Origin: Brachyspira murdochii DSM 12563
GTDB lineage: Bacteria; Spirochaetota; Brachyspiria; Brachyspirales; Brachyspiraceae
Direction: 5' to 3'
Length of the DNA stretch: 64,000 nt
NCBI RefSeq assembly: GCF_000092845.1
Contig: NC_014150.1
Span: 248,001-312,000 of the forward strand
Both the position numbers and the translations under genes were made by a program. This document shows positions 1-64,000 of the stretch, one piece after another (the stretch's first letter is position 1; every line of letters begins with the position of its first letter). The notes below the pieces were generated by a model, which saw only the letters and a program-made list of their open reading frames with translations, was not told the origin of the DNA and did not search any database.

Positions 1-292
1 TTGTAGTGGATACGTTTAGAGCAAGTCTGAAAGCTGTCATAACAAGAAGTACAGAAGGAAATACACTGAAATCATTGGCACTTTTTATACTAAGCACCAT
101 AAGTAATATTAATAATGATACTATAATATTTACTATAAGCAAAAAGTCTAATACAAAGGAAGGTAATGGTATAATGAGCATCATTATTACCATAACCGCA
201 CCTACAGCAAACATTATATCGCTGTGTCTGCTCATATTAGCAGGCAGTTTTATATTATCTAATATTGATTTAGCACCATTCATTGTTGCCAC
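1..292 (-). CDS. flhA: Flagellar export protein FlhA, N-terminal part (cut by window edge)
   Basis: FlhA is the large integral membrane subunit of the flagellar type III export gate. Translating the minus strand from a GTG at 292 gives about 97 residues ending in FPSVLLVMTAFRLALNVST, the hallmark FlhA segment after the second membrane helix. Two hydrophobic helices are visible before it. GTG is chosen because a strong GGAGG lies 8 nt upstream, whereas the nearby ATG (codon 4) is too far from it. It starts 12 nt after the flhB stop, so it is co-transcribed. The rest of the gene lies outside the window. Identification is firm; only the exact start is inferred. Confidence 0.93.
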   Translation of the reverse strand, partial: MATMNGAKSILDNIKLPANMSRHSDIMFAVGAVMVIMMLIIPLPSFVLDFLLIVNIIVSLLILLMVLSIKSANDFSVFPSVLLVMTAFRLALNVSTT

Positions 293-304
293 TTTTTATT
301 CCTC

Positions 305-1504
305 CTATATAGCCCTTGCCATTTTTTCATTACGTATTCTATATACTTCGCCAAGTATTCTTGAAACAACATGGAACAGTTTTTCTGGTATATACTGCCC
401 TATTTCAACATTAAAATATAATTCACGGGCTAAAGGTTTATTCTCTACTATTTGTACATCATTTTCTTTAGCTATTTCTTTTATTCTTAAAGCTATATGA
501 TCCGCTCCCTTAGCTGTTACTACTGGAGCATAATCGCCATTTTCATATTTTAAAGCAACTGCAAAGTGAGTCGGGTTTGTAATAACTACATCAGCCTCTG
601 GTACAGCTTTAAGCATCGTTCTGCTTACAATCTTTCTAGCCATATCCTGCAATTGACTTTTTACCAAAGGATCTCCTTCCATCTCTTTGAACTCTTCTTT
701 CATCTCATGCTTTGTCATTTTCAAGCTGTTAATATACTGCCTTCTTTGAAAGAAATAGTCGAAAGCAGATACTATTATCATAAATACTATTACCTTAGCA
801 AGCATCTCCAAAACTATAAAAAAGAAAAGATGCATAGCCTGAGGAAGCTCCATATTAGTCATATTAAATAGTTCAGTGCTTTTTCCATATATGGTAGTAA
901 AAGTAAGAAATGATATAACTACCATTTTAAACAAAATTTTTGCCAAGTTCATTAAGTTTTGTGAAGAAACAAATACCCTCTCTTTAAAGTTTGACCAAGT
1001 AGGAGCTATTCTTTTAAAATTAGGTTTTAATTTTTTAGTCGTAAATAGGAATTTAGTTTGTGCTAGATTAATACCCACACCTACAACCAAAGCTACTGCC
1101 AAAACTATACCTGCAGTTTTTGCTATTAAAACTACTATCTCCAAAAACATATCCGGCAGAGACAATACATTCATAGTGGCGTCTGCTGTTGATATTTTAT
1201 TTAATATTGTCATAAAGAATTTAGACACTGTATCAGTTAAATATGTTGTAAGAAGTGCTATTACTGCTATTGTAACTGCTAAAACAAGAGTTTGATTTAT
1301 TTCTGCAGAGTTTACGACACGTCCTTCTTCTTCTCTTGCTTTTCTTTTCTTTCTCTCTGTAGGAAGCTCTGTTCTGCCTTCATCTTCAGGAGATGCAAAT
1401 AATGTTAACACATAGCCTTTTTTTGTAATACGTAAATATTTTCTGTATAGCTTGGCTTTAAATATTATTAATAGTTCAAGTACGGAAGATATTATATTTT
1501 TCAT
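305..1504 (-). CDS. flhB: Flagellar export protein FlhB
   Basis: FlhB is the export-gate subunit that switches substrate specificity from rod/hook to filament proteins. The 399-residue product has the conserved N-terminal EDEGRTELPTERK segment, about four membrane helices (residues 75-245) and a cytoplasmic C-terminal domain. The self-cleavage motif NPTH is at residues 310-313. The N-terminus is about 35 residues longer than in enteric FlhB. The ATG overlaps the fliR stop as ATGA and follows GGGAGG, so translational coupling is likely and the long start is credible. Confidence 0.96.
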   Translation of the reverse strand: MKNIISSVLELLIIFKAKLYRKYLRITKKGYVLTLFASPEDEGRTELPTERKKRKAREEEGRVVNSAEINQTLVLAVTIAVIALLTTYLTDTVSKFFMTILNKISTADATMNVLSLPDMFLEIVVLIAKTAGIVLAVALVVGVGINLAQTKFLFTTKKLKPNFKRIAPTWSNFKERVFVSSQNLMNLAKILFKMVVISFLTFTTIYGKSTELFNMTNMELPQAMHLFFFIVLEMLAKVIVFMIIVSAFDYFFQRRQYINSLKMTKHEMKEEFKEMEGDPLVKSQLQDMARKIVSRTMLKAVPEADVVITNPTHFAVALKYENGDYAPVVTAKGADHIALRIKEIAKENDVQIVENKPLARELYFNVEIGQYIPEKLFHVVSRILGEVYRIRNEKMARAI

Positions 1505-2304
1505 ATAGTACCTCCCGATAAGAAAGTTATTATATTATTAACATCTGATATAGTATATTCTAATATTCTCATAAAGTTAGAAACAAGTACTGGTATTAGT
1601 ATATAATAAGAAACAATACCAACTCCTATTTGCATAGGAAAACCTAACATTAAAATATTCATCTGAGGAGCTGCTTTTGCCAACAAACCCAAACTTAGCG
1701 ATAATAAAAATAAAGTAAGCATTATAGGCAAAGCAAGTGAAAGAGCTATAGAAAATAATGAACTCATATAATATATCATTCTATCTATAACACCATTAAA
1801 TGATGAAGCAAATACAGCCTTTGAGGCATCACTTAATACCGGCATAGCTTTGAAGCTGTAAAATAAAGTTCTAACCACCCAGCTTGGTCCGTCTATAGCT
1901 ATAAATATTAATACCACTACCAAAGACTGAAGCTGACCTAATACTGGAACTGTAACCTGTGATATTGGGTCAACTGTTTCTGATATACCAAATCCCATTT
2001 GAACCTCAAAGAAATTTGCCATAACCTGATAAGCAGCAAATATAATAGACATTAAAAATCCTATTAATATTCCAATAAGTGCTTCATTAAGAAGTGTTAA
2101 AAAATATTCCATAAAAGTAGGAGCAGCCTGAACAGATATATCAGCGACCAAAGGAAATATTGTAGCTGTGGCTATAAAAGCAAGTGCCATTTTTATACTA
2201 TTAGGAATAACATTAGATGAGAATAAAGGAGCTACCATAAGTATAGCTATAAACCTTACCATGATGAGCAGGTAAATCTGGAAAAAATTAACAAAATTAT
2301 CCAT
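1501..2304 (-). CDS. fliR: Flagellar export protein FliR
   Basis: FliR is a polytopic membrane subunit of the flagellar export channel and assembles with FliP and FliQ. The 267-residue product is close to the usual family length of about 260 and is nearly all hydrophobic, with about six helices. It carries the family-like segment around MGFGISETVDP and a C-terminal region rich in Leu/Ile. It lies between fliQ and flhB in canonical order and overlaps flhB by 4 nt. An AGGAATAAAGA leader precedes the ATG. Confidence 0.95.
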   Translation of the reverse strand: MDNFVNFFQIYLLIMVRFIAILMVAPLFSSNVIPNSIKMALAFIATATIFPLVADISVQAAPTFMEYFLTLLNEALIGILIGFLMSIIFAAYQVMANFFEVQMGFGISETVDPISQVTVPVLGQLQSLVVVLIFIAIDGPSWVVRTLFYSFKAMPVLSDASKAVFASSFNGVIDRMIYYMSSLFSIALSLALPIMLTLFLLSLSLGLLAKAAPQMNILMLGFPMQIGVGIVSYYILIPVLVSNFMRILEYTISDVNNIITFLSGGTI

Positions 2305-2343
2305 TCTTTATTCCTATTATTCCTAACCTATTATAAATATTTA

Positions 2344-2613
2344 TTATCTAGCTATACTAGGAAGTATGCTAAATAGTCTTACAGTAAAAGCACTTGTATA
2401 ATTAAGCATCCAAGAAGCAAGCATATATATAACAGCAAGCATCGCTATCATCTTTGGAACAAATGTTAAAGTTTGCTCCTGAATACTTGTAGTAGCCTGA
2501 AGTATAGAAATTATCAAACCTACTATTATTGATACGCCCAAAACAGGAGCAGAAAGAAGCATAAAAACCCATAATGTTTCCTGCACCAAAACAATAATTG
2601 AAGTATCACTCAT
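2344..2613 (-). CDS. fliQ: Flagellar export protein FliQ
   Basis: FliQ is a small membrane subunit of the export gate. The 89-residue product has the two-helix hairpin typical of the family, with the conserved central segment ATTSIQEQTLTFVPK between the helices. It lies 39 nt upstream of fliR and 52 nt downstream of fliP in the usual order. The start is the only sensible ATG and has AAGGA about 6 nt upstream. Confidence 0.95.
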   Translation of the reverse strand: MSDTSIIVLVQETLWVFMLLSAPVLGVSIIVGLIISILQATTSIQEQTLTFVPKMIAMLAVIYMLASWMLNYTSAFTVRLFSILPSIAR

Positions 2614-2665
2614 AAAAATTCCTTAAAATAAATTAACTATATAAAAACCAAATACTTTTTTATAA

Positions 2666-3454
2666 TTATTGGAAACTTTGAACTATTTGAAGTATTAATA
2701 GTTTCCAGCCATCAACTGCCACAAACAAAATTATCTTTAAAGGTAAAGATATCATAATAGGCGGAAGCATTATCATACCCATAGCCATAAGTATAGAAGC
2801 AACAACCAAGTCTATAACAATAAATGGTATAAATAAATATATTCCCATTTTGAATGCTATAGTAAGCTCATTTATTATAAATGCAGGCACTACTACTATA
2901 GTGGGTATTCTATTCAAATCATCTACAGTCTGAATATCTCTAAGCCTTATATTAGTATCACTTATACTTAGAAATAAATCCAAACTCTTCATACCGTTTT
3001 CACCTCTTAAAGAGTTAAACATAAACATTCTTATAGGCTGTATGCCTCTGCTGTATAATTCATTGACACCTATAGATCCGTTTAAATACGGCTGCAGTGC
3101 CTCATTATTGACCTGAGTTAATGTAGGCATCATTATAAAAAATGTAAGGAATAGCGAAAGCCCCATTATCAATGCTCTTGGCGGGGTTTCCTGTAAAGAC
3201 AATGCCCTTTGTACGAAACTTAATACTATTGAAACTCTTATAAAACTTGTTGTCATTATTATAATAGACGGAGATAAAGACAATATTGTTAAAAGAAATA
3301 ATATTTGAAGACCTAAACTTACCTGCTGCGGAGTCTGAGCCTGAGTTACATTAAGTCCTATTGTAGGTATTGGTATTTGAGTATTATTCTGAGCGTAAGC
3401 TGCTGCAGGTATAAGTAAACATAATACCAAAACTACCATAAGAAACTTTCGCAT
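2666..3454 (-). CDS. fliP: Flagellar export protein FliP
   Basis: FliP is the main pore-forming subunit of the export gate. The 262-residue product starts with a cleavable signal peptide (likely cut after Ala21, AYA|Q). Helices follow, with the conserved MTSFIRVSIVLSF region and a C-terminal helix block containing MGMIMLPP. It is the first gene of the fliP-fliQ-fliR-flhB-flhA unit, with GGAG 7 nt before the ATG. No fliO, fliM or fliN lies upstream. The next gene upstream is an unrelated acetyltransferase, so a promoter is expected in 3455-3640. Confidence 0.96.
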   Translation of the reverse strand: MRKFLMVVLVLCLLIPAAAYAQNNTQIPIPTIGLNVTQAQTPQQVSLGLQILFLLTILSLSPSIIIMTTSFIRVSIVLSFVQRALSLQETPPRALIMGLSLFLTFFIMMPTLTQVNNEALQPYLNGSIGVNELYSRGIQPIRMFMFNSLRGENGMKSLDLFLSISDTNIRLRDIQTVDDLNRIPTIVVVPAFIINELTIAFKMGIYLFIPFIVIDLVVASILMAMGMIMLPPIMISLPLKIILFVAVDGWKLLILQIVQSFQ

Positions 3455-3640
3455 TTGAGAACTCCAACTTTATAAATTTTTTTCCTAATATTTTTTCTTC
3501 TAAAAACGATAATCTTTACGACTTGAATAAAGTTAACATATTATTCTAAAATAGTCAAGTATTATGTTAACTAATTTGCAATCAACTCAATAAAAATTAA
3601 ATCTCATACTAAAAGCAAAATAACATTTACAGTATCAATA

Positions 3641-3667
3641 CACTATATATAAAATTTATTTATAGTG
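3641..3667 (-). terminator. Possible weak terminator after the GNAT gene
   Basis: CACTATA and TATAGTG form a 7-bp stem around a 13-nt AT-rich loop just past the stop of the minus-strand acetyltransferase gene. The T-run that follows is poor, so this is a tentative call. Confidence 0.35.
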
Positions 3668-3672
3668 TTATT

Positions 3673-4173
3673 TTAAATAAAAAGCCCCATAATATAACAA
3701 TTGTAATAAATTCCATTTATACAAAAAAAACTTTTTATTTCTCCTTCTATCTCAAAACCCGCTTTTTTATACAGTTTTAACGCTCTTTCATTATCAGTTC
3801 TTACAGTTAATTCTATTTTTTTTATAGAATTAAGCCGGCAGTAATAAATAGCGTGATTTATAAGTTCAGAAGCTATGCCTCTTGACCAATAATCCTTTAA
3901 TACAGCTATACCAAGGTCTGCCCTATGCTTTATTCTAACTTTATTAACGCCTTTTAAATTACATATTCCTACAATTTTACCGCTAATTTCGTATAAAAAC
4001 ATTTTTTCTAATGTTAAATGCTGTATGCTTTGAAGAAATTCCTCCTCTCTTTTTACATTTAGCTGTCTTTCTTCAGAACCAGAAACTAAAAAATCTGTTT
4101 CATCAGAGACTTTTTTTATATATTCTATAATATCCTGAGCATCTTCTATATGTGCTTCACGTATATTATTCAT
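3673..4173 (-). CDS. GNAT family N-acetyltransferase
   Basis: A 166-residue GNAT-fold protein expected to transfer an acetyl group from acetyl-CoA; the substrate is unknown. The central acetyl-CoA-binding stretch runs LGIAVLKDYWSRGIASEL (about residues 87-104). It is followed by the usual beta strand IKKIELTVRTDNERALKLY and a KKAGFEIEGE turn, typical of RimI/RimL-like members. It is transcribed away from the META-domain gene and shares a 177-nt divergent promoter region with it. An AGGT sequence about 8 nt upstream supports the ATG. Confidence 0.85.
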   Translation of the reverse strand: MNNIREAHIEDAQDIIEYIKKVSDETDFLVSGSEERQLNVKREEEFLQSIQHLTLEKMFLYEISGKIVGICNLKGVNKVRIKHRADLGIAVLKDYWSRGIASELINHAIYYCRLNSIKKIELTVRTDNERALKLYKKAGFEIEGEIKSFFCINGIYYNCYIMGLFI

Positions 4174-4350
4174 AATATATTACCTGCATATTATTATCGG
4201 ATTTTATTATGTAAACTATAATATGATAACTTATTTTTCTTTTTTTGCAATTTATTTTAATAGTTTTTTATTTTTTTTATTATACATTTTACACTATAAT
4301 TGTTATATTAGTTATATGAATAATAATTATCAAGGATAAAATATTTATAT

Positions 4351-5067
4351 ATGATAAAAAAATTAACATATATTCTTATTTTTTTGGCATATTCTATTGC
4401 CTTGTTTTCTGAAACGGATTTTAATATTGATGATAGTATAATTACTAAAATATTAAGCGGAAAGGTTTACACTTTAGATAATTTAGCAAAGAACAGCATT
4501 ACAATTATTTTTGATGATAATAAAATAAGCGGAAAATCAACTATCAATACATACAGTGCTTCATACCGTATAATAGGAGATAATATAGAAATTAACGATA
4601 TATCAGCTTCAAAAATGAACGGGCCTCAAAATTTAATGAAAGAAGAGGAAGAATATTTACAATTACTTTCAGAAGCTCATAATTTAGAAATAAAAGGTAA
4701 TATTTTAAAAATAAAAACTAATACTGATAAAGAATTAATATTTAAAGAAGTAATAGAATTATCTTCAAATTATCTTAAAGGTAAAGAATTTGTATTAAAA
4801 AATTCATCTGATGAATTAAATATCACTATTGGTTTTACCAAAAATTATATCTACGGTTATAATAATAGAGATAAATATTTCTCTGCTTACACTATTAGTG
4901 ATGATAGAATTTTAATAAAAGATATAAAAACAGAAAGTACTGAAGAAACAGCTAATGATAAATATATAAATTTGTTAGGAAGTATATCTAAAATATCATT
5001 AGAAGGAGATGAACTCATATTAACAACCAAAGATAAAGAAAAGTTAATATACAAGATGAAGTCTTAA
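4351..5067 (+). CDS. Secreted protein with two META (HslJ-like) domains
   Basis: A 238-residue exported protein. An N-terminal signal peptide (MIKKLTYILIFLAYSIALFS) precedes two similar beta-rich units. Unit 1 (about residues 32-135) matches the META/HslJ pattern: a GKVYTLDNL strand, then SGKSTINTYSASY, then KMNGPQNLMKEEEEYLQLL, then a final LIFKEV strand. Unit 2 (about 143-236) repeats the plan (GKEFVLKN, YFSAYTI, NDKYINLLGSISKI, KLIYKM) but is more diverged. META domains occur in heat-inducible or secreted proteins of poorly known role. The gene stands alone and is followed by a strong terminator at 5133-5172. Confidence 0.7.
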   Translation: MIKKLTYILIFLAYSIALFSETDFNIDDSIITKILSGKVYTLDNLAKNSITIIFDDNKISGKSTINTYSASYRIIGDNIEINDISASKMNGPQNLMKEEEEYLQLLSEAHNLEIKGNILKIKTNTDKELIFKEVIELSSNYLKGKEFVLKNSSDELNITIGFTKNYIYGYNNRDKYFSAYTISDDRILIKDIKTESTEETANDKYINLLGSISKISLEGDELILTTKDKEKLIYKMKS

Positions 5068-5132
5068 TTTTTTATTTGATTTTATAAACAAAGCAATTAT
5101 TCATTATTATCAGACTCCTAACACTATTATTG

Positions 5133-5172
5133 ATGGGCTTGTGATTTTTCTTAATCATAAGCCCATTACTTT
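5133..5172 (+). terminator. Rho-independent terminator of the META gene
   Basis: ATGGGCTTGTGA pairs with TCATAAGCCCAT (one mismatch) around a 10-nt loop. It is followed by TACTTTTT, 66 nt after the META gene stop. Confidence 0.8.
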
Positions 5173-5211
5173 TTACTTAATCACTTAAATATAATTAAAA
5201 ACTTATAATAG

Positions 5212-5436
5212 ACTTGTTTCAAAACTCAATTTCTTAATACTTATAGTTTTTTAATTTAGTATTTTTTTTCATTGTAGTTGGGACTTTGATACGAACCAAA
5301 CACCACTTCTTTTGTAACGCTGTCTGCATATTTATATACTAAAATAATAATTTATACAACATATAAAACATTATATTCGTAGTCTTAAAATTAAATAATT
5401 TTTATAATTAATCTCGTTAAGAATTTTAAAACAAGT
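5212..5436. repeat. Decayed repeat element with inverted ends (copy A)
   Basis: The ends are inverted repeats: ACTTGTTT(C)AAAA on the left and TTTTAAAACAAGT on the right. Read in reverse complement, this 225-bp element aligns with 33944-34087. The two share the end sequence, an exact 17-mer (AATATAATGTTTTATAT on the minus strand here, 5361-5377) and AAATATGCAG. Copy A has about 80 bp more, holding a gene remnant. It looks like a MITE-like or degenerate mobile element; no transposase gene is present. Confidence 0.55.
5256..5351 (-). pseudogene. Remnant of a protein gene 3' end
   Basis: The minus strand reads 31 sense codons between two stops, ending ADSVTKEVVFGSYQSPNYNE-KKY. Its composition resembles a real protein rather than the AT-rich surroundings. 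It has no start codon or ribosome-binding site. The parent protein is not recognised. It lies wholly inside repeat copy A and is missing from copy B. Confidence 0.35.
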
Positions 5437-5566
5437 ATAATATACTGATTTTAATTTAATCAGCTAAATATATTTTACTGTTTCTTTTTATTAATGTTAT
5501 ATATAGTATAGCTACAAACGTCATTTGTTGCGCTCTTAAGATATATATACAAACCCATTACTTTTT

Positions 5567-5604
5567 CACTCTATGAATAATATAATTTCATAGAGTGTTT
5601 TTTT
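5567..5604 (+). terminator. Strong terminator without an obvious gene
   Basis: CACTCTATGAA pairs perfectly with TTCATAGAGTG across a 9-nt loop and is followed by seven T. It lies 94 nt before the PBP gene and about 500 nt after the last plus-strand stop codon. Confidence 0.8.
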
Positions 5605-5697
5605 ATATATATAATTTTTGTAATAGAAAAAATATGTTGATTAAATGAATAATTATTTGTATAATAAGAAAATAAAATATATGCTAGGATAAGTAAA

Positions 5698-8097
5698 TTG
5701 AAATTTTTAAAGAAAATATGGGATAATTATAATAAAATAAATATAGAGCAATTTAAAAAATTTTATATTGTGTTTATGTCAGTTATATTTTTGGCAGTTA
5801 CTATAGTGCTTTCTATTTTAGCAGCTGATATAGTTTTGCAGCCTGATGTTCAAGCGGTAGAATTATATAAACCTACAATACCTACAAAAATTTATGATAT
5901 AAAAGGCGAGGTAATATCAGAGTTTTTCACAGAGCAAAGAGCATTAGTTGAATATAAAGACCTACCTCCGGAACTAATAGAAGCTATTATCTCTATGGAA
6001 GATAATAACTTTATGACGCATTTCGGTATAGATATTTTTGGTATATTCAGAGGTACTATAGGTAATATACTTACTGGAAAAAGAGCTAGAGGAGCAAGTA
6101 CATTAACTCAGCAGGTAGCTAGAAACATAGTATTAAAATCAAGTGAAAGAACTATAATGAGAAAGTTAAAAGAAATTTGGGTAACTTTCCAAATAGAAAA
6201 AAGACTCACAAAAGAAGAAATAGTTACATTATATTTTAATCAAATATACTTCGGGCACTCTGTTTACGGAGTTCAGGCAGCTAGCAGATTTTATTTTAAT
6301 AAAGATGTTAAAGATTTGGATTTAGCAGAATGTGCAATGCTCGCTACGCTTCCGCCAGCACCAAATGCCTACTCACCTATTAATAATCCTAATATATCAA
6401 TAGCAAGACATAAAGTTGTATTAAACAGAATGGCTGATTTAAAGTTTATAACAAGAGAAGAAGCAGCGGAAGCCCATAAAGAGTTTTGGGAAACATATAC
6501 TGGTAAAATAGGAAGAAGAGGTTCTACTGCATACAGTGCATCTATAGACAGAGCCCCATATGTTACAGAGTATGTAAGAAGACAATTAGTTGACAGATAC
6601 GGAGAGAAAGCGTTAAAAGAAGACGGACTTAAAATATACACTACAATAGATATAGAAAAACAGGAAGAAGCTCAGAGATTATTAACTGAAGCACTTACAG
6701 AATATAACAATAAATATGAAGGCGGTTCTATGGATATTATCAATATATACAATAGAGAAACCATAGACAGAGTAAAAATGCTTTCTATATTATTTAATCT
6801 TCCAGAAAACAGTGCTTATAATAAATTTAATATCGCTGTAAGAGATACTTTAAATAAATATACTACTTTACCATTAGCATTAATATCTGATATATTCGGT
6901 ATGGAAGAAGTTAATGATATAACTATGGAAGTAATGAAAGCTGATGAGGCAGAACTTTCAAGGCAAATTGAAGGTGCATTAGTTGCGATAGACCCTAGAA
7001 ACGGATATATAGTTTCAATGGTTGGAGGCTCAGGATTTACTGCTAGAAATCAATTTAATCGTGCCACTCAAGCAAGAAGACAGGCTGGAAGTGCATTCAA
7101 ACCTTTTGTATATGCGGCATCAATGGATATTAGTAATTATAGTCCTTCTACTATAGTAAGCGATGCTCCTATAGGTTTTGTTCCAGAAGAGGGAGAAGAT
7201 GGAGAAGTTTGGATACCTAAAAACTATTCCGGAAACTTTAAAGGCGATGTTAGTTTAAGATATGCATTAGCAGCTTCATTAAATATCGCTACTGTTAATG
7301 TACTTAATTATGTAGGTATTACAAATGCTATTAATTATGTAGAGCCTATATTTAAAGCTGAACATAATTCTGATAAATCTAAAAGAATGTTTAATCCAGA
7401 TTTAACTTTAGGACTTGGTACAGGGCTTTTCACTCCTTTAGAGCTTACAACAGGTTTTGCTGAGTTTGCAAATGAAGGTAAGGAAGTTAACCCTATACTT
7501 ATAAGATATGTTACTGACAGATACGGCATTGTCATAGATAATTTTGAAGAAGAGCTTAAAAAAGAAGTAACATTAAGAGGAGGACCTAAACAGGTTATCA
7601 GCAAAGAAGCTGCATACTTAATAAGCGATATATTAATGGGTGTATTAAGAGGCGGTACTGCCACTAGTGCAATGTATGAAGCTGGATTTACTAGAAGAGG
7701 TGCTGGTAAAACAGGTACTTCTAATGACTGGAAAGATGCTTGGTTTGTAGGATATACTCCGGAACTTGCTACTGGAATATGGATTGGTTTTGATTCATTT
7801 AAATACTCTTTAGGAAATAATCAGGTTGGCGGAAGAGTTGCTGCTCCTATATGGGGTAAATATATGGTGGCTGCTTTAAAAGAAGTTAAGCCTACTTGGT
7901 ATGACAGACCTGATGATATTGTAAGTATGCAGGTATGTGCTATTAGCGGTAAATTACCTGGTCCTTCATGCTATTCATTTCAGACTGATTTATTTATTAC
8001 GAATAAAATACCAACTGAAACCTGCAATGTATGTTCGCATTATTTGGAAGATTCTAATGAGCTTGACAGCATAATTGATTCTTTCCTTAACTATTAA
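5698..8097 (+). CDS. mrcA: Class A penicillin-binding protein (PBP1A type)
   Basis: A bifunctional peptidoglycan synthase that polymerises glycan strands and cross-links stem peptides outside the inner membrane. The 799-residue product has one N-terminal membrane anchor (about residues 22-45). A glycosyltransferase family 51 domain follows, with catalytic Glu101 in SMEDNNFMTHFG and the RGASTLTQQVARN motif. The transpeptidase domain has Ser465-Ala-Phe-Lys468, Ser527-Leu-Asn529 and Lys671-Thr-Gly-Thr674. The start is TTG, supported by AGGA 8 nt upstream and no in-frame ATG near it. The C-terminus has four Cys, two of them as CNVC. Confidence 0.95.
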   Translation: MKFLKKIWDNYNKINIEQFKKFYIVFMSVIFLAVTIVLSILAADIVLQPDVQAVELYKPTIPTKIYDIKGEVISEFFTEQRALVEYKDLPPELIEAIISMEDNNFMTHFGIDIFGIFRGTIGNILTGKRARGASTLTQQVARNIVLKSSERTIMRKLKEIWVTFQIEKRLTKEEIVTLYFNQIYFGHSVYGVQAASRFYFNKDVKDLDLAECAMLATLPPAPNAYSPINNPNISIARHKVVLNRMADLKFITREEAAEAHKEFWETYTGKIGRRGSTAYSASIDRAPYVTEYVRRQLVDRYGEKALKEDGLKIYTTIDIEKQEEAQRLLTEALTEYNNKYEGGSMDIINIYNRETIDRVKMLSILFNLPENSAYNKFNIAVRDTLNKYTTLPLALISDIFGMEEVNDITMEVMKADEAELSRQIEGALVAIDPRNGYIVSMVGGSGFTARNQFNRATQARRQAGSAFKPFVYAASMDISNYSPSTIVSDAPIGFVPEEGEDGEVWIPKNYSGNFKGDVSLRYALAASLNIATVNVLNYVGITNAINYVEPIFKAEHNSDKSKRMFNPDLTLGLGTGLFTPLELTTGFAEFANEGKEVNPILIRYVTDRYGIVIDNFEEELKKEVTLRGGPKQVISKEAAYLISDILMGVLRGGTATSAMYEAGFTRRGAGKTGTSNDWKDAWFVGYTPELATGIWIGFDSFKYSLGNNQVGGRVAAPIWGKYMVAALKEVKPTWYDRPDDIVSMQVCAISGKLPGPSCYSFQTDLFITNKIPTETCNVCSHYLEDSNELDSIIDSFLNY

Positions 8098-8123
8098 GCA
8101 GATATAAATAAACGGATAAAAAT

Positions 8124-10001
8124 ATGGTTGATATAAACTCTGATATATTAAGATATAAAAATATATTGGCTATACCATCTATACATTCTAGGGTATATTT
8201 TTCTATGGCAGTGAGAGAGGCTTTTTATAACTTTAAACCCGATATTGTAGCTATAGAACACCCTGCAAATTTTGCAGATTCTTTGCGTGAGGCTGTAAGT
8301 AGGCTTCCGTATATTAGCTTAATAATAAGAGAAATTGAAAATGAAGCCGTTTATATACCTATAGACCCTTGCGACTCTATAATAGAAGCAGTACGTCTTG
8401 CTATCGATGAAGAGATACCTTTTTTCCCTATAGATAAAGATATTACTTCTATAAATACTAATTCTCATTATCTTATGCCTGATGACTATATTATGAAAAA
8501 CATAGGAATTGACAGATTCTACAGCGAAGTTAAATCAAAATATATATTTCACAAAGATGATACCGATGAAGAGAGAGAAATATATATGGCTAAAAATATA
8601 CATGAACTCTCTAAAAAATATAATAAAATACTTCTTGTTATAGGAATGTCCCATTGGGAGAGTATAGTTTCAATACTAAAAAAGCTTGATAAATTAAATA
8701 GTAAAGAAAAAGAAGAAATAATAAATAAAAAATTTTATGAAGACTATGAAGAATATGAATATTCAGAACCAAAAATATATAATGTACATAAAGAATCTTT
8801 AAATAAAATGCTTGGAGAGTTTCCTTTTACAACTTATATGTATGAACTGTACAGAAACGGAGAATTAGAAAGCTTTGACAAAATAAACATAATAGAAACT
8901 ATATTTAAAGAGGCTAAATTAAGATACAAACTTCCAATATCATTATTGCAGCAAAAAAACATGATGAAATATTTAAGAAACATATGTCTTTTAGATAACT
9001 ATATCATACCAGACTATATAGATATGCTAACTGCTGCAAAATGTATGATAAACAATGACTATGCATTAGAAGTTATGGAAGGAATGGAATATTATCCTAA
9101 TTATACAGAAGAAGATGAGAACTACCCTACCATAAAATTAAACAGAGATCCAAGCACTAATGGTATGGAAGGAATGCTCAAAGATAAAAAAATAAAGCTT
9201 CATAAATATGATAATGTATGGAGAACATCTTTTAAAAAAGTTCATGTAACAACGCGTCCTAGTGAAAAATACGAAGGCGAATGGGAAGATGTTTGGAATA
9301 AAAGAACTAATTTACTTTCGCATGTACCTGAAGATATACTAATGGAAAAGCATATGAATATACTAAGAGAAAAAATAAGAAATATGCTTACAGAAGATAA
9401 AGCAAAAATTGAACCTTTTACCGTGAGCATTAAAGATGGTATTGATATGCGTGAAACTATAAGAAACTACTATAAAAATGAAATATATGTTAAAGAGATT
9501 CCAAAGATGAAAGGCAATATCGGACATATGGTAGTGATTTTTGATGATGATCATGATGAGGATTATGATTGGAATATAGTTTGGTATAGTGAAGCACATG
9601 ATGACAGCGACTTGATATTATACTCCACAGAACCGGGAAATACGCTTGTGGGACCTGGTATATCAAAATGCTACTTCGGTGGGTATGCCTCTCTAATGCC
9701 TCCGCAAGCTCCTCATGATGTATGGAGAATGTACTATGAACTTAAAAAAGAAAATATTGTAAGAAATTATGCTGACCTTTTACTTTATACTGCTATAATA
9801 TATTCTGTTGATAAATATTTAGGCTATGTTGCTCCTAATCCTCCATCTGATATATTAAAAGAGTTTGCCAAAAAAAATGCTGTTGAGATAGTTTATGTAC
9901 CTCTTGCTACATTTTCAAGCGAAACATTAAGAAAATTAAGGCATTTTCATGTGCTTGGAAACAAAAGACTTAGAAAGATTGCTGATGATTATATAATATA
10001 A
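8124..10001 (+). CDS. Unknown protein with TraB/ChaN-like N-terminal half
   Basis: A 625-residue cytoplasmic protein of unknown function, 26 nt after the PBP stop and probably co-transcribed with it. Residues 12-46 (NILAIPSIHSR then KPDIVAIEHP) and about 165-178 (ILLVIGMSHW) resemble the TraB/PrgY and EreA/ChaN-type fold, in which His and Glu residues sit at strand ends. The middle (about 200-350) looks helical. The C-terminal part holds an acidic DDDHDEDYDW stretch and a Gly/Pro-rich FGGYASLMPPQAPHDVW segment. The family assignment is tentative; no catalytic role can be assigned. Confidence 0.6.
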   Translation: MVDINSDILRYKNILAIPSIHSRVYFSMAVREAFYNFKPDIVAIEHPANFADSLREAVSRLPYISLIIREIENEAVYIPIDPCDSIIEAVRLAIDEEIPFFPIDKDITSINTNSHYLMPDDYIMKNIGIDRFYSEVKSKYIFHKDDTDEEREIYMAKNIHELSKKYNKILLVIGMSHWESIVSILKKLDKLNSKEKEEIINKKFYEDYEEYEYSEPKIYNVHKESLNKMLGEFPFTTYMYELYRNGELESFDKINIIETIFKEAKLRYKLPISLLQQKNMMKYLRNICLLDNYIIPDYIDMLTAAKCMINNDYALEVMEGMEYYPNYTEEDENYPTIKLNRDPSTNGMEGMLKDKKIKLHKYDNVWRTSFKKVHVTTRPSEKYEGEWEDVWNKRTNLLSHVPEDILMEKHMNILREKIRNMLTEDKAKIEPFTVSIKDGIDMRETIRNYYKNEIYVKEIPKMKGNIGHMVVIFDDDHDEDYDWNIVWYSEAHDDSDLILYSTEPGNTLVGPGISKCYFGGYASLMPPQAPHDVWRMYYELKKENIVRNYADLLLYTAIIYSVDKYLGYVAPNPPSDILKEFAKKNAVEIVYVPLATFSSETLRKLRHFHVLGNKRLRKIADDYII

Positions 10002-10008
10002 CTTTCTA

Positions 10009-11838
10009 TTAAATTTTTATAGAAAACCTATTTTTTATATATTCTATATGTTCCAAAGAAGTGTAGTTAAGAAGTTCAAAAAATAATTTACTCGGAAAAC
10101 TTGAATACTTAACATATCTATGAAAAGGACGAACTAATATATAATATTTTTCATCTAATAACTTTGAACGTCCTAATGCAAGCAAGAATACACCTGCATA
10201 CTCACCTATTAATTTTTCACTGTAATCATAATCATCTTTAAAATCTCTCACTTTTATTAATGTTTCATCTAGATAATTAAATATTTCATTTTTATAACTT
10301 CCTATATTATAAACAATACAATCAGCTATTGAAGAAAGTAAAATAGTGTTTGTTTCATCTAATATTTTTTTATCCAAGTCAATATATATGTTCAATGTGT
10401 TTTTTATTACATCTCTATTTACAATATTTTTTATAGGTACGTATATTTCATACAATAATTTTAATGCATCTATATTGTTATTAATAATAGTATCAGTAAT
10501 AGTTTTTTCATCTTTTTTAATCAATGCTTCTTCTATTATATACCATAAAGGTTTTGAACTAATTATTTTACATAGTATTTTATTTTTTATATAATCATCA
10601 TCTATAAGTCTATTTACCGCTTCAATATTCAAAGGCATATTAATAGCTACTAGTTCATAACTTTCAAGCAGATTAGGTGCTTTATCAATTATTATTTTTA
10701 ATACTCTTTTTTGTATATTATTTAATTCCATATTTATTAATTCATTTCTTTTTTCTTTATAAGGAAAAACTCTCACTACAGCTTCTATTAATATATCATC
10801 ATAACTTTTTTCATTACTAACACTGCCCGCAATACATACATCACTTTTTGTTTTAATACCTTCAGTATTTAATAATGTTTCAATATCGCTGGAATAAGTC
10901 CATGCATGTTTTGCTATATTGGAAAAATTATCGTCCCATACCCAATCAACACCTGTACAATTATTTTCAGCTATGTACAATAGTAAATCAGAAATATCTT
11001 TATTAAATACTCCAGTATAAGCTAAACAAATTGCAGCAGAGCCTCTGACTAAAAGAGATTCACTCGTTTTCATAATATTATAAACTTCCTCAATATGATT
11101 ATGAACTTCTAATTTTTTATAGCTGTCATCTGTCATATCAATATTTGGGTATTCTTTATAATAATTTTTATCAGAAATTTTATAATTATATTGTGCTGCT
11201 GTAAAACCTTGTACTAATAAAGTAGAAGCCTGACGAATATAAGCATTATTTTTATTTCCATTTTCTATTTTTAAGCATTCTTCATATGAAACATTCAAAA
11301 CTTTAGGCAAAGACTTTGATATAAAACATAATAAACGCATAGCATTCAAAGAATTACTTTTATTATAATAATTAATTATCTCATCTTTATATTTTTTAAC
11401 ACTACTGTAATATTTTGTCTTATAAAAAAACGGTGTATTAATAAAATGATTTTCTCCCAATGCTATTCTTGATAGAAATATACATGCCAACTCTGAAGAA
11501 TTATTATTAAACTTAAGTAAATCAGCCAAATAAGGAACTGCCATTTTTGAAGATTTATAAACACTTCCCTGATGAGTAGTTGCAGAATAAAGACCATAAA
11601 CACCAAAATTAACATCATTATCATCATTGCTTGTAAGTGCCTCTATATAATAAGGAGTTAAATCTGCTTTGCCGTAAGCATCATAAACATTTCCCCATTT
11701 TTCATCATAAAGCCCATTAGGAACATATCTGTTTTTTCCTGTTAATGGAGGACGCTCCATTTTATCAGATTGAAATTCAGAATTATTATCATCTTCTACA
11801 TAATAATTATCCCATTTTGGATATGATTCTATATTCAT
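10009..11838 (-). CDS. HEAT-like helical repeat protein
   Basis: A 609-residue protein without signal peptide or membrane segments. It opens with a charged region and continues as repeated helix pairs (for example MAVPYLADLLK, LACIFLSRIALG, SAAICLAYTGV) of HEAT/Armadillo type, suggesting a protein-binding scaffold. Its ATG overlaps the stop of the upstream TPR gene as ATGA, so the two are translationally coupled and probably work together. It ends only 7 nt from the convergent TraB-like gene. No specific function is recognised. Confidence 0.65.
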   Translation of the reverse strand: MNIESYPKWDNYYVEDDNNSEFQSDKMERPPLTGKNRYVPNGLYDEKWGNVYDAYGKADLTPYYIEALTSNDDNDVNFGVYGLYSATTHQGSVYKSSKMAVPYLADLLKFNNNSSELACIFLSRIALGENHFINTPFFYKTKYYSSVKKYKDEIINYYNKSNSLNAMRLLCFISKSLPKVLNVSYEECLKIENGNKNNAYIRQASTLLVQGFTAAQYNYKISDKNYYKEYPNIDMTDDSYKKLEVHNHIEEVYNIMKTSESLLVRGSAAICLAYTGVFNKDISDLLLYIAENNCTGVDWVWDDNFSNIAKHAWTYSSDIETLLNTEGIKTKSDVCIAGSVSNEKSYDDILIEAVVRVFPYKEKRNELINMELNNIQKRVLKIIIDKAPNLLESYELVAINMPLNIEAVNRLIDDDYIKNKILCKIISSKPLWYIIEEALIKKDEKTITDTIINNNIDALKLLYEIYVPIKNIVNRDVIKNTLNIYIDLDKKILDETNTILLSSIADCIVYNIGSYKNEIFNYLDETLIKVRDFKDDYDYSEKLIGEYAGVFLLALGRSKLLDEKYYILVRPFHRYVKYSSFPSKLFFELLNYTSLEHIEYIKNRFSIKI

Positions 11839-12884
11839 AATAATTTATATTCCTTACAGAATTTTATTGCCGCTTCAAATCCTTCATTGGCCAATTCTGA
11901 TACAAAATTATTAAACTCATTCAAATTATCTTCATCTTCTAAAGCTAACTCATAAGATTTTTTTATATCTTCAAATACTTCATCATTTAATTTTTTAAAA
12001 TCATCAATATTTTTCTTAGCAACTTCAAGTTTAATCTCTGCTCTATTTAAATATAATAACCAATACTTACTGTCTAATTCAATAGCTTTATCACAATCTT
12101 TAATAGATTCATCATATTTATTTAACTTATATAAAATTAAAGCCCTGTTTCCATAACCCTCTATATAATACTCATCTATCTCTAATAATTGATTATAAAT
12201 ATTCAAAGCCTGCTCATAATTTTCATTAATATCGTAATATAATGCCTTATTAAAATGTGCATTTATATTATTATTATCAAGTTCTATAGCTTTATCGTAA
12301 TCTTTTATAATATCTTCTTCATCATAATTCAATTCAGCCTTTGCATTTCCCCTGTTATTATAAGCATTGCTGTACTTAGGATTTATTTCAATAGCTTTAT
12401 CGTAATCATCTAATGCACTTTCAAAATCTTCTAAATTATCTTTTGCAAGTCCTCTATTATAATAGTACTGTGAATCCTCATTATTTAATTCTATTGCATA
12501 GGTAAAATCTTCAATAGCCTTTTCAAAATCTCCTAATGCAGAATAACATAAACCTCTATTATTATAAACATCATCAATACTATTATCAAGTTCTATACTT
12601 TTAGTGTAATCTTCAATGGCTTTATCATAATCACCCATATGATATTCAGTTACACCTTTATTATAATATATATCTGCATTATTATTATCCAATTTTAAAG
12701 CGGTATTAAAATCATCTAATGCCTCTTTATATTTACCTAAATTGCTTTTGGCAAGTCCTCTGTAATTATAAACTCCTTCATTATCTCCATTATAAAATAT
12801 TAGTTTATCACAATATTCTATAGCGTTTTCATAATCCTCATTATCAAATGCTTCATATGCCAATTTTAATAAATCATCTACCAT
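11835..12884 (-). CDS. Tetratricopeptide repeat (TPR) protein
   Basis: A 349-residue protein made almost wholly of about nine TPR units of 34 residues, with recurring YNNRG.AK, A..DY.KAIELD and similar signatures from residue 1 to about 300. There is no signal peptide, so it should be cytoplasmic. The C-terminal 50 residues are acidic and helical. It is the first gene of a two-gene unit with the overlapping HEAT-like gene. TPRs bind proteins; the partner is unknown. Confidence 0.85.
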   Translation of the reverse strand: MVDDLLKLAYEAFDNEDYENAIEYCDKLIFYNGDNEGVYNYRGLAKSNLGKYKEALDDFNTALKLDNNNADIYYNKGVTEYHMGDYDKAIEDYTKSIELDNSIDDVYNNRGLCYSALGDFEKAIEDFTYAIELNNEDSQYYYNRGLAKDNLEDFESALDDYDKAIEINPKYSNAYNNRGNAKAELNYDEEDIIKDYDKAIELDNNNINAHFNKALYYDINENYEQALNIYNQLLEIDEYYIEGYGNRALILYKLNKYDESIKDCDKAIELDSKYWLLYLNRAEIKLEVAKKNIDDFKKLNDEVFEDIKKSYELALEDEDNLNEFNNFVSELANEGFEAAIKFCKEYKLL

Positions 12885-13166
12885 AAATTTATCCTTAATT
12901 TATACATACTAATATAATAAACGATCTCTTGCAGATTAAATAAATATACTAAAGATTTTTAAGTTTGTCAACCAAAAGCCATACTTTCATATTTATCCTG
13001 TTAAAGAATATACTTATTTCAAAAGTATTTGATAAAATTAAATATAAAAATTATTAACCATATTCATAATAATTTTATAGCTTAAATTATACCTGTGCCT
13101 ACTTTACAATTATTTATTTACATGGTTTAATTATGTTAACAATATTAATTAATCGGAAATTTTATC

Positions 13167-14522
13167 ATGGGAAAAACTTCATTAAAAAATATAATAAAAG
13201 TAAGTAAAGAATTAAATTCAAAATACTCTAAAAACATTGAAGAATTAGATATAGACAAAGAATTAGAAATATCAACTGACAGCAGAGATAGTTTTGACAG
13301 CACCAAATTATTTTTAGCAATAAAAGGAGATAAGTTTGACGGAAATAAATTCGCATTGGAAACATACAATAAAGGCTGCAGATATTTTATTTTAAGTGAT
13401 CAAACTATAAATATGCCAGATAATGCCAAAGTTTTTTATACTGATGACACAATACTTTTTTTTATAAAACTTGCAAGAGAATATAGAAGAAGATTTAATA
13501 TACCTATAATATCAGTAACAGGAAGCTGCGGAAAAACTACTACCAAAGAATTAACTCATCTTTTTTTATCTACAAAATATAAAGCATTAAAAACTGAAGG
13601 AAATTTTAATAATGAAATAGGAGTACCTAAAACAATGTTTAATTTAGATACTAGTTATGAAATAGCAGTTATTGAAGCTGGAATGAATCATAAAAATGAA
13701 CTATTAAGAATATCTGAATGTATAGAGGCAAATACAGTTATAATAAATAATGTGGAGCCAGTGCATATTGCTCATCTTGGTTCTATAGAAAATATTGCTT
13801 ATGCTAAAGCGGAACTTTTTAATCATACTAAAGAAAATGCTAATGCTGTAATAAATAAAAATACTAATTGTGCTGACATATTAAAAAAAGAGGCTAAAAG
13901 AAACAATATAAAAAATATAATAGAAGCTGATATAAAAGAGATAGTCAAAAAAGATGATAATAGTTTTGAATATAAAGGAATAATTTTCAATCATAATTTA
14001 GTTGGAGATTTTAATTTGTATAATGTACTTTCTGCATTAAAGGCAGCAGAGATTTATAATATAGACTTAAAAAAATGTGCTGATATTTTACTAAATTATC
14101 AGTCACAAAAAAACAGAATGCAGATAATTAATATAAAAGGCTGTAACATTATTAATGACTGCTATAATTCTAATCCTGCTGCATTAAAAAATATGCTTAA
14201 ATATTTATCTCAAAGAAATGAATCAAAAAAAATTGCTGTGATAGGAGATATGCTTGAAACAGAAACTGAAAACTCATCTTATCATAAAGAAATAGGAAAT
14301 AATATAAATGAATTAAAAAATATTGATACTGTTATAGCAGTTGGAGAGCATTCAAAAGATATTTATAATATTGTTAATTGTGAAAAATATTATTTTGAAA
14401 ATGCTCAAAGTGCTATAGAAAAAGTAAAAGATTTTTTGAAAGATAATACGGCAATGCTTATAAAGGCTTCATTAGGTATGGGTTTTGCTGTGATAATAGA
14501 TAGTATAAAAGAGAATAAGTAA
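13167..14522 (+). CDS. murF: UDP-MurNAc-tripeptide--D-Ala-D-Ala ligase MurF
   Basis: MurF adds the D-Ala-D-Ala dipeptide to the UDP-MurNAc-tripeptide in the cytoplasm, completing the peptidoglycan precursor. The 451-residue product shows the Mur ligase order: an N-terminal substrate domain (STDSRD...GDKFDG), the ATP loop GSCGKTTT (residues 119-126), TEGNFNNEIGVP, an EAGMNHKNEL block, and the HxGS/KAE region (HLGSIENIAYAKAE). The C-terminal domain has NDCYNSNP. The ribosome-binding site is weak (GGAAA). It is followed by the DUF4261-like gene with a 2-nt gap. Confidence 0.95.
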   Translation: MGKTSLKNIIKVSKELNSKYSKNIEELDIDKELEISTDSRDSFDSTKLFLAIKGDKFDGNKFALETYNKGCRYFILSDQTINMPDNAKVFYTDDTILFFIKLAREYRRRFNIPIISVTGSCGKTTTKELTHLFLSTKYKALKTEGNFNNEIGVPKTMFNLDTSYEIAVIEAGMNHKNELLRISECIEANTVIINNVEPVHIAHLGSIENIAYAKAELFNHTKENANAVINKNTNCADILKKEAKRNNIKNIIEADIKEIVKKDDNSFEYKGIIFNHNLVGDFNLYNVLSALKAAEIYNIDLKKCADILLNYQSQKNRMQIINIKGCNIINDCYNSNPAALKNMLKYLSQRNESKKIAVIGDMLETETENSSYHKEIGNNINELKNIDTVIAVGEHSKDIYNIVNCEKYYFENAQSAIEKVKDFLKDNTAMLIKASLGMGFAVIIDSIKENK

Positions 14523-14524
14523 AA

Positions 14525-15286
14525 ATGAATAACTTAATTCAAAATAATTATGTAATAGGTTTTATTTTATTAGATGATAAAAACTTTAACGACTTCTCAA
14601 ACCAATTAAAAAAAGATTGGAATATTGATATAAACATAGTATCTTATAATAATAAAAATACATTTACCATCGATAATATTAATTTTGAATATGAACTAGC
14701 CCATTTTAAAGTTCCTGACAAAGAAGCTGAAATATTAATAAATTATAATGATATAGATAATACAACAAAAGAAAAAATATTAAATCACAAGTCATTTGTA
14801 TCTATTAATGCTAATTCAAAAAATATTAGTTTTAAAGATATTGCTTTAACTTTCAGCAAGATAATATATTCTATAATAAAACAAAATAATGTATCAGCTG
14901 TCTTAATAGGTGAGATTAATCTGCTTATTTCTAATAATACATATTTATCTGAAATGGAAGAATATATAAAAAATAATAAATACTTTCCTACTCGTTTATG
15001 GGTAAGAGTAGATATTTTCTCAGACAATAACGGCAACCATGCATTCACTGAAGGACTTAAAAATTTTGGTAAATATGAGATTATGGCTTATAAAACTGTA
15101 AGAGATGCTAAAAGTATAATCAATCTGCTTACAATTTTATCAAGAAGCATTATAGAAAATAATCTTAATCTTGAAGATGGAAACACTATGCAGACAGATG
15201 ATAATTATATAGGTATGTTTAAATTCTTTGACAATAAATTCATAATGCTTGAGAAAAACTTCAAAGACATAAATAAAAATCAATAG
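14525..15286 (+). CDS. DUF4261-like protein of unknown function
   Basis: A 253-residue cytoplasmic protein. It shows an N-terminal YVIGFILL strand, a middle region (SAVLIGEINLLISNNTYLSEM), and a C-terminal block with HAFTEGLKNFGKYEIMAYKT followed by LEDGNTMQ. This arrangement resembles DUF4261 proteins, whose role is unknown. Only 2 nt separate it from murF, so it is co-transcribed and probably translationally coupled, but a wall-related job is not implied by its sequence. The bidirectional terminator at 15327-15367 follows. Confidence 0.55.
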   Translation: MNNLIQNNYVIGFILLDDKNFNDFSNQLKKDWNIDINIVSYNNKNTFTIDNINFEYELAHFKVPDKEAEILINYNDIDNTTKEKILNHKSFVSINANSKNISFKDIALTFSKIIYSIIKQNNVSAVLIGEINLLISNNTYLSEMEEYIKNNKYFPTRLWVRVDIFSDNNGNHAFTEGLKNFGKYEIMAYKTVRDAKSIINLLTILSRSIIENNLNLEDGNTMQTDDNYIGMFKFFDNKFIMLEKNFKDINKNQ

Positions 15287-15326
15287 ACTATTTCTTTAAA
15301 TATAAAAAACTAAAAAACAAGAAAAT

Positions 15327-15367
15327 AAAAGACAAGAGAATTAATTTCTTAACTCTCCTGTCTTTTT
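15327..15367. terminator. Bidirectional terminator between murF operon and ftsK
   Basis: AAAAGACAAGAGAATTAA pairs with TTAACTCTCCTGTCTTTT (two mismatches) around a TTTC loop. A- and T-runs flank it, which suits both converging genes. Confidence 0.8.
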
Positions 15368-15420
15368 AGATAGGTATAAACATGTATATAAATATTTGAT
15401 AGTTTTAAATTATTATAATA

Positions 15421-18400
15421 TCATTCATCTAAAGTAATCAAAACCTCTCTAGGCTTGCTGCCGTTTTCTGGTCCCACTATACCTTGACGCTCCATTATCT
15501 CTACTATTCTGGCGGCTCTATTATATCCTATTTTTAAACGTCTTTGTAAGAATGAAGCACTAGCCTTACCAGTTCTAGCAACTAATTGAACAGCATCCTC
15601 CCAAAGCTCTTCATCGAGTATATCCTCTTCATCAGAATTTTTATCATCAGCATCGCTTCCCTCTAAAGCAGCAATCAAGCTCTCATCAAACATAGGAGAC
15701 ATCTGTCCAGATAAATAATCAACAACTTTTTTAACTTCATTATCAGATACAAAAGCACCCTGTACCCTATCAGGCATTTGACTTCCAGAAGCACAGAATA
15801 AAGCGTCCCCTTTCCCTAGCAGCTGTTCAGCTCCGGACATATCAATTATAATTCTTGAGTTAGTTTTGTTAGGTACTTGGAATGCTATTCTAGTAGGAAG
15901 ATTTGCTTTTATAACTCCAGTAACAACATCAGCAGAAGGTCTTTGTGTTGCTATTATTAAATGTATTCCAACTGCCCTACTCATTCCAGCCAAACGTGAT
16001 ATCAAATCCTCAACTTCTTTTGAAGCTACAACCATCAAATTATGAAGCTCATCTATAACAAGAACTATGTATGGAAATAATTCTAAAGGCTCTCCGTTAA
16101 ATTCTGTTTCGCCTTCTTTTAATAATTGTCTAACCTTTTCATTATATGTCTTAACATTTCTTACGAAAAATCTCTCCATTCTCTCATATCTCTTTTCCAT
16201 TATATCTACAATATATCTCAATACTATAGTGGCTTTCTTTTCATCAGATACTACAGGAGACATCAAATGCGGTATGCCGTTATATATAGAAAGTTCTACC
16301 CTCTTTTTATCTACAAATATAAACTTGAGTTCATCAGGTCTGAATTTATATAAAAGTGAAAGTATTATAGTAGAAAGACAAACACTTTTACCAGAACCAG
16401 TAGTTCCGGCAACTAGTAAGTGAGGAGCTTCCGACATATCAGATATAACATTATTTCCATATATTCCTTTTCCGAGTACAAAAGGTATATCAAGTTTAGA
16501 CTTTCTGAAATCAGTACTTTCTAATACATCTCTCAAGAAAACTGCATTTCTTACTTTATTAGGTATCTCTATTCCTATAACAGAACGTCCCGGTATTGGG
16601 GCTATTATCCTTACACTTTCAGAAGCTAATGCCAATGCAATATTATCAGTAAGATTTGATATTTTTGACACTCTTATACCAGAAGCTATTTCAAGCTCAT
16701 ATCTTGTAATAACAGGACCTCTTGATACTCCAGTAACTTTTGCCTCTATATTAAAATCTAATAATGTATGCTCAAGCTGCATAGCAGTTTGTTTTATAGA
16801 TTCCATCATAGCACTATCATTAACAGGTATGGATCTATTAAGCAAATCAAAAGGCGGGTGTTTATAATGCTTATCAACATACTTTGTATCAAAATTTGAC
16901 TGTATGCGTTCGCTGTCCATATTCCTTATATTTTTAGTTCCAAGTATAACTTTTTTAGGCTTATTTAAAGTATCAACGTTTCTTTGAGATTCCATATTGA
17001 TGAAACCAGCAGTTTCTTCTTTTTGGGCATTATTTATCTCTGTATTATTTTCAAAAATATTATCTGAATTTTCTTTATCAGCATAATCATTAAAGTCTTC
17101 AGTAATATCATTATTTTTTTCTTCTATTATTGTAATAGTCTCTGAAGTATTTTCTGATGAATTATTATCATTAATGTTTGGATTAAAATTATTTTTAGAA
17201 GAATCTAAATACGTATCATTTAAATAATTATTTTCTTCTTCATAATCATCAGTTTTATTTATAGTTCTAGTTTTTAATCTGATATCTTCTATGCTGTCAG
17301 AATTATTATCAGCATTATAAAGTTCTTCTTCGTCCAAATCAAACTCATCTATTCTTGTATCAATACTATTATTGTACGAATAATTGCTATAATTTGGTAT
17401 ATGGTCTGCTCTGTTATATGCTCTTTTTGAAGCGTAGCCCATAGCAAATTCAAATACCTCTTTTTTATTATTATTAGAATTTCTGCTTTGATATTTTTCT
17501 GCTTCAATATTATCTTTTTTATTGTTTATAGTTTCTATTATATTATCTATATCTGCATTATATTCTAACTCTTTAATCTCTTTAATTTTTTTACTTTCTT
17601 TATTTTCTTCAACTAATCTCTGAAGTTTTTCAAAACTATCCTCTTCTTCTGTATTAAAATCATTCTCATAATAATTATAAATAAAATCATCATTAAAATG
17701 TTCTGTTTCTTTAGCTTTTATATACTGTTCTGATACATTATACTTTGCATAATTATTAACAGAATCATCATAAGCAGCCCTTTTAAAATCAGACTTTCTT
17801 AAATAATTTATATTATAGTCAAGTCCCTCAAATATTTCATTATCTTCAATATTATTTTTATTATTTTCTATTTCATCATTTTTTTTTTTATTTATTATAT
17901 CATTATAATACTCTCTGTAAAAATTATCCTCCCTCTCCATACTGCTTTCATATACATTATTATGACCTCTATTAGCTCTGTCTCTTCCAAATACAGCCTC
18001 AGCCAAAGTTAATCCCAAATCTTCTTCTCTGCTCTCCATAGTATTTACATTTATTCCGCCGAATCTATGATTTTTTAGCTCTGATACAATACTGTCTATT
18101 TCTTTGCTTTCTTTAGATGATCTATTAAAGAAATTATCATTGAAATTATGAGAAACATTATTTTTACGTAAAAATTTCTCTCTATAGCTTTTTTCATCAA
18201 AATCATTAACTTTTTCTATAAAAGGTACAGTTTTTAATTCTAATTCTGAAATCTCTTTAGTATAAAATAAAGGAAGATAGTCTTTTGTATATGATTTATT
18301 ATCACTTGAATTATTTTCACTAGTTTGATTATTAATAATGCTGTCATCATGATGCATATTTTTCATTTCAAAATCTTTTATTCCATCAACAACTTTTTTC

Positions 18401-19020
18401 TCTATAACTTTCACATTTTTAAACATCTCTATTAAATAATTAACCAAATCTATTATAGAAACTTTGGCAAATATTATAGCTGTTATTAAAAATGCAGACA
18501 ATACTATCATAACAGCACCAGTCTTTCCAAATAATGATACCAAAGAGCCTCCTATAAACTCTCCCATCATACCGCCTTTGTTATAAAAATCCAAATTTCC
18601 TAAAAATATATTTAATAATATGCTTAGCAAAATCATTAAAATTGATGATGATAAAGCAGAAACTAATATTTTATCAGTAGAATTTTTTAATATAATATTA
18701 ACCCCAGCATACATAAAAAATGCCGGTATTATATATGAAGAAAAACCAAAAGCCAAAAATGAATAAGCAGATATATAAGCTCCAAATATTCCAAGCAAGT
18801 TTTTAATCTCTTTTCCAGAGTTCAAATCTTCCATATTCATACTAAAATATGATAGAAGAAGTATGCCGGAAAATAAAATACATAAAAATCCTGCTATATC
18901 AAAGAATATATTTCTATTTTCATAATTATCATCAAAATTATCTGATGTATATTTTTTATTTGCATTTCTTATTTCAGCTCTTTTTTGTATTGCTAATTTT
19001 CTTTTAAATAATCCAAACAT
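15421..19020 (-). CDS. ftsK: DNA translocase FtsK/SpoIIIE
   Basis: This ATP-driven, septum-anchored motor pumps chromosome ends into daughter cells and aids dimer resolution. The 1199-residue product has four N-terminal membrane helices (about residues 38-195). A long linker of about 500 residues, very rich in Asn, Asp, Glu and Ser, follows. The RecA-type motor has Walker A AGTTGSGKS near residue 870, Walker B VLVIDELHNLM near 985 and ATQRPSADVVTG. The C-terminal winged-helix gamma domain (about 1130-1199) should read DNA polarity sites. It is co-transcribed with uppP, which ends 15 nt upstream. Confidence 0.95.
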   Translation of the reverse strand: MFGLFKRKLAIQKRAEIRNANKKYTSDNFDDNYENRNIFFDIAGFLCILFSGILLLSYFSMNMEDLNSGKEIKNLLGIFGAYISAYSFLAFGFSSYIIPAFFMYAGVNIILKNSTDKILVSALSSSILMILLSILLNIFLGNLDFYNKGGMMGEFIGGSLVSLFGKTGAVMIVLSAFLITAIIFAKVSIIDLVNYLIEMFKNVKVIEKKVVDGIKDFEMKNMHHDDSIINNQTSENNSSDNKSYTKDYLPLFYTKEISELELKTVPFIEKVNDFDEKSYREKFLRKNNVSHNFNDNFFNRSSKESKEIDSIVSELKNHRFGGINVNTMESREEDLGLTLAEAVFGRDRANRGHNNVYESSMEREDNFYREYYNDIINKKKNDEIENNKNNIEDNEIFEGLDYNINYLRKSDFKRAAYDDSVNNYAKYNVSEQYIKAKETEHFNDDFIYNYYENDFNTEEEDSFEKLQRLVEENKESKKIKEIKELEYNADIDNIIETINNKKDNIEAEKYQSRNSNNNKKEVFEFAMGYASKRAYNRADHIPNYSNYSYNNSIDTRIDEFDLDEEELYNADNNSDSIEDIRLKTRTINKTDDYEEENNYLNDTYLDSSKNNFNPNINDNNSSENTSETITIIEEKNNDITEDFNDYADKENSDNIFENNTEINNAQKEETAGFINMESQRNVDTLNKPKKVILGTKNIRNMDSERIQSNFDTKYVDKHYKHPPFDLLNRSIPVNDSAMMESIKQTAMQLEHTLLDFNIEAKVTGVSRGPVITRYELEIASGIRVSKISNLTDNIALALASESVRIIAPIPGRSVIGIEIPNKVRNAVFLRDVLESTDFRKSKLDIPFVLGKGIYGNNVISDMSEAPHLLVAGTTGSGKSVCLSTIILSLLYKFRPDELKFIFVDKKRVELSIYNGIPHLMSPVVSDEKKATIVLRYIVDIMEKRYERMERFFVRNVKTYNEKVRQLLKEGETEFNGEPLELFPYIVLVIDELHNLMVVASKEVEDLISRLAGMSRAVGIHLIIATQRPSADVVTGVIKANLPTRIAFQVPNKTNSRIIIDMSGAEQLLGKGDALFCASGSQMPDRVQGAFVSDNEVKKVVDYLSGQMSPMFDESLIAALEGSDADDKNSDEEDILDEELWEDAVQLVARTGKASASFLQRRLKIGYNRAARIVEIMERQGIVGPENGSKPREVLITLDE

Positions 19021-19035
19021 AATAAAACTCCAATA

Positions 19036-19845
19036 CTATAAACCCATAAAATAAACTAAAACGGCAATTCCAACTATCATACAGTAAAAACCGAAGTAGA
19101 AAAGTTTGCCTTTCTTTAAAAATGCCATTAAAAATTTTAATGCTATAATACCAAAAATGAATGCTGTGATAAATCCAACCAAAGCATAAGTTATATTAAA
19201 ATCTGCTAAATCCTTTATTGATAAAAGCAAAGCCCCAAATATTGCAGGAAGTGATATCAAAAAAGAAAATCTGCCAGCCCAATCTCTATTTAATCCTATA
19301 AATAACGCTATACTTATAGTCATGCCAGACCTTGAAATACCGGGAAAAACTGCAATTGCCTGAGCTAATCCTATTATAAAGGCATTATAATAACTCATAC
19401 TAAATACATCTTTCGTATCATTAATATAAGTGTTTTTATCAAACTTTCTAGTTAGAAGCAATATAGAACCTGTTATAACAAGATTAAGACCTATTCTTTG
19501 TATTTCTAAATTACTTAAATATTCTTCTAAAAGAGGTCCTACTGCGGCAACAGGTATAGACGCTATTATCACCATTAATGATGTTCTAAAACCTTCATTA
19601 TTTCTGCTAGAATTTTTAGCATCTTTTAATCCTAAAAAAAATCCGCTTATGGCTTTAATAATATCTTTATGAAATATTATACATGTGGCTAAAAAAGTAC
19701 CGAAATGCAGAGCTACCTCAAATGATAATATGTTTTCTGCATGAAAATTAAGAAAATATTCTGCTATTCTTAAATGCCCGGAACTAGATACTGGTAAAAA
19801 TTCAGTTATAGCTTGTATAAAACCTAATATTACAGCTTTAATCAT
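19036..19845 (-). CDS. uppP: Undecaprenyl-diphosphatase UppP/BacA
   Basis: UppP dephosphorylates undecaprenyl diphosphate to recycle the lipid carrier for cell-wall synthesis, and raised levels give bacitracin resistance. The 269-residue polytopic membrane protein has both family motifs: FLPVSSSGHL near residue 17 and GISRSGMT near residue 172. About seven to eight helices are visible. It sits 15 nt upstream of ftsK in one transcription unit, linking wall synthesis with division. Confidence 0.95.
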   Translation of the reverse strand: MIKAVILGFIQAITEFLPVSSSGHLRIAEYFLNFHAENILSFEVALHFGTFLATCIIFHKDIIKAISGFFLGLKDAKNSSRNNEGFRTSLMVIIASIPVAAVGPLLEEYLSNLEIQRIGLNLVITGSILLLTRKFDKNTYINDTKDVFSMSYYNAFIIGLAQAIAVFPGISRSGMTISIALFIGLNRDWAGRFSFLISLPAIFGALLLSIKDLADFNITYALVGFITAFIFGIIALKFLMAFLKKGKLFYFGFYCMIVGIAVLVYFMGL

Positions 19846-19941
19846 TAAACTACCCCATTTGTTTACATAATACTGGAATAATTTTCGGATAGTTAAAAAA
19901 AAACAATATAAAAAAATTATGTAAACTGATTTATTATAAGC

Positions 19942-19977
19942 AAAAAAATAGGCTGCCTTATATTAAGACAAGCCTAT
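19942..19977 (-). terminator. Terminator of the beta-barrel protein gene
   Basis: On the minus strand ATAGGCT-TGTCTT pairs imperfectly with AAGGC-AGCCTAT and is followed by seven T, 40 nt after the stop of the 20017-20745 gene. Confidence 0.7.
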
Positions 19978-20016
19978 ATACTATTTATGAGTGATATATG
20001 AGTTTATTATAAAGAA

Positions 20017-20745
20017 TTAATTATCTACCAAATATAAACTTATTTGTCCGCCTATATCAACAGCACCGAAATCATTTTTGGAAAATCTAGAATCATTAAC
20101 AATACCAGGTCCGAAATCATATCCTGCATAAATACCTATGCCTAAAGCAGTTTCATCACTAAAATAGAATAAATAATCTAATGTAAGTTTAACATAAGGA
20201 ATAACAGGCATTTTATATTTATTTTTTATATCGCTTAAATTATAATAATAATTAACTTTCTCAAATTGACTGTATGTTGTATTATAATTTTGAGTTGATT
20301 CTCCTCCAGCCAAAAGAATTTTTACCCCAGCACCAACTCCAATAAAAAAACTTTTTATATTAAATTTAGGAAGTATACCTATAGTCAATGTATCAAAATA
20401 GTATGTTGTTTTTACATTTTGAAACTGACCTGTTGCTCCTGCTGATTTACTTTCATTATATGCATAAACATCTCTATGATATGCTATATCCAATGATAAA
20501 GAAAACCCCATGTAATTATCAAATCCATTATATATTCCGGGAGTTATTCCAACACCCCATTCAAAAGCAGCTCCAGTAGTAAGTTTGCCGTCATTATTAT
20601 TAACACCTAGTTTGTAGTCCTGATAGCTTTGAGAAATAGATGCTCCTAACGGTACATACAAACCTATACCGGCATTAAAATCGGCAAAAGCTGTTTGAAT
20701 TTGAATTATAAAAATACTAATAATTGCAAGAAATATCTTTTTCAT
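20017..20745 (-). CDS. Putative outer-membrane beta-barrel protein
   Basis: A 242-residue exported protein with a clear signal peptide (cleavage probably after AFA, residue 21). Alternating hydrophobic/aromatic strands follow (for example GVGAGVKILLAGG, VIPYVKLTLDYLFYF, GIGIYAGYDFG), ending in an aromatic/hydrophobic tail ISLYLVDN. This pattern suits a small outer-membrane barrel of 8-10 strands. No specific family is recognised. It appears monocistronic, with its own terminator. Confidence 0.65.
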   Translation of the reverse strand: MKKIFLAIISIFIIQIQTAFADFNAGIGLYVPLGASISQSYQDYKLGVNNNDGKLTTGAAFEWGVGITPGIYNGFDNYMGFSLSLDIAYHRDVYAYNESKSAGATGQFQNVKTTYYFDTLTIGILPKFNIKSFFIGVGAGVKILLAGGESTQNYNTTYSQFEKVNYYYNLSDIKNKYKMPVIPYVKLTLDYLFYFSDETALGIGIYAGYDFGPGIVNDSRFSKNDFGAVDIGGQISLYLVDN

Positions 20746-20875
20746 AAATACGCCCCTTTCTTGATTGATTATACTTATATTATAATATATTGTAAATAAA
20801 ATGTCAAGAAAAAGTAAATATTTTTTACTAAAAAAGTATGTTTTTTAAGATAAAGTAAAGTAAGGTAAATATTAT

Positions 20876-23800
20876 TTATCTATTTACATCCTTAGGTATA
20901 CCTGGGAGTATATAATCAAATAAAGCATAATTGGCATTATAAAGTGTATCTCTATCGCTGCTATTTATAGTATTAACATTCACCCTGTTAGTCTTTATAA
21001 ATCTATAAGCATCTATAATACCATTGTCAAATCTTTCATATAAATACTTCATTATTGTATAATAGTCTCCTGCACTGTTAGTAGTATAAGTAAACATAAG
21101 TTTTGTATCACTTCTTGCAGCTAAATACATAAATATATCAGCATTTCTTGCAGGTGATAGGAAAATATCTTCTTTATCAAAAGGTTTATTTCTATTAGTA
21201 TCTATGCCTATGTAATGTGTTAATGGTATATTTCCATTAGGATTAGTAAATTTCTCAACTGCTGAAGTTTCTAAAGAAGTATAGAAATTAGTTTCAGTAT
21301 TTAATTTAATTTTAGGCTTTCCTACATTAAGCACATAGCTGGGAGAATACTCTAACTCTCTTATCTTAACAACATCATTACTTCTGAAAGAATTTAGATA
21401 TGCAAAAGGCACAGTAAACAGATTAGCATAAGAACCTGTTATATATATTCGCTGAGCCCTCTGTGCATCTTTAATAATATCTGATGACAGCATTCCGCTT
21501 TCAATAGATCTCAAAGCAGTTCTTCTGTCTCTAGCTTTAGTAGCATTAGTGAAACTTTCCAAATATCCGCTAAGTTTTTTCATATCAATAAGGCTTGATT
21601 TTTTTACTTCGCTGTCTCCTACTACATAACTATAAGCTGTATATTTATCATTCTCATACGCATAAAATATAAACATAGTATTAGTGCTTTCATTAGAAAA
21701 TATATCATAAGCATTTGCTATGTTTTTATCGAAATCGCTTTCTGGAACACGTATTTTATTTAATAGTCCGTATATATAAGCAGAATTAGTTTTGTATAGT
21801 GAATAAAATCTATCAGCAAATGAAGATACTGTTTCTGTTTCAAATACATACTGATTGCCGTATATATAATTCATAGTGGTAAATATATCACTTTCATTTG
21901 TTACAGAAGTATCAAGTATTGTATTAGCAACTGTTAATACTTCATTTGTGTTTTGCATTCTATTAAGAAAATTAGTTACAGTATCAATAGGAGTTTTAGC
22001 ATATATCAAATCATAAAGTACAGCAACTTCCAAAATCTTTTCTTTATTATCTCCATTAACTCTATTTGCTATATAATTTAAATACTTTACAGATTCTTCA
22101 GGATTATCTTTAGCCTTTAAGAATCTTGATAATGTTCTTGGAGTAAAGTATTCATCTACTAAATCATAATTATTATTTGTATAAAGATACACAAAATGCA
22201 ATGCTCTATTTGCACCTTTTACAGCTCCGTCTTCTCCCATTCTTCTATATACTGGAAGCATTGACTTAATAAATTTATAGGCATTAGAATCACTTATATT
22301 GCTGTATGAAGAGGCAAAGAATTTATATCCTTCTTCTGAAAATAAATAAGCAGTATTAGTATCTTTTGCAGCATATCTGTCTTCAACAATAACAGCATAA
22401 TTAAACATTTTCTCATCATCACTTTGAGAATATGCTATAACATTAGACATCATAGAAACACTAGGATTTTCAGTATCAGCATATGAAGCATAAAGTCTTG
22501 TTTTAAAATTATAAGCAGCATTTGATAATGAAGTCATACTATAATCAGGTTTTCCATATATAGTAAATAAATTATTATCATAACCTTTCATAGCATCTTC
22601 TAAAGAATTAGTTGATAATTTTCTAAAGTAATTAGTATAGAACATTACCCTAGAATCTCTTCCGCTATTGCCTACTACTAATGCTATATTATTAATATTT
22701 CTCAATACTCTTCTGTTTTTATCAAAAGTTTCTTTATCACTGTAAACTATATAAAGATTTTTACTCATCACATTTGATATATCAGATGCACCAGCACCTG
22801 TTATATCTACAATCAAAGGAACATACGAATTAGCAGCAATATCTTTTAATTCTATAAATCTAAAGTTTCCTCTTCTTCGTCTGTTTGTAGAAGAGGTATT
22901 ATTTGTAGAAAGTGCATTTGTAGTATAATTTGTTTCTGATAAATTAGTTTCAGCAGTATTATAAGCTACATTCATAGCAAGAGTATTTCTTCTATACTCA
23001 TAATTATTTGTTTCTTGAGCATTAATATTATAGCTATAGGCACTATTAGTAGAGTTGGTATTACTCATCATACTCATACTGCTGTTTATTTCTTTTTCAG
23101 CACTTCTAGTAGTTCTGTAGAATGAGATTAATTTAGTATCTATATAAGCAGTTTTTGCAGGAAGCATATATTCTGTAGAATCATACAATTCCCTTACAAA
23201 TATATTTTTATTACTTATAATAATCGGTCTAAAACCTATATGAGTAACATAGTTTTTAGTTTTAGGCATAGCATTACTTTGCAGATAGAATGAAGTTTTT
23301 CCATTTTCTCTTACAAATCTATATCCAAAGAAAGTATCCCATATTAAAGTTTCATCTTTACGCATAGATTTGTCTATATCTGCAGGCTTAACATCACATA
23401 TAACAATAGGCTCTATTGGGGTATTAGAAAATCTTTTTATAGCTTCTTTTTCATAATTAGCAATTTCTTTAAGTGCTGCAGCTTCTCTTTTACTATCATA
23501 AGGAGTTGCAACAGCGTCTAAATATCTTTGATAAGCATAAAGAGCATTCTCATAAAGCTTATAATATTCTCTAAGATAATAATTATTTTCACCTAATGTA
23601 TATAGTCTTCTATCCAAAAACTTCCTTCGCATATCAATAGCATCAAACATAGCAAGTATATTAAGACTGGCATCTGGATATTTATCTTGAAGAAATTCTA
23701 TAACTTTACGTTTTGCCTGTATTAATATAAAGTTATTATCTTCAACAAATGTTATCATAAATACACTTTCGCTTATTCTCTGAAGTATCCTAAATACATA

Positions 23801-26800
23801 CTGCACAGGATAATCAAGACTATCTGGATATCTGTTTCTATATTTAGTACTAAAATCAATTAAAGTAGTAAGTATAGCAATCTCCTCAACAGCAAAAGCT
23901 GAAACCTGAGCCTTTGAAAATGCTGACATATATTCCCTTGCAGCCTCTTCAATATATCCTGCAAGTTCATAAGCCTTAGCCAAATTATATCTTACAATTA
24001 TTTCAGTTTTTAAATCCACTGGGAAATTAGAATTAGAAGAAAGAATATATTTATATCTGTCAATAGCATCTTTAAGCATTGTAAGTCTTTGAACATTTAT
24101 ATCATAATCCGTCATATCTGTAGGGTCATCATTATTTGTTCTTTTATATTCTATGCTGTTATCTGCTGTAAGCTTGAATGCCATTATATATTGGAATGCT
24201 GCTATATGAGAATATAATAATAATCTGTCTTTGGTGCTAACTGCATTATTAGTAGATAATACTTTAAGAGTTTTTGTAGTATTAAATAATTCTATAAAAA
24301 ATTCTTTTTTTATAGAAGTTAAATCATTTTCTGACAAATATCTTAAATATAAAGATGATAAACTTAAATAGTTTTTAGCATCATTTTCAGCATTCTGATA
24401 CTGAAGACTAGGATTATTTTCAAGAGTTTTAGGGTCTAATGTCTTTTGATATTCCTTTATAGAACTTTTAAATGACATTATAGAGTTTGACTGATCGCCT
24501 TGTTTATAGTAAAGATATCCTTCATTATTAAAGTAAGTAGCAAGCATAAGAGGCTGTATAGATTTTTTAGGCTTATCCTGCATAATATAATTTCGGTAAG
24601 AAGACAAAGCCTCTCTAGCCTCAGAATATCTTCCCATTTTTTCATAAAGTTCCTGATATATAGAGTAAAGCATCTGCTGTTTATCAACATTTAAAGGCTC
24701 TCCCGGTATATATCCTCCGAAAGATGCAAGACCTAAATTTACTATATTAATATTAGCTCCATATAAAGTTATGCTTACATAGTTAGGAGTATAAACTGAG
24801 GAGTCCAAACTATCAATCTGTGCTTTTACACTATCACAATATGCTAAAGCATTATTATAATCTTCTAATTTTAGATAACATGCAGCAAGCAAAAGCTGAT
24901 TAAGTTCATTTTTATTAACATCATTTTCTGTAAGTTTATCTCTTTCAAGCAATGATTCTATAGCTTTTTCATAATCTTCCTGTTCAATAGCAGCTACTGA
25001 AGTATACCCTACTATTTTATATATACTTTCTTTATCACCGAGTTTTTCAAATAATTTGCGTGCTGTATCATATTCTCTGTATGCACCTTTTATATCATTA
25101 TTCATCCAAAGAGAATAACCATAGAAAAAATGATACCAAGCCCTGCTCTTATCAGTTCCTACTTGATTAAGCAGACTTTCAGCCTCTTTATATTCATTAA
25201 CAGCATCAGAATATCTTCCATTTATTAAATATGAATTGGCAAGCATTATAGAAACAATATTAGGCTTAGTTTTTACCTTACTTTTAGCCATTATTAAGGC
25301 ATCTATGATTTCAGAATCTAAATCAGCAGTTTGAAATGCAAGTAAATTATATCCCATATATACATCATTAGTAACTGTATTATCTTTATAAGCAGGTACC
25401 AACTCTATTACGCTTTTATAGGTTTTAGTATCCTGAAGAACCTGCATTTTTAAAGCCTGAGCAAATGTTAACATCTCAGCTTTTTTTATATAATAATCTT
25501 CTTCATCTGGATATAAAAATATAGCAAAGTCAATATATGAAACTGCCTTATCAACTATTGCCTCAAAAGATTTATTTAAATACAAATAAAATCCGTCTTC
25601 ACGCTTTTTATCACTTATAACATATCGTTCTTTGCTGTACTGTTTTGACAAAGCCATACCATAATATCTGTTAGCTAAATAATAATATGCATTAGCAAGT
25701 TCGGCATGTGCCTCATGGTCAGAATATCTTGTACTTAAAATAGTTCTCTCTCTTTCATAAATAGTCCTTTCAAGAGAATCTATAGTGCTGTAGGCTCTAA
25801 GCCCGCTTTCTATTACTCTGGCTGATGCGGTTGTATCATTAGGCGAGTATTTGAGTACCTCATTATAATTATCATAAGCAGCTGCATATCTGCCCTGATT
25901 ATAAGCATCATCTGCCAATGATTTATAATAGCTTGCTAATTTATTTTTACAATCTTCTGCCTCATAAGTAGATTTAAAATTTTCGCCTCCAGAAGTTAAA
26001 GCATTTTTTAATAAGGCATAAGCTCCGTCATCATTTTGAGCTAAAAGCACCTTAGCATTTCCATAATATCCTAAAGCAAGCATTATATCATTTTTAGACT
26101 CCGTATAAGGTATAAATAAATTAGCAGCCTCTTCATAATTTCTTGAAAGTATCAGTCCGTCTAAATATATAAGCCTAGCAGCAGCTGACAAAGGAGCATA
26201 AGGGTGGGCATTGTTTATTATAATGTTATAAGATATTTTTGTGTCTCTTATAAAATCCTTGGCTATTTCCAATCTGTCTGAAAATAACAAATCTTTTCTC
26301 TTATAAGGCACATTATACATATCTTCATCTTCAGGATACTTATAACCATTATCTTCAACAGAATGAGCATATAACTTTGCTGCTAATATATATAAATCTT
26401 TGCTTATATTCAAATTTATTAAGTTATCTAGTATAAGTAATGTATCTTTATCAGAATTATTATTTTTATATTTTTCATTGGCAGATATATATCCAGCCCA
26501 GCCAAGTAAATTAGTAATATCCAAATTTTTAAAATTTTTATTTGTTGCAAAAAAATCATTAGTATAAAAATCTAAATTAAATATATTTTCATTAGTATAG
26601 AAATTTGTATATATCCTTGAAGTTAAAAATCCTACAAATGTGTTAGAATATTCCTGTGTAAGAGTATTTTTAGCTTTATTATACTCATTTATATTATTAT
26701 TTGTATATGATGATATCATTATATTAAAATATGCTTTAGCAACATTTCCTTCATCATCTTGAAAAGGAAAATATTCAGAAAATCTATCTATAACATCAAC

Positions 26801-27883
26801 TTTTCTATCATAAGGAAGTTCAACAAAGCTCTCATACATAGTCTGAGAATTATCATCTTTTATAAAATACTCTTTTGTAGACCCCATCGTTACTATGCTA
26901 GTTCCGTCTTCACTAACAACATAAGCACCTACCAAAGCAGAAGGATAAGCAACATTAAAAGTTGTTAATTGAGTATCTTCAGATAATACATATGCCTGGT
27001 GTGTTGCAAGAGAATATGACATCAAACGTCTTTTATCATAGTATGTCAAATTTCCGTCTCTGTCAGAATCTTTTTCTATTTCAAAAAATATTATAGTATC
27101 ATCATTATAAAAAGTGGGATTAAATTTAAATGTTTTTGTAGAAGTAAGAATTGTTAAATTAGTTTGATCATTAGTGCTTGAAGTCAAATCCAATATTGCT
27201 AATTGAGAGTAGGGTTCTCCTATTTTTGAAGTTATAAATGCTATTTTGGTATCATCAAAAGAAAAAGCAGGAGAACTTGCCTCTATATCTGATAACTTTC
27301 TTACATCTTTACCATTATTTCTCATAGTAAAGAGTTTTTTAATACCAGCATCTCTGTCAGATACAAAAGCTATCATATTTCCTCTATGAGATATCACAGG
27401 ATCAACATCATAGCCTTTATAATCTGTAAGTCTTATAATACTTTGTTCTAAATTTTCTAAATTATTTTTTGAAGTTCTTATACCTACAAGGTTAACTAGT
27501 TTATAAGCATATATATCACCGAAAGCATCGTCTCTGGTAGAAGAAAATACTACATATTTTGATTTATCATCAACAGAAACAGAAGTATCTATACCCGGAC
27601 TTCTAGTTAATCTGAATGTTTCTAATGTATATGAATCTATTGCAAAAATATCTGTATTTCCTGCATTTTCTCTTGCATAATATACCCAAGTACCATCTCT
27701 GTCTATTACAGCATCTAAAGCTGGATTTACTTCACCTGAAGTAAGAGAATATCTTTTGTATTCTCTTAAAAACGGTCTGCTGCTGAATACAGAATCGTCA
27801 TTCTTCTGACTAGATGCACAGGCAAATAGTATAAAAGAAAATAATATTAGTAATTTTAATTTTATATAATACTTTAACTTCAT
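20876..27883 (-). CDS. Giant lipoprotein: TolB-like propeller, TPRs and CHAT-like C-terminus
   Basis: A 2335-residue envelope protein. Residues 1-23 form a lipoprotein signal with lipobox LFAC (Cys about 22). Residues about 50-360 are PD40/TolB-type propeller repeats (AFVSDRDAG, AFSFDDTKIAF). About 380-1480 are TPR-like helical repeats. About 1597-1675 is a Ser/Thr/Asn-rich linker. About 2062-2320 has the CHAT (separase/caspase-like) layout: FIFYAYENDKYTAYSYVVGD, then RIYITGSYANLFTVPFAYL, then LEYSPSYVLNVGKP. A His is present near residue 2223 (PLTHYIG), but the last ~800 residues have no Cys, so it is probably not a protease. The CHAT call is from pattern only. Confidence 0.7.
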   Translation of the reverse strand: MKLKYYIKLKLLILFSFILFACASSQKNDDSVFSSRPFLREYKRYSLTSGEVNPALDAVIDRDGTWVYYARENAGNTDIFAIDSYTLETFRLTRSPGIDTSVSVDDKSKYVVFSSTRDDAFGDIYAYKLVNLVGIRTSKNNLENLEQSIIRLTDYKGYDVDPVISHRGNMIAFVSDRDAGIKKLFTMRNNGKDVRKLSDIEASSPAFSFDDTKIAFITSKIGEPYSQLAILDLTSSTNDQTNLTILTSTKTFKFNPTFYNDDTIIFFEIEKDSDRDGNLTYYDKRRLMSYSLATHQAYVLSEDTQLTTFNVAYPSALVGAYVVSEDGTSIVTMGSTKEYFIKDDNSQTMYESFVELPYDRKVDVIDRFSEYFPFQDDEGNVAKAYFNIMISSYTNNNINEYNKAKNTLTQEYSNTFVGFLTSRIYTNFYTNENIFNLDFYTNDFFATNKNFKNLDITNLLGWAGYISANEKYKNNNSDKDTLLILDNLINLNISKDLYILAAKLYAHSVEDNGYKYPEDEDMYNVPYKRKDLLFSDRLEIAKDFIRDTKISYNIIINNAHPYAPLSAAARLIYLDGLILSRNYEEAANLFIPYTESKNDIMLALGYYGNAKVLLAQNDDGAYALLKNALTSGGENFKSTYEAEDCKNKLASYYKSLADDAYNQGRYAAAYDNYNEVLKYSPNDTTASARVIESGLRAYSTIDSLERTIYERERTILSTRYSDHEAHAELANAYYYLANRYYGMALSKQYSKERYVISDKKREDGFYLYLNKSFEAIVDKAVSYIDFAIFLYPDEEDYYIKKAEMLTFAQALKMQVLQDTKTYKSVIELVPAYKDNTVTNDVYMGYNLLAFQTADLDSEIIDALIMAKSKVKTKPNIVSIMLANSYLINGRYSDAVNEYKEAESLLNQVGTDKSRAWYHFFYGYSLWMNNDIKGAYREYDTARKLFEKLGDKESIYKIVGYTSVAAIEQEDYEKAIESLLERDKLTENDVNKNELNQLLLAACYLKLEDYNNALAYCDSVKAQIDSLDSSVYTPNYVSITLYGANINIVNLGLASFGGYIPGEPLNVDKQQMLYSIYQELYEKMGRYSEAREALSSYRNYIMQDKPKKSIQPLMLATYFNNEGYLYYKQGDQSNSIMSFKSSIKEYQKTLDPKTLENNPSLQYQNAENDAKNYLSLSSLYLRYLSENDLTSIKKEFFIELFNTTKTLKVLSTNNAVSTKDRLLLYSHIAAFQYIMAFKLTADNSIEYKRTNNDDPTDMTDYDINVQRLTMLKDAIDRYKYILSSNSNFPVDLKTEIIVRYNLAKAYELAGYIEEAAREYMSAFSKAQVSAFAVEEIAILTTLIDFSTKYRNRYPDSLDYPVQYVFRILQRISESVFMITFVEDNNFILIQAKRKVIEFLQDKYPDASLNILAMFDAIDMRRKFLDRRLYTLGENNYYLREYYKLYENALYAYQRYLDAVATPYDSKREAAALKEIANYEKEAIKRFSNTPIEPIVICDVKPADIDKSMRKDETLIWDTFFGYRFVRENGKTSFYLQSNAMPKTKNYVTHIGFRPIIISNKNIFVRELYDSTEYMLPAKTAYIDTKLISFYRTTRSAEKEINSSMSMMSNTNSTNSAYSYNINAQETNNYEYRRNTLAMNVAYNTAETNLSETNYTTNALSTNNTSSTNRRRRGNFRFIELKDIAANSYVPLIVDITGAGASDISNVMSKNLYIVYSDKETFDKNRRVLRNINNIALVVGNSGRDSRVMFYTNYFRKLSTNSLEDAMKGYDNNLFTIYGKPDYSMTSLSNAAYNFKTRLYASYADTENPSVSMMSNVIAYSQSDDEKMFNYAVIVEDRYAAKDTNTAYLFSEEGYKFFASSYSNISDSNAYKFIKSMLPVYRRMGEDGAVKGANRALHFVYLYTNNNYDLVDEYFTPRTLSRFLKAKDNPEESVKYLNYIANRVNGDNKEKILEVAVLYDLIYAKTPIDTVTNFLNRMQNTNEVLTVANTILDTSVTNESDIFTTMNYIYGNQYVFETETVSSFADRFYSLYKTNSAYIYGLLNKIRVPESDFDKNIANAYDIFSNESTNTMFIFYAYENDKYTAYSYVVGDSEVKKSSLIDMKKLSGYLESFTNATKARDRRTALRSIESGMLSSDIIKDAQRAQRIYITGSYANLFTVPFAYLNSFRSNDVVKIRELEYSPSYVLNVGKPKIKLNTETNFYTSLETSAVEKFTNPNGNIPLTHYIGIDTNRNKPFDKEDIFLSPARNADIFMYLAARSDTKLMFTYTTNSAGDYYTIMKYLYERFDNGIIDAYRFIKTNRVNVNTINSSDRDTLYNANYALFDYILPGIPKDVNR

Positions 27884-27985
27884 AAAATGTTTCTGCTCTA
27901 TATATTATAATAGTAGTATAAAACTAATTATACAACTTATACAAGCATTATACAAAAAATACAAATAAAATCAATGTAAAAAAAA

Positions 27986-28318
27986 TTAGAACGAAGCTAC
28001 TGCATCATCTACAGTATCATAAACTTCAAACAAATCTTCTAATTCAACTGTTTTTAATATTTTTTTAATAATATCCGGTACGCAAGCTAATACTAATCTT
28101 CCATTTTTATCTTTAATTTTTCTCATTATGGAAATAAATACTCTGATACCGCTTGAACTTAAATATTCAATTCCAGATAGTTCTAATATAAGAAAATGGC
28201 TTCCAGACTCAACTAACTGCTCTAACTCTGCTTCTATAGAAACAGATAAATTAACATCTAGTTTTCCAGCTAAACTAACAACTTTAACTTTACCTTTATC
28301 ATCTATATTTAAACTCAT
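27986..28318 (-). CDS. STAS-domain anti-sigma factor antagonist
   Basis: A 110-residue single STAS domain of the SpoIIAA/RsbV type. These proteins bind an anti-sigma kinase or other partner and are controlled by phosphorylation of a Ser. The expected site is in EYLSSSGIRVF, with Ser55 the best candidate. A good AAGGAG precedes the ATG. It lies 102 nt upstream of the giant lipoprotein gene in the same direction; no partner kinase or sigma factor is in this window. Confidence 0.9.
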   Translation of the reverse strand: MSLNIDDKGKVKVVSLAGKLDVNLSVSIEAELEQLVESGSHFLILELSGIEYLSSSGIRVFISIMRKIKDKNGRLVLACVPDIIKKILKTVELEDLFEVYDTVDDAVASF

Positions 28319-28519
28319 TGATTTCTCCTTTTGTAAATTTATTTTAGTATAACAAATAAAAAAATTTTATTCAATATAACTTATAATAACAAGAGATACA
28401 TCAATATTGTAATATAGATTTTTAAAATTAACAAAAATTATTTATTTATATTTATAAAAATAAACAATAAGCAAACTCATATCCATATTAGTTTTATACT
28501 ATTAAAAAATCAATATATT

Positions 28520-29038
28520 TTATGATAAACTGCCTATCATAGCCTTTTTTTCCCAATTAATATCAGAGGCAGTAGGATAAGGAAATGCTGACCATTTTAT
28601 ATTTTTTTTAGCTACCCATACTTCTTTAGTCTGAAAAACTCCGTTAATTTTCATCCAGTTATTAAGTTTAGTATAATATGAGGCTTTATAAGCATAGGTA
28701 TAATATAATTTATTATTTTCAACAATATATCCTTCCATAAAAGTAACTTTTACAGAAGGATATCCTGAAAAAACTAACATAAATTTATTTAAATAATCAG
28801 TATTACTGTAAACGGCCATATTATCACATTTTGCCTTTACAAAATTTAACTTTTTTTTGCCGCCTATAATTAATTCAGCATCTTCTTTAAATAAATAGCT
28901 TTTATCAGCATCTTTAACTGTCTTATTCTGCACCAATCTAACCCAAGCATTATCATAAGATATTACGCTTTTATGATTAATGAAAAATAAAACTATAAGA
29001 ACTAATAATATAACTAATATAATAAAAACATACTGCAT
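28520..29038 (-). CDS. Membrane-anchored protein, paralogue of the upstream gene
   Basis: A 172-residue protein of unknown function, with one N-terminal membrane helix directly after the start (MQYVFIILVILLVLIVLFF). Its C-terminal 80 residues repeat the plan of the gene at 29047-29577: VTFMEGYIVENNKLYY, KLNNWMKINGVF, EVWVAKKNIKWSAFPYP, DINWEKK. The ATG at 29038 is preferred. A longer frame opens at 29083, but that overlaps the upstream gene by 37 nt and puts 15 polar residues before the helix. The pair is likely one operon and a tandem duplication. Confidence 0.65.
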   Translation of the reverse strand: MQYVFIILVILLVLIVLFFINHKSVISYDNAWVRLVQNKTVKDADKSYLFKEDAELIIGGKKKLNFVKAKCDNMAVYSNTDYLNKFMLVFSGYPSVKVTFMEGYIVENNKLYYTYAYKASYYTKLNNWMKINGVFQTKEVWVAKKNIKWSAFPYPTASDINWEKKAMIGSLS

Positions 29039-29046
29039 TATATTAT

Positions 29047-29577
29047 TTAATACAATTCTCCAGCATATTCTCCCTCTGCCCAATTCACATCTTCAGGCTG
29101 AGGTACTGGATATGAACCCCAATCAGCATCAGAATTCGCTACCCATCTTTCATTAGTGTAAACCGAATTAGATTTTTTCCATGAATCCAATTTTCCCTGA
29201 TAGCTTCTTATATATTTTGAGTATCTCATTATTTTGCCGCCCTCTATAGAATAACCTTCTACAAGATTAACTCCCAAAGCTGGAGCATTATCATAAAACA
29301 TAGATATAGGAACCTGATGAGTATAGTATGCATGAGTATCAGATCTTGCCCCCATAAACTTATACATTTTTATCAAAAACATAGGCGATTTTCCAGATAC
29401 CAATTCTAAATCACCTCCCGGTCTTCCTTCATATAAAGCACCTCTCATATCTATTGTTTTTCTAAATATAAAATTAGCCCAGTTCTTTGAATAATCACTA
29501 TCTTTAGTTATATTTTGTGCATTTAATAAATTAAAACAAAGTACAAACAATGATATTAAGATAATTATTTTCTTCAT
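29047..29577 (-). CDS. Secreted protein of unknown function (paralogous pair)
   Basis: A 176-residue exported protein with signal peptide MKKIIILISLFVLCFNLLNA. The mature part carries NWANFIFRKTIDMRGALYEG and the block shared with the downstream gene: VNLVEGYSIEGGKIMRY, KLDSWKKSNSVY, ERWVANSDADWGSYPVP, DVNWAEGEY. The recurring Trp-rich C-terminus suggests a small conserved domain that I do not recognise. An AGGAGAT leader precedes the ATG. It ends 8 nt before its paralogue. Confidence 0.65.
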   Translation of the reverse strand: MKKIIILISLFVLCFNLLNAQNITKDSDYSKNWANFIFRKTIDMRGALYEGRPGGDLELVSGKSPMFLIKMYKFMGARSDTHAYYTHQVPISMFYDNAPALGVNLVEGYSIEGGKIMRYSKYIRSYQGKLDSWKKSNSVYTNERWVANSDADWGSYPVPQPEDVNWAEGEYAGELY

Positions 29578-29806
29578 AATATAAATATCTCCTATTATTT
29601 ATATAATAAATAAATCAAATTAATTATATAAAAGTAAAAAATTTATTTTATTTTTAATATTATCGACAACCGTATATTTTTTCATAATATATTTTGAATA
29701 ATTATTTCATATAAAAAATAAATCGCAAGTACGAATAGACTTAATTTTAAATGTTCTTAATTACTAGATAAAAAATTATAAGATTAATAATTTAGATAAT
29801 TAGGTT

Positions 29807-30394
29807 TTATTCTGAAAACACTCTCTGCATAATTATGTCGGATATATATACAGCCAAATCTTCTACCGATATAAAGCAGTCATTTAAAATCCAATCCGTA
29901 AGAACAGATATGAATGCTCCCGAATAAAAACTGCCCATTATTCTTACAACATTTTCCTTATCCGGTCTTATCGTTTTGAAATCCTTTATACCCTCGATTA
30001 CATAAGAGGCTAAATATTCTCTCAATATTTTAGTAATACTTCCGTCTTTATTATTTTGAAATATTATTTTTAAATATTTCCTATTTAGATAAAAATATTG
30101 AAGTATTTTTTCCATTATATCAACATGTTCATCTTTTAATTTATTTTCTATTTTGTATCTATTTAGGTCTTCTAAAAACTTGGCTTCATATTCATCTAAT
30201 TTTGATTTTAATAGTTCATATTTATCATTATAATAAGTATAAAAAGTACTTCTGTGCATATTAGCTTTCGCACAAATATCAATTACTCTAATATCTTCAA
30301 AAGGTTTTTCCTCTAATAAAAGACCTAGTGAATCTTCGAGTATTTTTTTTGTCTTTTTTACTCTAGCATTATTTTTATTTGAACTATTTTTCAT
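29807..30394 (-). CDS. TetR family transcriptional regulator
   Basis: A 195-residue repressor-type protein. The N-terminal helix-turn-helix (about residues 14-62) reads IRVIDICAKANMHRSTFYTYY, a textbook TetR recognition region. The C-terminal helical ligand-binding domain resembles TetR_C of DhaS/YcnC-like members. It is divergent from an RND transporter. Its own predicted promoter overlaps a long inverted repeat (30442-30487), so autorepression and control of the pump are the likely roles. Confidence 0.9.
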   Translation of the reverse strand: MKNSSNKNNARVKKTKKILEDSLGLLLEEKPFEDIRVIDICAKANMHRSTFYTYYNDKYELLKSKLDEYEAKFLEDLNRYKIENKLKDEHVDIMEKILQYFYLNRKYLKIIFQNNKDGSITKILREYLASYVIEGIKDFKTIRPDKENVVRIMGSFYSGAFISVLTDWILNDCFISVEDLAVYISDIIMQRVFSE

Positions 30395-30441
30395 ACATTA
30401 GCTTCCTAATCTAAATAAAAAAAATAATATTACTTAATGAA

Positions 30442-30494
30442 TTTGCCAATATTATTGATAATAATTATTATATTATAATATTGCAAAATGTAAA
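30442..30494 (-). promoter_or_regulatory. TetR gene promoter overlapped by inverted-repeat operator
   Basis: The left arm TTTGCCAATATTAT (30442-30455) and right arm ATAATATTGCAAA (30475-30487) are inverted repeats with a single extra C and a 19-nt AT-rich spacer. On the minus strand TTTACA (30494-30489), a 16-nt spacer and TATAAT (30472-30467) form a promoter for the TetR gene, and the right arm covers its spacer. The start codon is about 70 nt downstream. Binding by the TetR protein is inferred, not shown. Confidence 0.6.
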
Positions 30495-30709
30495 CTGTTA
30501 ATATAACAATAATAAATAATAATCATAAAAAAATTTACTATAAAAACAATTATAATGAACACTATAATATTTATGTCTATTAATTAATACAAATTAATAC
30601 TATATTTCATACATAAAATAAATTATTATATAATATTTTTTATTATATAGATAAATTTATATTAAAATTTACTATACTATAATATATATATATTTTTAGG
30701 ATAAAACAT

Positions 30710-33700
30710 ATGAAACAATTAATATACTTCTTTGCAAGCAACAGAATGCTTGTAAACATTATCATATTTGTCTCTATTATGATAGGTTTATATTCATACT
30801 ATAACATCGATAAAGAATCATTTCCTTCTACAGATTTGGAATTAATGATTTTGCAAGTTGTATACCCTGGTGCCTCTCCATTAGATGTTGAACAAAATGC
30901 CGTTATACAAATAGAAGACCAATTAAGAAGTATATCTGGAATAGATGAGTTTACATCCATAATAACAGAAAATGCAGCTATAATATTTGTACAGCTTGAT
31001 ATGGAAATAGATACAAGCAAAGCTAAAGATGATATTTTCAGAAAAATGCAAAGTGTACCGGATATGGCAGAAGAAGTTGAAACTATAGAAATAACCGATA
31101 TAAACCCAAAACTTACACCAATATATAATATAGGTGTGCATTTTAAAAAAGGATTTGAAGGCGATGAAAAAGTCTTATATGATTTTAGTAAAGAATTAGA
31201 GAGACAATTAAAATATGTTGATGGGGTTGCTGATATAACCGTGCAGGGAAGAACAGACCCTGAAGTAAAAATACTTGCTGACCCAAAAAAGCTGCAGGAA
31301 TATTATATTTCTTTAACTGATATAGTAAACTCTCTTTCTGCAAGAAACATAAGAGCTACAAGCGGGGATTTTAAAAAACCTCTTTATGAAGATTTAGCAG
31401 AAAATGAAGAAGAAAAAACAATAGTAACAATGGGACAATTTGAAAACCCTATAGAAGCTACTAATGTTGTAGTGCGTTCTACATTTAATGGTCAAAGGGT
31501 AAGAATACAAGATTTGGCGAAAGTAAATAGAGATTTTGTTGAAAAGTCCATATATGTAAGAATAAACAGCGTAGCAGGATATTCTCTAAACATACAAAAA
31601 AAAGAAAATGCTGATATAGTAAAAACTACAGAAAATATTAATAATTTCTTAAAAAATAATCAAAACATCATACCAGAAAATGTAGAAGTTACTACTATGG
31701 GTGAAACTTCAAGAATGGTATTAGCTCTAACAAATGTGGCAGCAAGCAATTTAATATTTGGATTTATTATAATATTAATAGTGCTTTTAATATTTTTGGA
31801 TTTTAAGAGTGCATTATTTACAAGCATAGGTATGATAGTTGTTATATTCATCACTTTCTCATATATTAATTTTTCTGATTTAACTTTTAATATAATATCG
31901 CTTGCTGGTATAATTACTGTTATAGGTATGGTTGTTGATAATAGTATAGTAGTATGCGAAAACATATACGATTTTCAAAAAGCTGGAAAAACCGGACTTG
32001 AAGGAACAGTTGAAGCTGTGAGAGATGTAGTAAGCCCTATAATGGTTGCTACTATGACTACTGTTGTGGCTTTTATGCCTATGCTTCTTACTAAAGATGT
32101 TGTAGGAAAACTTATAGCACCTTTTCCTAAAGTGGTGGTTGTAGCTTTGATTGCTAGTTTATTTCAGGCTATATTTTTACTTCCTAATAATCTGCAGGAT
32201 AAAACTAATAAAAACTTGAAATTCCTAAAAAAAATAAAAAATCCTCTGGACTTTGATAAAGAAAAATTATTTAATGCTATGAAAAATCCTTTTAATAAGG
32301 CATTAAAAACTTTATTAAAATTCAGATATTTAGTAGTTTTATTTTTTATAGTGCTTTTAATATTTTCATTTTTCTTAGCTAAAGAAAGTCTTAAAAAATT
32401 TATACTTATATATGATACAAGTTCAGACAGTATAATGATAAATATTGACTCTGGTATAGGAAACTCTATTAATAATACTATGAAATACGTTGAACAAATA
32501 GAGAATATTATATACAAGTCAGTTGATGATAAAAACTTAATAGCAGTTAATAGTGTTGTAGGAAAACAGGTTAATCAAAATATAGTTGATATTTCAGAAG
32601 AATCAGCAAACCTAGCAGGTATAACAGTTTATCTTATACCATCTACAGAAAGAAAAAAGACAGCTTATGATATAATGGACGATATAAACAGAGAACTAGA
32701 AAAAACAAGTTTAAGAGAAGAATTAGATGCTTTAATGGTATCAGTAAAACTTCCTATGGACCCCGGAAAAGCTGTAGATATAAAAATAGTTGGAAATGAC
32801 CTAGAGCAAACTAGAAAAGTAAGAGATGAAGTAAAATCATATTTACTTAGCTTAAACGGAGTAATTAACTATTATGATGACGATAAAGCAGGTAAAAATG
32901 AACTTAGAGTATTATTTGATTATGATGAAATAGCACAGCTTGGTATGAATGTAGCTAATGTAGCAAATGAACTTAGAACTGCATACAGCGGAACAGTAGC
33001 AACATCAATACAGGAACTTGATTATAAATTAGACTTCAGGGTACAGTTAGACAGAAATTATATATTTGATACTAATGTACTTAATAATCTAGTCATACCA
33101 AATACATATAACAGACTTTTATATTTAAAAAATGTGGCAAATATAGTTGAAACTAATGGCGTATCTTCTATTAGGCACTATAATGGTCAGAGATGTATTA
33201 CAATCAATGCAGACTTAGTGCAGGGACAAAATACTTCTATACAAGTAATGTTTGCTGTACAAAATAAGTTTAAAGATATTTCTCAAAGATACCCAGGTAT
33301 AATAATAGGTTTTGGAGGAGAAGCTGACCAAACTGTAGGAGCTTTGGACGGACTTACTGTTACACTTTTAATAGCAATAGTTTTAATATATTTAATATTA
33401 TTACTTCAGTTTAAAAAATTTGTTCAGCCTTTAATGATAATGTTTTTAATACCTTTTACATTAACAGGAGTATTCATAGCATTTTATCTCCATGGCATGC
33501 CTATGTCGTTTATAGGCTTTATAGGAATTGTAGGATTATGCGGAGTGCTTGTTAATGACGGTATCATAATGATAGATTTGATAAATAAAATCATAGAATC
33601 TGGAAAAACTGATGCAGAAGCATTAAGCAACCCAAAAAAATTCGCATTCAGCTCAATAGCAGAAGGTGCTACTCAAAGACTTCTTCCTATATTTTTAACC

Positions 33701-33883
33701 ACAGTAACAACAGTAGGCGGTCTTCTTCCAACAGTTTACGGCATAGGAGGACGTGCTGATTTGATAGTACCTATAGTTATGAGTTTGGCTTACGGGCTTA
33801 TATTCTCTACTCTCATAACATTGATATTTTTGCCTTGTGTGTTTATGATAGCTTTTGATTTAAGACTTATAAAATTAAAATGA
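30710..33883 (+). CDS. RND family efflux transporter permease
   Basis: A 1057-residue AcrB/MexB-type inner-membrane permease with the usual duplicated layout: helix 1 (residues 10-30), a periplasmic porter loop (to about 340), helices 2-7, a second porter loop and helices 8-12 ending near 1050. In helix 4 the AcrB proton-relay Asp pair is Asp410-Asn411 (GMVVDNSIVV), so the second Asp is replaced. No membrane fusion protein or TolC-like gene is adjacent, which is unusual for multidrug pumps; lipid or lipoprotein-type substrates are an alternative. A divergent TetR gene suggests drug or metabolite induction. Confidence 0.92.
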   Translation: MKQLIYFFASNRMLVNIIIFVSIMIGLYSYYNIDKESFPSTDLELMILQVVYPGASPLDVEQNAVIQIEDQLRSISGIDEFTSIITENAAIIFVQLDMEIDTSKAKDDIFRKMQSVPDMAEEVETIEITDINPKLTPIYNIGVHFKKGFEGDEKVLYDFSKELERQLKYVDGVADITVQGRTDPEVKILADPKKLQEYYISLTDIVNSLSARNIRATSGDFKKPLYEDLAENEEEKTIVTMGQFENPIEATNVVVRSTFNGQRVRIQDLAKVNRDFVEKSIYVRINSVAGYSLNIQKKENADIVKTTENINNFLKNNQNIIPENVEVTTMGETSRMVLALTNVAASNLIFGFIIILIVLLIFLDFKSALFTSIGMIVVIFITFSYINFSDLTFNIISLAGIITVIGMVVDNSIVVCENIYDFQKAGKTGLEGTVEAVRDVVSPIMVATMTTVVAFMPMLLTKDVVGKLIAPFPKVVVVALIASLFQAIFLLPNNLQDKTNKNLKFLKKIKNPLDFDKEKLFNAMKNPFNKALKTLLKFRYLVVLFFIVLLIFSFFLAKESLKKFILIYDTSSDSIMINIDSGIGNSINNTMKYVEQIENIIYKSVDDKNLIAVNSVVGKQVNQNIVDISEESANLAGITVYLIPSTERKKTAYDIMDDINRELEKTSLREELDALMVSVKLPMDPGKAVDIKIVGNDLEQTRKVRDEVKSYLLSLNGVINYYDDDKAGKNELRVLFDYDEIAQLGMNVANVANELRTAYSGTVATSIQELDYKLDFRVQLDRNYIFDTNVLNNLVIPNTYNRLLYLKNVANIVETNGVSSIRHYNGQRCITINADLVQGQNTSIQVMFAVQNKFKDISQRYPGIIIGFGGEADQTVGALDGLTVTLLIAIVLIYLILLLQFKKFVQPLMIMFLIPFTLTGVFIAFYLHGMPMSFIGFIGIVGLCGVLVNDGIIMIDLINKIIESGKTDAEALSNPKKFAFSSIAEGATQRLLPIFLTTVTTVGGLLPTVYGIGGRADLIVPIVMSLAYGLIFSTLITLIFLPCVFMIAFDLRLIKLK

Positions 33884-33943
33884 TTATACAAATACAAATA
33901 AAAAATACAATTTTATTCTTTATTTTATTTGCATTAATTATGG

Positions 33944-34087
33944 ACTTGTTTTAAAAGTACTAGAGAAGATTAACCGTAAAATTATAAAATATAATGTTTT
34001 ATATATTGTCAAGTTATTATAAAAATATGCAGTCTTTATATTTTATATGAATGCCAATTAATAAACAAAATTAGTTTTTAAACAAGT
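33944..34087. repeat. Decayed repeat element with inverted ends (copy B)
   Basis: ACTTGTTTTAAAA on the left mirrors TTTTTAAACAAGT on the right. The interior carries AATATAATGTTTTATAT (33988-34004) and AAATATGCAG, both shared with the reverse complement of copy A at 5212-5436. This copy is 144 bp and lacks the coding remnant. It lies in the 334-nt gap between the RND and groEL genes; the rest of that gap is the groEL terminator and AT-rich sequence. Confidence 0.55.
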
Positions 34088-34135
34088 ATTATGTGCTGAA
34101 TTTAATATTTTTAATTAATATATAAATTAGTTAAA

Positions 34136-34170
34136 ATAAAAACCCCAGTATATAATACTGAGGTTTTATT
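34136..34170 (-). terminator. groEL terminator
   Basis: On the minus strand AAAACCTCAGTAT pairs with an ACTGGGGTTTT arm, followed by TATTTT, about 50 nt past the groEL stop. Confidence 0.8.
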
Positions 34171-34217
34171 TTTATATATAAAAATTATTATTTTACATAA
34201 AAATGTATTAATTATTA

Positions 34218-35882
<1,665 letters not shown>

Positions 35883-35983
35883 TTATTAGCATTATTAAAC
35901 TTTTAAAATTATTTAGTTTTAAAATTGTAAAAATTATACATTAAAAAATAAATATTTTCAAGTATGCAGATGTATTAATTAGG

Positions 35984-36021
35984 CGAAAAAAAAGCACTGA
36001 TATGCTTAATATCAATGCTTT
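35984..36021 (-). terminator. rpsU terminator
   Basis: On the minus strand AAAGCATTGATAT pairs with ATATCAGTGCTTT (one T-G wobble) with a TAAGC loop, then a run of eight T. It lies 19 nt past the rpsU stop. Confidence 0.85.
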
Positions 36022-36040
36022 AGTAAAAATAACAGATAAA

Positions 36041-36250
36041 TTACAGCAAACCTAATCTGCGTTCTTTTTTGATTTTTCTTTTCATTCTCTTAAGAGCTTT
36101 TTCTCTTTGAAGTTTTTTCTCAAGAGAAGGTTTTTTATAGAACTGTTTCTCTTTAAGGTCTTGTAAAATACCTTCATTTTCACAAGCTCTGCGGAATCTT
36201 TTAATAACGCTCTCTACTGGTTCGCCTTCATTAGCGAATACTCTTACCAA
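36041..36250 (-). CDS. rpsU: Small ribosomal subunit protein bS21
   Basis: A 69-residue, highly basic protein of the 30S platform near the anti-Shine-Dalgarno end of 16S rRNA. It shows the family start (VRVFANEGEPVESVIKRFRR) and the Arg/Lys-rich C-terminus. It follows two Met tRNA genes on the same strand, the nearer ending 29 nt upstream, so tRNAs and rpsU may share a transcript. A tight terminator follows. Confidence 0.95.
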   Translation of the reverse strand: MVRVFANEGEPVESVIKRFRRACENEGILQDLKEKQFYKKPSLEKKLQREKALKRMKRKIKKERRLGLL

Positions 36251-36279
36251 TTAACTCACCTGCCTTTTTATAAAGTTAT

Positions 36280-36353
36280 TAGCGGCGAAGGGACTTGAAC
36301 CCCTGACACTGCGGATATGAGCCGCATGCTCTAACCACCTGAGCCACGCCGCC
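36280..36353 (-). tRNA. tRNA-Met (CAT), probably elongator
   Basis: A 74-nt cloverleaf on the minus strand. Acceptor GGCGGCG/CGCCGCT (first pair G-T), D stem GCTC/GAGC, anticodon stem TGCGG/CCGCA with loop CTCATAT (anticodon CAT), T stem AGGGG/CCCTT with loop TTCAAGT. CCA is not encoded. The anticodon arm resembles spirochaete elongator Met tRNA; a lysidine-modified Ile tRNA is the alternative. Confidence 0.9.
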
Positions 36354-36384
36354 AAAAAAATAATAAGCCTATATTTTCGGCTAT

Positions 36385-36457
36385 TAGCGGGGGCAGGACT
36401 TGAACCTACGGCCTTTGGGTTATGAGCCCAACGAGCTACCAACTGCTCCACCCCGCG
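36385..36457 (-). tRNA. Initiator tRNA-fMet (CAT)
   Basis: A 73-nt cloverleaf on the minus strand. Acceptor CGCGGGG/CCCCGCT leaves the first pair C1-T72 unpaired, the initiator hallmark. The anticodon stem TTGGG/CCCAA has three G-C pairs next to loop CTCATAA. T arm GTAGG/CCTGC with TTCAAGT. CCA is not encoded. It lies 31 nt upstream of the elongator tRNA. Confidence 0.95.
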
Positions 36458-36512
36458 GTATTTAATAAATATTGAAACTAATATACACTTTTTTTAAAAA
36501 ATGTCAAGTATT

Positions 36513-37448
36513 TTATATAAACTTATTTAAAAACTCTTCAGGTTTTAACGCTTCTCCAGACTCAAACAAGTTTATTATGTATTTATTGATGAATATTTTT
36601 TCTTTTTTTAATTTGCTCTCAATAAATAAACCTTCGCTTTTTAATCTAGATAATAATCTTGCAGCTTTATCTCTTTTCCAATCAAACATATTCATTAAAT
36701 CTATTATCCTAATATAAGGTGTTATAAATATCATGTAAAATACACTAGAATCAGCTAATTTCTTGAAATTTTTATTTTGCAAAAGTTTATCTCTTAATAC
36801 TTTTAAATTACTATGCACAAAACTTATAGTATCAACAGCATACAAACATATACCGCGTAAAAACTGCAAATACTTTATTATAGACTCTTTATTAGAACTT
36901 TCATTCATACTCATTTCAAAAAACTGATAAGGATAGAGTATTGGCTTATCTAATAATTTTAATTTGTATGAATAAATATTAAAAACAACTCTGCATATTA
37001 TAAAACAGCTCTGATAATCTTTAACATACTCATAAGATATTTTTTGATAAACAAGCAATTTTAATAAGGGATCTAAATCTATATTGTCTACATAAGATAT
37101 TTCTTCATCATAGCTTCTATCAATTTTAATTTCTCTCTCTTCAAGTCTGCTTACTATCTTTGAAAAAACTTCTGAATTATAATCACTTTGTATAAAATCT
37201 TTTAATATCGAAAACTCTTTATACTTGGAATGATATTCTTCCAATATGCTATATGATATCATCGCTATATCTTTAAACTCACAATTATTTGAAGGATTTA
37301 ATATTAATGATAATATACTTAAAAGATACTCCGAATTTTTTAAAGATATACAAGACATTCTAAAATCATAATAAGAATGCCAAGTTTTAGACAATTCTTT
37401 GAGCACATTTACATCATCAAACATCTCTATATTAAATTTATTATTCAT
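36513..37448 (-). CDS. Unknown helical protein with C-terminal winged helix
   Basis: A 311-residue cytoplasmic protein. Most is predicted helical. The last 60 residues (IRIIDLMNMFDWKRDKAARLL then LKSEGLF) look like a winged helix similar to those that end Fic-type proteins, but the Fic motif HxFx(D/E)GNGR is absent. It is preceded by another unknown helical gene 53 nt upstream (37502-38392), likely one operon. DNA binding is possible; no function is assigned. Confidence 0.55.
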   Translation of the reverse strand: MNNKFNIEMFDDVNVLKELSKTWHSYYDFRMSCISLKNSEYLLSILSLILNPSNNCEFKDIAMISYSILEEYHSKYKEFSILKDFIQSDYNSEVFSKIVSRLEEREIKIDRSYDEEISYVDNIDLDPLLKLLVYQKISYEYVKDYQSCFIICRVVFNIYSYKLKLLDKPILYPYQFFEMSMNESSNKESIIKYLQFLRGICLYAVDTISFVHSNLKVLRDKLLQNKNFKKLADSSVFYMIFITPYIRIIDLMNMFDWKRDKAARLLSRLKSEGLFIESKLKKEKIFINKYIINLFESGEALKPEEFLNKFI

Positions 37449-37501
37449 ATGCGTATATTAACACAATAATGCTTATATATCAATACATATTTTTATAGAA
37501 C

Positions 37502-38392
37502 TTATATACTGCTGAGTTTTTTTATTGCCTTTTCTATAGCTTCCATTTTAGCCTCATATTTATTAATATCTTCTATTCTGTTTATACCATCACATGCCTG
37601 CCACAATGAAATTAGAGCAACATAATCTTCTGCTTTATCATCTATATTATAATTATCAAAATGATATGTTATGCCAGAGAGAACACATTCAAAATCTGTA
37701 ATAACAGCATCATACATCTTTTCAGCTCTTTCAAAATCTTCTATTTCCTCAAAACATAAAGCGGTCTTTATCATGTCAGGACCAACTAAACCTCTGTAAT
37801 TAGCCATAACATTGCAGGTAATATAACTTTTATAATACATCACTTCTGCCCTAGACCTAGCATCTCCTGCTATCTCTGAAAAATCGGAAAGAACATCTAA
37901 TATAGATCTGTATATAGAGGAGGTTATAACTATACTTACTCTATTAATGGATGCCGTATTTTTAAAACTCGATACTATATTATGAGATATTTTTGAAATA
38001 AGTTCATATATTCTTTTTACTAATATATTAAGCTCTTCTCTATACCCTCCGAAATAAAAAGCATATATAAATCTTACAAAGTCGCCGTATAATAATGCAT
38101 TATTTGCTGTTAAATTAAAATCTATATTATCTATGCCGTTTATATCTTTATTATCAATTAAATTTTTTATAACTTTAATAACACTTCCGTCATCTTCATA
38201 ATGAAGTTTTGAATTTTCTGAGGTAAATAATTCCAAAGCATTTAATTTTCTTTTTCCGTTAAACTCTCTTATATAAGAATTCAATGTAGATTTTGCCAAA
38301 AAAGTATTTCCTACGGATAACGGCTTTAATATATCAGAATATTCTCCGTTAAATAACTCATTTACTAAATGTTTTATCTCTTTGCTGTCCAT
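37502..38392 (-). CDS. Unknown helical protein
   Basis: A 296-residue protein without signal peptide or membrane segments. It is almost all helical, with a TPR-like stretch near the C-terminus (CFEEIEDFERAEKMYDAVITDFE). No family is recognised. It is the first gene of a probable pair with the winged-helix gene at 36513-37448 and follows a long AT-rich gap. Confidence 0.5.
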   Translation of the reverse strand: MDSKEIKHLVNELFNGEYSDILKPLSVGNTFLAKSTLNSYIREFNGKRKLNALELFTSENSKLHYEDDGSVIKVIKNLIDNKDINGIDNIDFNLTANNALLYGDFVRFIYAFYFGGYREELNILVKRIYELISKISHNIVSSFKNTASINRVSIVITSSIYRSILDVLSDFSEIAGDARSRAEVMYYKSYITCNVMANYRGLVGPDMIKTALCFEEIEDFERAEKMYDAVITDFECVLSGITYHFDNYNIDDKAEDYVALISLWQACDGINRIEDINKYEAKMEAIEKAIKKLSSI

Positions 38393-39065
38393 ACAAAAAT
38401 AACCTCATAAATATATCATATATATATTATACAATATATTAATAAATAATAATATAGTAAATAACAACAAAATAAAATATTCAAGTAAGTTATATTGTAA
38501 CTATGTGAAATTATAAAAATAAAATTTTAATGTTATTATGATAATAAACGCAAAATTTAAAATTACCATTTACAAAAAATAAATATTTTGCTAATTTCTG
38601 CTAAATAACATATAGATAAATAATTATAATTGCTCAAAAACAAAAACATATTTTATTTTTAATATCTGGAGCTTTCACAGTCATGCCAGTGCAAAATTCT
38701 TTTACCAAAAGTTATGCATGCCGCTAATCAGTATACGTCTGAAGTAAGTACCGTAGGTATGGAAGAAACTTTGGCAAAGCCGCAATAAAAAATCTGATAA
38801 TTTCATACAAAGTACATCAGTTGAGAAAATAAAATTGTTCTAGTATATAAATTTTTGTGAATAAAGAAGAAAAATAAAAATTAACAGTCTAAAAAATTTT
38901 CAATAATTTTAAATAATAAAGATAATAACTATTTTATAAATGCAATACAAAAAACATTTATAAATTAATTAAGTTAATTTATAAATTCTAATCGTTTAGT
39001 GCATAAAACACTTTACTGTGTATAACTGTACATAAATAAAAAATTAAACAGATTTAATAATAAAA
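38393..39065. other. Intergenic region with a degenerate repeat
   Basis: A 673-nt gap without a gene. At about 38640-38720 a CATATTTTATTTTTAAT stretch and a less AT-rich block (GCCAGTGCAAAATTCTTTTACC) resemble 61050-61110. At 38725-38790 a GC-richer block includes TTTGGCAAAGCC and a reading YTSEVSTVGMEETLAKPQ followed by stop, perhaps another fragment. The rest is AT-rich with no visible signal. Confidence 0.4.
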
Positions 39066-39872
39066 TTACATTCCAAACAATCCAAGTATAGAAACAAGTA
39101 TATAATCAGTTATAAGTATAATCATAAAACTATAAACAACACTTGTAGTAGTAGCCTTACCTACACCTTCAGCTCCTCCTGAAGTTCTAAATCCGTAGAA
39201 ACATGATATAATTATCACTTCAGCACCAAATATTGTAGACTTAATCAAACTGCCAATAAAATCCCCTACACTTATAACAGCAATAGCCCTATCAAAATAA
39301 TGCATAGGATCACTATGCAAAACAAATACTGTTACTATCGCCCCACCAACAACACCTATAATATTAGCCGAAACTGTAAGCATAGGAAGAGATATAACAG
39401 CAGCCCAAAAACGAGGTACAGCTACATATTCTATAGGATTAGTGTATAAAGTTTTTAAAGCATCTAACTGCTCACTTACCTGCATAGTACCTATTTCAGC
39501 AGTAACAGAACTCCCTACCCTTCCTGCAAATATCAAAGCAAGAAGCATAGGCGATAATTCCTTAACCATAGCCTTACCAACCATAGAGCCTACAAACTGA
39601 GAAATACCTTTCAATACACTGTCAAGTACTACCGCTATCTGTAAAGACATAACCATACCAGTACAAAGCACCGTAACAGCAGCAACAACAAATGAATCAA
39701 CCCCCATTCTTATTATCTGCTCTTTTAAAAGTTTAAAAGAGAAAGAAGATCTAAAAGTATATCTGAACACCTCTATAATAAGAAAAGCAAATTCACCCAA
39801 AGTTGCAAGAAAATAGTTTATTTTATTTTTAACACCTTTTCGTAATTCTATTTTTACATCAAATAATTCCAT
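39066..39872 (-). CDS. mlaE: MlaE-type ABC transporter permease
   Basis: A 268-residue integral membrane permease of the MlaE family, which moves phospholipids between inner and outer membranes. It has about five to six helices and the family core KELSPMLLALIFAGRVGSS (about residues 103-121). It is the third gene of the rplI-dnaB-mlaE unit, 21 nt after dnaB. The ATPase (mlaF) and substrate-binding (mlaD) genes are not next to it; 673 nt of gene-free DNA follow. Confidence 0.9.
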   Translation of the reverse strand: MELFDVKIELRKGVKNKINYFLATLGEFAFLIIEVFRYTFRSSFSFKLLKEQIIRMGVDSFVVAAVTVLCTGMVMSLQIAVVLDSVLKGISQFVGSMVGKAMVKELSPMLLALIFAGRVGSSVTAEIGTMQVSEQLDALKTLYTNPIEYVAVPRFWAAVISLPMLTVSANIIGVVGGAIVTVFVLHSDPMHYFDRAIAVISVGDFIGSLIKSTIFGAEVIIISCFYGFRTSGGAEGVGKATTTSVVYSFMIILITDYILVSILGLFGM

Positions 39873-39893
39873 AATAAAATTACCCCTATAATA

Positions 39894-41297
39894 TTATGCA
39901 TCATTGTTATTATTATATATATTCTCAAATCTAGTTTGGTCAGCTATAAAATGAAGCGGTATTCCATCATGTATAGCACCATTTCTATGTTTTGCAAGTA
40001 TTACTTCAACCTGATTAGTTTTGTCATCTATAACTTCATCATCTTTTTCTTCTTTATTAGGCTTTTGTCTATGAAGAAACATAACGATGTCAGCGTCCTG
40101 CTCTATAGAACCAGATTCCCTAAGGTCTGAAAGTCTAGGCTTGTCCTGTCTTTGTTCAACAGCCCTAGATAACTGAGCTAAAGATATAACAGGTACATTA
40201 AGCTCCTTAGCCAACGCTTTAAGCCCCCTTGAAATATCTGCTATTTCCTGTTCTCTTGTACCGTTTCTTCTAGTCTGAACTCCAGAATGTATAAGCTGAA
40301 GATAATCTACAACTATCAATTTTAAATCAATTTCTTTTCCAGAAGTTTTACTCATCTCGGCAAATCTGTACTTCATCTGCCTAGCTATACCGCGTATTTC
40401 CATTATAGTTAATTGACTGGAATCATCTATTAAAAGATTAGCCTGGGATAAGCTATTAAAAGTCTGTCCGAGTTTAGTCCATTCCTGCTTTTCCAAATCC
40501 CCAGACCTTATTCTTGATAAACTAATTCTAGCCTTACTAGCTATTAACCTTTCTACAAGCTGCATTCGGCTCATCTCAAGAGAGAAAAAACCTATACCAA
40601 AACCTGTAGTTTCTATATTAGTAATAACATGTTCTACGATATTAAGTGCAAAACTTGTTTTACCTACAGAAGGTCTTGCCGCTAATATAATCAAATCAGA
40701 AGGCTGAAAACCATGAGTAATCTTATCAAGTGATATAAAACCAGAAGGAACTCCAGTTACAGTACCTTTATGCTTTTTTCTGCTTTCTATAGTAGTTAAA
40801 GCCTCGTAAAGCAGTTCCCGTATATGAATAAAATCATTACTTAATCTTCTTTGAGTAACCTCAAATATTTTTTTCTCAGCAAAGTCCGCTATTTCTTTAG
40901 TTTCTGCATCTTTAGCCTCATAAGCTGATTTTTGTATATCCTGAGCTGCTGTTATTAAATCTCTAAGTAATGATTTTTCAGCGATAATTTCAGCATAATA
41001 TTTGGCATTCTGATGAAATGGCGTACCATCTATTATACGCATCAAATACGCTTCATCATTTTGAATAATCTTTTCAAATAAGCCATTTTCTTTAAGGTAT
41101 CTTAAAGTGGTCTCAGCATTAACCGCTATACCCCTATTATTCATCTCTATGATACTTTCATAAAGAAGCCTGTTTCTTTCACTGTAGAAATCGGTAGATT
41201 TTATTTTGGATAAAGCTGCTGATATAGCCTGAGAGTTTTGAAGCATCGCCCCCAATAGAGACTCTTCAGCCTCTATTGAGCAGGGTGTATTATTCAT
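39894..41297 (-). CDS. dnaB: Replicative DNA helicase DnaB
   Basis: The hexameric helicase that unwinds DNA at the replication fork. The 467-residue product has an N-terminal DnaG-interaction domain (SIEAEESLLGAML) and a RecA-type motor with Walker A ARPSVGKT (residues 207-214), Walker B LIVVDYLQLI, and the AQLSRAVEQR and RESGSIEQDAD motifs. No intein is present. It lies between rplI (37 nt upstream) and mlaE. Confidence 0.97.
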   Translation of the reverse strand: MNNTPCSIEAEESLLGAMLQNSQAISAALSKIKSTDFYSERNRLLYESIIEMNNRGIAVNAETTLRYLKENGLFEKIIQNDEAYLMRIIDGTPFHQNAKYYAEIIAEKSLLRDLITAAQDIQKSAYEAKDAETKEIADFAEKKIFEVTQRRLSNDFIHIRELLYEALTTIESRKKHKGTVTGVPSGFISLDKITHGFQPSDLIILAARPSVGKTSFALNIVEHVITNIETTGFGIGFFSLEMSRMQLVERLIASKARISLSRIRSGDLEKQEWTKLGQTFNSLSQANLLIDDSSQLTIMEIRGIARQMKYRFAEMSKTSGKEIDLKLIVVDYLQLIHSGVQTRRNGTREQEIADISRGLKALAKELNVPVISLAQLSRAVEQRQDKPRLSDLRESGSIEQDADIVMFLHRQKPNKEEKDDEVIDDKTNQVEVILAKHRNGAIHDGIPLHFIADQTRFENIYNNNNDA

Positions 41298-41334
41298 AAA
41301 TATTATGCCTATTAATTGATACTAAGCCTTAATA

Positions 41335-41853
41335 TCAAGCTTGTACTGTTTCAGAAGTATTATTGTTTTCTTCTTTTATTTCCTCTGTTACTTCTACAAC
41401 TTCATTATTATCTATATTAACAACTTTAATTTTGATAACAGCATTAACACTATGATATAATTTTATTTCAACATCAAACTCGCCAAGTTCTTTAATATGT
41501 TTTTCCATATGAACATCGCGTTTATTTATATCAATTTCTTTTTCTTTTAAAGCATCAACTATAGTCTGCTGACTAACAGAACCGTATAATTTACCATTTT
41601 CAGCAACTTTCATAGGTATAACTACGCTTATATCAACAATTTTACCTTTTAATATTTCAGCTTCCATTTTTCTTTTAGCTCTTTTTTTCTCCAAACTTTT
41701 CTGCATTTGAGCTAAAGTTCTTAAATTAGCTGCATTTTTTATTACAGCTATATTTCTTGGAATAAGGTAATTTCTTGCATAGCCGTCTTTTACTTTACAT
41801 ATATCACCTTCATAACCTAATGATATAAAATCTTTTTTTAAGATAACTTCCAT
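41335..41853 (-). CDS. rplI: Large ribosomal subunit protein bL9
   Basis: bL9 binds 23S rRNA near the L1 stalk. The 172-residue product starts with the signature MEVILKKDFISLGYEGD then VKDGYARNYLIPR. It continues with the long connecting helix rich in Lys/Arg and the C-terminal domain, and has a Glu/Asn/Thr-rich tail making it longer than the usual ~150. It leads the rplI-dnaB-mlaE unit; the common partners rpsF, ssb and rpsR are not upstream. Confidence 0.95.
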   Translation of the reverse strand: MEVILKKDFISLGYEGDICKVKDGYARNYLIPRNIAVIKNAANLRTLAQMQKSLEKKRAKRKMEAEILKGKIVDISVVIPMKVAENGKLYGSVSQQTIVDALKEKEIDINKRDVHMEKHIKELGEFDVEIKLYHSVNAVIKIKVVNIDNNEVVEVTEEIKEENNNTSETVQA

Positions 41854-41976
41854 TTGCCTTCTCCTTGATATCGCTATTAAATAATATAATAAATTTCTAG
41901 TTTACAATTTACATATTATATCATATTACATATATTATAGCAAGTACCTTATATACAAATACTTATATATAGTATG

Positions 41977-42004
41977 TTGATTTTTTTTATTATTATGTTA
42001 TAAT
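41977..42004 (+). promoter_or_regulatory. Predicted sigma-70 promoter of the flavodoxin gene
   Basis: TTGATT, a 16-nt AT spacer and TATAAT, 34 nt before the ATG. A short inverted repeat TTAGA-GTAT-TCTAA (42006-42019) lies at the expected transcript start, followed by AAGGAG. Confidence 0.6.
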
Positions 42005-42038
42005 ATTAGAGTATTCTAACATAAGGAGTTAATTTAAT

Positions 42039-42554
42039 ATGAAATATTCTATAGTTTATACTAGTAAAAGCGGTAATACAGAAAAATTAGCATTAGCTAT
42101 AAAAGAATCTGCTAACGGAGAATGTCTTCAATGCGTAAAAGCTGATGCAGCAGATGCTAATAAAATTGCTGAATCTGACTTAGTATTTGTAGGTGCTGGA
42201 AGTTATAAAGGTACTTGCGATGAGGCTGCTGGTAAGTTTATGCAGACTTTAAAAAACAAAAAAGTATTTTTATTTATGACTGTAGGCTACGGTAATAATC
42301 AGGAATATTATGATAAAATGCTTAATCCTGCAAAAACTTTCTTAGATTCTTCTAATACATTGGCAGGTACTTATGCTTGCCAAGGTCAATGGATAGATGG
42401 TCAGAAGAAAAATTTAGAAAATATGCTTGAAAAAGCTGCAACTGATGATGAGAAAAAAGTTGTTCAATCTAAATTAGCTAATTATGATAATGCTATGGGA
42501 CACCCTAATGCTGATGATTTAAACAAATTGAAAGAAGCTATTAAAACTCTATAA
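42039..42554 (+). CDS. Flavodoxin family protein
   Basis: A 171-residue FMN-binding electron carrier or small reductase. The N-terminal phosphate loop is YTSKSGNTEKLA (residues 8-19). A second strand-loop LVFVGAGSYKGTCDEAAGKF follows, then VFLFMTVGYGNN. The C-terminal part (CQGQWIDGQKKNLENM, then GHPNADDLNKLK) is typical of longer flavodoxin-fold reductases. It has its own promoter and terminator, so it is monocistronic. Its partner enzyme is unknown. Confidence 0.85.
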   Translation: MKYSIVYTSKSGNTEKLALAIKESANGECLQCVKADAADANKIAESDLVFVGAGSYKGTCDEAAGKFMQTLKNKKVFLFMTVGYGNNQEYYDKMLNPAKTFLDSSNTLAGTYACQGQWIDGQKKNLENMLEKAATDDEKKVVQSKLANYDNAMGHPNADDLNKLKEAIKTL

Positions 42555-42574
42555 ATATTTACCCATCAAATTAA

Positions 42575-42619
42575 CCCTCTATAAAAAAAATATTAATTCT
42601 ATTATAGAGGGCTTTTTAT
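42575..42619. terminator. Bidirectional terminator (flavodoxin/tatD)
   Basis: CCCTCTATAA pairs perfectly with TTATAGAGGG over a 17-nt loop, followed by CTTTTT. A-runs in the loop could also serve the convergent tatD gene. Confidence 0.8.
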
Positions 42620-42632
42620 ATTTTTATACAAA

Positions 42633-43445
42633 TTAAATTCTATTCAAATCTATAGGAAGCTCCAAAACTCTTACAGTATTTTCTAAAGCTTTCCTCATAA
42701 TATCTTCGCTTTTTTCACCGCTTGCCTCAGCCAATACTTCAACTGTATATGGTATAAATGATGGTTCATTTGCCCTACCCCTTACTTTTTGCGGAGTTAA
42801 ATACGGAGCATCTGTTTCTATTGTAAACATATCCTTTGGCACATACTTAAAGGCTTCTCTTATAAAATCATTTTTTATATATGTAGATGAACCTGAAAAA
42901 GAAAGTATATATCCCAAATCCAAAGCATTTTTAGCATCTTCAACATTGCCGCTGAAACAATGAAATATTCCTCTTTTTGGTATATCAGCTTCTCTAAGAA
43001 TTTTAAAAGTATCTTTAAATGCATTTCTGCTATGTATCAATATAGGAAGATCCGTATTTTTAGCAGCCTCGCATAAAGCCAAAAAAAATTCACGCTGCTC
43101 ATTTTTATTTGAATCATCATGGTAATAGTCAAGTCCTATTTCACCTACAGCATATATTGACTTATTCTTATTTTTTAATGTCTTTTTATTTAAATTTTTT
43201 ATTTTCAATTCAAAAGCCTTTAATGTATCCTCATCATTTTCATTGGCATAGTCTGGATAATACCCCATACTAAAAAATACCCCCTCAGCATCAGAAAGTA
43301 TAAACATACGTTCGTCTATATCATTAGGGTGAACTCCTATATCTACAAAATAAAATATACCCGCCTTATTAGCTCTCTCTAAAACCTCTTCCAGTTCTTT
43401 ACTCTTCTTTGATATGTATGTAAGATGGCAATGACTGTCTATCAT
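42633..43445 (-). CDS. tatD: TatD family metal-dependent hydrolase/DNase
   Basis: A 270-residue TIM-barrel metal hydrolase. Metal ligands are visible: His5 and His7 in DSHCHL, Glu in AVGEIGLDYY, His in LPILIHSRNA, His in GIFHCFSG and Asp in TIETDAPYL. Family members are 3'-5' DNases or processing deacylases. It is co-transcribed with the HIT gene 20 nt upstream. Confidence 0.93.
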   Translation of the reverse strand: MIDSHCHLTYISKKSKELEEVLERANKAGIFYFVDIGVHPNDIDERMFILSDAEGVFFSMGYYPDYANENDEDTLKAFELKIKNLNKKTLKNKNKSIYAVGEIGLDYYHDDSNKNEQREFFLALCEAAKNTDLPILIHSRNAFKDTFKILREADIPKRGIFHCFSGNVEDAKNALDLGYILSFSGSSTYIKNDFIREAFKYVPKDMFTIETDAPYLTPQKVRGRANEPSFIPYTVEVLAEASGEKSEDIMRKALENTVRVLELPIDLNRI

Positions 43446-43465
43446 TATGTTACTCCAATTATTAT

Positions 43466-43816
43466 TTATTCTTCCAAATTATCGCCTGAAAGTATATGAA
43501 AATGCACATGAAATACGCTTTGTCCTGCACCTTTTCCGCAATTATTTATAACTCTGAAAGATTCTAATTTCTGTTCTTTAGAAACTTCCTTTATAGTTTC
43601 TAAAACTTTATTCATCAAAAACTCATCTGTTTCCAATATATTTTGTACATGAGGCTTTGGTACAACAAGCAAATGTACTTTAGCTTTCGGGTTTAAATCT
43701 GCAAATACAACACAGTATTCATTTTCTTTTATAAAATTTGAAGGAATATCTCCTTTAATTATTTTACAGAATATACAGTCTTTATCAAAATATTTATCAT
43801 CATTATAATTACTCAT
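43466..43816 (-). CDS. HIT family (HinT-like) nucleotide hydrolase
   Basis: A 116-residue histidine-triad protein that hydrolyses purine nucleoside phosphoramidates or similar adenylated substrates. It has the zinc-type start CIFCKIIKGDIPS, the LLVVPKPH strand and the triad His103-Val-His105-Phe-His107. It precedes tatD by 20 nt. Confidence 0.95.
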   Translation of the reverse strand: MSNYNDDKYFDKDCIFCKIIKGDIPSNFIKENEYCVVFADLNPKAKVHLLVVPKPHVQNILETDEFLMNKVLETIKEVSKEQKLESFRVINNCGKGAGQSVFHVHFHILSGDNLEE

Positions 43817-43994
43817 AAAAAAACTCCTATAGAAATATTATAAAATCGTTTAATAATATATAATAAAATAAAAAATTAATCTATATATTATTATACTCTA
43901 TTTAATAAAAATAAGCTAATTAAAAATTGAAATTAATCTCATTATATATATAATATACAAATCAAAAAAATTATATTTATTTAAGGTTATAAAA

Positions 43995-44801
43995 ATGATA
44001 GAAAATATCCCACCAGCATTACTTGCATTATTCGGCGGAACTATAACATTTACTTTTACAGCATTAGGCTCAGCACTTGTATTTTTCTTTTCAAAAGAAA
44101 TCAAACATAAAGTATTTGCTTCTATGTACGGATTTGCGGCAGGAGTTATGATGGCTGCAAGTTTTTGGTCGTTGCTTGCACCTTCTATAGAGTTATCAAA
44201 AAATACTAATCTGCCAAATTGGGTTATACCCGCTTTCGGATTTTTATTCGGAGCATTTTTTATATGGGTACTAGATAAAATACTTCCTCATATGCATATA
44301 GTAAATGGAAACGAACAAAAAGAAGGAACAAACACAAAACTTTCAAAAAATATACTTTTATTTCTAGCCGTAACTTTGCATAATATACCAGAAGGTTTGG
44401 CAGTGGGAATAACATTCGGAGCTTTCTCTATAGGAAATGCTGATGTAACTTTTAATGCTGCTTTGGTATTAGCATTGGCAATAGGTTTGCAGAACTTTCC
44501 AGAGGGTGCTGCCGTATCACTTCCTCTTAAAACAAATGGAGTATCAAATATAAAATCTTTCTTATTTGGTGCAATATCTGGAATAGTAGAGCCTATTGCT
44601 GCTGTTATAGGTGCTTTAGCTGTTACTAAACTTACGCTTATACTTCCTATAGCATTATCTTTTTCTGCTGGTGCTATGATATATGTTGTTGTAGAAGAAC
44701 TTGTACCTGAAGCTGTAGCTGAAGAACATAATCATTTTGGGGTATTTGGTTTTATAATTGGTTTTGCTGTGATGATGGTTCTTGATGTGGCTTTAGGATA
44801 A
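43995..44801 (+). CDS. ZIP family metal transporter
   Basis: A 268-residue inner-membrane transporter for Zn, Fe or Mn, similar to ZupT. It has eight helices. The metal-path motifs are LHNIPEGLAVG in helix 4 and LQNFPEGAAVS in helix 5. A short His-containing loop (PHMHIVNGN) lies between helices 3 and 4. The next gene (hydrolase) starts 20 nt downstream, so the two may be co-transcribed. Confidence 0.92.
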   Translation: MIENIPPALLALFGGTITFTFTALGSALVFFFSKEIKHKVFASMYGFAAGVMMAASFWSLLAPSIELSKNTNLPNWVIPAFGFLFGAFFIWVLDKILPHMHIVNGNEQKEGTNTKLSKNILLFLAVTLHNIPEGLAVGITFGAFSIGNADVTFNAALVLALAIGLQNFPEGAAVSLPLKTNGVSNIKSFLFGAISGIVEPIAAVIGALAVTKLTLILPIALSFSAGAMIYVVVEELVPEAVAEEHNHFGVFGFIIGFAVMMVLDVALG

Positions 44802-44821
44802 AATTTTATAAGGATTGTTTA

Positions 44822-45772
44822 ATGATAATAGTATTATATATAATGCTATCTGTAATAATTATAACGGCAGTAACTTTAATAATTACAGCAAATCACTTTG
44901 TAAACAAACTTCTTATAAAAACTAATAAAAAACTTTTTGAAAGAAAAGAAAAAACAAAAGAAGAAGATGAAGAAAAAAAATTAATAAAAGAAAAAAGAAA
45001 GATATGGTTTGAAGAAAATCAAAAAGATATATACACAGTTTCAAGTGATAATTTAAAACTTCATGCTCATTTAATAAATAATAATAGTAATGTATATGTT
45101 ATAATAGTTCACCCATATGAAGGCAGAGGATCTTATATGAAATATTTTATAGAAAAATTTTATAATATGGGATTTAATGTACTTGCTATAGATTTAAGAA
45201 GTCATGGTGAAAGCGAAGGCAATATATATTCATTAGGATATTTAGAGAGGCTTGATGTATTAGCTTGGATTAAGTATATCAATAATAATTATAATAATGC
45301 TAAAATTATTCTATACGGAATTTCAATGGGAGCAAATGCTGTTATGATGTGCAGCGGTGAAAATTTAAATGAAGATTCAAATAAAGATTTAAATAATATA
45401 AAAGCAATTATAGAGGATGCAGGGTTTACAAATGCATACGAGCAGTTAAAAGAAAGACTTGACATAGCAAATAAATTTTCTTTTCTTCCTATAGTAGAAT
45501 TAACTTCTCTAATGGCAAAAATAAGACTTAGGTTTTCATTTAATGATATTAATGTCGAAAAAAGTGTATCAAAATCAAAAGTGCCTATACTCTTTATACA
45601 TGGTGATAAAGATGAGTTGGTTAATTGCAATATGCTACACAAACTTTATAATTCATGCTCATCAGAAAAAGAAAAGCTCATAATTAAAGACGGAGGGCAT
45701 ATATCAGCAGTAATGAAAGATGAAAGTTTATACTGGAATACTATTAATAATTTTATAAATAAATATATTTAA
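44822..45772 (+). CDS. Membrane-anchored alpha/beta hydrolase
   Basis: A 316-residue protein with one N-terminal helix (residues 3-25) and a charged Lys/Glu linker. The alpha/beta-hydrolase core has nucleophile motif YGISMGAN, oxyanion region VHPYEGRGSYM, RSHGESEG, the acid in FIHGDKDELV and His in GGHISAVM. It resembles the YqkD/BAAT-like family of serine hydrolases. Substrate unknown; ester or peptide hydrolysis is inferred. Confidence 0.85.
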   Translation: MIIVLYIMLSVIIITAVTLIITANHFVNKLLIKTNKKLFERKEKTKEEDEEKKLIKEKRKIWFEENQKDIYTVSSDNLKLHAHLINNNSNVYVIIVHPYEGRGSYMKYFIEKFYNMGFNVLAIDLRSHGESEGNIYSLGYLERLDVLAWIKYINNNYNNAKIILYGISMGANAVMMCSGENLNEDSNKDLNNIKAIIEDAGFTNAYEQLKERLDIANKFSFLPIVELTSLMAKIRLRFSFNDINVEKSVSKSKVPILFIHGDKDELVNCNMLHKLYNSCSSEKEKLIIKDGGHISAVMKDESLYWNTINNFINKYI

Positions 45773-45804
45773 TTAATAGTTTTAATGTACATTAAATAGC
45801 TTTA

Positions 45805-46743
45805 TTATAACTCTTCTATTTCCTTTATACTAAGCCCTGTAATATCGCTTATCAGTGCTATATCTATATTTTTATTTTTCATATTTTTGGCAGTTAATAT
45901 TTGATTTTCTTTTATTCCTTTCTCTATACCTTTCTCTATTCCTTTTTTAAAACCTTCTTCAATACCTAATCTTCTTTCTTCTTCCAACATTATCTGATTA
46001 CCATATAAATAAGCCTCTCTTTTATCGTACTCATTCATCATAAGTCTGTCTTTTATAAAATTATTATATCTTTTCTGTACCTCTTCCATTATAGGTTTTT
46101 CTTTAACTAATTCTGACATAATTACCTCCCTATTATCTTTTTCTTTAATAGTAAAAAATTTAAGCCAGCAGTCTAAATCTTTATCTAATAAATTGTCTTT
46201 AAATTTCTTTATCTCAATTATATGTATCTGTAAATGATCTGTAAGCAGTCTTTTACTCTTAGTATCATAAATCATATAGCAGGAATGTATACAGTCATTA
46301 TTATCTAAATTAAAATTAAGTAGATTGATACTAATAACTGGAGTTAGAGCATCATACTTTTCACCCTGCTTTAAAAGTTTGCTGTAATTGGAAGCCCAAT
46401 AATATAATATGCGTTCTGGAAATCTTGAATTGCCTTGAAGCTGAATCTCTATTATAACAACTGTTCCATTTTGTGTAATGCATTTAACGTCAAGGCGTCT
46501 GCGACATCTGTCCACCTTGCGTGCCACCTTTGGTGCAATACTTTCTTTATCATCATAATTTTCTTTATAGTTAAGGCGACTGCCCGCCTTTGGCGACGGT
46601 GTCAAAATCTCTACACTTCTAAAAGTTTTCATATTAGCGTCAAGCATTGTAGAATTAATAAAATCAAGTAATATAAAATTACTATCTTTAGATGAGAATA
46701 AATATCTCACAAAATAATCATTTAATACATTAATATCTCTCAT
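45805..46743 (-). CDS. PD-(D/E)XK (Rpn/PDDEXK_2) transposase-family protein with inserts
   Basis: A 312-residue Rpn-family nuclease, related to recombination-promoting nucleases and common in Brachyspira. It shares NVLNDYF, a DVKCITQNGTVVIIEIQ nuclease strand (Asp, ExQ) and YYWASNYSK with the gene at 63480. Relative to that gene it has two in-frame extra segments: SPKAGSR and APKVARKVDRCRRR, both encoded by GC-rich DNA. The C-terminal part has KGIEKGIEKGIKE repeats and a helix-rich tail. No ribosome-binding site precedes the ATG; the -10 box ends 6 nt before it. Confidence 0.8.
   Translation of the reverse strand: MRDINVLNDYFVRYLFSSKDSNFILLDFINSTMLDANMKTFRSVEILTPSPKAGSRLNYKENYDDKESIAPKVARKVDRCRRRLDVKCITQNGTVVIIEIQLQGNSRFPERILYYWASNYSKLLKQGEKYDALTPVISINLLNFNLDNNDCIHSCYMIYDTKSKRLLTDHLQIHIIEIKKFKDNLLDKDLDCWLKFFTIKEKDNREVIMSELVKEKPIMEEVQKRYNNFIKDRLMMNEYDKREAYLYGNQIMLEEERRLGIEEGFKKGIEKGIEKGIKENQILTAKNMKNKNIDIALISDITGLSIKEIEEL
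46495..46536 (-). repeat. GC-rich in-frame insert 1 in the PD-(D/E)XK gene
   Basis: These 42 nt (26 G/C by count) encode APKVARKVDRCRRR, absent in the homologue at 63480. The minus strand begins GCACCAAAGGTGGCA and ends CGCAGACGC, resembling insert 2 (GCCAAAGGCGGGCAGTCGCC). A family of small mobile or expanding repeats is inferred. Confidence 0.55.
46575..46599 (-). repeat. GC-rich in-frame insert 2 in the PD-(D/E)XK gene
   Basis: About 21-25 nt, reading TCGCCAAAGGCGGGCAGTCG on the minus strand, encode SPKAGSR. GTCGCC occurs at both ends as a direct repeat and GCCAAAGGC is a small palindrome. It shares the CCAAAGG-GG-CA...CGCC pattern with insert 1. Confidence 0.55.
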
Positions 46744-46749
46744 GATATT

Positions 46750-46778
46750 ATTATACTAAAATTAATTATAAATGTAAA
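46750..46778 (-). promoter_or_regulatory. Promoter abutting the PD-(D/E)XK start codon
   Basis: TTTACA, a 17-nt spacer and TATAAT end only 6 nt (AATATC) before the ATG at 46743. Transcription should start at or within a base or two of the A of ATG, giving a leaderless mRNA. The same layout occurs at 63445-63473. Confidence 0.65.
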
Positions 46779-46807
46779 GCAGTATAATTTTTATAAATAG
46801 AAGTCTA

Positions 46808-48145
46808 TTATTTTTTTGTTTTAAAAGCGTACTTATGAAAATAAATACAAGTAGGAATTATACCTATAGCCCAACCAACAGGATTAGCAAACCATATACC
46901 CACATATCCAAAAGGTATAGATAAAAATACAGAGCCCCCTACTTTAATAATAAGTTCAGCTATTCCAGACATTAAAGGAATAAAAGCATTTCCTATAGCC
47001 CTTATAGAATTATTATATAAAAGTATTATAGCCAAAAACGGATAAAATAGTGATGATATCCTCAAATAGCCTCTGCATATATCTTTTATTGTATCTATAT
47101 ACTTATCATTTTTTGATATAAAAAGTTCTATTAAATTGTCTCCAAACAAAAATATAATAACAGCTGCTAATATACTTAAAGAGAGAGACAGTATTATTAT
47201 ACTTTTAAAACCTTCTCTAATTCTATCAAATTTGCAGGCTCCGAAATTTTGTGCTACATAAACAGCAAAAGCCTCTGATATGACAAAATAAGCCATAGAG
47301 GCAAACTGACTTATTCTGTTTCCAGTAGTATATGATGCCACAACATTAGTACCAAAAGTATTAACTACTCCGCTTATAATCATCTCCCCAATAGATAAAA
47401 ATACAGCCTGAATACTCATAGAAAAACCTATTTTTATTATCATAAATAAATTATCAAAATCAAACACTCTGTCATCTTTATTTAATTTCAGCATAGGAAA
47501 TTTTTTTATAATATAGAGTACACTTAAAAAAGCAGAAATTATCTGAGATATTACTGTAGCTATAGCGACCCCGGCAACATTCATATTTAATAAAGCAACA
47601 AATACCAAATCTAATATAATATTTATAATGGTTGTAAGTATAAGAAAATATAAAGGCGTTTTGCTATCGCCTAAAGCTCTTAATATACTTGCAGCCCCAT
47701 TATAAATAAGCTGCCCAAATGATAAGCCAATACATATTTGCAAATAGAGTACTGAATTATTTATAATATCATCAGGAGTTTTTAATAATACCATAAGAGG
47801 TCTTGAAAAAAATACACCTAATATTAATAATATGATAGAACTGAATAATGTAACATATATAGAGTTTAAAAAAGTTCTTTTAAGCATAGTTTCATTTTTA
47901 GCCCCAAAGAACTGCCCCATTACTATAGAAAATGCATTTGTAAATCCTATAGCAAATGATAAAAAGAAAAACATAGTTGAAGTAGTAGCACCAATAGCGG
48001 CCAAAGCCCTAGAACCTACAAACTTACCTATTATAATAGTATCAGCAACTCCATAAAACTGCTGAAATATTCCTCCTACAAGCATAGGTATAGAGAAATA
48101 TATTATAGTTTTGAATGGACTTCCAACAGTCATGTCTTTTGTCAT
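46808..48145 (-). CDS. MATE family efflux transporter
   Basis: A 445-residue, 12-helix cation-coupled exporter of the MATE (NorM/DinF) superfamily. The start MTVGSPFKTIIYFSIPMLVGGIF and the following GVADTIIIGKFVG are typical, and the second half repeats the plan (FVISEAFAVYVAQNFGA). Substrates cannot be predicted. It is on the same strand as the DUF58 gene, 82 nt downstream of it. Confidence 0.93.
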   Translation of the reverse strand: MTKDMTVGSPFKTIIYFSIPMLVGGIFQQFYGVADTIIIGKFVGSRALAAIGATTSTMFFFLSFAIGFTNAFSIVMGQFFGAKNETMLKRTFLNSIYVTLFSSIILLILGVFFSRPLMVLLKTPDDIINNSVLYLQICIGLSFGQLIYNGAASILRALGDSKTPLYFLILTTIINIILDLVFVALLNMNVAGVAIATVISQIISAFLSVLYIIKKFPMLKLNKDDRVFDFDNLFMIIKIGFSMSIQAVFLSIGEMIISGVVNTFGTNVVASYTTGNRISQFASMAYFVISEAFAVYVAQNFGACKFDRIREGFKSIIILSLSLSILAAVIIFLFGDNLIELFISKNDKYIDTIKDICRGYLRISSLFYPFLAIILLYNNSIRAIGNAFIPLMSGIAELIIKVGGSVFLSIPFGYVGIWFANPVGWAIGIIPTCIYFHKYAFKTKK

Positions 48146-48227
48146 AATAAAACTCTAAAAAAATATAGAGAATATTATATATTATTAACAAAAAATAAAA
48201 ATAGATTATTATTATAAAAAATAAAAA

Positions 48228-49115
48228 TTATCTTCTTCTCTTAACAAAAAACTTCATAACTTCAGTAACATAATCGCTTGAAGTATCTAAAACTATTTTT
48301 TCTATAGAATTTTTTTTAAGGAAATTAAGCCTATCTTCCATAATGTTGTTTTGTTCATTAAAATACTCTTCTCTTATTCGTTTATTAGACATATCAAAGT
48401 AAACATAATCTTCATTTTCCAAATCGGATAATACTAAAGTGCCTCCCAAATTAGGAAGATTATATTCCAAATCATCATTAACCAAGCATACAATAAAATC
48501 ATGACGTTTTCTTGTAATATCTATTTCTTTTTTTGGTAAATCAGCACAAGCATCTGTTACTAAAAATGTTATGCTGTCTCTTTTTTGTATTCGGTTAAAA
48601 TATTCTAAGGCACTTGCTATATTTGTATTTGCACTTTTAGGTTCAAACTCTATAAGTTCTCTTATTATTCTAAGTACATGATTTCTGCCTTTATTCAAAG
48701 GAATAAATTTTTCTACTGTGTCGGTAAATATTAAAAGACCAACTTTATCATTATTTTTCAAAGCTGAAAAACCAAGCAAGGCACTAAGCTCTACAATCAG
48801 ATTATGCTTTGTCTTTGTAAATCCAAAATCAGTAGAAGCAGAAAAATCAGCAAGTATTATAACACTTAATTCTCTCTCTTCTCTGAAACGTTTAATAAAA
48901 GGCTCATTATATCTCGCACTCACCTTCCAATCCATAGTCCTAACATCATCGCCTACAGTATATTTTCTCACCTCATCAAACTCTATACCATGTCCCTTAA
49001 AAGCAGAATGATACTGCCCTGCAAAATATGAGTTAACTATTTTTGAAGTTTTTATCTCTATTTGTCTTACTGACTTTAACAGTTCAGAAGTTGTCATATT
49101 ATTATTTGTAAACAT
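48228..49115 (-). CDS. DUF58 domain protein
   Basis: A 295-residue DUF58/VWA-like protein. It has the family segment GIEFDEVRKYTVGDDVRTMDW followed by a MIDAS-like DFSASTDFG. Such genes usually accompany MoxR ATPases and VWA proteins, but none is adjacent here. An upstream TTG (49169) would extend it by 18 residues, but that codon lies inside a long palindrome. ATG at 49115, with AGG 7 nt upstream, is preferred. Confidence 0.85.
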   Translation of the reverse strand: MFTNNNMTTSELLKSVRQIEIKTSKIVNSYFAGQYHSAFKGHGIEFDEVRKYTVGDDVRTMDWKVSARYNEPFIKRFREERELSVIILADFSASTDFGFTKTKHNLIVELSALLGFSALKNNDKVGLLIFTDTVEKFIPLNKGRNHVLRIIRELIEFEPKSANTNIASALEYFNRIQKRDSITFLVTDACADLPKKEIDITRKRHDFIVCLVNDDLEYNLPNLGGTLVLSDLENEDYVYFDMSNKRIREEYFNEQNNIMEDRLNFLKKNSIEKIVLDTSSDYVTEVMKFFVKRRR

Positions 49116-49136
49116 ATATAACCTATTTATTAAATA

Positions 49137-49176
49137 TTTTTTATTGACTAATATTATATTATTAGTCAATAAAAAA
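49137..49176. promoter_or_regulatory. 40-bp perfect palindrome upstream of the DUF58 gene
   Basis: Arms of 17 nt (TTTTTTATTGACTAATA) are perfect inverted repeats around a 6-nt loop TTATAT. The outer runs are T then A in both orientations, the opposite of a terminator, so an operator or RNA hairpin in the DUF58 leader is more likely. Confidence 0.55.
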
Positions 49177-49231
49177 CAATACTATGAGTTTTATAAAGCA
49201 TTATCATTTTGTAATAAAAATACATAAAAAA

Positions 49232-50380
49232 CTACTTAGCTCCATTAGCCTTTAAAAAATCAACCATCTCTTCCTGTTCTTTTTCTTGAGCCATTATCAA
49301 AGCAGTTTTTCCATTATTTGCTTTATGATTAATATCCGCACCAGCATCAAGCAAAACCTGAGCCATTTCAATATTTCCTTTTATAGCAGCCCCCATTAAT
49401 GGAGTGTATCCCTCTTTAGTAGAAAAATCTATATCAGCACCAGCATCAATAAGTGCCTCTACAATAAATATATGATCCTCTATTGCAGAAACTATTAAAG
49501 GATTATAGCCTACATTATCAGCTCTGTTAATATCGGCATTAGCTTTTATAAGCTCTTTTACCACATCACTATGTCCGTCTATACATGCAGCCAATATTGG
49601 AGTAGTTCCGTCATCAGCATATATATTTACATCAGCATTATTTTTTATTAGTTCTCTAACAGCATCTATCTTTCCAAATCTGGAAGCATATATCAAGGCA
49701 CTGCCGCCATTAGAGCCTTTTTCATTTATATTAGCCCCAGCTTTAATTAACTCTATTACTATTGATGCATCGCCTATGATAGAGCCCATCATCAAAGCAG
49801 TATCTCCGAAATTATTTTTTTGATTAACATCACAGCCTAATTTTATTAACTCTTTTACAATGGAAGAATAACCGCTGTCAGAAGCTACCATAAGCGGAGT
49901 GCTGCCGTTAATATCTTTTATATTTATATCCGCCTTAGCATCAACAAGCATTCTAAATACAGATAAATCTCCTTTTACACAAGCCCACATCAAAGCAGTC
50001 CAACCGTCTTTATTCTTAAGATTCAAATCTGCACCGCTTGATATAAGTTCTCTTACAGTACTGTTATTTCCTTCAAGAACTGCTGCCATTATTGGCGTAT
50101 TTCCAAAACTGTTTCCCATATTAATATCAGCTCCGTTTGATAAAAGTTCTTTAACTATTTTTTCATATCCTAAAAGTGATGCCCATATTAAAGGAGTATT
50201 ACCTTCAGTATCTTTTATATTAATATCAGCTCCATCTTCTATTAGTTTCTTTAAGTTATTAATATCATTGTTGGCAACAGCTTTTATTATTGGTATATTA
50301 ACAGGAGGCTCCTGCTCCTCTTGAGAATACAAAATATTTAAAGATAAAATAAAAATTATAAATATAAGCCTTCTTAACAT
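49232..50380 (-). CDS. Secreted ankyrin-repeat protein
   Basis: A 382-residue exported protein. A signal peptide (MLRRLIFIIFILSLNILYS) is followed by a short acidic stretch. From about residue 28 to 380 there are about ten 33-residue ankyrin repeats with the T(P/A)L..A...G...V..L...GAD(I/V)N pattern. Ankyrin arrays bind proteins; the periplasm or surface is the expected location. The partner is unknown. It is on the same strand as the DUF58 gene but separated from it by the long palindrome. Confidence 0.92.
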   Translation of the reverse strand: MLRRLIFIIFILSLNILYSQEEQEPPVNIPIIKAVANNDINNLKKLIEDGADINIKDTEGNTPLIWASLLGYEKIVKELLSNGADINMGNSFGNTPIMAAVLEGNNSTVRELISSGADLNLKNKDGWTALMWACVKGDLSVFRMLVDAKADINIKDINGSTPLMVASDSGYSSIVKELIKLGCDVNQKNNFGDTALMMGSIIGDASIVIELIKAGANINEKGSNGGSALIYASRFGKIDAVRELIKNNADVNIYADDGTTPILAACIDGHSDVVKELIKANADINRADNVGYNPLIVSAIEDHIFIVEALIDAGADIDFSTKEGYTPLMGAAIKGNIEMAQVLLDAGADINHKANNGKTALIMAQEKEQEEMVDFLKANGAK

Positions 50381-50481
50381 AATTCATTCCAAAATAAGAT
50401 ATATCTCATTATAACATACATGAAATATTATTATAATCATCGAATATACAATTTTTTTATTTTTTATATAAAAATTACATA

Positions 50482-50510
50482 TTGACAATAATACGTATAC
50501 GTATTATATT
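50482..50510 (+). promoter_or_regulatory. Consensus promoter with palindromic operator in its spacer
   Basis: TTGACA (50482-50487), a 17-nt spacer and TATATT (50505-50510). A perfect 20-bp palindrome (50488-50507), half-site ATAATACGTA, fills the spacer and the first bases of the -10 box. A bound dimer would block RNA polymerase. The MarR gene downstream is the natural candidate regulator. Confidence 0.75.
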
Positions 50511-50545
50511 TAAGTATAAATTTTATTAGCAGGAGGTAAAAATTA

Positions 50546-51376
50546 ATGAGGCTATTACAAAAAACTTGTTTAATTTTCTTAATATTGCTTTTTTCACTAT
50601 CTGCAGCCGAAAAAACACCAATGGATTATCTAAATGACAATACTCCTCTAAAGCCTGCAAAAGTATTTGATAATGTATACTGCATAGGCTCTGTAAGTGT
50701 TGTTGCTTGGGTAATAAATACTTCTGACGGTCTTATACTTATAGATTCTATGTGGGACGACAGAGATGCGAAACTTATAGAAGAAGGCATTAAAGGCTTT
50801 GGATTAGACCCTAAAAACTTAAAATACATAATACTAAGTCATGGTCATGGAGATCATTATGGCGGAGCTAAATATTTAAGAGAAAAATACGGTGCTAAAG
50901 TTGTATTAACAAAAACAGATGAAGATCTAATGTACAATTTAAACACCGGAGCCAATTCTCCTAGATCCCCAAAAACTAAAGTTGATATATACTCAAAAGA
51001 TAAAGATATAATAACTTTGGGGGACATTAGTATAACTATATTAGAAACACCGGGGCATACTGCCGGATGTACTTCTTTTATATTTCCTGTAAAATTCAGA
51101 GGAAAAGAATATACTGCCGTACTTTGGGGAGGAACTGGGCTTCCAAAAGAAAAAGAATTAATATCAGAATATAAAAAATCAGCAGAATATTTCAAAAAAG
51201 AAGCTCTGTCAAGAGATGCAAGAGTTTCTCTAACTGCACATTTATTTGCTGATAACGGATATGCCAATTTAGAAAAAGTAGGAAATTTAAAAAGCGGTGA
51301 AGAAAATCCATTTATTATGTCAAAAGAAAATATGGAAAAATATTTAAACTCGTTAATAGAAAGAGCTAAACAATAA
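50546..51376 (+). CDS. Secreted metallo-beta-lactamase-fold hydrolase
   Basis: A 276-residue exported protein with a signal peptide to about residue 21. The MBL-fold zinc motif is His99-Gly-His101-Gly-Asp103-His104, followed by His in TPGHTAGCTSF and a last His in LTAHLF. The order matches subclass B3-like enzymes, but many such proteins are not lactamases. A strong AGGAGG lies 10 nt before the ATG. Promoter and operator are at 50482-50510, terminator at 51412. Beta-lactam hydrolysis is possible but unproven. Confidence 0.85.
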   Translation: MRLLQKTCLIFLILLFSLSAAEKTPMDYLNDNTPLKPAKVFDNVYCIGSVSVVAWVINTSDGLILIDSMWDDRDAKLIEEGIKGFGLDPKNLKYIILSHGHGDHYGGAKYLREKYGAKVVLTKTDEDLMYNLNTGANSPRSPKTKVDIYSKDKDIITLGDISITILETPGHTAGCTSFIFPVKFRGKEYTAVLWGGTGLPKEKELISEYKKSAEYFKKEALSRDARVSLTAHLFADNGYANLEKVGNLKSGEENPFIMSKENMEKYLNSLIERAKQ

Positions 51377-51411
51377 TTAATAACATTAGTTATTAACAAA
51401 AAATAAATTAT

Positions 51412-51445
51412 ATGCTATCATAGTAAAATATGATAGCATTTTTTA
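51412..51445 (+). terminator. Terminator between MBL and MarR genes
   Basis: ATGCTATCATA pairs perfectly with TATGATAGCAT over GTAAAA, followed by six T. It ends only 4 nt before the MarR gene's AAGGAG. A second perfect 8-bp inverted repeat (TTAATAAC/GTTATTAA) lies at 51377-51396. Confidence 0.8.
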
Positions 51446-51460
51446 TATAAGGAGCATAAT

Positions 51461-51877
51461 ATTAATAATATAGGATACGATGTTTGTTATACTGCAAGAA
51501 AAATATATCAGTATATAGGCAGACAAATAATTGATTTTGATATTACACCCGAACAGCTAATAGTATTAAAAGAACTTGCTAAAGAAGAAGGAATATCTCA
51601 AAAAGAACTCTCAATAAGATTAGATAAAGATCAAAACACAGTCAAAGCTATGATAGATAAATTAGAAGCGAAATCTTTTATAGAAAGAAGAGAAAATAAA
51701 CTAGATAAAAGAGCTTTTTCACTATTTCTTACACAAAAAGCAAAAAAAGAACTTCCAATCATAGAAAACTATGAGAGTAAAGTATTAGAAACAATAGTAA
51801 AAGAACTAAGTACAGAAGATACTGATAAATTTATAAAAATATTAGAAAGAATCAGAAGCAATATATCAAACGTATAA
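51461..51877 (+). CDS. MarR family regulator, apparent ATT start
   Basis: The open frame 51461-51877 encodes a full-size 138-residue MarR protein: helix 1 (NIGYDVCYTARKIYQYIG), winged helix (TPEQLIVLKELAKEEGISQK, LDKDQNTVKAMIDKLEAKSF, RENKLDKRAFSLFLT) and the C-terminal dimer helix. No ATG, GTG or TTG lies at the right place; the first in-frame ATG (51650) is inside the wing. AAGGAG sits 6 nt before an ATT, so ATT initiation (as in infC) is the best reading. A damaged start codon is the alternative. It probably regulates the upstream MBL gene. Confidence 0.75.
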   Translation: MNNIGYDVCYTARKIYQYIGRQIIDFDITPEQLIVLKELAKEEGISQKELSIRLDKDQNTVKAMIDKLEAKSFIERRENKLDKRAFSLFLTQKAKKELPIIENYESKVLETIVKELSTEDTDKFIKILERIRSNISNV

Positions 51878-51914
51878 AGGCAAAAGATAAATGATTTATC
51901 CCTTGCCTATAATA

Positions 51915-52289
51915 TTACTGCTGAAACAGTACAGCTTTAAAGTTTCTTCCTATATTTTCTGCAACCTCATAATATTTATTGGCTGCCTTTTCTTCAAAAA
52001 CTTCGTTTAAACATTCTTTAAACAAATCAAGCCAAGTATCAAATAATTTAATATCAAAAGGAAGCAAATTAATATGCGGCTGAACCGGATTTCCCATATA
52101 AAGTCTTTTATTTAGAAGCATAGTTTTCCAAAATTTAGCTATTTTTTCTTTATGTCTTTCCCAAGATTCATCATCTATACCAACAGCACCGTTAAATATA
52201 GGTCCCAAGTCTTTATGAACTCTTATTCTTGCATAGAATATGTCCATTAATTTTTCTATTCCTTCATCATTTATTTCAGTATATTTCAT
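51915..52289 (-). CDS. Truncated hemoglobin, group III
   Basis: A 124-residue heme protein of the group III (P) family. It has Tyr19 in the DIFYARIR helix, the DLGPIFNGAVG segment, FWKTMLL with Trp54 and a proximal His72 in GNPVQPHINLLP. Roles in oxygen or nitric oxide chemistry are plausible in an aerotolerant anaerobe. A TTG-initiated frame extends 12 residues further (52325), but the ATG at 52289 has AGGA 10 nt upstream and fits the family start. Confidence 0.88.
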   Translation of the reverse strand: MKYTEINDEGIEKLMDIFYARIRVHKDLGPIFNGAVGIDDESWERHKEKIAKFWKTMLLNKRLYMGNPVQPHINLLPFDIKLFDTWLDLFKECLNEVFEEKAANKYYEVAENIGRNFKAVLFQQ

Positions 52290-52424
52290 AATAAATTGTC
52301 CTAATAATTTTATTTTTCCTTTCAATTATATAAAAAGTAATAAAAAAATACAATTATACTTTCCAATTTTTTTATACTTTTTTAACCTTAATCAATAATA
52401 TAAAATTTTTTTAATAACTAAATT

Positions 52425-52457
52425 CAAAAAAATACGGGGAACAACTAGTTCCCCGCA
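52425..52457 (-). terminator. Terminator after hbd
   Basis: On the minus strand TGCGGGGAAC pairs with GTTCCCCGTA (one G-T wobble) over TAGTT, followed by seven T. It closes the hbd transcript 38 nt past its stop. Confidence 0.88.
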
Positions 52458-52494
52458 TTAATTCTTAACATAAATAAACAAAAATACTATTTAA

Positions 52495-53337
52495 TTATTT
52501 TTTAGAATAATCATAAAAACCTTTACCAGTTTTTTGACCAAGTAATCCTCCGCGAACCATTTTTCTAAGCAAAGCACTAGGTCTGTATTTAGGATCTCCT
52601 GTTTCTTTTTGAAGAACTTCCATAATAGCAAGTACTATATCAAGACCGATTAAATCTCCTAAAGCAAGAGGACCCATTGGGTGATTAGCACCTAATTTCA
52701 TAGCATTGTCAATACCTTCAGCAGAAGCAATACCCATAGAATATAATTCAATACCTTCATTAATCATAGGAACAAGTATGCGGTTAACAACAAAACCAGC
52801 AGTTTCATTAACTTCTACTGGAGTTTTACCTATTTCTTCAGATATTTTGATAACTTTTTCAACAACATCTCTAGGAGTATTAAGACCGGAAATAACTTCA
52901 ACCAATTTCATAACAGGAGCAGGATTGAAGAAGTGCATACCAACAATTGGTCTTCCAATACCAGCACCTATTTCAGTAATAGAAAGAGATGAAGTATTAG
53001 AAGAGAATATACAATCTGGTTTACAAATTTCATGTAATTCTTTGAAAGTTGTTTTTTTAACTTCTAAATTTTCAAAAGCAGCTTCAACTATTAAATCTGC
53101 ATCTTTACAAATATCTTTAAGACCAGTAGTAATTTTAGCTAAAATCTTATCAGCATCAGCCTGCTGCATTTTACCTTTAGCTACTCTTCCAGCAAAACTT
53201 TTAGCAATTCTATCTTTACCGCCTGCAGCAAATTCCTCTTTTATATCGCATAAATAAACTTCATAACCTTCTGTTTGAGCAAAAGCTTGTGCTATACCAG
53301 AACCCATAGCACCAGCACCAATTACACCTACTTTCAT
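52495..53337 (-). CDS. hbd: 3-hydroxybutyryl-CoA dehydrogenase
   Basis: Reduces acetoacetyl-CoA to 3-hydroxybutyryl-CoA in the butyrate pathway. The 280-residue product has the Rossmann motif GAGAMG (residues 7-12), [12 protein letters not shown], the [15 protein letters not shown] active-site block with the catalytic His, and the C-terminal dimer domain with [16 protein letters not shown]. It follows crt by 109 nt on the same strand. AAGGAG precedes the ATG. Confidence 0.96.
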
Positions 53338-53446
53338 TTTTTAACTCCTTAATTTTAAAAATTATTATTTTTTTATAGATGACAAATATAAATTTATTTA
53401 AAAATGTATTATGTCATTATTATATATTAATTTGCAAATTAAACTA

Positions 53447-54223
53447 TTATTTATTAACAAATTTTTCTACTTTTCTTTTTTCTAAGAAAGCCTTCATACC
53501 TTCTTTTTGGTCTTCTGTTTCAAAACAGCTTCCAAACAATTTTTCTTCTATAACAATAGCTTTATCCATATCAACTTGTAAGCCTTCATTAATAGCTTTT
53601 TTACTATTTCTTACAGCTATAGGAGCAGCAGCAGCTATTGAAGAAGCTAATTTTTCTGCAGCTGCCATAAGTTCAGCTTGAGGATAAACAGCATTAACAA
53701 GTCCTATTCTTAAAGCCTCATCAGCTTTTATATTTTTAGCAGAATAAATCATTTGTTTAGCCATTCCAACACCTACTATTCTAGCAAGTCTTTGAGTACC
53801 GCCGAAACCCGGAGTAATACCAAGACCAACTTCTGGCTGACCGAATAAAGCATTATCAGAACATATACGAATATCACAGCTCATAGCTATTTCGCATCCG
53901 CCGCCCAAAGCAAAACCATTGACAGCAGCTATTACTGGTATAGGGAATGTTTCAATTTTTCTAAATATATCATTACCTTTTTTACCAAAAGCCTCACCTT
54001 CCGCCTTAGTAGATGTACTCATTTGAGATATATCAGCACCTGCTACAAATGATTTCTCACCTGCTCCAGTTAATATTAAACATCTTATATTATTAAGATC
54101 AACACTGTCAAAAGTCTTTTCTATTTCATCTAACACTTGAGAGTTTAAGGCATTAAGAGCTTTTTCTCTGCTGATAGTAATAATACCAATCATACCTTTC
54201 TCTTCATATTTAACGAATTCCAT
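53447..54223 (-). CDS. crt: Enoyl-CoA hydratase (crotonase)
   Basis: Interconverts 3-hydroxybutyryl-CoA and crotonyl-CoA. The 258-residue crotonase-fold protein has AGADISQM, the oxyanion-hole segment AVNGFALGGGCEIAMSCD and GITPGFGGTQRLAR. With hbd and thlA it makes the first half of butyrate synthesis; bcd and etfAB are not in the window. AAAGGAG is 6 nt before the ATG. The tandem hairpin array begins about 20 nt upstream of the start, so array RNA, if made, would lead directly into crt. Confidence 0.95.
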   Translation of the reverse strand: MEFVKYEEKGMIGIITISREKALNALNSQVLDEIEKTFDSVDLNNIRCLILTGAGEKSFVAGADISQMSTSTKAEGEAFGKKGNDIFRKIETFPIPVIAAVNGFALGGGCEIAMSCDIRICSDNALFGQPEVGLGITPGFGGTQRLARIVGVGMAKQMIYSAKNIKADEALRIGLVNAVYPQAELMAAAEKLASSIAAAAPIAVRNSKKAINEGLQVDMDKAIVIEEKLFGSCFETEDQKEGMKAFLEKRKVEKFVNK

Positions 54224-54244
54224 TAATTTCTCCTTTTATTGCTA

Positions 54245-54678
54245 GTGATAAACTCGCCTACAAATAGCTTATAACTTACTTCGTCAGTTATAAGCTGCTC
54301 GTTTATCACATTATATTGCTAGTGATAAACTCGCCTACAAATAGCTTATAACTTCCTTCGTCAGTTACAAGCTGATCGTTTATCACATTATATTGCTAGT
54401 GATAAACTCGCCTACAAATAGCTTATAACTTCCTTTGTCAGTTATAAGCTGCTCGTTTATCACATGTATTGCTAGTGATAAACTCGCCTACAAATAGCTT
54501 ATAACTTCCTTCGTCAGTTACAAGCTGATCGTTTATCACATGTATTGCTAGTGATAAACTCGCCTACAAATAGCTTATAACTTCCTTCGTCAGTTACAAG
54601 CTGATCGTTTATCACATGTATTGCTAGTGATAAACTAACATATGAATACTTTATCAGTTATAATTACTTATTTATCAC
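54245..54678 (-). repeat. Six-copy tandem array of nested hairpins between thlA and crt
   Basis: Units start at 54245, 54322, 54399, 54475, 54551 and 54627 (period 76-77 bp). Each is a 65-bp palindrome: outer stem GTGATAAAC/GTTTATCAC, inner stem GCTTATAACT/AGTTATAAGC. The sixth is degenerate (52 bp). Units 2, 4 and 5 have AGTTACAAGC; on the minus strand this leaves a G-U wobble, on the plus strand an A-C mismatch. Selection for minus-strand RNA folding is inferred. Connectors read ATTGCTA with small changes. Confidence 0.9.
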
Positions 54679-54729
54679 TTTAAAATTACTACTACTGAAT
54701 AATTTTTTATCAGCAATAATAAAATAATT

Positions 54730-54774
54730 TTTCATATAGCCATGTCTTAAAATATAAAACACGACTATATGAAA
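54730..54774 (-). terminator. Hairpin/terminator after thlA
   Basis: On the minus strand TTTCATATAGTCGTGT pairs with ACATGGCTATATGAAA (two wobbles), followed by AATTATTTTATT, about 85 nt past the thlA stop. It could end thlA transcripts before the hairpin array; the loose T-run allows read-through. Confidence 0.6.
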
Positions 54775-54859
54775 TCTAATAACCTTAATTTGATAAGGCT
54801 ATCTCATTAAAAAAATCAAACCCATAACACTTAATTTTATAAAAAATAACCAAATATCA

Positions 54860-56047
54860 TTATTCTCTTTCTACAATAGTAGCACAGCCCATACCGCCGC
54901 CGATACAAAGAGTAGCAAGTCCTCTTTTAGCATTTTTAGCTTCCATTTCATGAAGTAATGTAACTAAAATTCTGCAGCCTGAAGCACCTACTGGGTGTCC
55001 TAGAGCTATAGCTCCTCCGTTAGGGTTAAGCTGTTTTTCAACATCAATGCCCAATTCTTTACCAACAGCAACTGACTGAGCAGCAAAAGCTTCGTTAGAT
55101 TCAATAATATCGAAGTCTTTAATAGTTAAACCTGTTTTAGCCATTAATTTTTTAGTAGCAGCAACTGGTCCGATACCCATAATTCTAGGTTCAACACCGC
55201 CTAAACCGCCTGCAATCCAAGTAGCCATAGGTTTAATACCTAATTCTTTAGCTTTTTCTTCGCTCATTACTACCACAGCAGCAGCTCCGTCATTAATACT
55301 AGAAGCATTACCTGCTGTTACTCTTCCGCCGTCTGGTTTAAAAGCTGGTTTTAATTTAGCTAAAGTTTCTACTGTAGTACCAGGTCTAGGACCTTCGTCT
55401 TTATCTACAACTACTTCGCCTTTTTTAGTTTTTACTGTTACTGGAACTATTTCTTTTTTGAAAGCACCAGATTCTTGAGCTTTAACTGCTTTTTGCTGAG
55501 AATTAGCAGCAAATGCATCTAATTCTTCTCTTGTAAGTTTCCAATCATCACAGATATTTTCTGCTGTTATACCCATATGATAGTTATTGAATGCATCCCA
55601 AAGAGCATCATTAACCATAGTATCAATAATAGTGTCATTACCCATTCTGTATCCGTAACGTGCTTTTTTAAGTGCATAAGGAGCTAATGACATATTTTCT
55701 GTACCGCCTGCTACTACTATATCAGCATTTCCTGCAGCTATCATATTAGCAGCAACATTAACTGCATCAAGTCCAGAACCGCAAACTACATTAAGGGTCA
55801 TAGCTGGTACTTCCACTGGCAAGCCTGCTTTTATAGAACATTGACGAGCAACATTCTGACCTTGTGAAGCCTGTATAACACAACCCATATATACCATATC
55901 AACTTGATTTGGAGCTATTTTAGCTCTATTTAAAGCTTCTTTTATTACTATTGCACCAAGTTCAGCTGCTGGAACTGTACTTAAAGCTCCGCCCATACTT
56001 CCTATTGCTGTACGGCAGGCACTAGCTATTACTATTTTTCTAGACAT
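54860..56047 (-). CDS. thlA: Acetyl-CoA acetyltransferase (thiolase)
   Basis: Condenses two acetyl-CoA to acetoacetyl-CoA. The 395-residue product has the nucleophile Cys89 ([12 protein letters not shown]), His351 in GHPVGASG and Cys381 in CIGGGMG. The ATG at 56047 with TTGGAG upstream is preferred. A TTG five codons earlier overlaps that ribosome-binding site, and the family usually starts at MSRKIVI-like sequence. It is separated from crt by 636 nt with a hairpin and the repeat array. Confidence 0.95.
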
Positions 56048-56423
56048 AATTTTAATCTCCAAAGAATTATTAATTTTTATGCATTTCTATTTATAATATT
56101 AATGCGTTGCTTTTAGTATAATACATTTTTTTATCAATTTCAATTAAATATTACAAATTTTTATTATACCTAACTATAGTATATTATCTGCTTGTAAATT
56201 TACTATAAAAATTATATAATTGATATAATATACTGCTTAAAAATAAACCGAATAATAAATATAATATATACATTAAACAACAAAAAAAGATATAATAATT
56301 TGTTACCAGTTACATTAAACTGTAAATGATAAACAAATAATAAACATTATTTTTATATATTGAAAAATACATATATAAAAATATTATTTCTTTTATTTTA
56401 TTTTATGATAAAATATAAAAACT
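56048..56423. other. Divergent promoter region thlA/mutL
   Basis: 376 nt of AT-rich DNA between divergent genes. GGAG for thlA lies at its right edge. No gene, strong palindrome or clear consensus promoter is seen; several TATAAT-like boxes occur by chance in such composition. Confidence 0.4.
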
Positions 56424-58250
56424 ATGAATAAAAATATTATGAAACTGCCTCAGTCTGTAGCTAACCGTATAGCTGCCGGAGAAGTTATAGAAAGACCTGC
56501 TTCTATGCTTAAAGAACTGCTTGAAAATGCTGTTGACTCTGGAGCTTCGGATATAGAAGTATCTGTTGAAGAAGCCGGAATAAAATCAATGATTGTAGAA
56601 GATAACGGAGATGGAATACATTTTGACGAGCTTCCTCTTGCTGTTACTCATCATGCCACAAGTAAAATACATTCTATAGAAGATTTAGACTCCATATATA
56701 CATTAGGTTTTAGGGGAGAGGCTTTAGCTTCTATATCTGATGTTACAAATTTAGAAATTGTTTCAAAAAGCAGAGATGAAAATAATGGCGGTAAAATAAT
56801 TATTGAAGGCGGTAAAATAATAGAGCATAAACCTGCTGCAGCCTCACAGGGTACAAAAGTTATAGCTAAAAATTTGTTTTTTAATATACCTGCAAGATAT
56901 AAGTTTTTAAAGCATATTTCAAGAGAATTTTTTCTCGTTAAAGAAGTTTTTGATATGGAGGCATTGGTTCAGCCTCAAATCTCTATGAAGCTTAAAAATA
57001 ATGGAAAAGTAGTAAGTTCATATATAAAAGCTGATACATTAAAAGACAGAATCGAAAATTATTTATCCGACAGCAATATATTTAGAAACTTAATAGAAAT
57101 TGAAATAGAAAAAAATGACGTGTTAATTTACGGACTATTTTCAAACTCGAAAATAAGCCAGTCTATAAGAAAAAATAATTTTATATTCTTAAATAACAGA
57201 CCTATAGAAAACAGGGTTCTATCATATGCTATAAAAAATGCCTACTCTAATGCCATACCTAAAGAGCGTTATCCTTTCTTCTTCTTATACATTAATATCG
57301 ACAGCAGCAAAATAGATGTTAATGTTCACCCAAGCAAAAAAGAAGTAAGAATAAAAAACGAAAGAGAAATTTCGGGAATGCTATATAATGCTATATCAAA
57401 TAATATAAATAATGCAGGAAATAATTTTGATTCTGTTAATATAGAAGTCGATATTGATAAAGATATCACACCTACTTTTCCTATACAAAATAATAATTTT
57501 TATAATAATACAGACAGTGCCAATAATTCAAAAAATAATAATGTTATAAATAATATAAACCAAACATCTCAAAACTATTCAAATAAAAATAATTTAGGAA
57601 ATTATACATTTGATAATACATACCCAAAAACAATTAATAACAATAAAACAAATTATGAAAATAAAGAATTTGGAGAGTATACAAGAGCCATAGGACAGGT
57701 ATTCTCATCATACATAGTAGCTGAACGCGGCAGTGAAATGTATATAATAGATCAGCATGCCGCTTATGAAAGGCTTAATTATGAAAGAATATATAAAACT
57801 CTTATATCAAAAAAAATAGAATACGAAAAACTGCTTATACCATGCGAAATAGAATACAAAGATTATGAAATAGATATTTTAAACTCTTCAAAAAAATCAA
57901 TAGAAGAGATAGGAATAAAATTTGAAGTTAATTCAAAACACAGCATTATAATAGAAGATATACCAATTTATATACCAAGAAATCAAAAAATAGAAAAAAT
58001 AATAAAAGATATTTTAGACATATATATAAACAAAGGAGACAATAATAATTTAGAGAAAATAATAAAACATACCTGCTCTACTATATCATGCAAATATTCT
58101 CCAAAAGCCGGAGATAAACTTTCAAACAGTGATATGCAGACATTGCTTGATTTGCTTGAAGAAGAAAATATACTTACAAACTGCCCTCATGGAAGACCTT
58201 TTGTATTAAGACTTTCAAAAGAGTATTTGGACAAAAAATTTTTTAGATAA
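56424..58250 (+). CDS. mutL: DNA mismatch repair protein MutL
   Basis: MutL links MutS mismatch recognition to strand incision. The 608-residue product has the GHKL ATPase motifs: ELLENAVDSGA, DNGDGI and LGFRGEALASI. A long Asn-rich linker (about 350-415) follows. The C-terminal domain carries the endonuclease motif DQHA-x2-E-x4-E (DQHAAYERLNYE) and CPHGRP near the end, so it is predicted to nick DNA itself, as expected without MutH. No clear Shine-Dalgarno precedes the ATG. Confidence 0.96.
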   Translation: MNKNIMKLPQSVANRIAAGEVIERPASMLKELLENAVDSGASDIEVSVEEAGIKSMIVEDNGDGIHFDELPLAVTHHATSKIHSIEDLDSIYTLGFRGEALASISDVTNLEIVSKSRDENNGGKIIIEGGKIIEHKPAAASQGTKVIAKNLFFNIPARYKFLKHISREFFLVKEVFDMEALVQPQISMKLKNNGKVVSSYIKADTLKDRIENYLSDSNIFRNLIEIEIEKNDVLIYGLFSNSKISQSIRKNNFIFLNNRPIENRVLSYAIKNAYSNAIPKERYPFFFLYINIDSSKIDVNVHPSKKEVRIKNEREISGMLYNAISNNINNAGNNFDSVNIEVDIDKDITPTFPIQNNNFYNNTDSANNSKNNNVINNINQTSQNYSNKNNLGNYTFDNTYPKTINNNKTNYENKEFGEYTRAIGQVFSSYIVAERGSEMYIIDQHAAYERLNYERIYKTLISKKIEYEKLLIPCEIEYKDYEIDILNSSKKSIEEIGIKFEVNSKHSIIIEDIPIYIPRNQKIEKIIKDILDIYINKGDNNNLEKIIKHTCSTISCKYSPKAGDKLSNSDMQTLLDLLEEENILTNCPHGRPFVLRLSKEYLDKKFFR

Positions 58251-58665
58251 AGTAATTCTTACTAGTATATAATTACTGATAAGATATGATAAAAAATTGT
58301 TCGATAATTCTTTATAACTTTTATAAAAAAATAAAACTCACAATTTTTCTATTTATTTTATATTTCTATAATAATATTAATATACATATTTTTTAATATT
58401 TTATTTGATATACAGATATATACACTAATATATAACTATATAATTGCATATACATGAAGAGCCGCAAATTTTTTAATCTATGCAAAATATATCTAAAAAA
58501 CCTCATATATTTAAGAACTATATTACTAATATATACACATATAAAATACAGACTGATATATAAAATAAATTTCGGAATCTTAAATATCAAACAATTAATC
58601 AATAGAATAAAAAAGAAAACTTAAAAAATTATTTTTAAATAGTTTTGAAATAACTATAATAAATA
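58251..58665. other. AT-rich intergenic region after mutL
   Basis: 415 nt dominated by TATA/ACAT-type low-complexity sequence. AGTAATT/AATTACT can pair just after mutL but without a T-run. An open frame on the minus strand (58393-58602) has no ribosome-binding site and biased Ile/Tyr content. No gene is supported. Confidence 0.4.
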
Positions 58666-59160
58666 TTATTTTTCTTTTTTATTTTCAGGTTTTGTAATTT
58701 CTGTAATTTTTACTTCTCTTACTTTTTCGCCTGCTGTTTTCTTTAATGTGAGTTTTTCTCTGTCTTTTTCAGCTATATAGTAGTTATTTCTTAATTTTAA
58801 TATTATATCTTTAGCTCCATTTATACCATCATTTTTTTTATAAGCACTTACAATAATTTGTATTAGAGATATAGTAGAAGGAAGACCTATATAAATAACA
58901 GCAGCTGCTGCAGATGGGATAGTTGCTATAGAAGAAGCTATTAATGCTTTGTCTTTTCCTAGTTTTTTTGATGATATTATAGCAGTAGCTGCAACTAATA
59001 CGCCTCCTATAAGGACGCCCCAAGCAATTTTTCCAGTATTTTTTATATTTGATATTTTTTTGCCTAGTTTATACTCTGCATAAATAACATCATCATCATT
59101 CAATAAAGCATCAACTAATTCTTCTTCGTTCATACATATTTTATAAGAAACTTTTTTCAT
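58666..59160 (-). CDS. Small membrane protein of unknown function
   Basis: A 164-residue protein with a cytoplasmic-type acidic N-terminus (about residues 10-40), two hydrophobic segments (IAWGVLIGGVLVAATAII, about 44-62; and about 72-105, Ala/Ile rich) and a basic Lys/Glu-rich C-terminus. No family is recognised. It stands alone, convergent with mutL and downstream of purF on the same strand, beyond purF's terminator. Confidence 0.65.
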   Translation of the reverse strand: MKKVSYKICMNEEELVDALLNDDDVIYAEYKLGKKISNIKNTGKIAWGVLIGGVLVAATAIISSKKLGKDKALIASSIATIPSAAAAVIYIGLPSTISLIQIIVSAYKKNDGINGAKDIILKLRNNYYIAEKDREKLTLKKTAGEKVREVKITEITKPENKKEK

Positions 59161-59243
59161 AATTGCACTTTACCCCATTTATTATTTTTTATATAATAAA
59201 TTTATTATAGATAAAAGTCAATTATTACAGTAATAATTTTTAT

Positions 59244-59276
59244 AAATTAGGACTTCATAAAATGAAGCCCTAATTT
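59244..59276 (-). terminator. purF terminator
   Basis: On the minus strand AAATTAGGGCTTCAT pairs with ATGAAGTCCTAATTT (one G-T wobble) over four bases; T/A-rich sequence follows. It lies just past the purF stop. Confidence 0.7.
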
Positions 59277-59283
59277 ATATAAA

Positions 59284-60696
59284 TTAACAAGTCTTATCAA
59301 TAGATACTTTTTTAGGTATTTCTGTAGGATAACTTCCGCTAAAACAGCCTATACAGTAATTTTTGTTTCCTAAAGCCTCAAGCATATCTTCTATTGTGAG
59401 ATATTCCAAAGTATCAGCATTAATCTCTTTTCTAATCTCTTCCACAGAAAGTTTGGCACCTATAAGTTCTTTCTTTGAAGATATATCAACACCATAGTAG
59501 CAAGGACTTTTTATAACAGGAGAAGCCGATCTAAAATGAACTTCTTTAGCACCAGCACGCCTTACAATATCTATTAATATCCTGCTTGTAGTACCTCTTA
59601 CTAATGAATCATCTATAAGTATAACTCTTTTTCCGTCTATCAAATGCTTTAAAGGATTAAACTTTAGTTTAACAGTTTCTTCTCTTGTGGACTGCTCCGG
59701 CATAATAAATGTTCTTCCTATATATCTGTTTTTAACCAAACCTATACTGTAAGGTATGCCACTTTCCTGAGAAAAACCTAAAGCAGCTATAGTACCAGAG
59801 TCCTGAACTCCTATAACTATATCAGCATCAACCTTATTCTGTCTTGCAAGAAGCACACCTGTCTGAAATCTCACATTATATACATTAATGCCATCTATAT
59901 TACTTTCAGGACGTGCAAAATATATATGTTCAAAAGCACAAGGACAATGTTTTACATCTTCTTTAGCATACTTGAAAGATTTTACGCCTTCATCATCTAT
60001 TATTACCATCTCCCCTGCTTCAATATCTCTCACAAACTTTGAACCTACCGCATCTAAAGCACATGATTCTGAAGCTAAAAAATAATCTCCGTTTGCATTT
60101 GTACCCAGACATAAAGGTCTTATACCATAAGGATCTCTCACACCTATAAGTTTGCCGTCTACAACTATAACAAGAGCAAAAGCACCTTTTATAATATTAA
60201 CGCTTTCTTTTATGCCTTCTATAAAATTGCTTACGGTTTTTCTTGCGATAAGTTTAATAATAACTTCTGTATCGGAAGTGGCATTAAATGTAGCTCCGCC
60301 CTCTTCAAGTTCATACCTCAATTCTTCAGCATTAGTTAAATTACCATTATGAGCTATAGCTATCTGACCAAGTCTAAAAAGATTTTCAATAGGCTGAGCA
60401 TTTTCTATTTTGCTTGCTCCAGTAGTAGAATATCTTACATGACCTATTGCAATATTTCCTTCTGTATCTTTAGGAATATTGCTTGTAAACAAATCTGATA
60501 CAAGACCCATAGCCTTATATGTAAATAAATGCCTATAGTTTGATATTGTAATACCAGCACTTTCCTGTCCTCTATGCTGTAATGAATAGAGGGCATAATT
60601 TAAGGTTTTTAATATATCTTTCTTAATATCTTTAGAATAAATACCAAAAACTCCGCATTCTTCTCTAGGCTTATCGTATGTTGTAATATTGTTCAT
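59284..60696 (-). CDS. purF: Amidophosphoribosyltransferase PurF
   Basis: First committed enzyme of purine synthesis: glutamine plus PRPP to phosphoribosylamine. The 470-residue product is of the Bacillus type. A 13-residue propeptide precedes the nucleophile Cys14 (EECGVFGIY). The PRPP loop is VILIDDSLVRGTTS. Four Cys positions fit an Fe-S cluster: one near HCPCAFEH, one in SPCYYGVD and the CIGC pair near the C-terminus. Cluster assembly and oxygen sensitivity are therefore inferred from family knowledge. Other pur genes are not adjacent. Confidence 0.95.
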   Translation of the reverse strand: MNNITTYDKPREECGVFGIYSKDIKKDILKTLNYALYSLQHRGQESAGITISNYRHLFTYKAMGLVSDLFTSNIPKDTEGNIAIGHVRYSTTGASKIENAQPIENLFRLGQIAIAHNGNLTNAEELRYELEEGGATFNATSDTEVIIKLIARKTVSNFIEGIKESVNIIKGAFALVIVVDGKLIGVRDPYGIRPLCLGTNANGDYFLASESCALDAVGSKFVRDIEAGEMVIIDDEGVKSFKYAKEDVKHCPCAFEHIYFARPESNIDGINVYNVRFQTGVLLARQNKVDADIVIGVQDSGTIAALGFSQESGIPYSIGLVKNRYIGRTFIMPEQSTREETVKLKFNPLKHLIDGKRVILIDDSLVRGTTSRILIDIVRRAGAKEVHFRSASPVIKSPCYYGVDISSKKELIGAKLSVEEIRKEINADTLEYLTIEDMLEALGNKNYCIGCFSGSYPTEIPKKVSIDKTC

Positions 60697-61268
60697 ATAT
60701 TATTATAACCAACTTTATTTTTATTTTTGACCTATCAATATTATAATTAATTTCATTTTAACACAATACATTTATTAAAATTTATTATACAACTATAAAT
60801 AGCTTGAATTTAGAAATAACAGCTATAATATTATAGCTTTTAAAAAACTACTTTAATTATTAAAGATTATTTTAGTAATTAAACATATTTAGAAGTTTTT
60901 ATAAACTCTATCCTCAAATATTAATAAGTTTTAATAAAATACAACCAAAAAATTTAAATACACTTCATTTCTCTAAAGTTCAAACAAAAAATAATATTAA
61001 AACATACTAATTTATACTATATACCTATAACAATTATAATTTGTCAAAAAATAAAATCATATTTTGTTTTTAATTATACGTCCAGCCAGCAGCTCTTTTA
61101 CCGTATGCTCTATGTACTACTGCGAACAAATAAAGTACATTAAAATATACTATACAGCATTAAAAAATTAAAGAAAAATTGATAAGCTATATCTGCTTAG
61201 GTATACTAAATAATATTATTGACAGAAAATAATTTTAAATATACAATACAATTATATGAGATAAACAT
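60697..61268. other. Intergenic region with degenerate repeat
   Basis: 572 nt between divergent purF and the ankyrin gene. At about 61040-61110, CATATTTTGTTTTTAATTA and CAGCTCTTTTACCGTATGC resemble the block at 38640-38720. The rest is AT-rich, with GTACATTAAAATATACTATA-type low complexity. No gene is seen. Confidence 0.4.
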
Positions 61269-61280
61269 ATGGGGGTATAT

Positions 61281-63428
61281 ATGAAAAAGTTATTTATTAT
61301 ATTATTGCTGTTTAATGCTCTTTTGTATTCCAAAACTTTAGATGAATACTTGTTTTCAGCTGTAGAAAATAATAATATAAAAAAAGTTAAATCATATTTA
61401 GAGCAAGGTGCAAGCTGTAATGCATTAGATTCTTATAATAGAACGGCTTTAATAAATGCTTCTGTAAGAGGATATGATGATATAGCAAAATTACTTATAG
61501 AAGAAGGTACTGATGTCAATATTCAAGATAAAGCAGGTGCTACGGCATTAATGTATACTGCTAGAAATACAAATTATGAAATGGCTGAAGTTTTATTAGA
61601 AAATGGTGCTGATGTAAACATTAGAGATACAGCAGGAGAAACTGCATTATATTATAATATTGAGCATAATAGTTTCGGACAAGAAAATGAAACAGAAAAT
61701 GCTATAAAAATACTTAATTTATTAATAAAATACGGTGCTGATGTAAATACTAAAAACGATAAAGGAACATCTCTTCTTGATGTATCCTATAGAATTTCAG
61801 AATCTTTTGATAAAAATAAAGAAATGTTTAAAATATTAGTTGAAAATGGTTTTGATTTAGAGTCAAGAATAAAGGCGGATAGATCTGATTATGATTATAC
61901 TCCTTTAATGATTGCTGTTTATAAAAAAGATTATGATATGGTTAAATATTTGCTTGATAAAGGTGCCAATCCTAATACATCAAATAATGAAAACAAAACA
62001 GCTTTAATGATTGCTATTGCTAATGATAATTTTGATATTTCAAAATTACTTATACAACAAGGTGCCAATATAAACACAAAAGATGAATATGGTTATACAG
62101 CATTAATGAGAGCTGCTATGATAGGAAGCTATGAAATGGTTAAATTTTTATTAGAAAATGGTGCCAATATAAATACTAAAGATAATGATGGAAACACTGT
62201 ATTATATTATAATATTCGCTATGATCATTATGGAAAAGAAGAAATGCTAGAAAATGCTAAAAAAATATTTAATTTATTAATAAAATATGGTGCTGATGTA
62301 AATACTAAAGACAATTATGGAGCATCACTTCTTAATGCAGCTTATAGTTTAGAAGGATTGACACCAAATAGAGAAATGTTTAAAGTATTAGTAGAAAATG
62401 GTTTTGACTTAGAATCAAGAATAAAGGCTGGGGAGGATTATCCTGCTGGTTATGATTATACTCCTTTAATGATAGCAGCTTTAAGAAATGACTATGATAT
62501 GGTTAAATTTTTAGTTGAAAAAGGTGCCGATGTAAATGCCAAAACACATTCTGAATATAGATCAGTAGTAACTCCCCTATTACTCTCATTAGATTATGAA
62601 CATATTGAATCTAGATATGATGAAAATTCATCTGTTGCAGAATATTTAATAAATAATGGTGCTGATATAAATGTAACAAATGAGGATGGAGAGACACCTT
62701 TAATGTATGCTTCCAAAGTTCATAATATAAAAGTGATAGAACTTCTAATACAAAAAGGTGCTGATATAAATGCTTTCGATAATTATGGAAATACAGCCTT
62801 AATATATGGTGTAAATAATTTAGAAACAGTAAAATTATTAGTTGAAAACGGTGCAGATGTAAACTTTTATAAAGGAGGAAGTACTGCTTTAATATCAGCA
62901 TGTGAGTATAGTCATGAAAGAAATATAGATGTAATAAAATATTTAGTTTCAAAAAAAGCCAATATAAATGCACAAGATAATGAAGGAGACACAGCTTTAA
63001 ATAAAACTCTTGATACTTCAGATGAAGGAAGTATTGATATACTAGACTTTGAAATAGCTCATTTTTTAATAGAGCAAGGTGCTGATGTAAGCATAAAGAA
63101 TAAACGAGAATATACTCCTTTGATATATCTTGGTATGGGTGAAGGTAATTTTAATAATAAAAGTTTTCAGGAATATCGTATAAAATTAGCTGAAGTTTTA
63201 TTAGAAAAAGGTGCAGATATTAATGCTCAAGATTATGATGGATACACTTCTTTAATTTGGGCTTGTTCAAGAAAATTTGATGAACCATATGTTAAATTTC
63301 TAGTAGAAAAAGGAGCCGATGTAAATATAGAAAATGACCATGGAGATACTGCTTTAGATATGGCAGAGTATTTTAAACTTAGAAAAATTGCAGGTATTCT
63401 AAAAAAAGCTCAAAGAAATAGAAACTAA
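61281..63428 (+). CDS. Large secreted ankyrin-repeat protein
   Basis: A 715-residue exported protein. The signal peptide MKKLFIILLLFNALLYS is followed by about 18-19 ankyrin repeats to the C-terminus, with LL..GAD(V/I)N..D..G.TAL signatures. Two blocks of about 140 residues (DNA about 61570-61980 and 62125-62540) are alike, including odd non-ankyrin spacers GFDLESRIKA and LYYNI, so a multi-repeat duplication occurred. An upstream ATG at 61269 overlaps the GGGGG ribosome-binding site; ATG at 61281 is preferred. Confidence 0.92.
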   Translation: MKKLFIILLLFNALLYSKTLDEYLFSAVENNNIKKVKSYLEQGASCNALDSYNRTALINASVRGYDDIAKLLIEEGTDVNIQDKAGATALMYTARNTNYEMAEVLLENGADVNIRDTAGETALYYNIEHNSFGQENETENAIKILNLLIKYGADVNTKNDKGTSLLDVSYRISESFDKNKEMFKILVENGFDLESRIKADRSDYDYTPLMIAVYKKDYDMVKYLLDKGANPNTSNNENKTALMIAIANDNFDISKLLIQQGANINTKDEYGYTALMRAAMIGSYEMVKFLLENGANINTKDNDGNTVLYYNIRYDHYGKEEMLENAKKIFNLLIKYGADVNTKDNYGASLLNAAYSLEGLTPNREMFKVLVENGFDLESRIKAGEDYPAGYDYTPLMIAALRNDYDMVKFLVEKGADVNAKTHSEYRSVVTPLLLSLDYEHIESRYDENSSVAEYLINNGADINVTNEDGETPLMYASKVHNIKVIELLIQKGADINAFDNYGNTALIYGVNNLETVKLLVENGADVNFYKGGSTALISACEYSHERNIDVIKYLVSKKANINAQDNEGDTALNKTLDTSDEGSIDILDFEIAHFLIEQGADVSIKNKREYTPLIYLGMGEGNFNNKSFQEYRIKLAEVLLEKGADINAQDYDGYTSLIWACSRKFDEPYVKFLVEKGADVNIENDHGDTALDMAEYFKLRKIAGILKKAQRNRN

Positions 63429-63444
63429 ATTTTGATGATTAAAC

Positions 63445-63473
63445 TTGTAACTTTATAGTTAATTTAGTATAAT
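63445..63473 (+). promoter_or_regulatory. Promoter abutting the second PD-(D/E)XK start codon
   Basis: TTGTAA, a 17-nt spacer and TATAAT end 6 nt (AAAGTT) before the ATG at 63480. No ribosome-binding site is present. The spacer TTAATTTAG next to the -10 resembles the promoter at 46750-46778, so the layout is conserved between the two genes. Confidence 0.65.
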
Positions 63474-63479
63474 AAAGTT

Positions 63480-64000
63480 ATGAGAAGTATTAATGTTTTG
63501 AATGACTATTTTATGCGTTATATGTTTGCCAAAGAGGGGCATGAGCATATTTTACTTAATTTAATTAATGCGATAAGAACTGATTACAATCAAGAGCCTT
63601 TTGAGGAAGTTAAAGTTCTTAATACTTTTAATCTAAAAGAAACAATTAATGATAAGCAGTCTATAGTTGATGTACGAGCTATTACAAAAAGCGGTGAAAC
63701 TGTTTTAGTGGAAATACAAAGAGTAGGAAATCAATCATTTGTTTATAGAAGTTTATATTATTGGGCTAAAGGTTATATATCTAATTTAAGAAATAATGAA
63801 AAATATAATGATTTGAAACAGGTAATAGTCATTAATATATTAGACTTTAATTTGTTAAAAGATATAAACAAAGAACATAGCTGTTATGTAATAAAAGAAC
63901 TTGAAACTAATCATATACTAACTAATCATCTGGAAATGCATTTTCTAGAACTTCCTAAATATTTATTTTCAAGTTCTAGATTGACAGATGAATTATATGC
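63480..64000 (+). CDS. PD-(D/E)XK (Rpn-family) protein, 3' end cut by window
   Basis: The first 173 residues of a second Rpn/PDDEXK_2 protein. It shares RSINVLNDYFMRYMF, KQSIVDVRAITKSGETVLVE and YYWAKGYIS with the gene at 45805 and lacks that gene's GC-rich inserts. Nuclease residues are visible as Asp (IVDVRA) and Glu-Ile-Gln (VEIQ). It likely encodes a full protein of about 300 residues beyond the window. It follows the ankyrin gene by 52 nt but has its own promoter. Confidence 0.85.
   Translation, partial: MRSINVLNDYFMRYMFAKEGHEHILLNLINAIRTDYNQEPFEEVKVLNTFNLKETINDKQSIVDVRAITKSGETVLVEIQRVGNQSFVYRSLYYWAKGYISNLRNNEKYNDLKQVIVINILDFNLLKDINKEHSCYVIKELETNHILTNHLEMHFLELPKYLFSSSRLTDELY

Follow-up and report, generated by a model that had tools for sequence, protein, structure and literature searches.

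A tandem hairpin array between thlA and crt of Brachyspira murdochii as a probable copy of a dispersed, mobile-type repeat

Results

The array between thlA and crt

The tandem palindromes between thlA and crt in the 64,000-nucleotide stretch of Brachyspira murdochii DSM 12563 analysed here (the window) are best explained by local amplification of a non-autonomous, mobile-type hairpin repeat that is restricted to Brachyspira; we put the probability of this reading at about 0.78. The hairpins belong to a dispersed family that is specific to Brachyspira and mostly intergenic. In other words, what was supposed to be an operon switch is one copy of a dispersed element. The new elements of this work are the repeat family in a gut spirochaete genus and its long, variable target duplications.

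The Tandem Repeats Finder program reported positions 54237-54636 with a period of 76, 5.2 copies and 96% matches. The whole array spans 54237-54684 on the minus strand and ends 14 nt before the start of crt, which confirms an earlier statement that it adjoins this start. Six head-to-tail units had been described; the array and its period of 76 were recovered by both Tandem Repeats Finder and a covariance model, but the last unit is degenerate, i.e. there are five near-identical nested hairpins (73-76 bp) and a decayed sixth. The unit-to-unit spacing is 77, 77, 76, 76 and 76. The covariance model located units at 54237-54315, 54391-54466, 54467-54542 and 54543-54618 and a weak sixth at 54619-54684, and the unit at 54313/54314-54389 was recovered via BLAST and a whole-genome model search. 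The features are as follows.

52495-53337, minus strand: hbd (3-hydroxyacyl-CoA dehydrogenase), from the ORF and Pfam PF02737/PF00725
53447-54223, minus strand: crt (enoyl-CoA hydratase), from the ORF and Pfam PF00378
54237-54312, minus strand: hairpin unit 1, crt-proximal, full; covariance model (R1) 103.4 bits; fold -25.7 kcal/mol, z -4.8
54313-54389, minus strand: hairpin unit 2, full, T-to-C and GAG-to-GAT variant; BLAST and genome model search; fold -21.8 kcal/mol
54391-54466, minus strand: hairpin unit 3, full; covariance model 92.7 bits; fold -26.1 kcal/mol
54467-54542, minus strand: hairpin unit 4, full; covariance model 86.6 bits; 100% identity to units 2 and 5 over 75 bases
54543-54618, minus strand: hairpin unit 5, full; covariance model 86.6 bits; 100% identity to units 2 and 4 over 75 bases
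54619-54684, minus strand: hairpin unit 6, degenerate, inner stem lost; covariance model 39.5 bits; fold -10.3 kcal/mol, z -1.8
54685-54726, minus strand: putative 5' extension of the oldest unit (TTTATTATTGCTGATA...), boundaries suggested by comparison with other loci
54730-54774, minus strand: separate stem-loop after thlA, outside the repeat; 20-pair stem
54860-56062, minus strand: thlA (thiolase, acetyl-CoA acetyltransferase), from the ORF and Pfam PF00108/PF02803

Folded as minus-strand RNA, the full units tested reached -21.8 to -26.1 kcal/mol (z -3.5 to -6.3), and none of the shuffled sequences was as stable. The identity of units 2, 4 and 5 makes the amplification look recent. The 5' extension (TTTATTATTGCTGATA...) repeats, in inverted orientation, the motif TAGCAATAATAA found at the right end of the repeat.

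Units could also be counted in other Brachyspira, where the array at thlA-crt proved to be confined to three related genomes, i.e. that of the window (G000), G008 and G015. In G015 there is a single full unit besides a degenerate one, the contigs of G008 break within the array, and in all other readable Brachyspira thlA-crt regions the array is absent. No target duplication is visible at thlA-crt itself, and in the species without the array the intergenic DNA has diverged so far that an exact empty site cannot be recognised.

The stem-loop at 54730-54774 behaves differently from the array. A comparable hairpin stands at the corresponding place between thlA and crt in 21 Brachyspira genomes read; its sequence varies between clades and its pairing is kept. 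In the core, aligned over 15 species, 123 of 129 cells are paired, and compensatory changes at three of the nine pairs lend modest support to the pairing. Should the operon possess a conserved RNA element, this stem-loop is a better candidate than the array for control of the thlA-crt mRNA.

The repeat family in Brachyspira

The unit consensus is about 73 nt long and consists of two nested stems. The outer stem is GTGATAAAC/GTTTATCAC, with end pairs that are variable but compensated, the inner stem is AGCTGATAACT/AGTTGTCAGCT with a loop around GACGAAGGA, and the 3' end is nearly constant (TAGCAAYAATAA). With one unit as the BLAST query, copies were found in 21 of 26 Brachyspira genomes. A covariance model built from an alignment of 23 family copies had matches in 20 of the 26, with up to 37 copies per genome, and none in 172 other genomes of the same phylum. 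The search had been proposed for the unit as found here; it returned many copies elsewhere, so that the unit is not unique to thlA-crt. An exact 21-base core pattern, compared with 84,980 species, occurred in Brachyspira only, including B. hampsonii, B. alvinipulli, B. innocens and sp. G79. The viral contigs and plasmids searched had no match, so that carriage by a phage or plasmid was rejected, and a known RNA family was rejected as well, since the curated Rfam models gave no match over 10 loci at E values up to 1. We found no description of the family in the literature searched, the coverage of which was incomplete.

The pairing of the hairpin is real and evolutionarily maintained, as seen from compensatory changes. 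In the 23-copy alignment 96.4% of the cells are paired, and the pairing collapses when the partner is slid. Both sides have changed in 6 of the 22 pairs, and the covariation score is 0.153, as compared with 0.075 for shuffled data. The outer stem occurs with GTG, GCG, GCT and GCA, each with the matching change on the opposite arm.

Eighty-three loci were classified by their neighbours, without collapsing orthologues and with genes called by a simple ORF rule: 40 lie between genes that are both sense, 16 between genes that are both antisense, 19 are convergent and 8 divergent. The hairpins often begin 0-27 nt downstream of a stop codon, or stop 13-17 nt short of a start codon. Arrays of 2-7 units are present at 17 of the 83 loci, all 17 of them head-to-tail, with periods of 76-273; in several loci the array spacer is a copy of the 5' flank.

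A second array of the same family occurs in the genome of the window (G000:C1:657375-657792; L004:7376-7792). It has five units, sits between argC and argJ, and its outer stem is GCTATAAAC/GTTTATAGC. At least two further hairpin families (L323, L282, L149, L325; outer stem AAAAATTGT...ACAATTTTT; GCGAGCC...CGAGCATAACAATAATAA) have the right-end motif in common with the first, and at L325 one of them is nested within a copy of that family. In three species (L315, L318, L319) the repeat downstream of bglA encloses a hairpin that resembles a terminator, AAAAAATCGAG...GCGAGATTTTTT.

Occupied and empty sites

At many loci the sequence immediately 5' of the hairpin recurs immediately 3' of the end motif TAGCAATAATAA. 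The flank copy lies exactly at both junctions in 10 of the 83 loci, as against 0.4 expected from permuted flanks (maximum 3); some of these 10 are orthologues of each other, i.e. the independent events are fewer, and most of the 83 loci have no clear flank copy.

Insertion is supported by orthologous pairs of occupied and empty sites. At the 3' end of rsgA, G024 is occupied (X-hairpin-X'-Y), and G022 and G025 are empty (X-Y). The duplication is about 73 bp, and the downstream copy X' passes without a break into the native sequence that follows. The argC site is empty in G005 and occupied in G004, where 41 bp are duplicated; at bglA, G004 is occupied and G021 empty; upstream of flgK, G007 is occupied, with a duplication of about 13 bp, and G025 is empty. 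The target duplications range from about 13 to 131 bp. The 3' end of the repeat is constant and its 5' end variable, with an extra 22 nt at argC and about 54 nt at flgK. These pairs indicate, at some loci, that the repeat entered by insertion with target duplication. We note that at bglA and at an M20-like gene the left junction is common and the right junctions differ between species, which suggests either that later rearrangement is common or that the duplication mechanism is more complex than simple insertion.

At an AlkD-like gene (L290, L291, L292, L294, L295, L296) most of the hairpin was lost in several species through different deletions, which argues against a required role there. Some of these deletions lie between short direct repeats (GAGTTT), as expected of unstable palindromes.

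Discussion

Possible roles of the hairpins as RNA

The preliminary description took the array for a dedicated regulatory RNA, the hairpins of which would attenuate, process or stabilise the thlA-crt-hbd mRNA. We consider this unlikely. It is true that the gene cluster lies entirely on one strand with the array 14 nt before crt, that the stems carry compensatory changes and that the genus-wide excess of sense loci (40 vs 16) goes in the same direction; moreover, every unit folded was more stable as minus-strand than as plus-strand RNA. Nevertheless, an attenuation or processing element dedicated to crt-hbd is not what the comparison of genomes suggests: only three genomes have the array at thlA-crt, the other Brachyspira read retain a different stem-loop there instead, and the same repeat stands at dozens of unrelated genes, often in antisense or convergent positions. 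The hairpins are not followed by a T-run, and the terminator scan gave no terminator-like site at the array, by which an intrinsic terminator is ruled out.

The remaining argument for RNA was the kind of variation seen. That variation preserves pairing is borne out by the two-sided changes across the family, but the T-to-C change cited for it is a single event common to the three identical units 2, 4 and 5, which also carry a GAG-to-GAT change that breaks a pair on both strands. The supposed strand bias of pair-breaking variants depends on the alignment. With one fixed U-G pair left out, the family-wide count of G-U versus A-C is 9 vs 8 on a sequence-based alignment, and 49 vs 21 on a model-fitted alignment, which itself leans to G-U. 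The leading strand is reported to be enriched in G and T in Brachyspira (PMC3163572), and this could mimic a G-U strand bias. The counts being equivocal, we have set this bias aside as evidence for RNA. Altogether a butyrate-specific RNA element is not supported, and an RNA-level role for the family is possible.

Such a role could be a secondary one, the host having recruited a mobile repeat as a 3' UTR or intercistronic stabiliser, and this would be compatible with a mobile-type origin. REP sequences have been proposed as co-opted mRNA stabilisers in this way. The frequent position of the hairpins shortly after stop codons or before start codons would suit this suggestion, as would the pairing kept across divergent copies. 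However, mobility or palindrome-templated repair could likewise maintain the pairing, and the hairpin was destroyed repeatedly at the conserved AlkD-like site, so that we regard recruitment by the host as a tentative possibility.

Origin of the repeats

The mobile-type reading draws on the size and restriction of the family, the compensatory pairing, the flank copies at the junctions, the occupied and empty sites, the head-to-tail arrays, the restriction of the thlA-crt array to three genomes and the losses at the AlkD-like gene. Against it stand the lack of a mobilising enzyme in our searches, the lack of a clear flank copy at most loci, the differences at right junctions between species and, at thlA-crt, the lack of a visible target duplication and of an exact empty site, and the sense excess together with the preserved pairing leaves room for a selected RNA role. 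The mobilising machinery may, among other possibilities, have escaped detection or be extinct.

Could the copies have arisen in place, by replication slippage at pre-existing hairpins and without mobility? Copies of the 5' flank occur as array spacers, and at two loci the left junctions agree and the right ones differ, as this would have it. Slippage predicts the order X-hairpin-X-hairpin-Y, however, and at several loci the final flank copy passes directly into native sequence, no second hairpin intervening; on these grounds slippage alone was rejected. Nor does it account for the recurrence of one 73-nt sequence at dozens of loci unrelated to each other, which makes it improbable as the origin of the repeats.

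Among known systems, REP/BIME sequences (PMC2817692, PMC3733652) resemble the repeat in being short intergenic palindromes of many copies, often near gene ends. They measure 20-40 bp, whereas the Brachyspira repeat has 73 nt and two nested stems. An oriented REP/BIME-like element moved by a RAYT or an IS200/IS605-type Y1 transposase is nevertheless highly improbable: Y1_Tnp (PF01797) was found in 0 of 26 genomes, the controls being positive, there is no GTAG foot (the consensus feet are TTTAAAG and CTAGCAAYA), all 17 arrays are head-to-tail and not alternating as REP/BIME units are, and the flanks carry target duplications. On the missing transposase, the wrong foot and the wrong unit orientation this system was rejected, as far as the sampled genomes go; a Y1 enzyme on a plasmid outside the sample would bring it back into consideration.

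Bacterial MITEs such as Correia, RUP and ERIC-like elements are non-autonomous and hairpin-forming and make short target duplications of fixed length. The Brachyspira copies are likewise non-autonomous and hairpin-forming, and some have inverted ends (TTATTATTGYTA...TAGCAATAATAA). Unlike those of a MITE of a DDE transposon, the target duplications are neither fixed nor short (about 13, 41, 73 and up to 131 bp), and no partner transposon was found among the few pairs examined. A larger autonomous element with the same ends was sought in G009, where 79 end motifs were counted vs 31 in the reversed control, but the inverted pairs examined enclosed ordinary genes or more hairpins; the few pairs examined in this one genome held no recognisable transposase. 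Integron attC sites have two nested stems on one strand and are oriented, as is the repeat, and carry RYYYAAC/GTTRRRY core sites; the repeat consensus has no such sites and no gene cassettes lie between its units, so attC was discarded. Eukaryotic SINEs combine a structured unit, a constant A-rich 3' end and variable target duplications. All three are seen in the Brachyspira repeat, which, however, is bacterial and has no reverse transcriptase match in most copy-rich genomes. RVT_1 was present in 7 of 26 genomes and absent from several copy-rich ones (G009, G004); being sporadic and not matched to copy number, a reverse transcriptase was dropped as the partner, although an extinct or undetected source is conceivable.

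Occupied and empty sites with long, variable duplications thus fit none of the transposition types considered, and the best reading is that such duplications are an unusual feature of a palindromic, mobile-type repeat. According to this mobile-type reading, the first insertion at thlA-crt would have occurred in the ancestor of B. murdochii, B. innocens and sp. G79, and tandem amplification would have followed there via slippage or unequal recombination. New copies may arise through copying that terminates at the constant 3' end, with a join to A-rich DNA. This is the least certain part of the scheme; we infer it because the 3' end is constant while the length of the target duplication varies. 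Strand switching at the replication fork and target-primed copying are the candidates. Any effect on the thlA-crt mRNA would be a by-product of hairpins that are transcribed shortly upstream of the crt ribosome-binding site.

It is conceivable, although rather unlikely, that the repeats stem from a copy-in mechanism of bacteria, either target-primed or strand-switching, by which a structured, single-stranded copy is inserted that has a constant 3' end, with target duplications of up to 131 bp. In that case bacteria would have a counterpart of the spread of SINEs, in which several hairpin families have a common 3' end. The copying mechanism, if real, would be unusual for bacteria.

The arrays of the family are likely to serve as length-variable markers in strain typing. 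The longest array seen (L119; G007:C1:2731998-2732742) consists of seven head-to-tail units with an exact 111-base period and is likely to be a length-variable typing locus.
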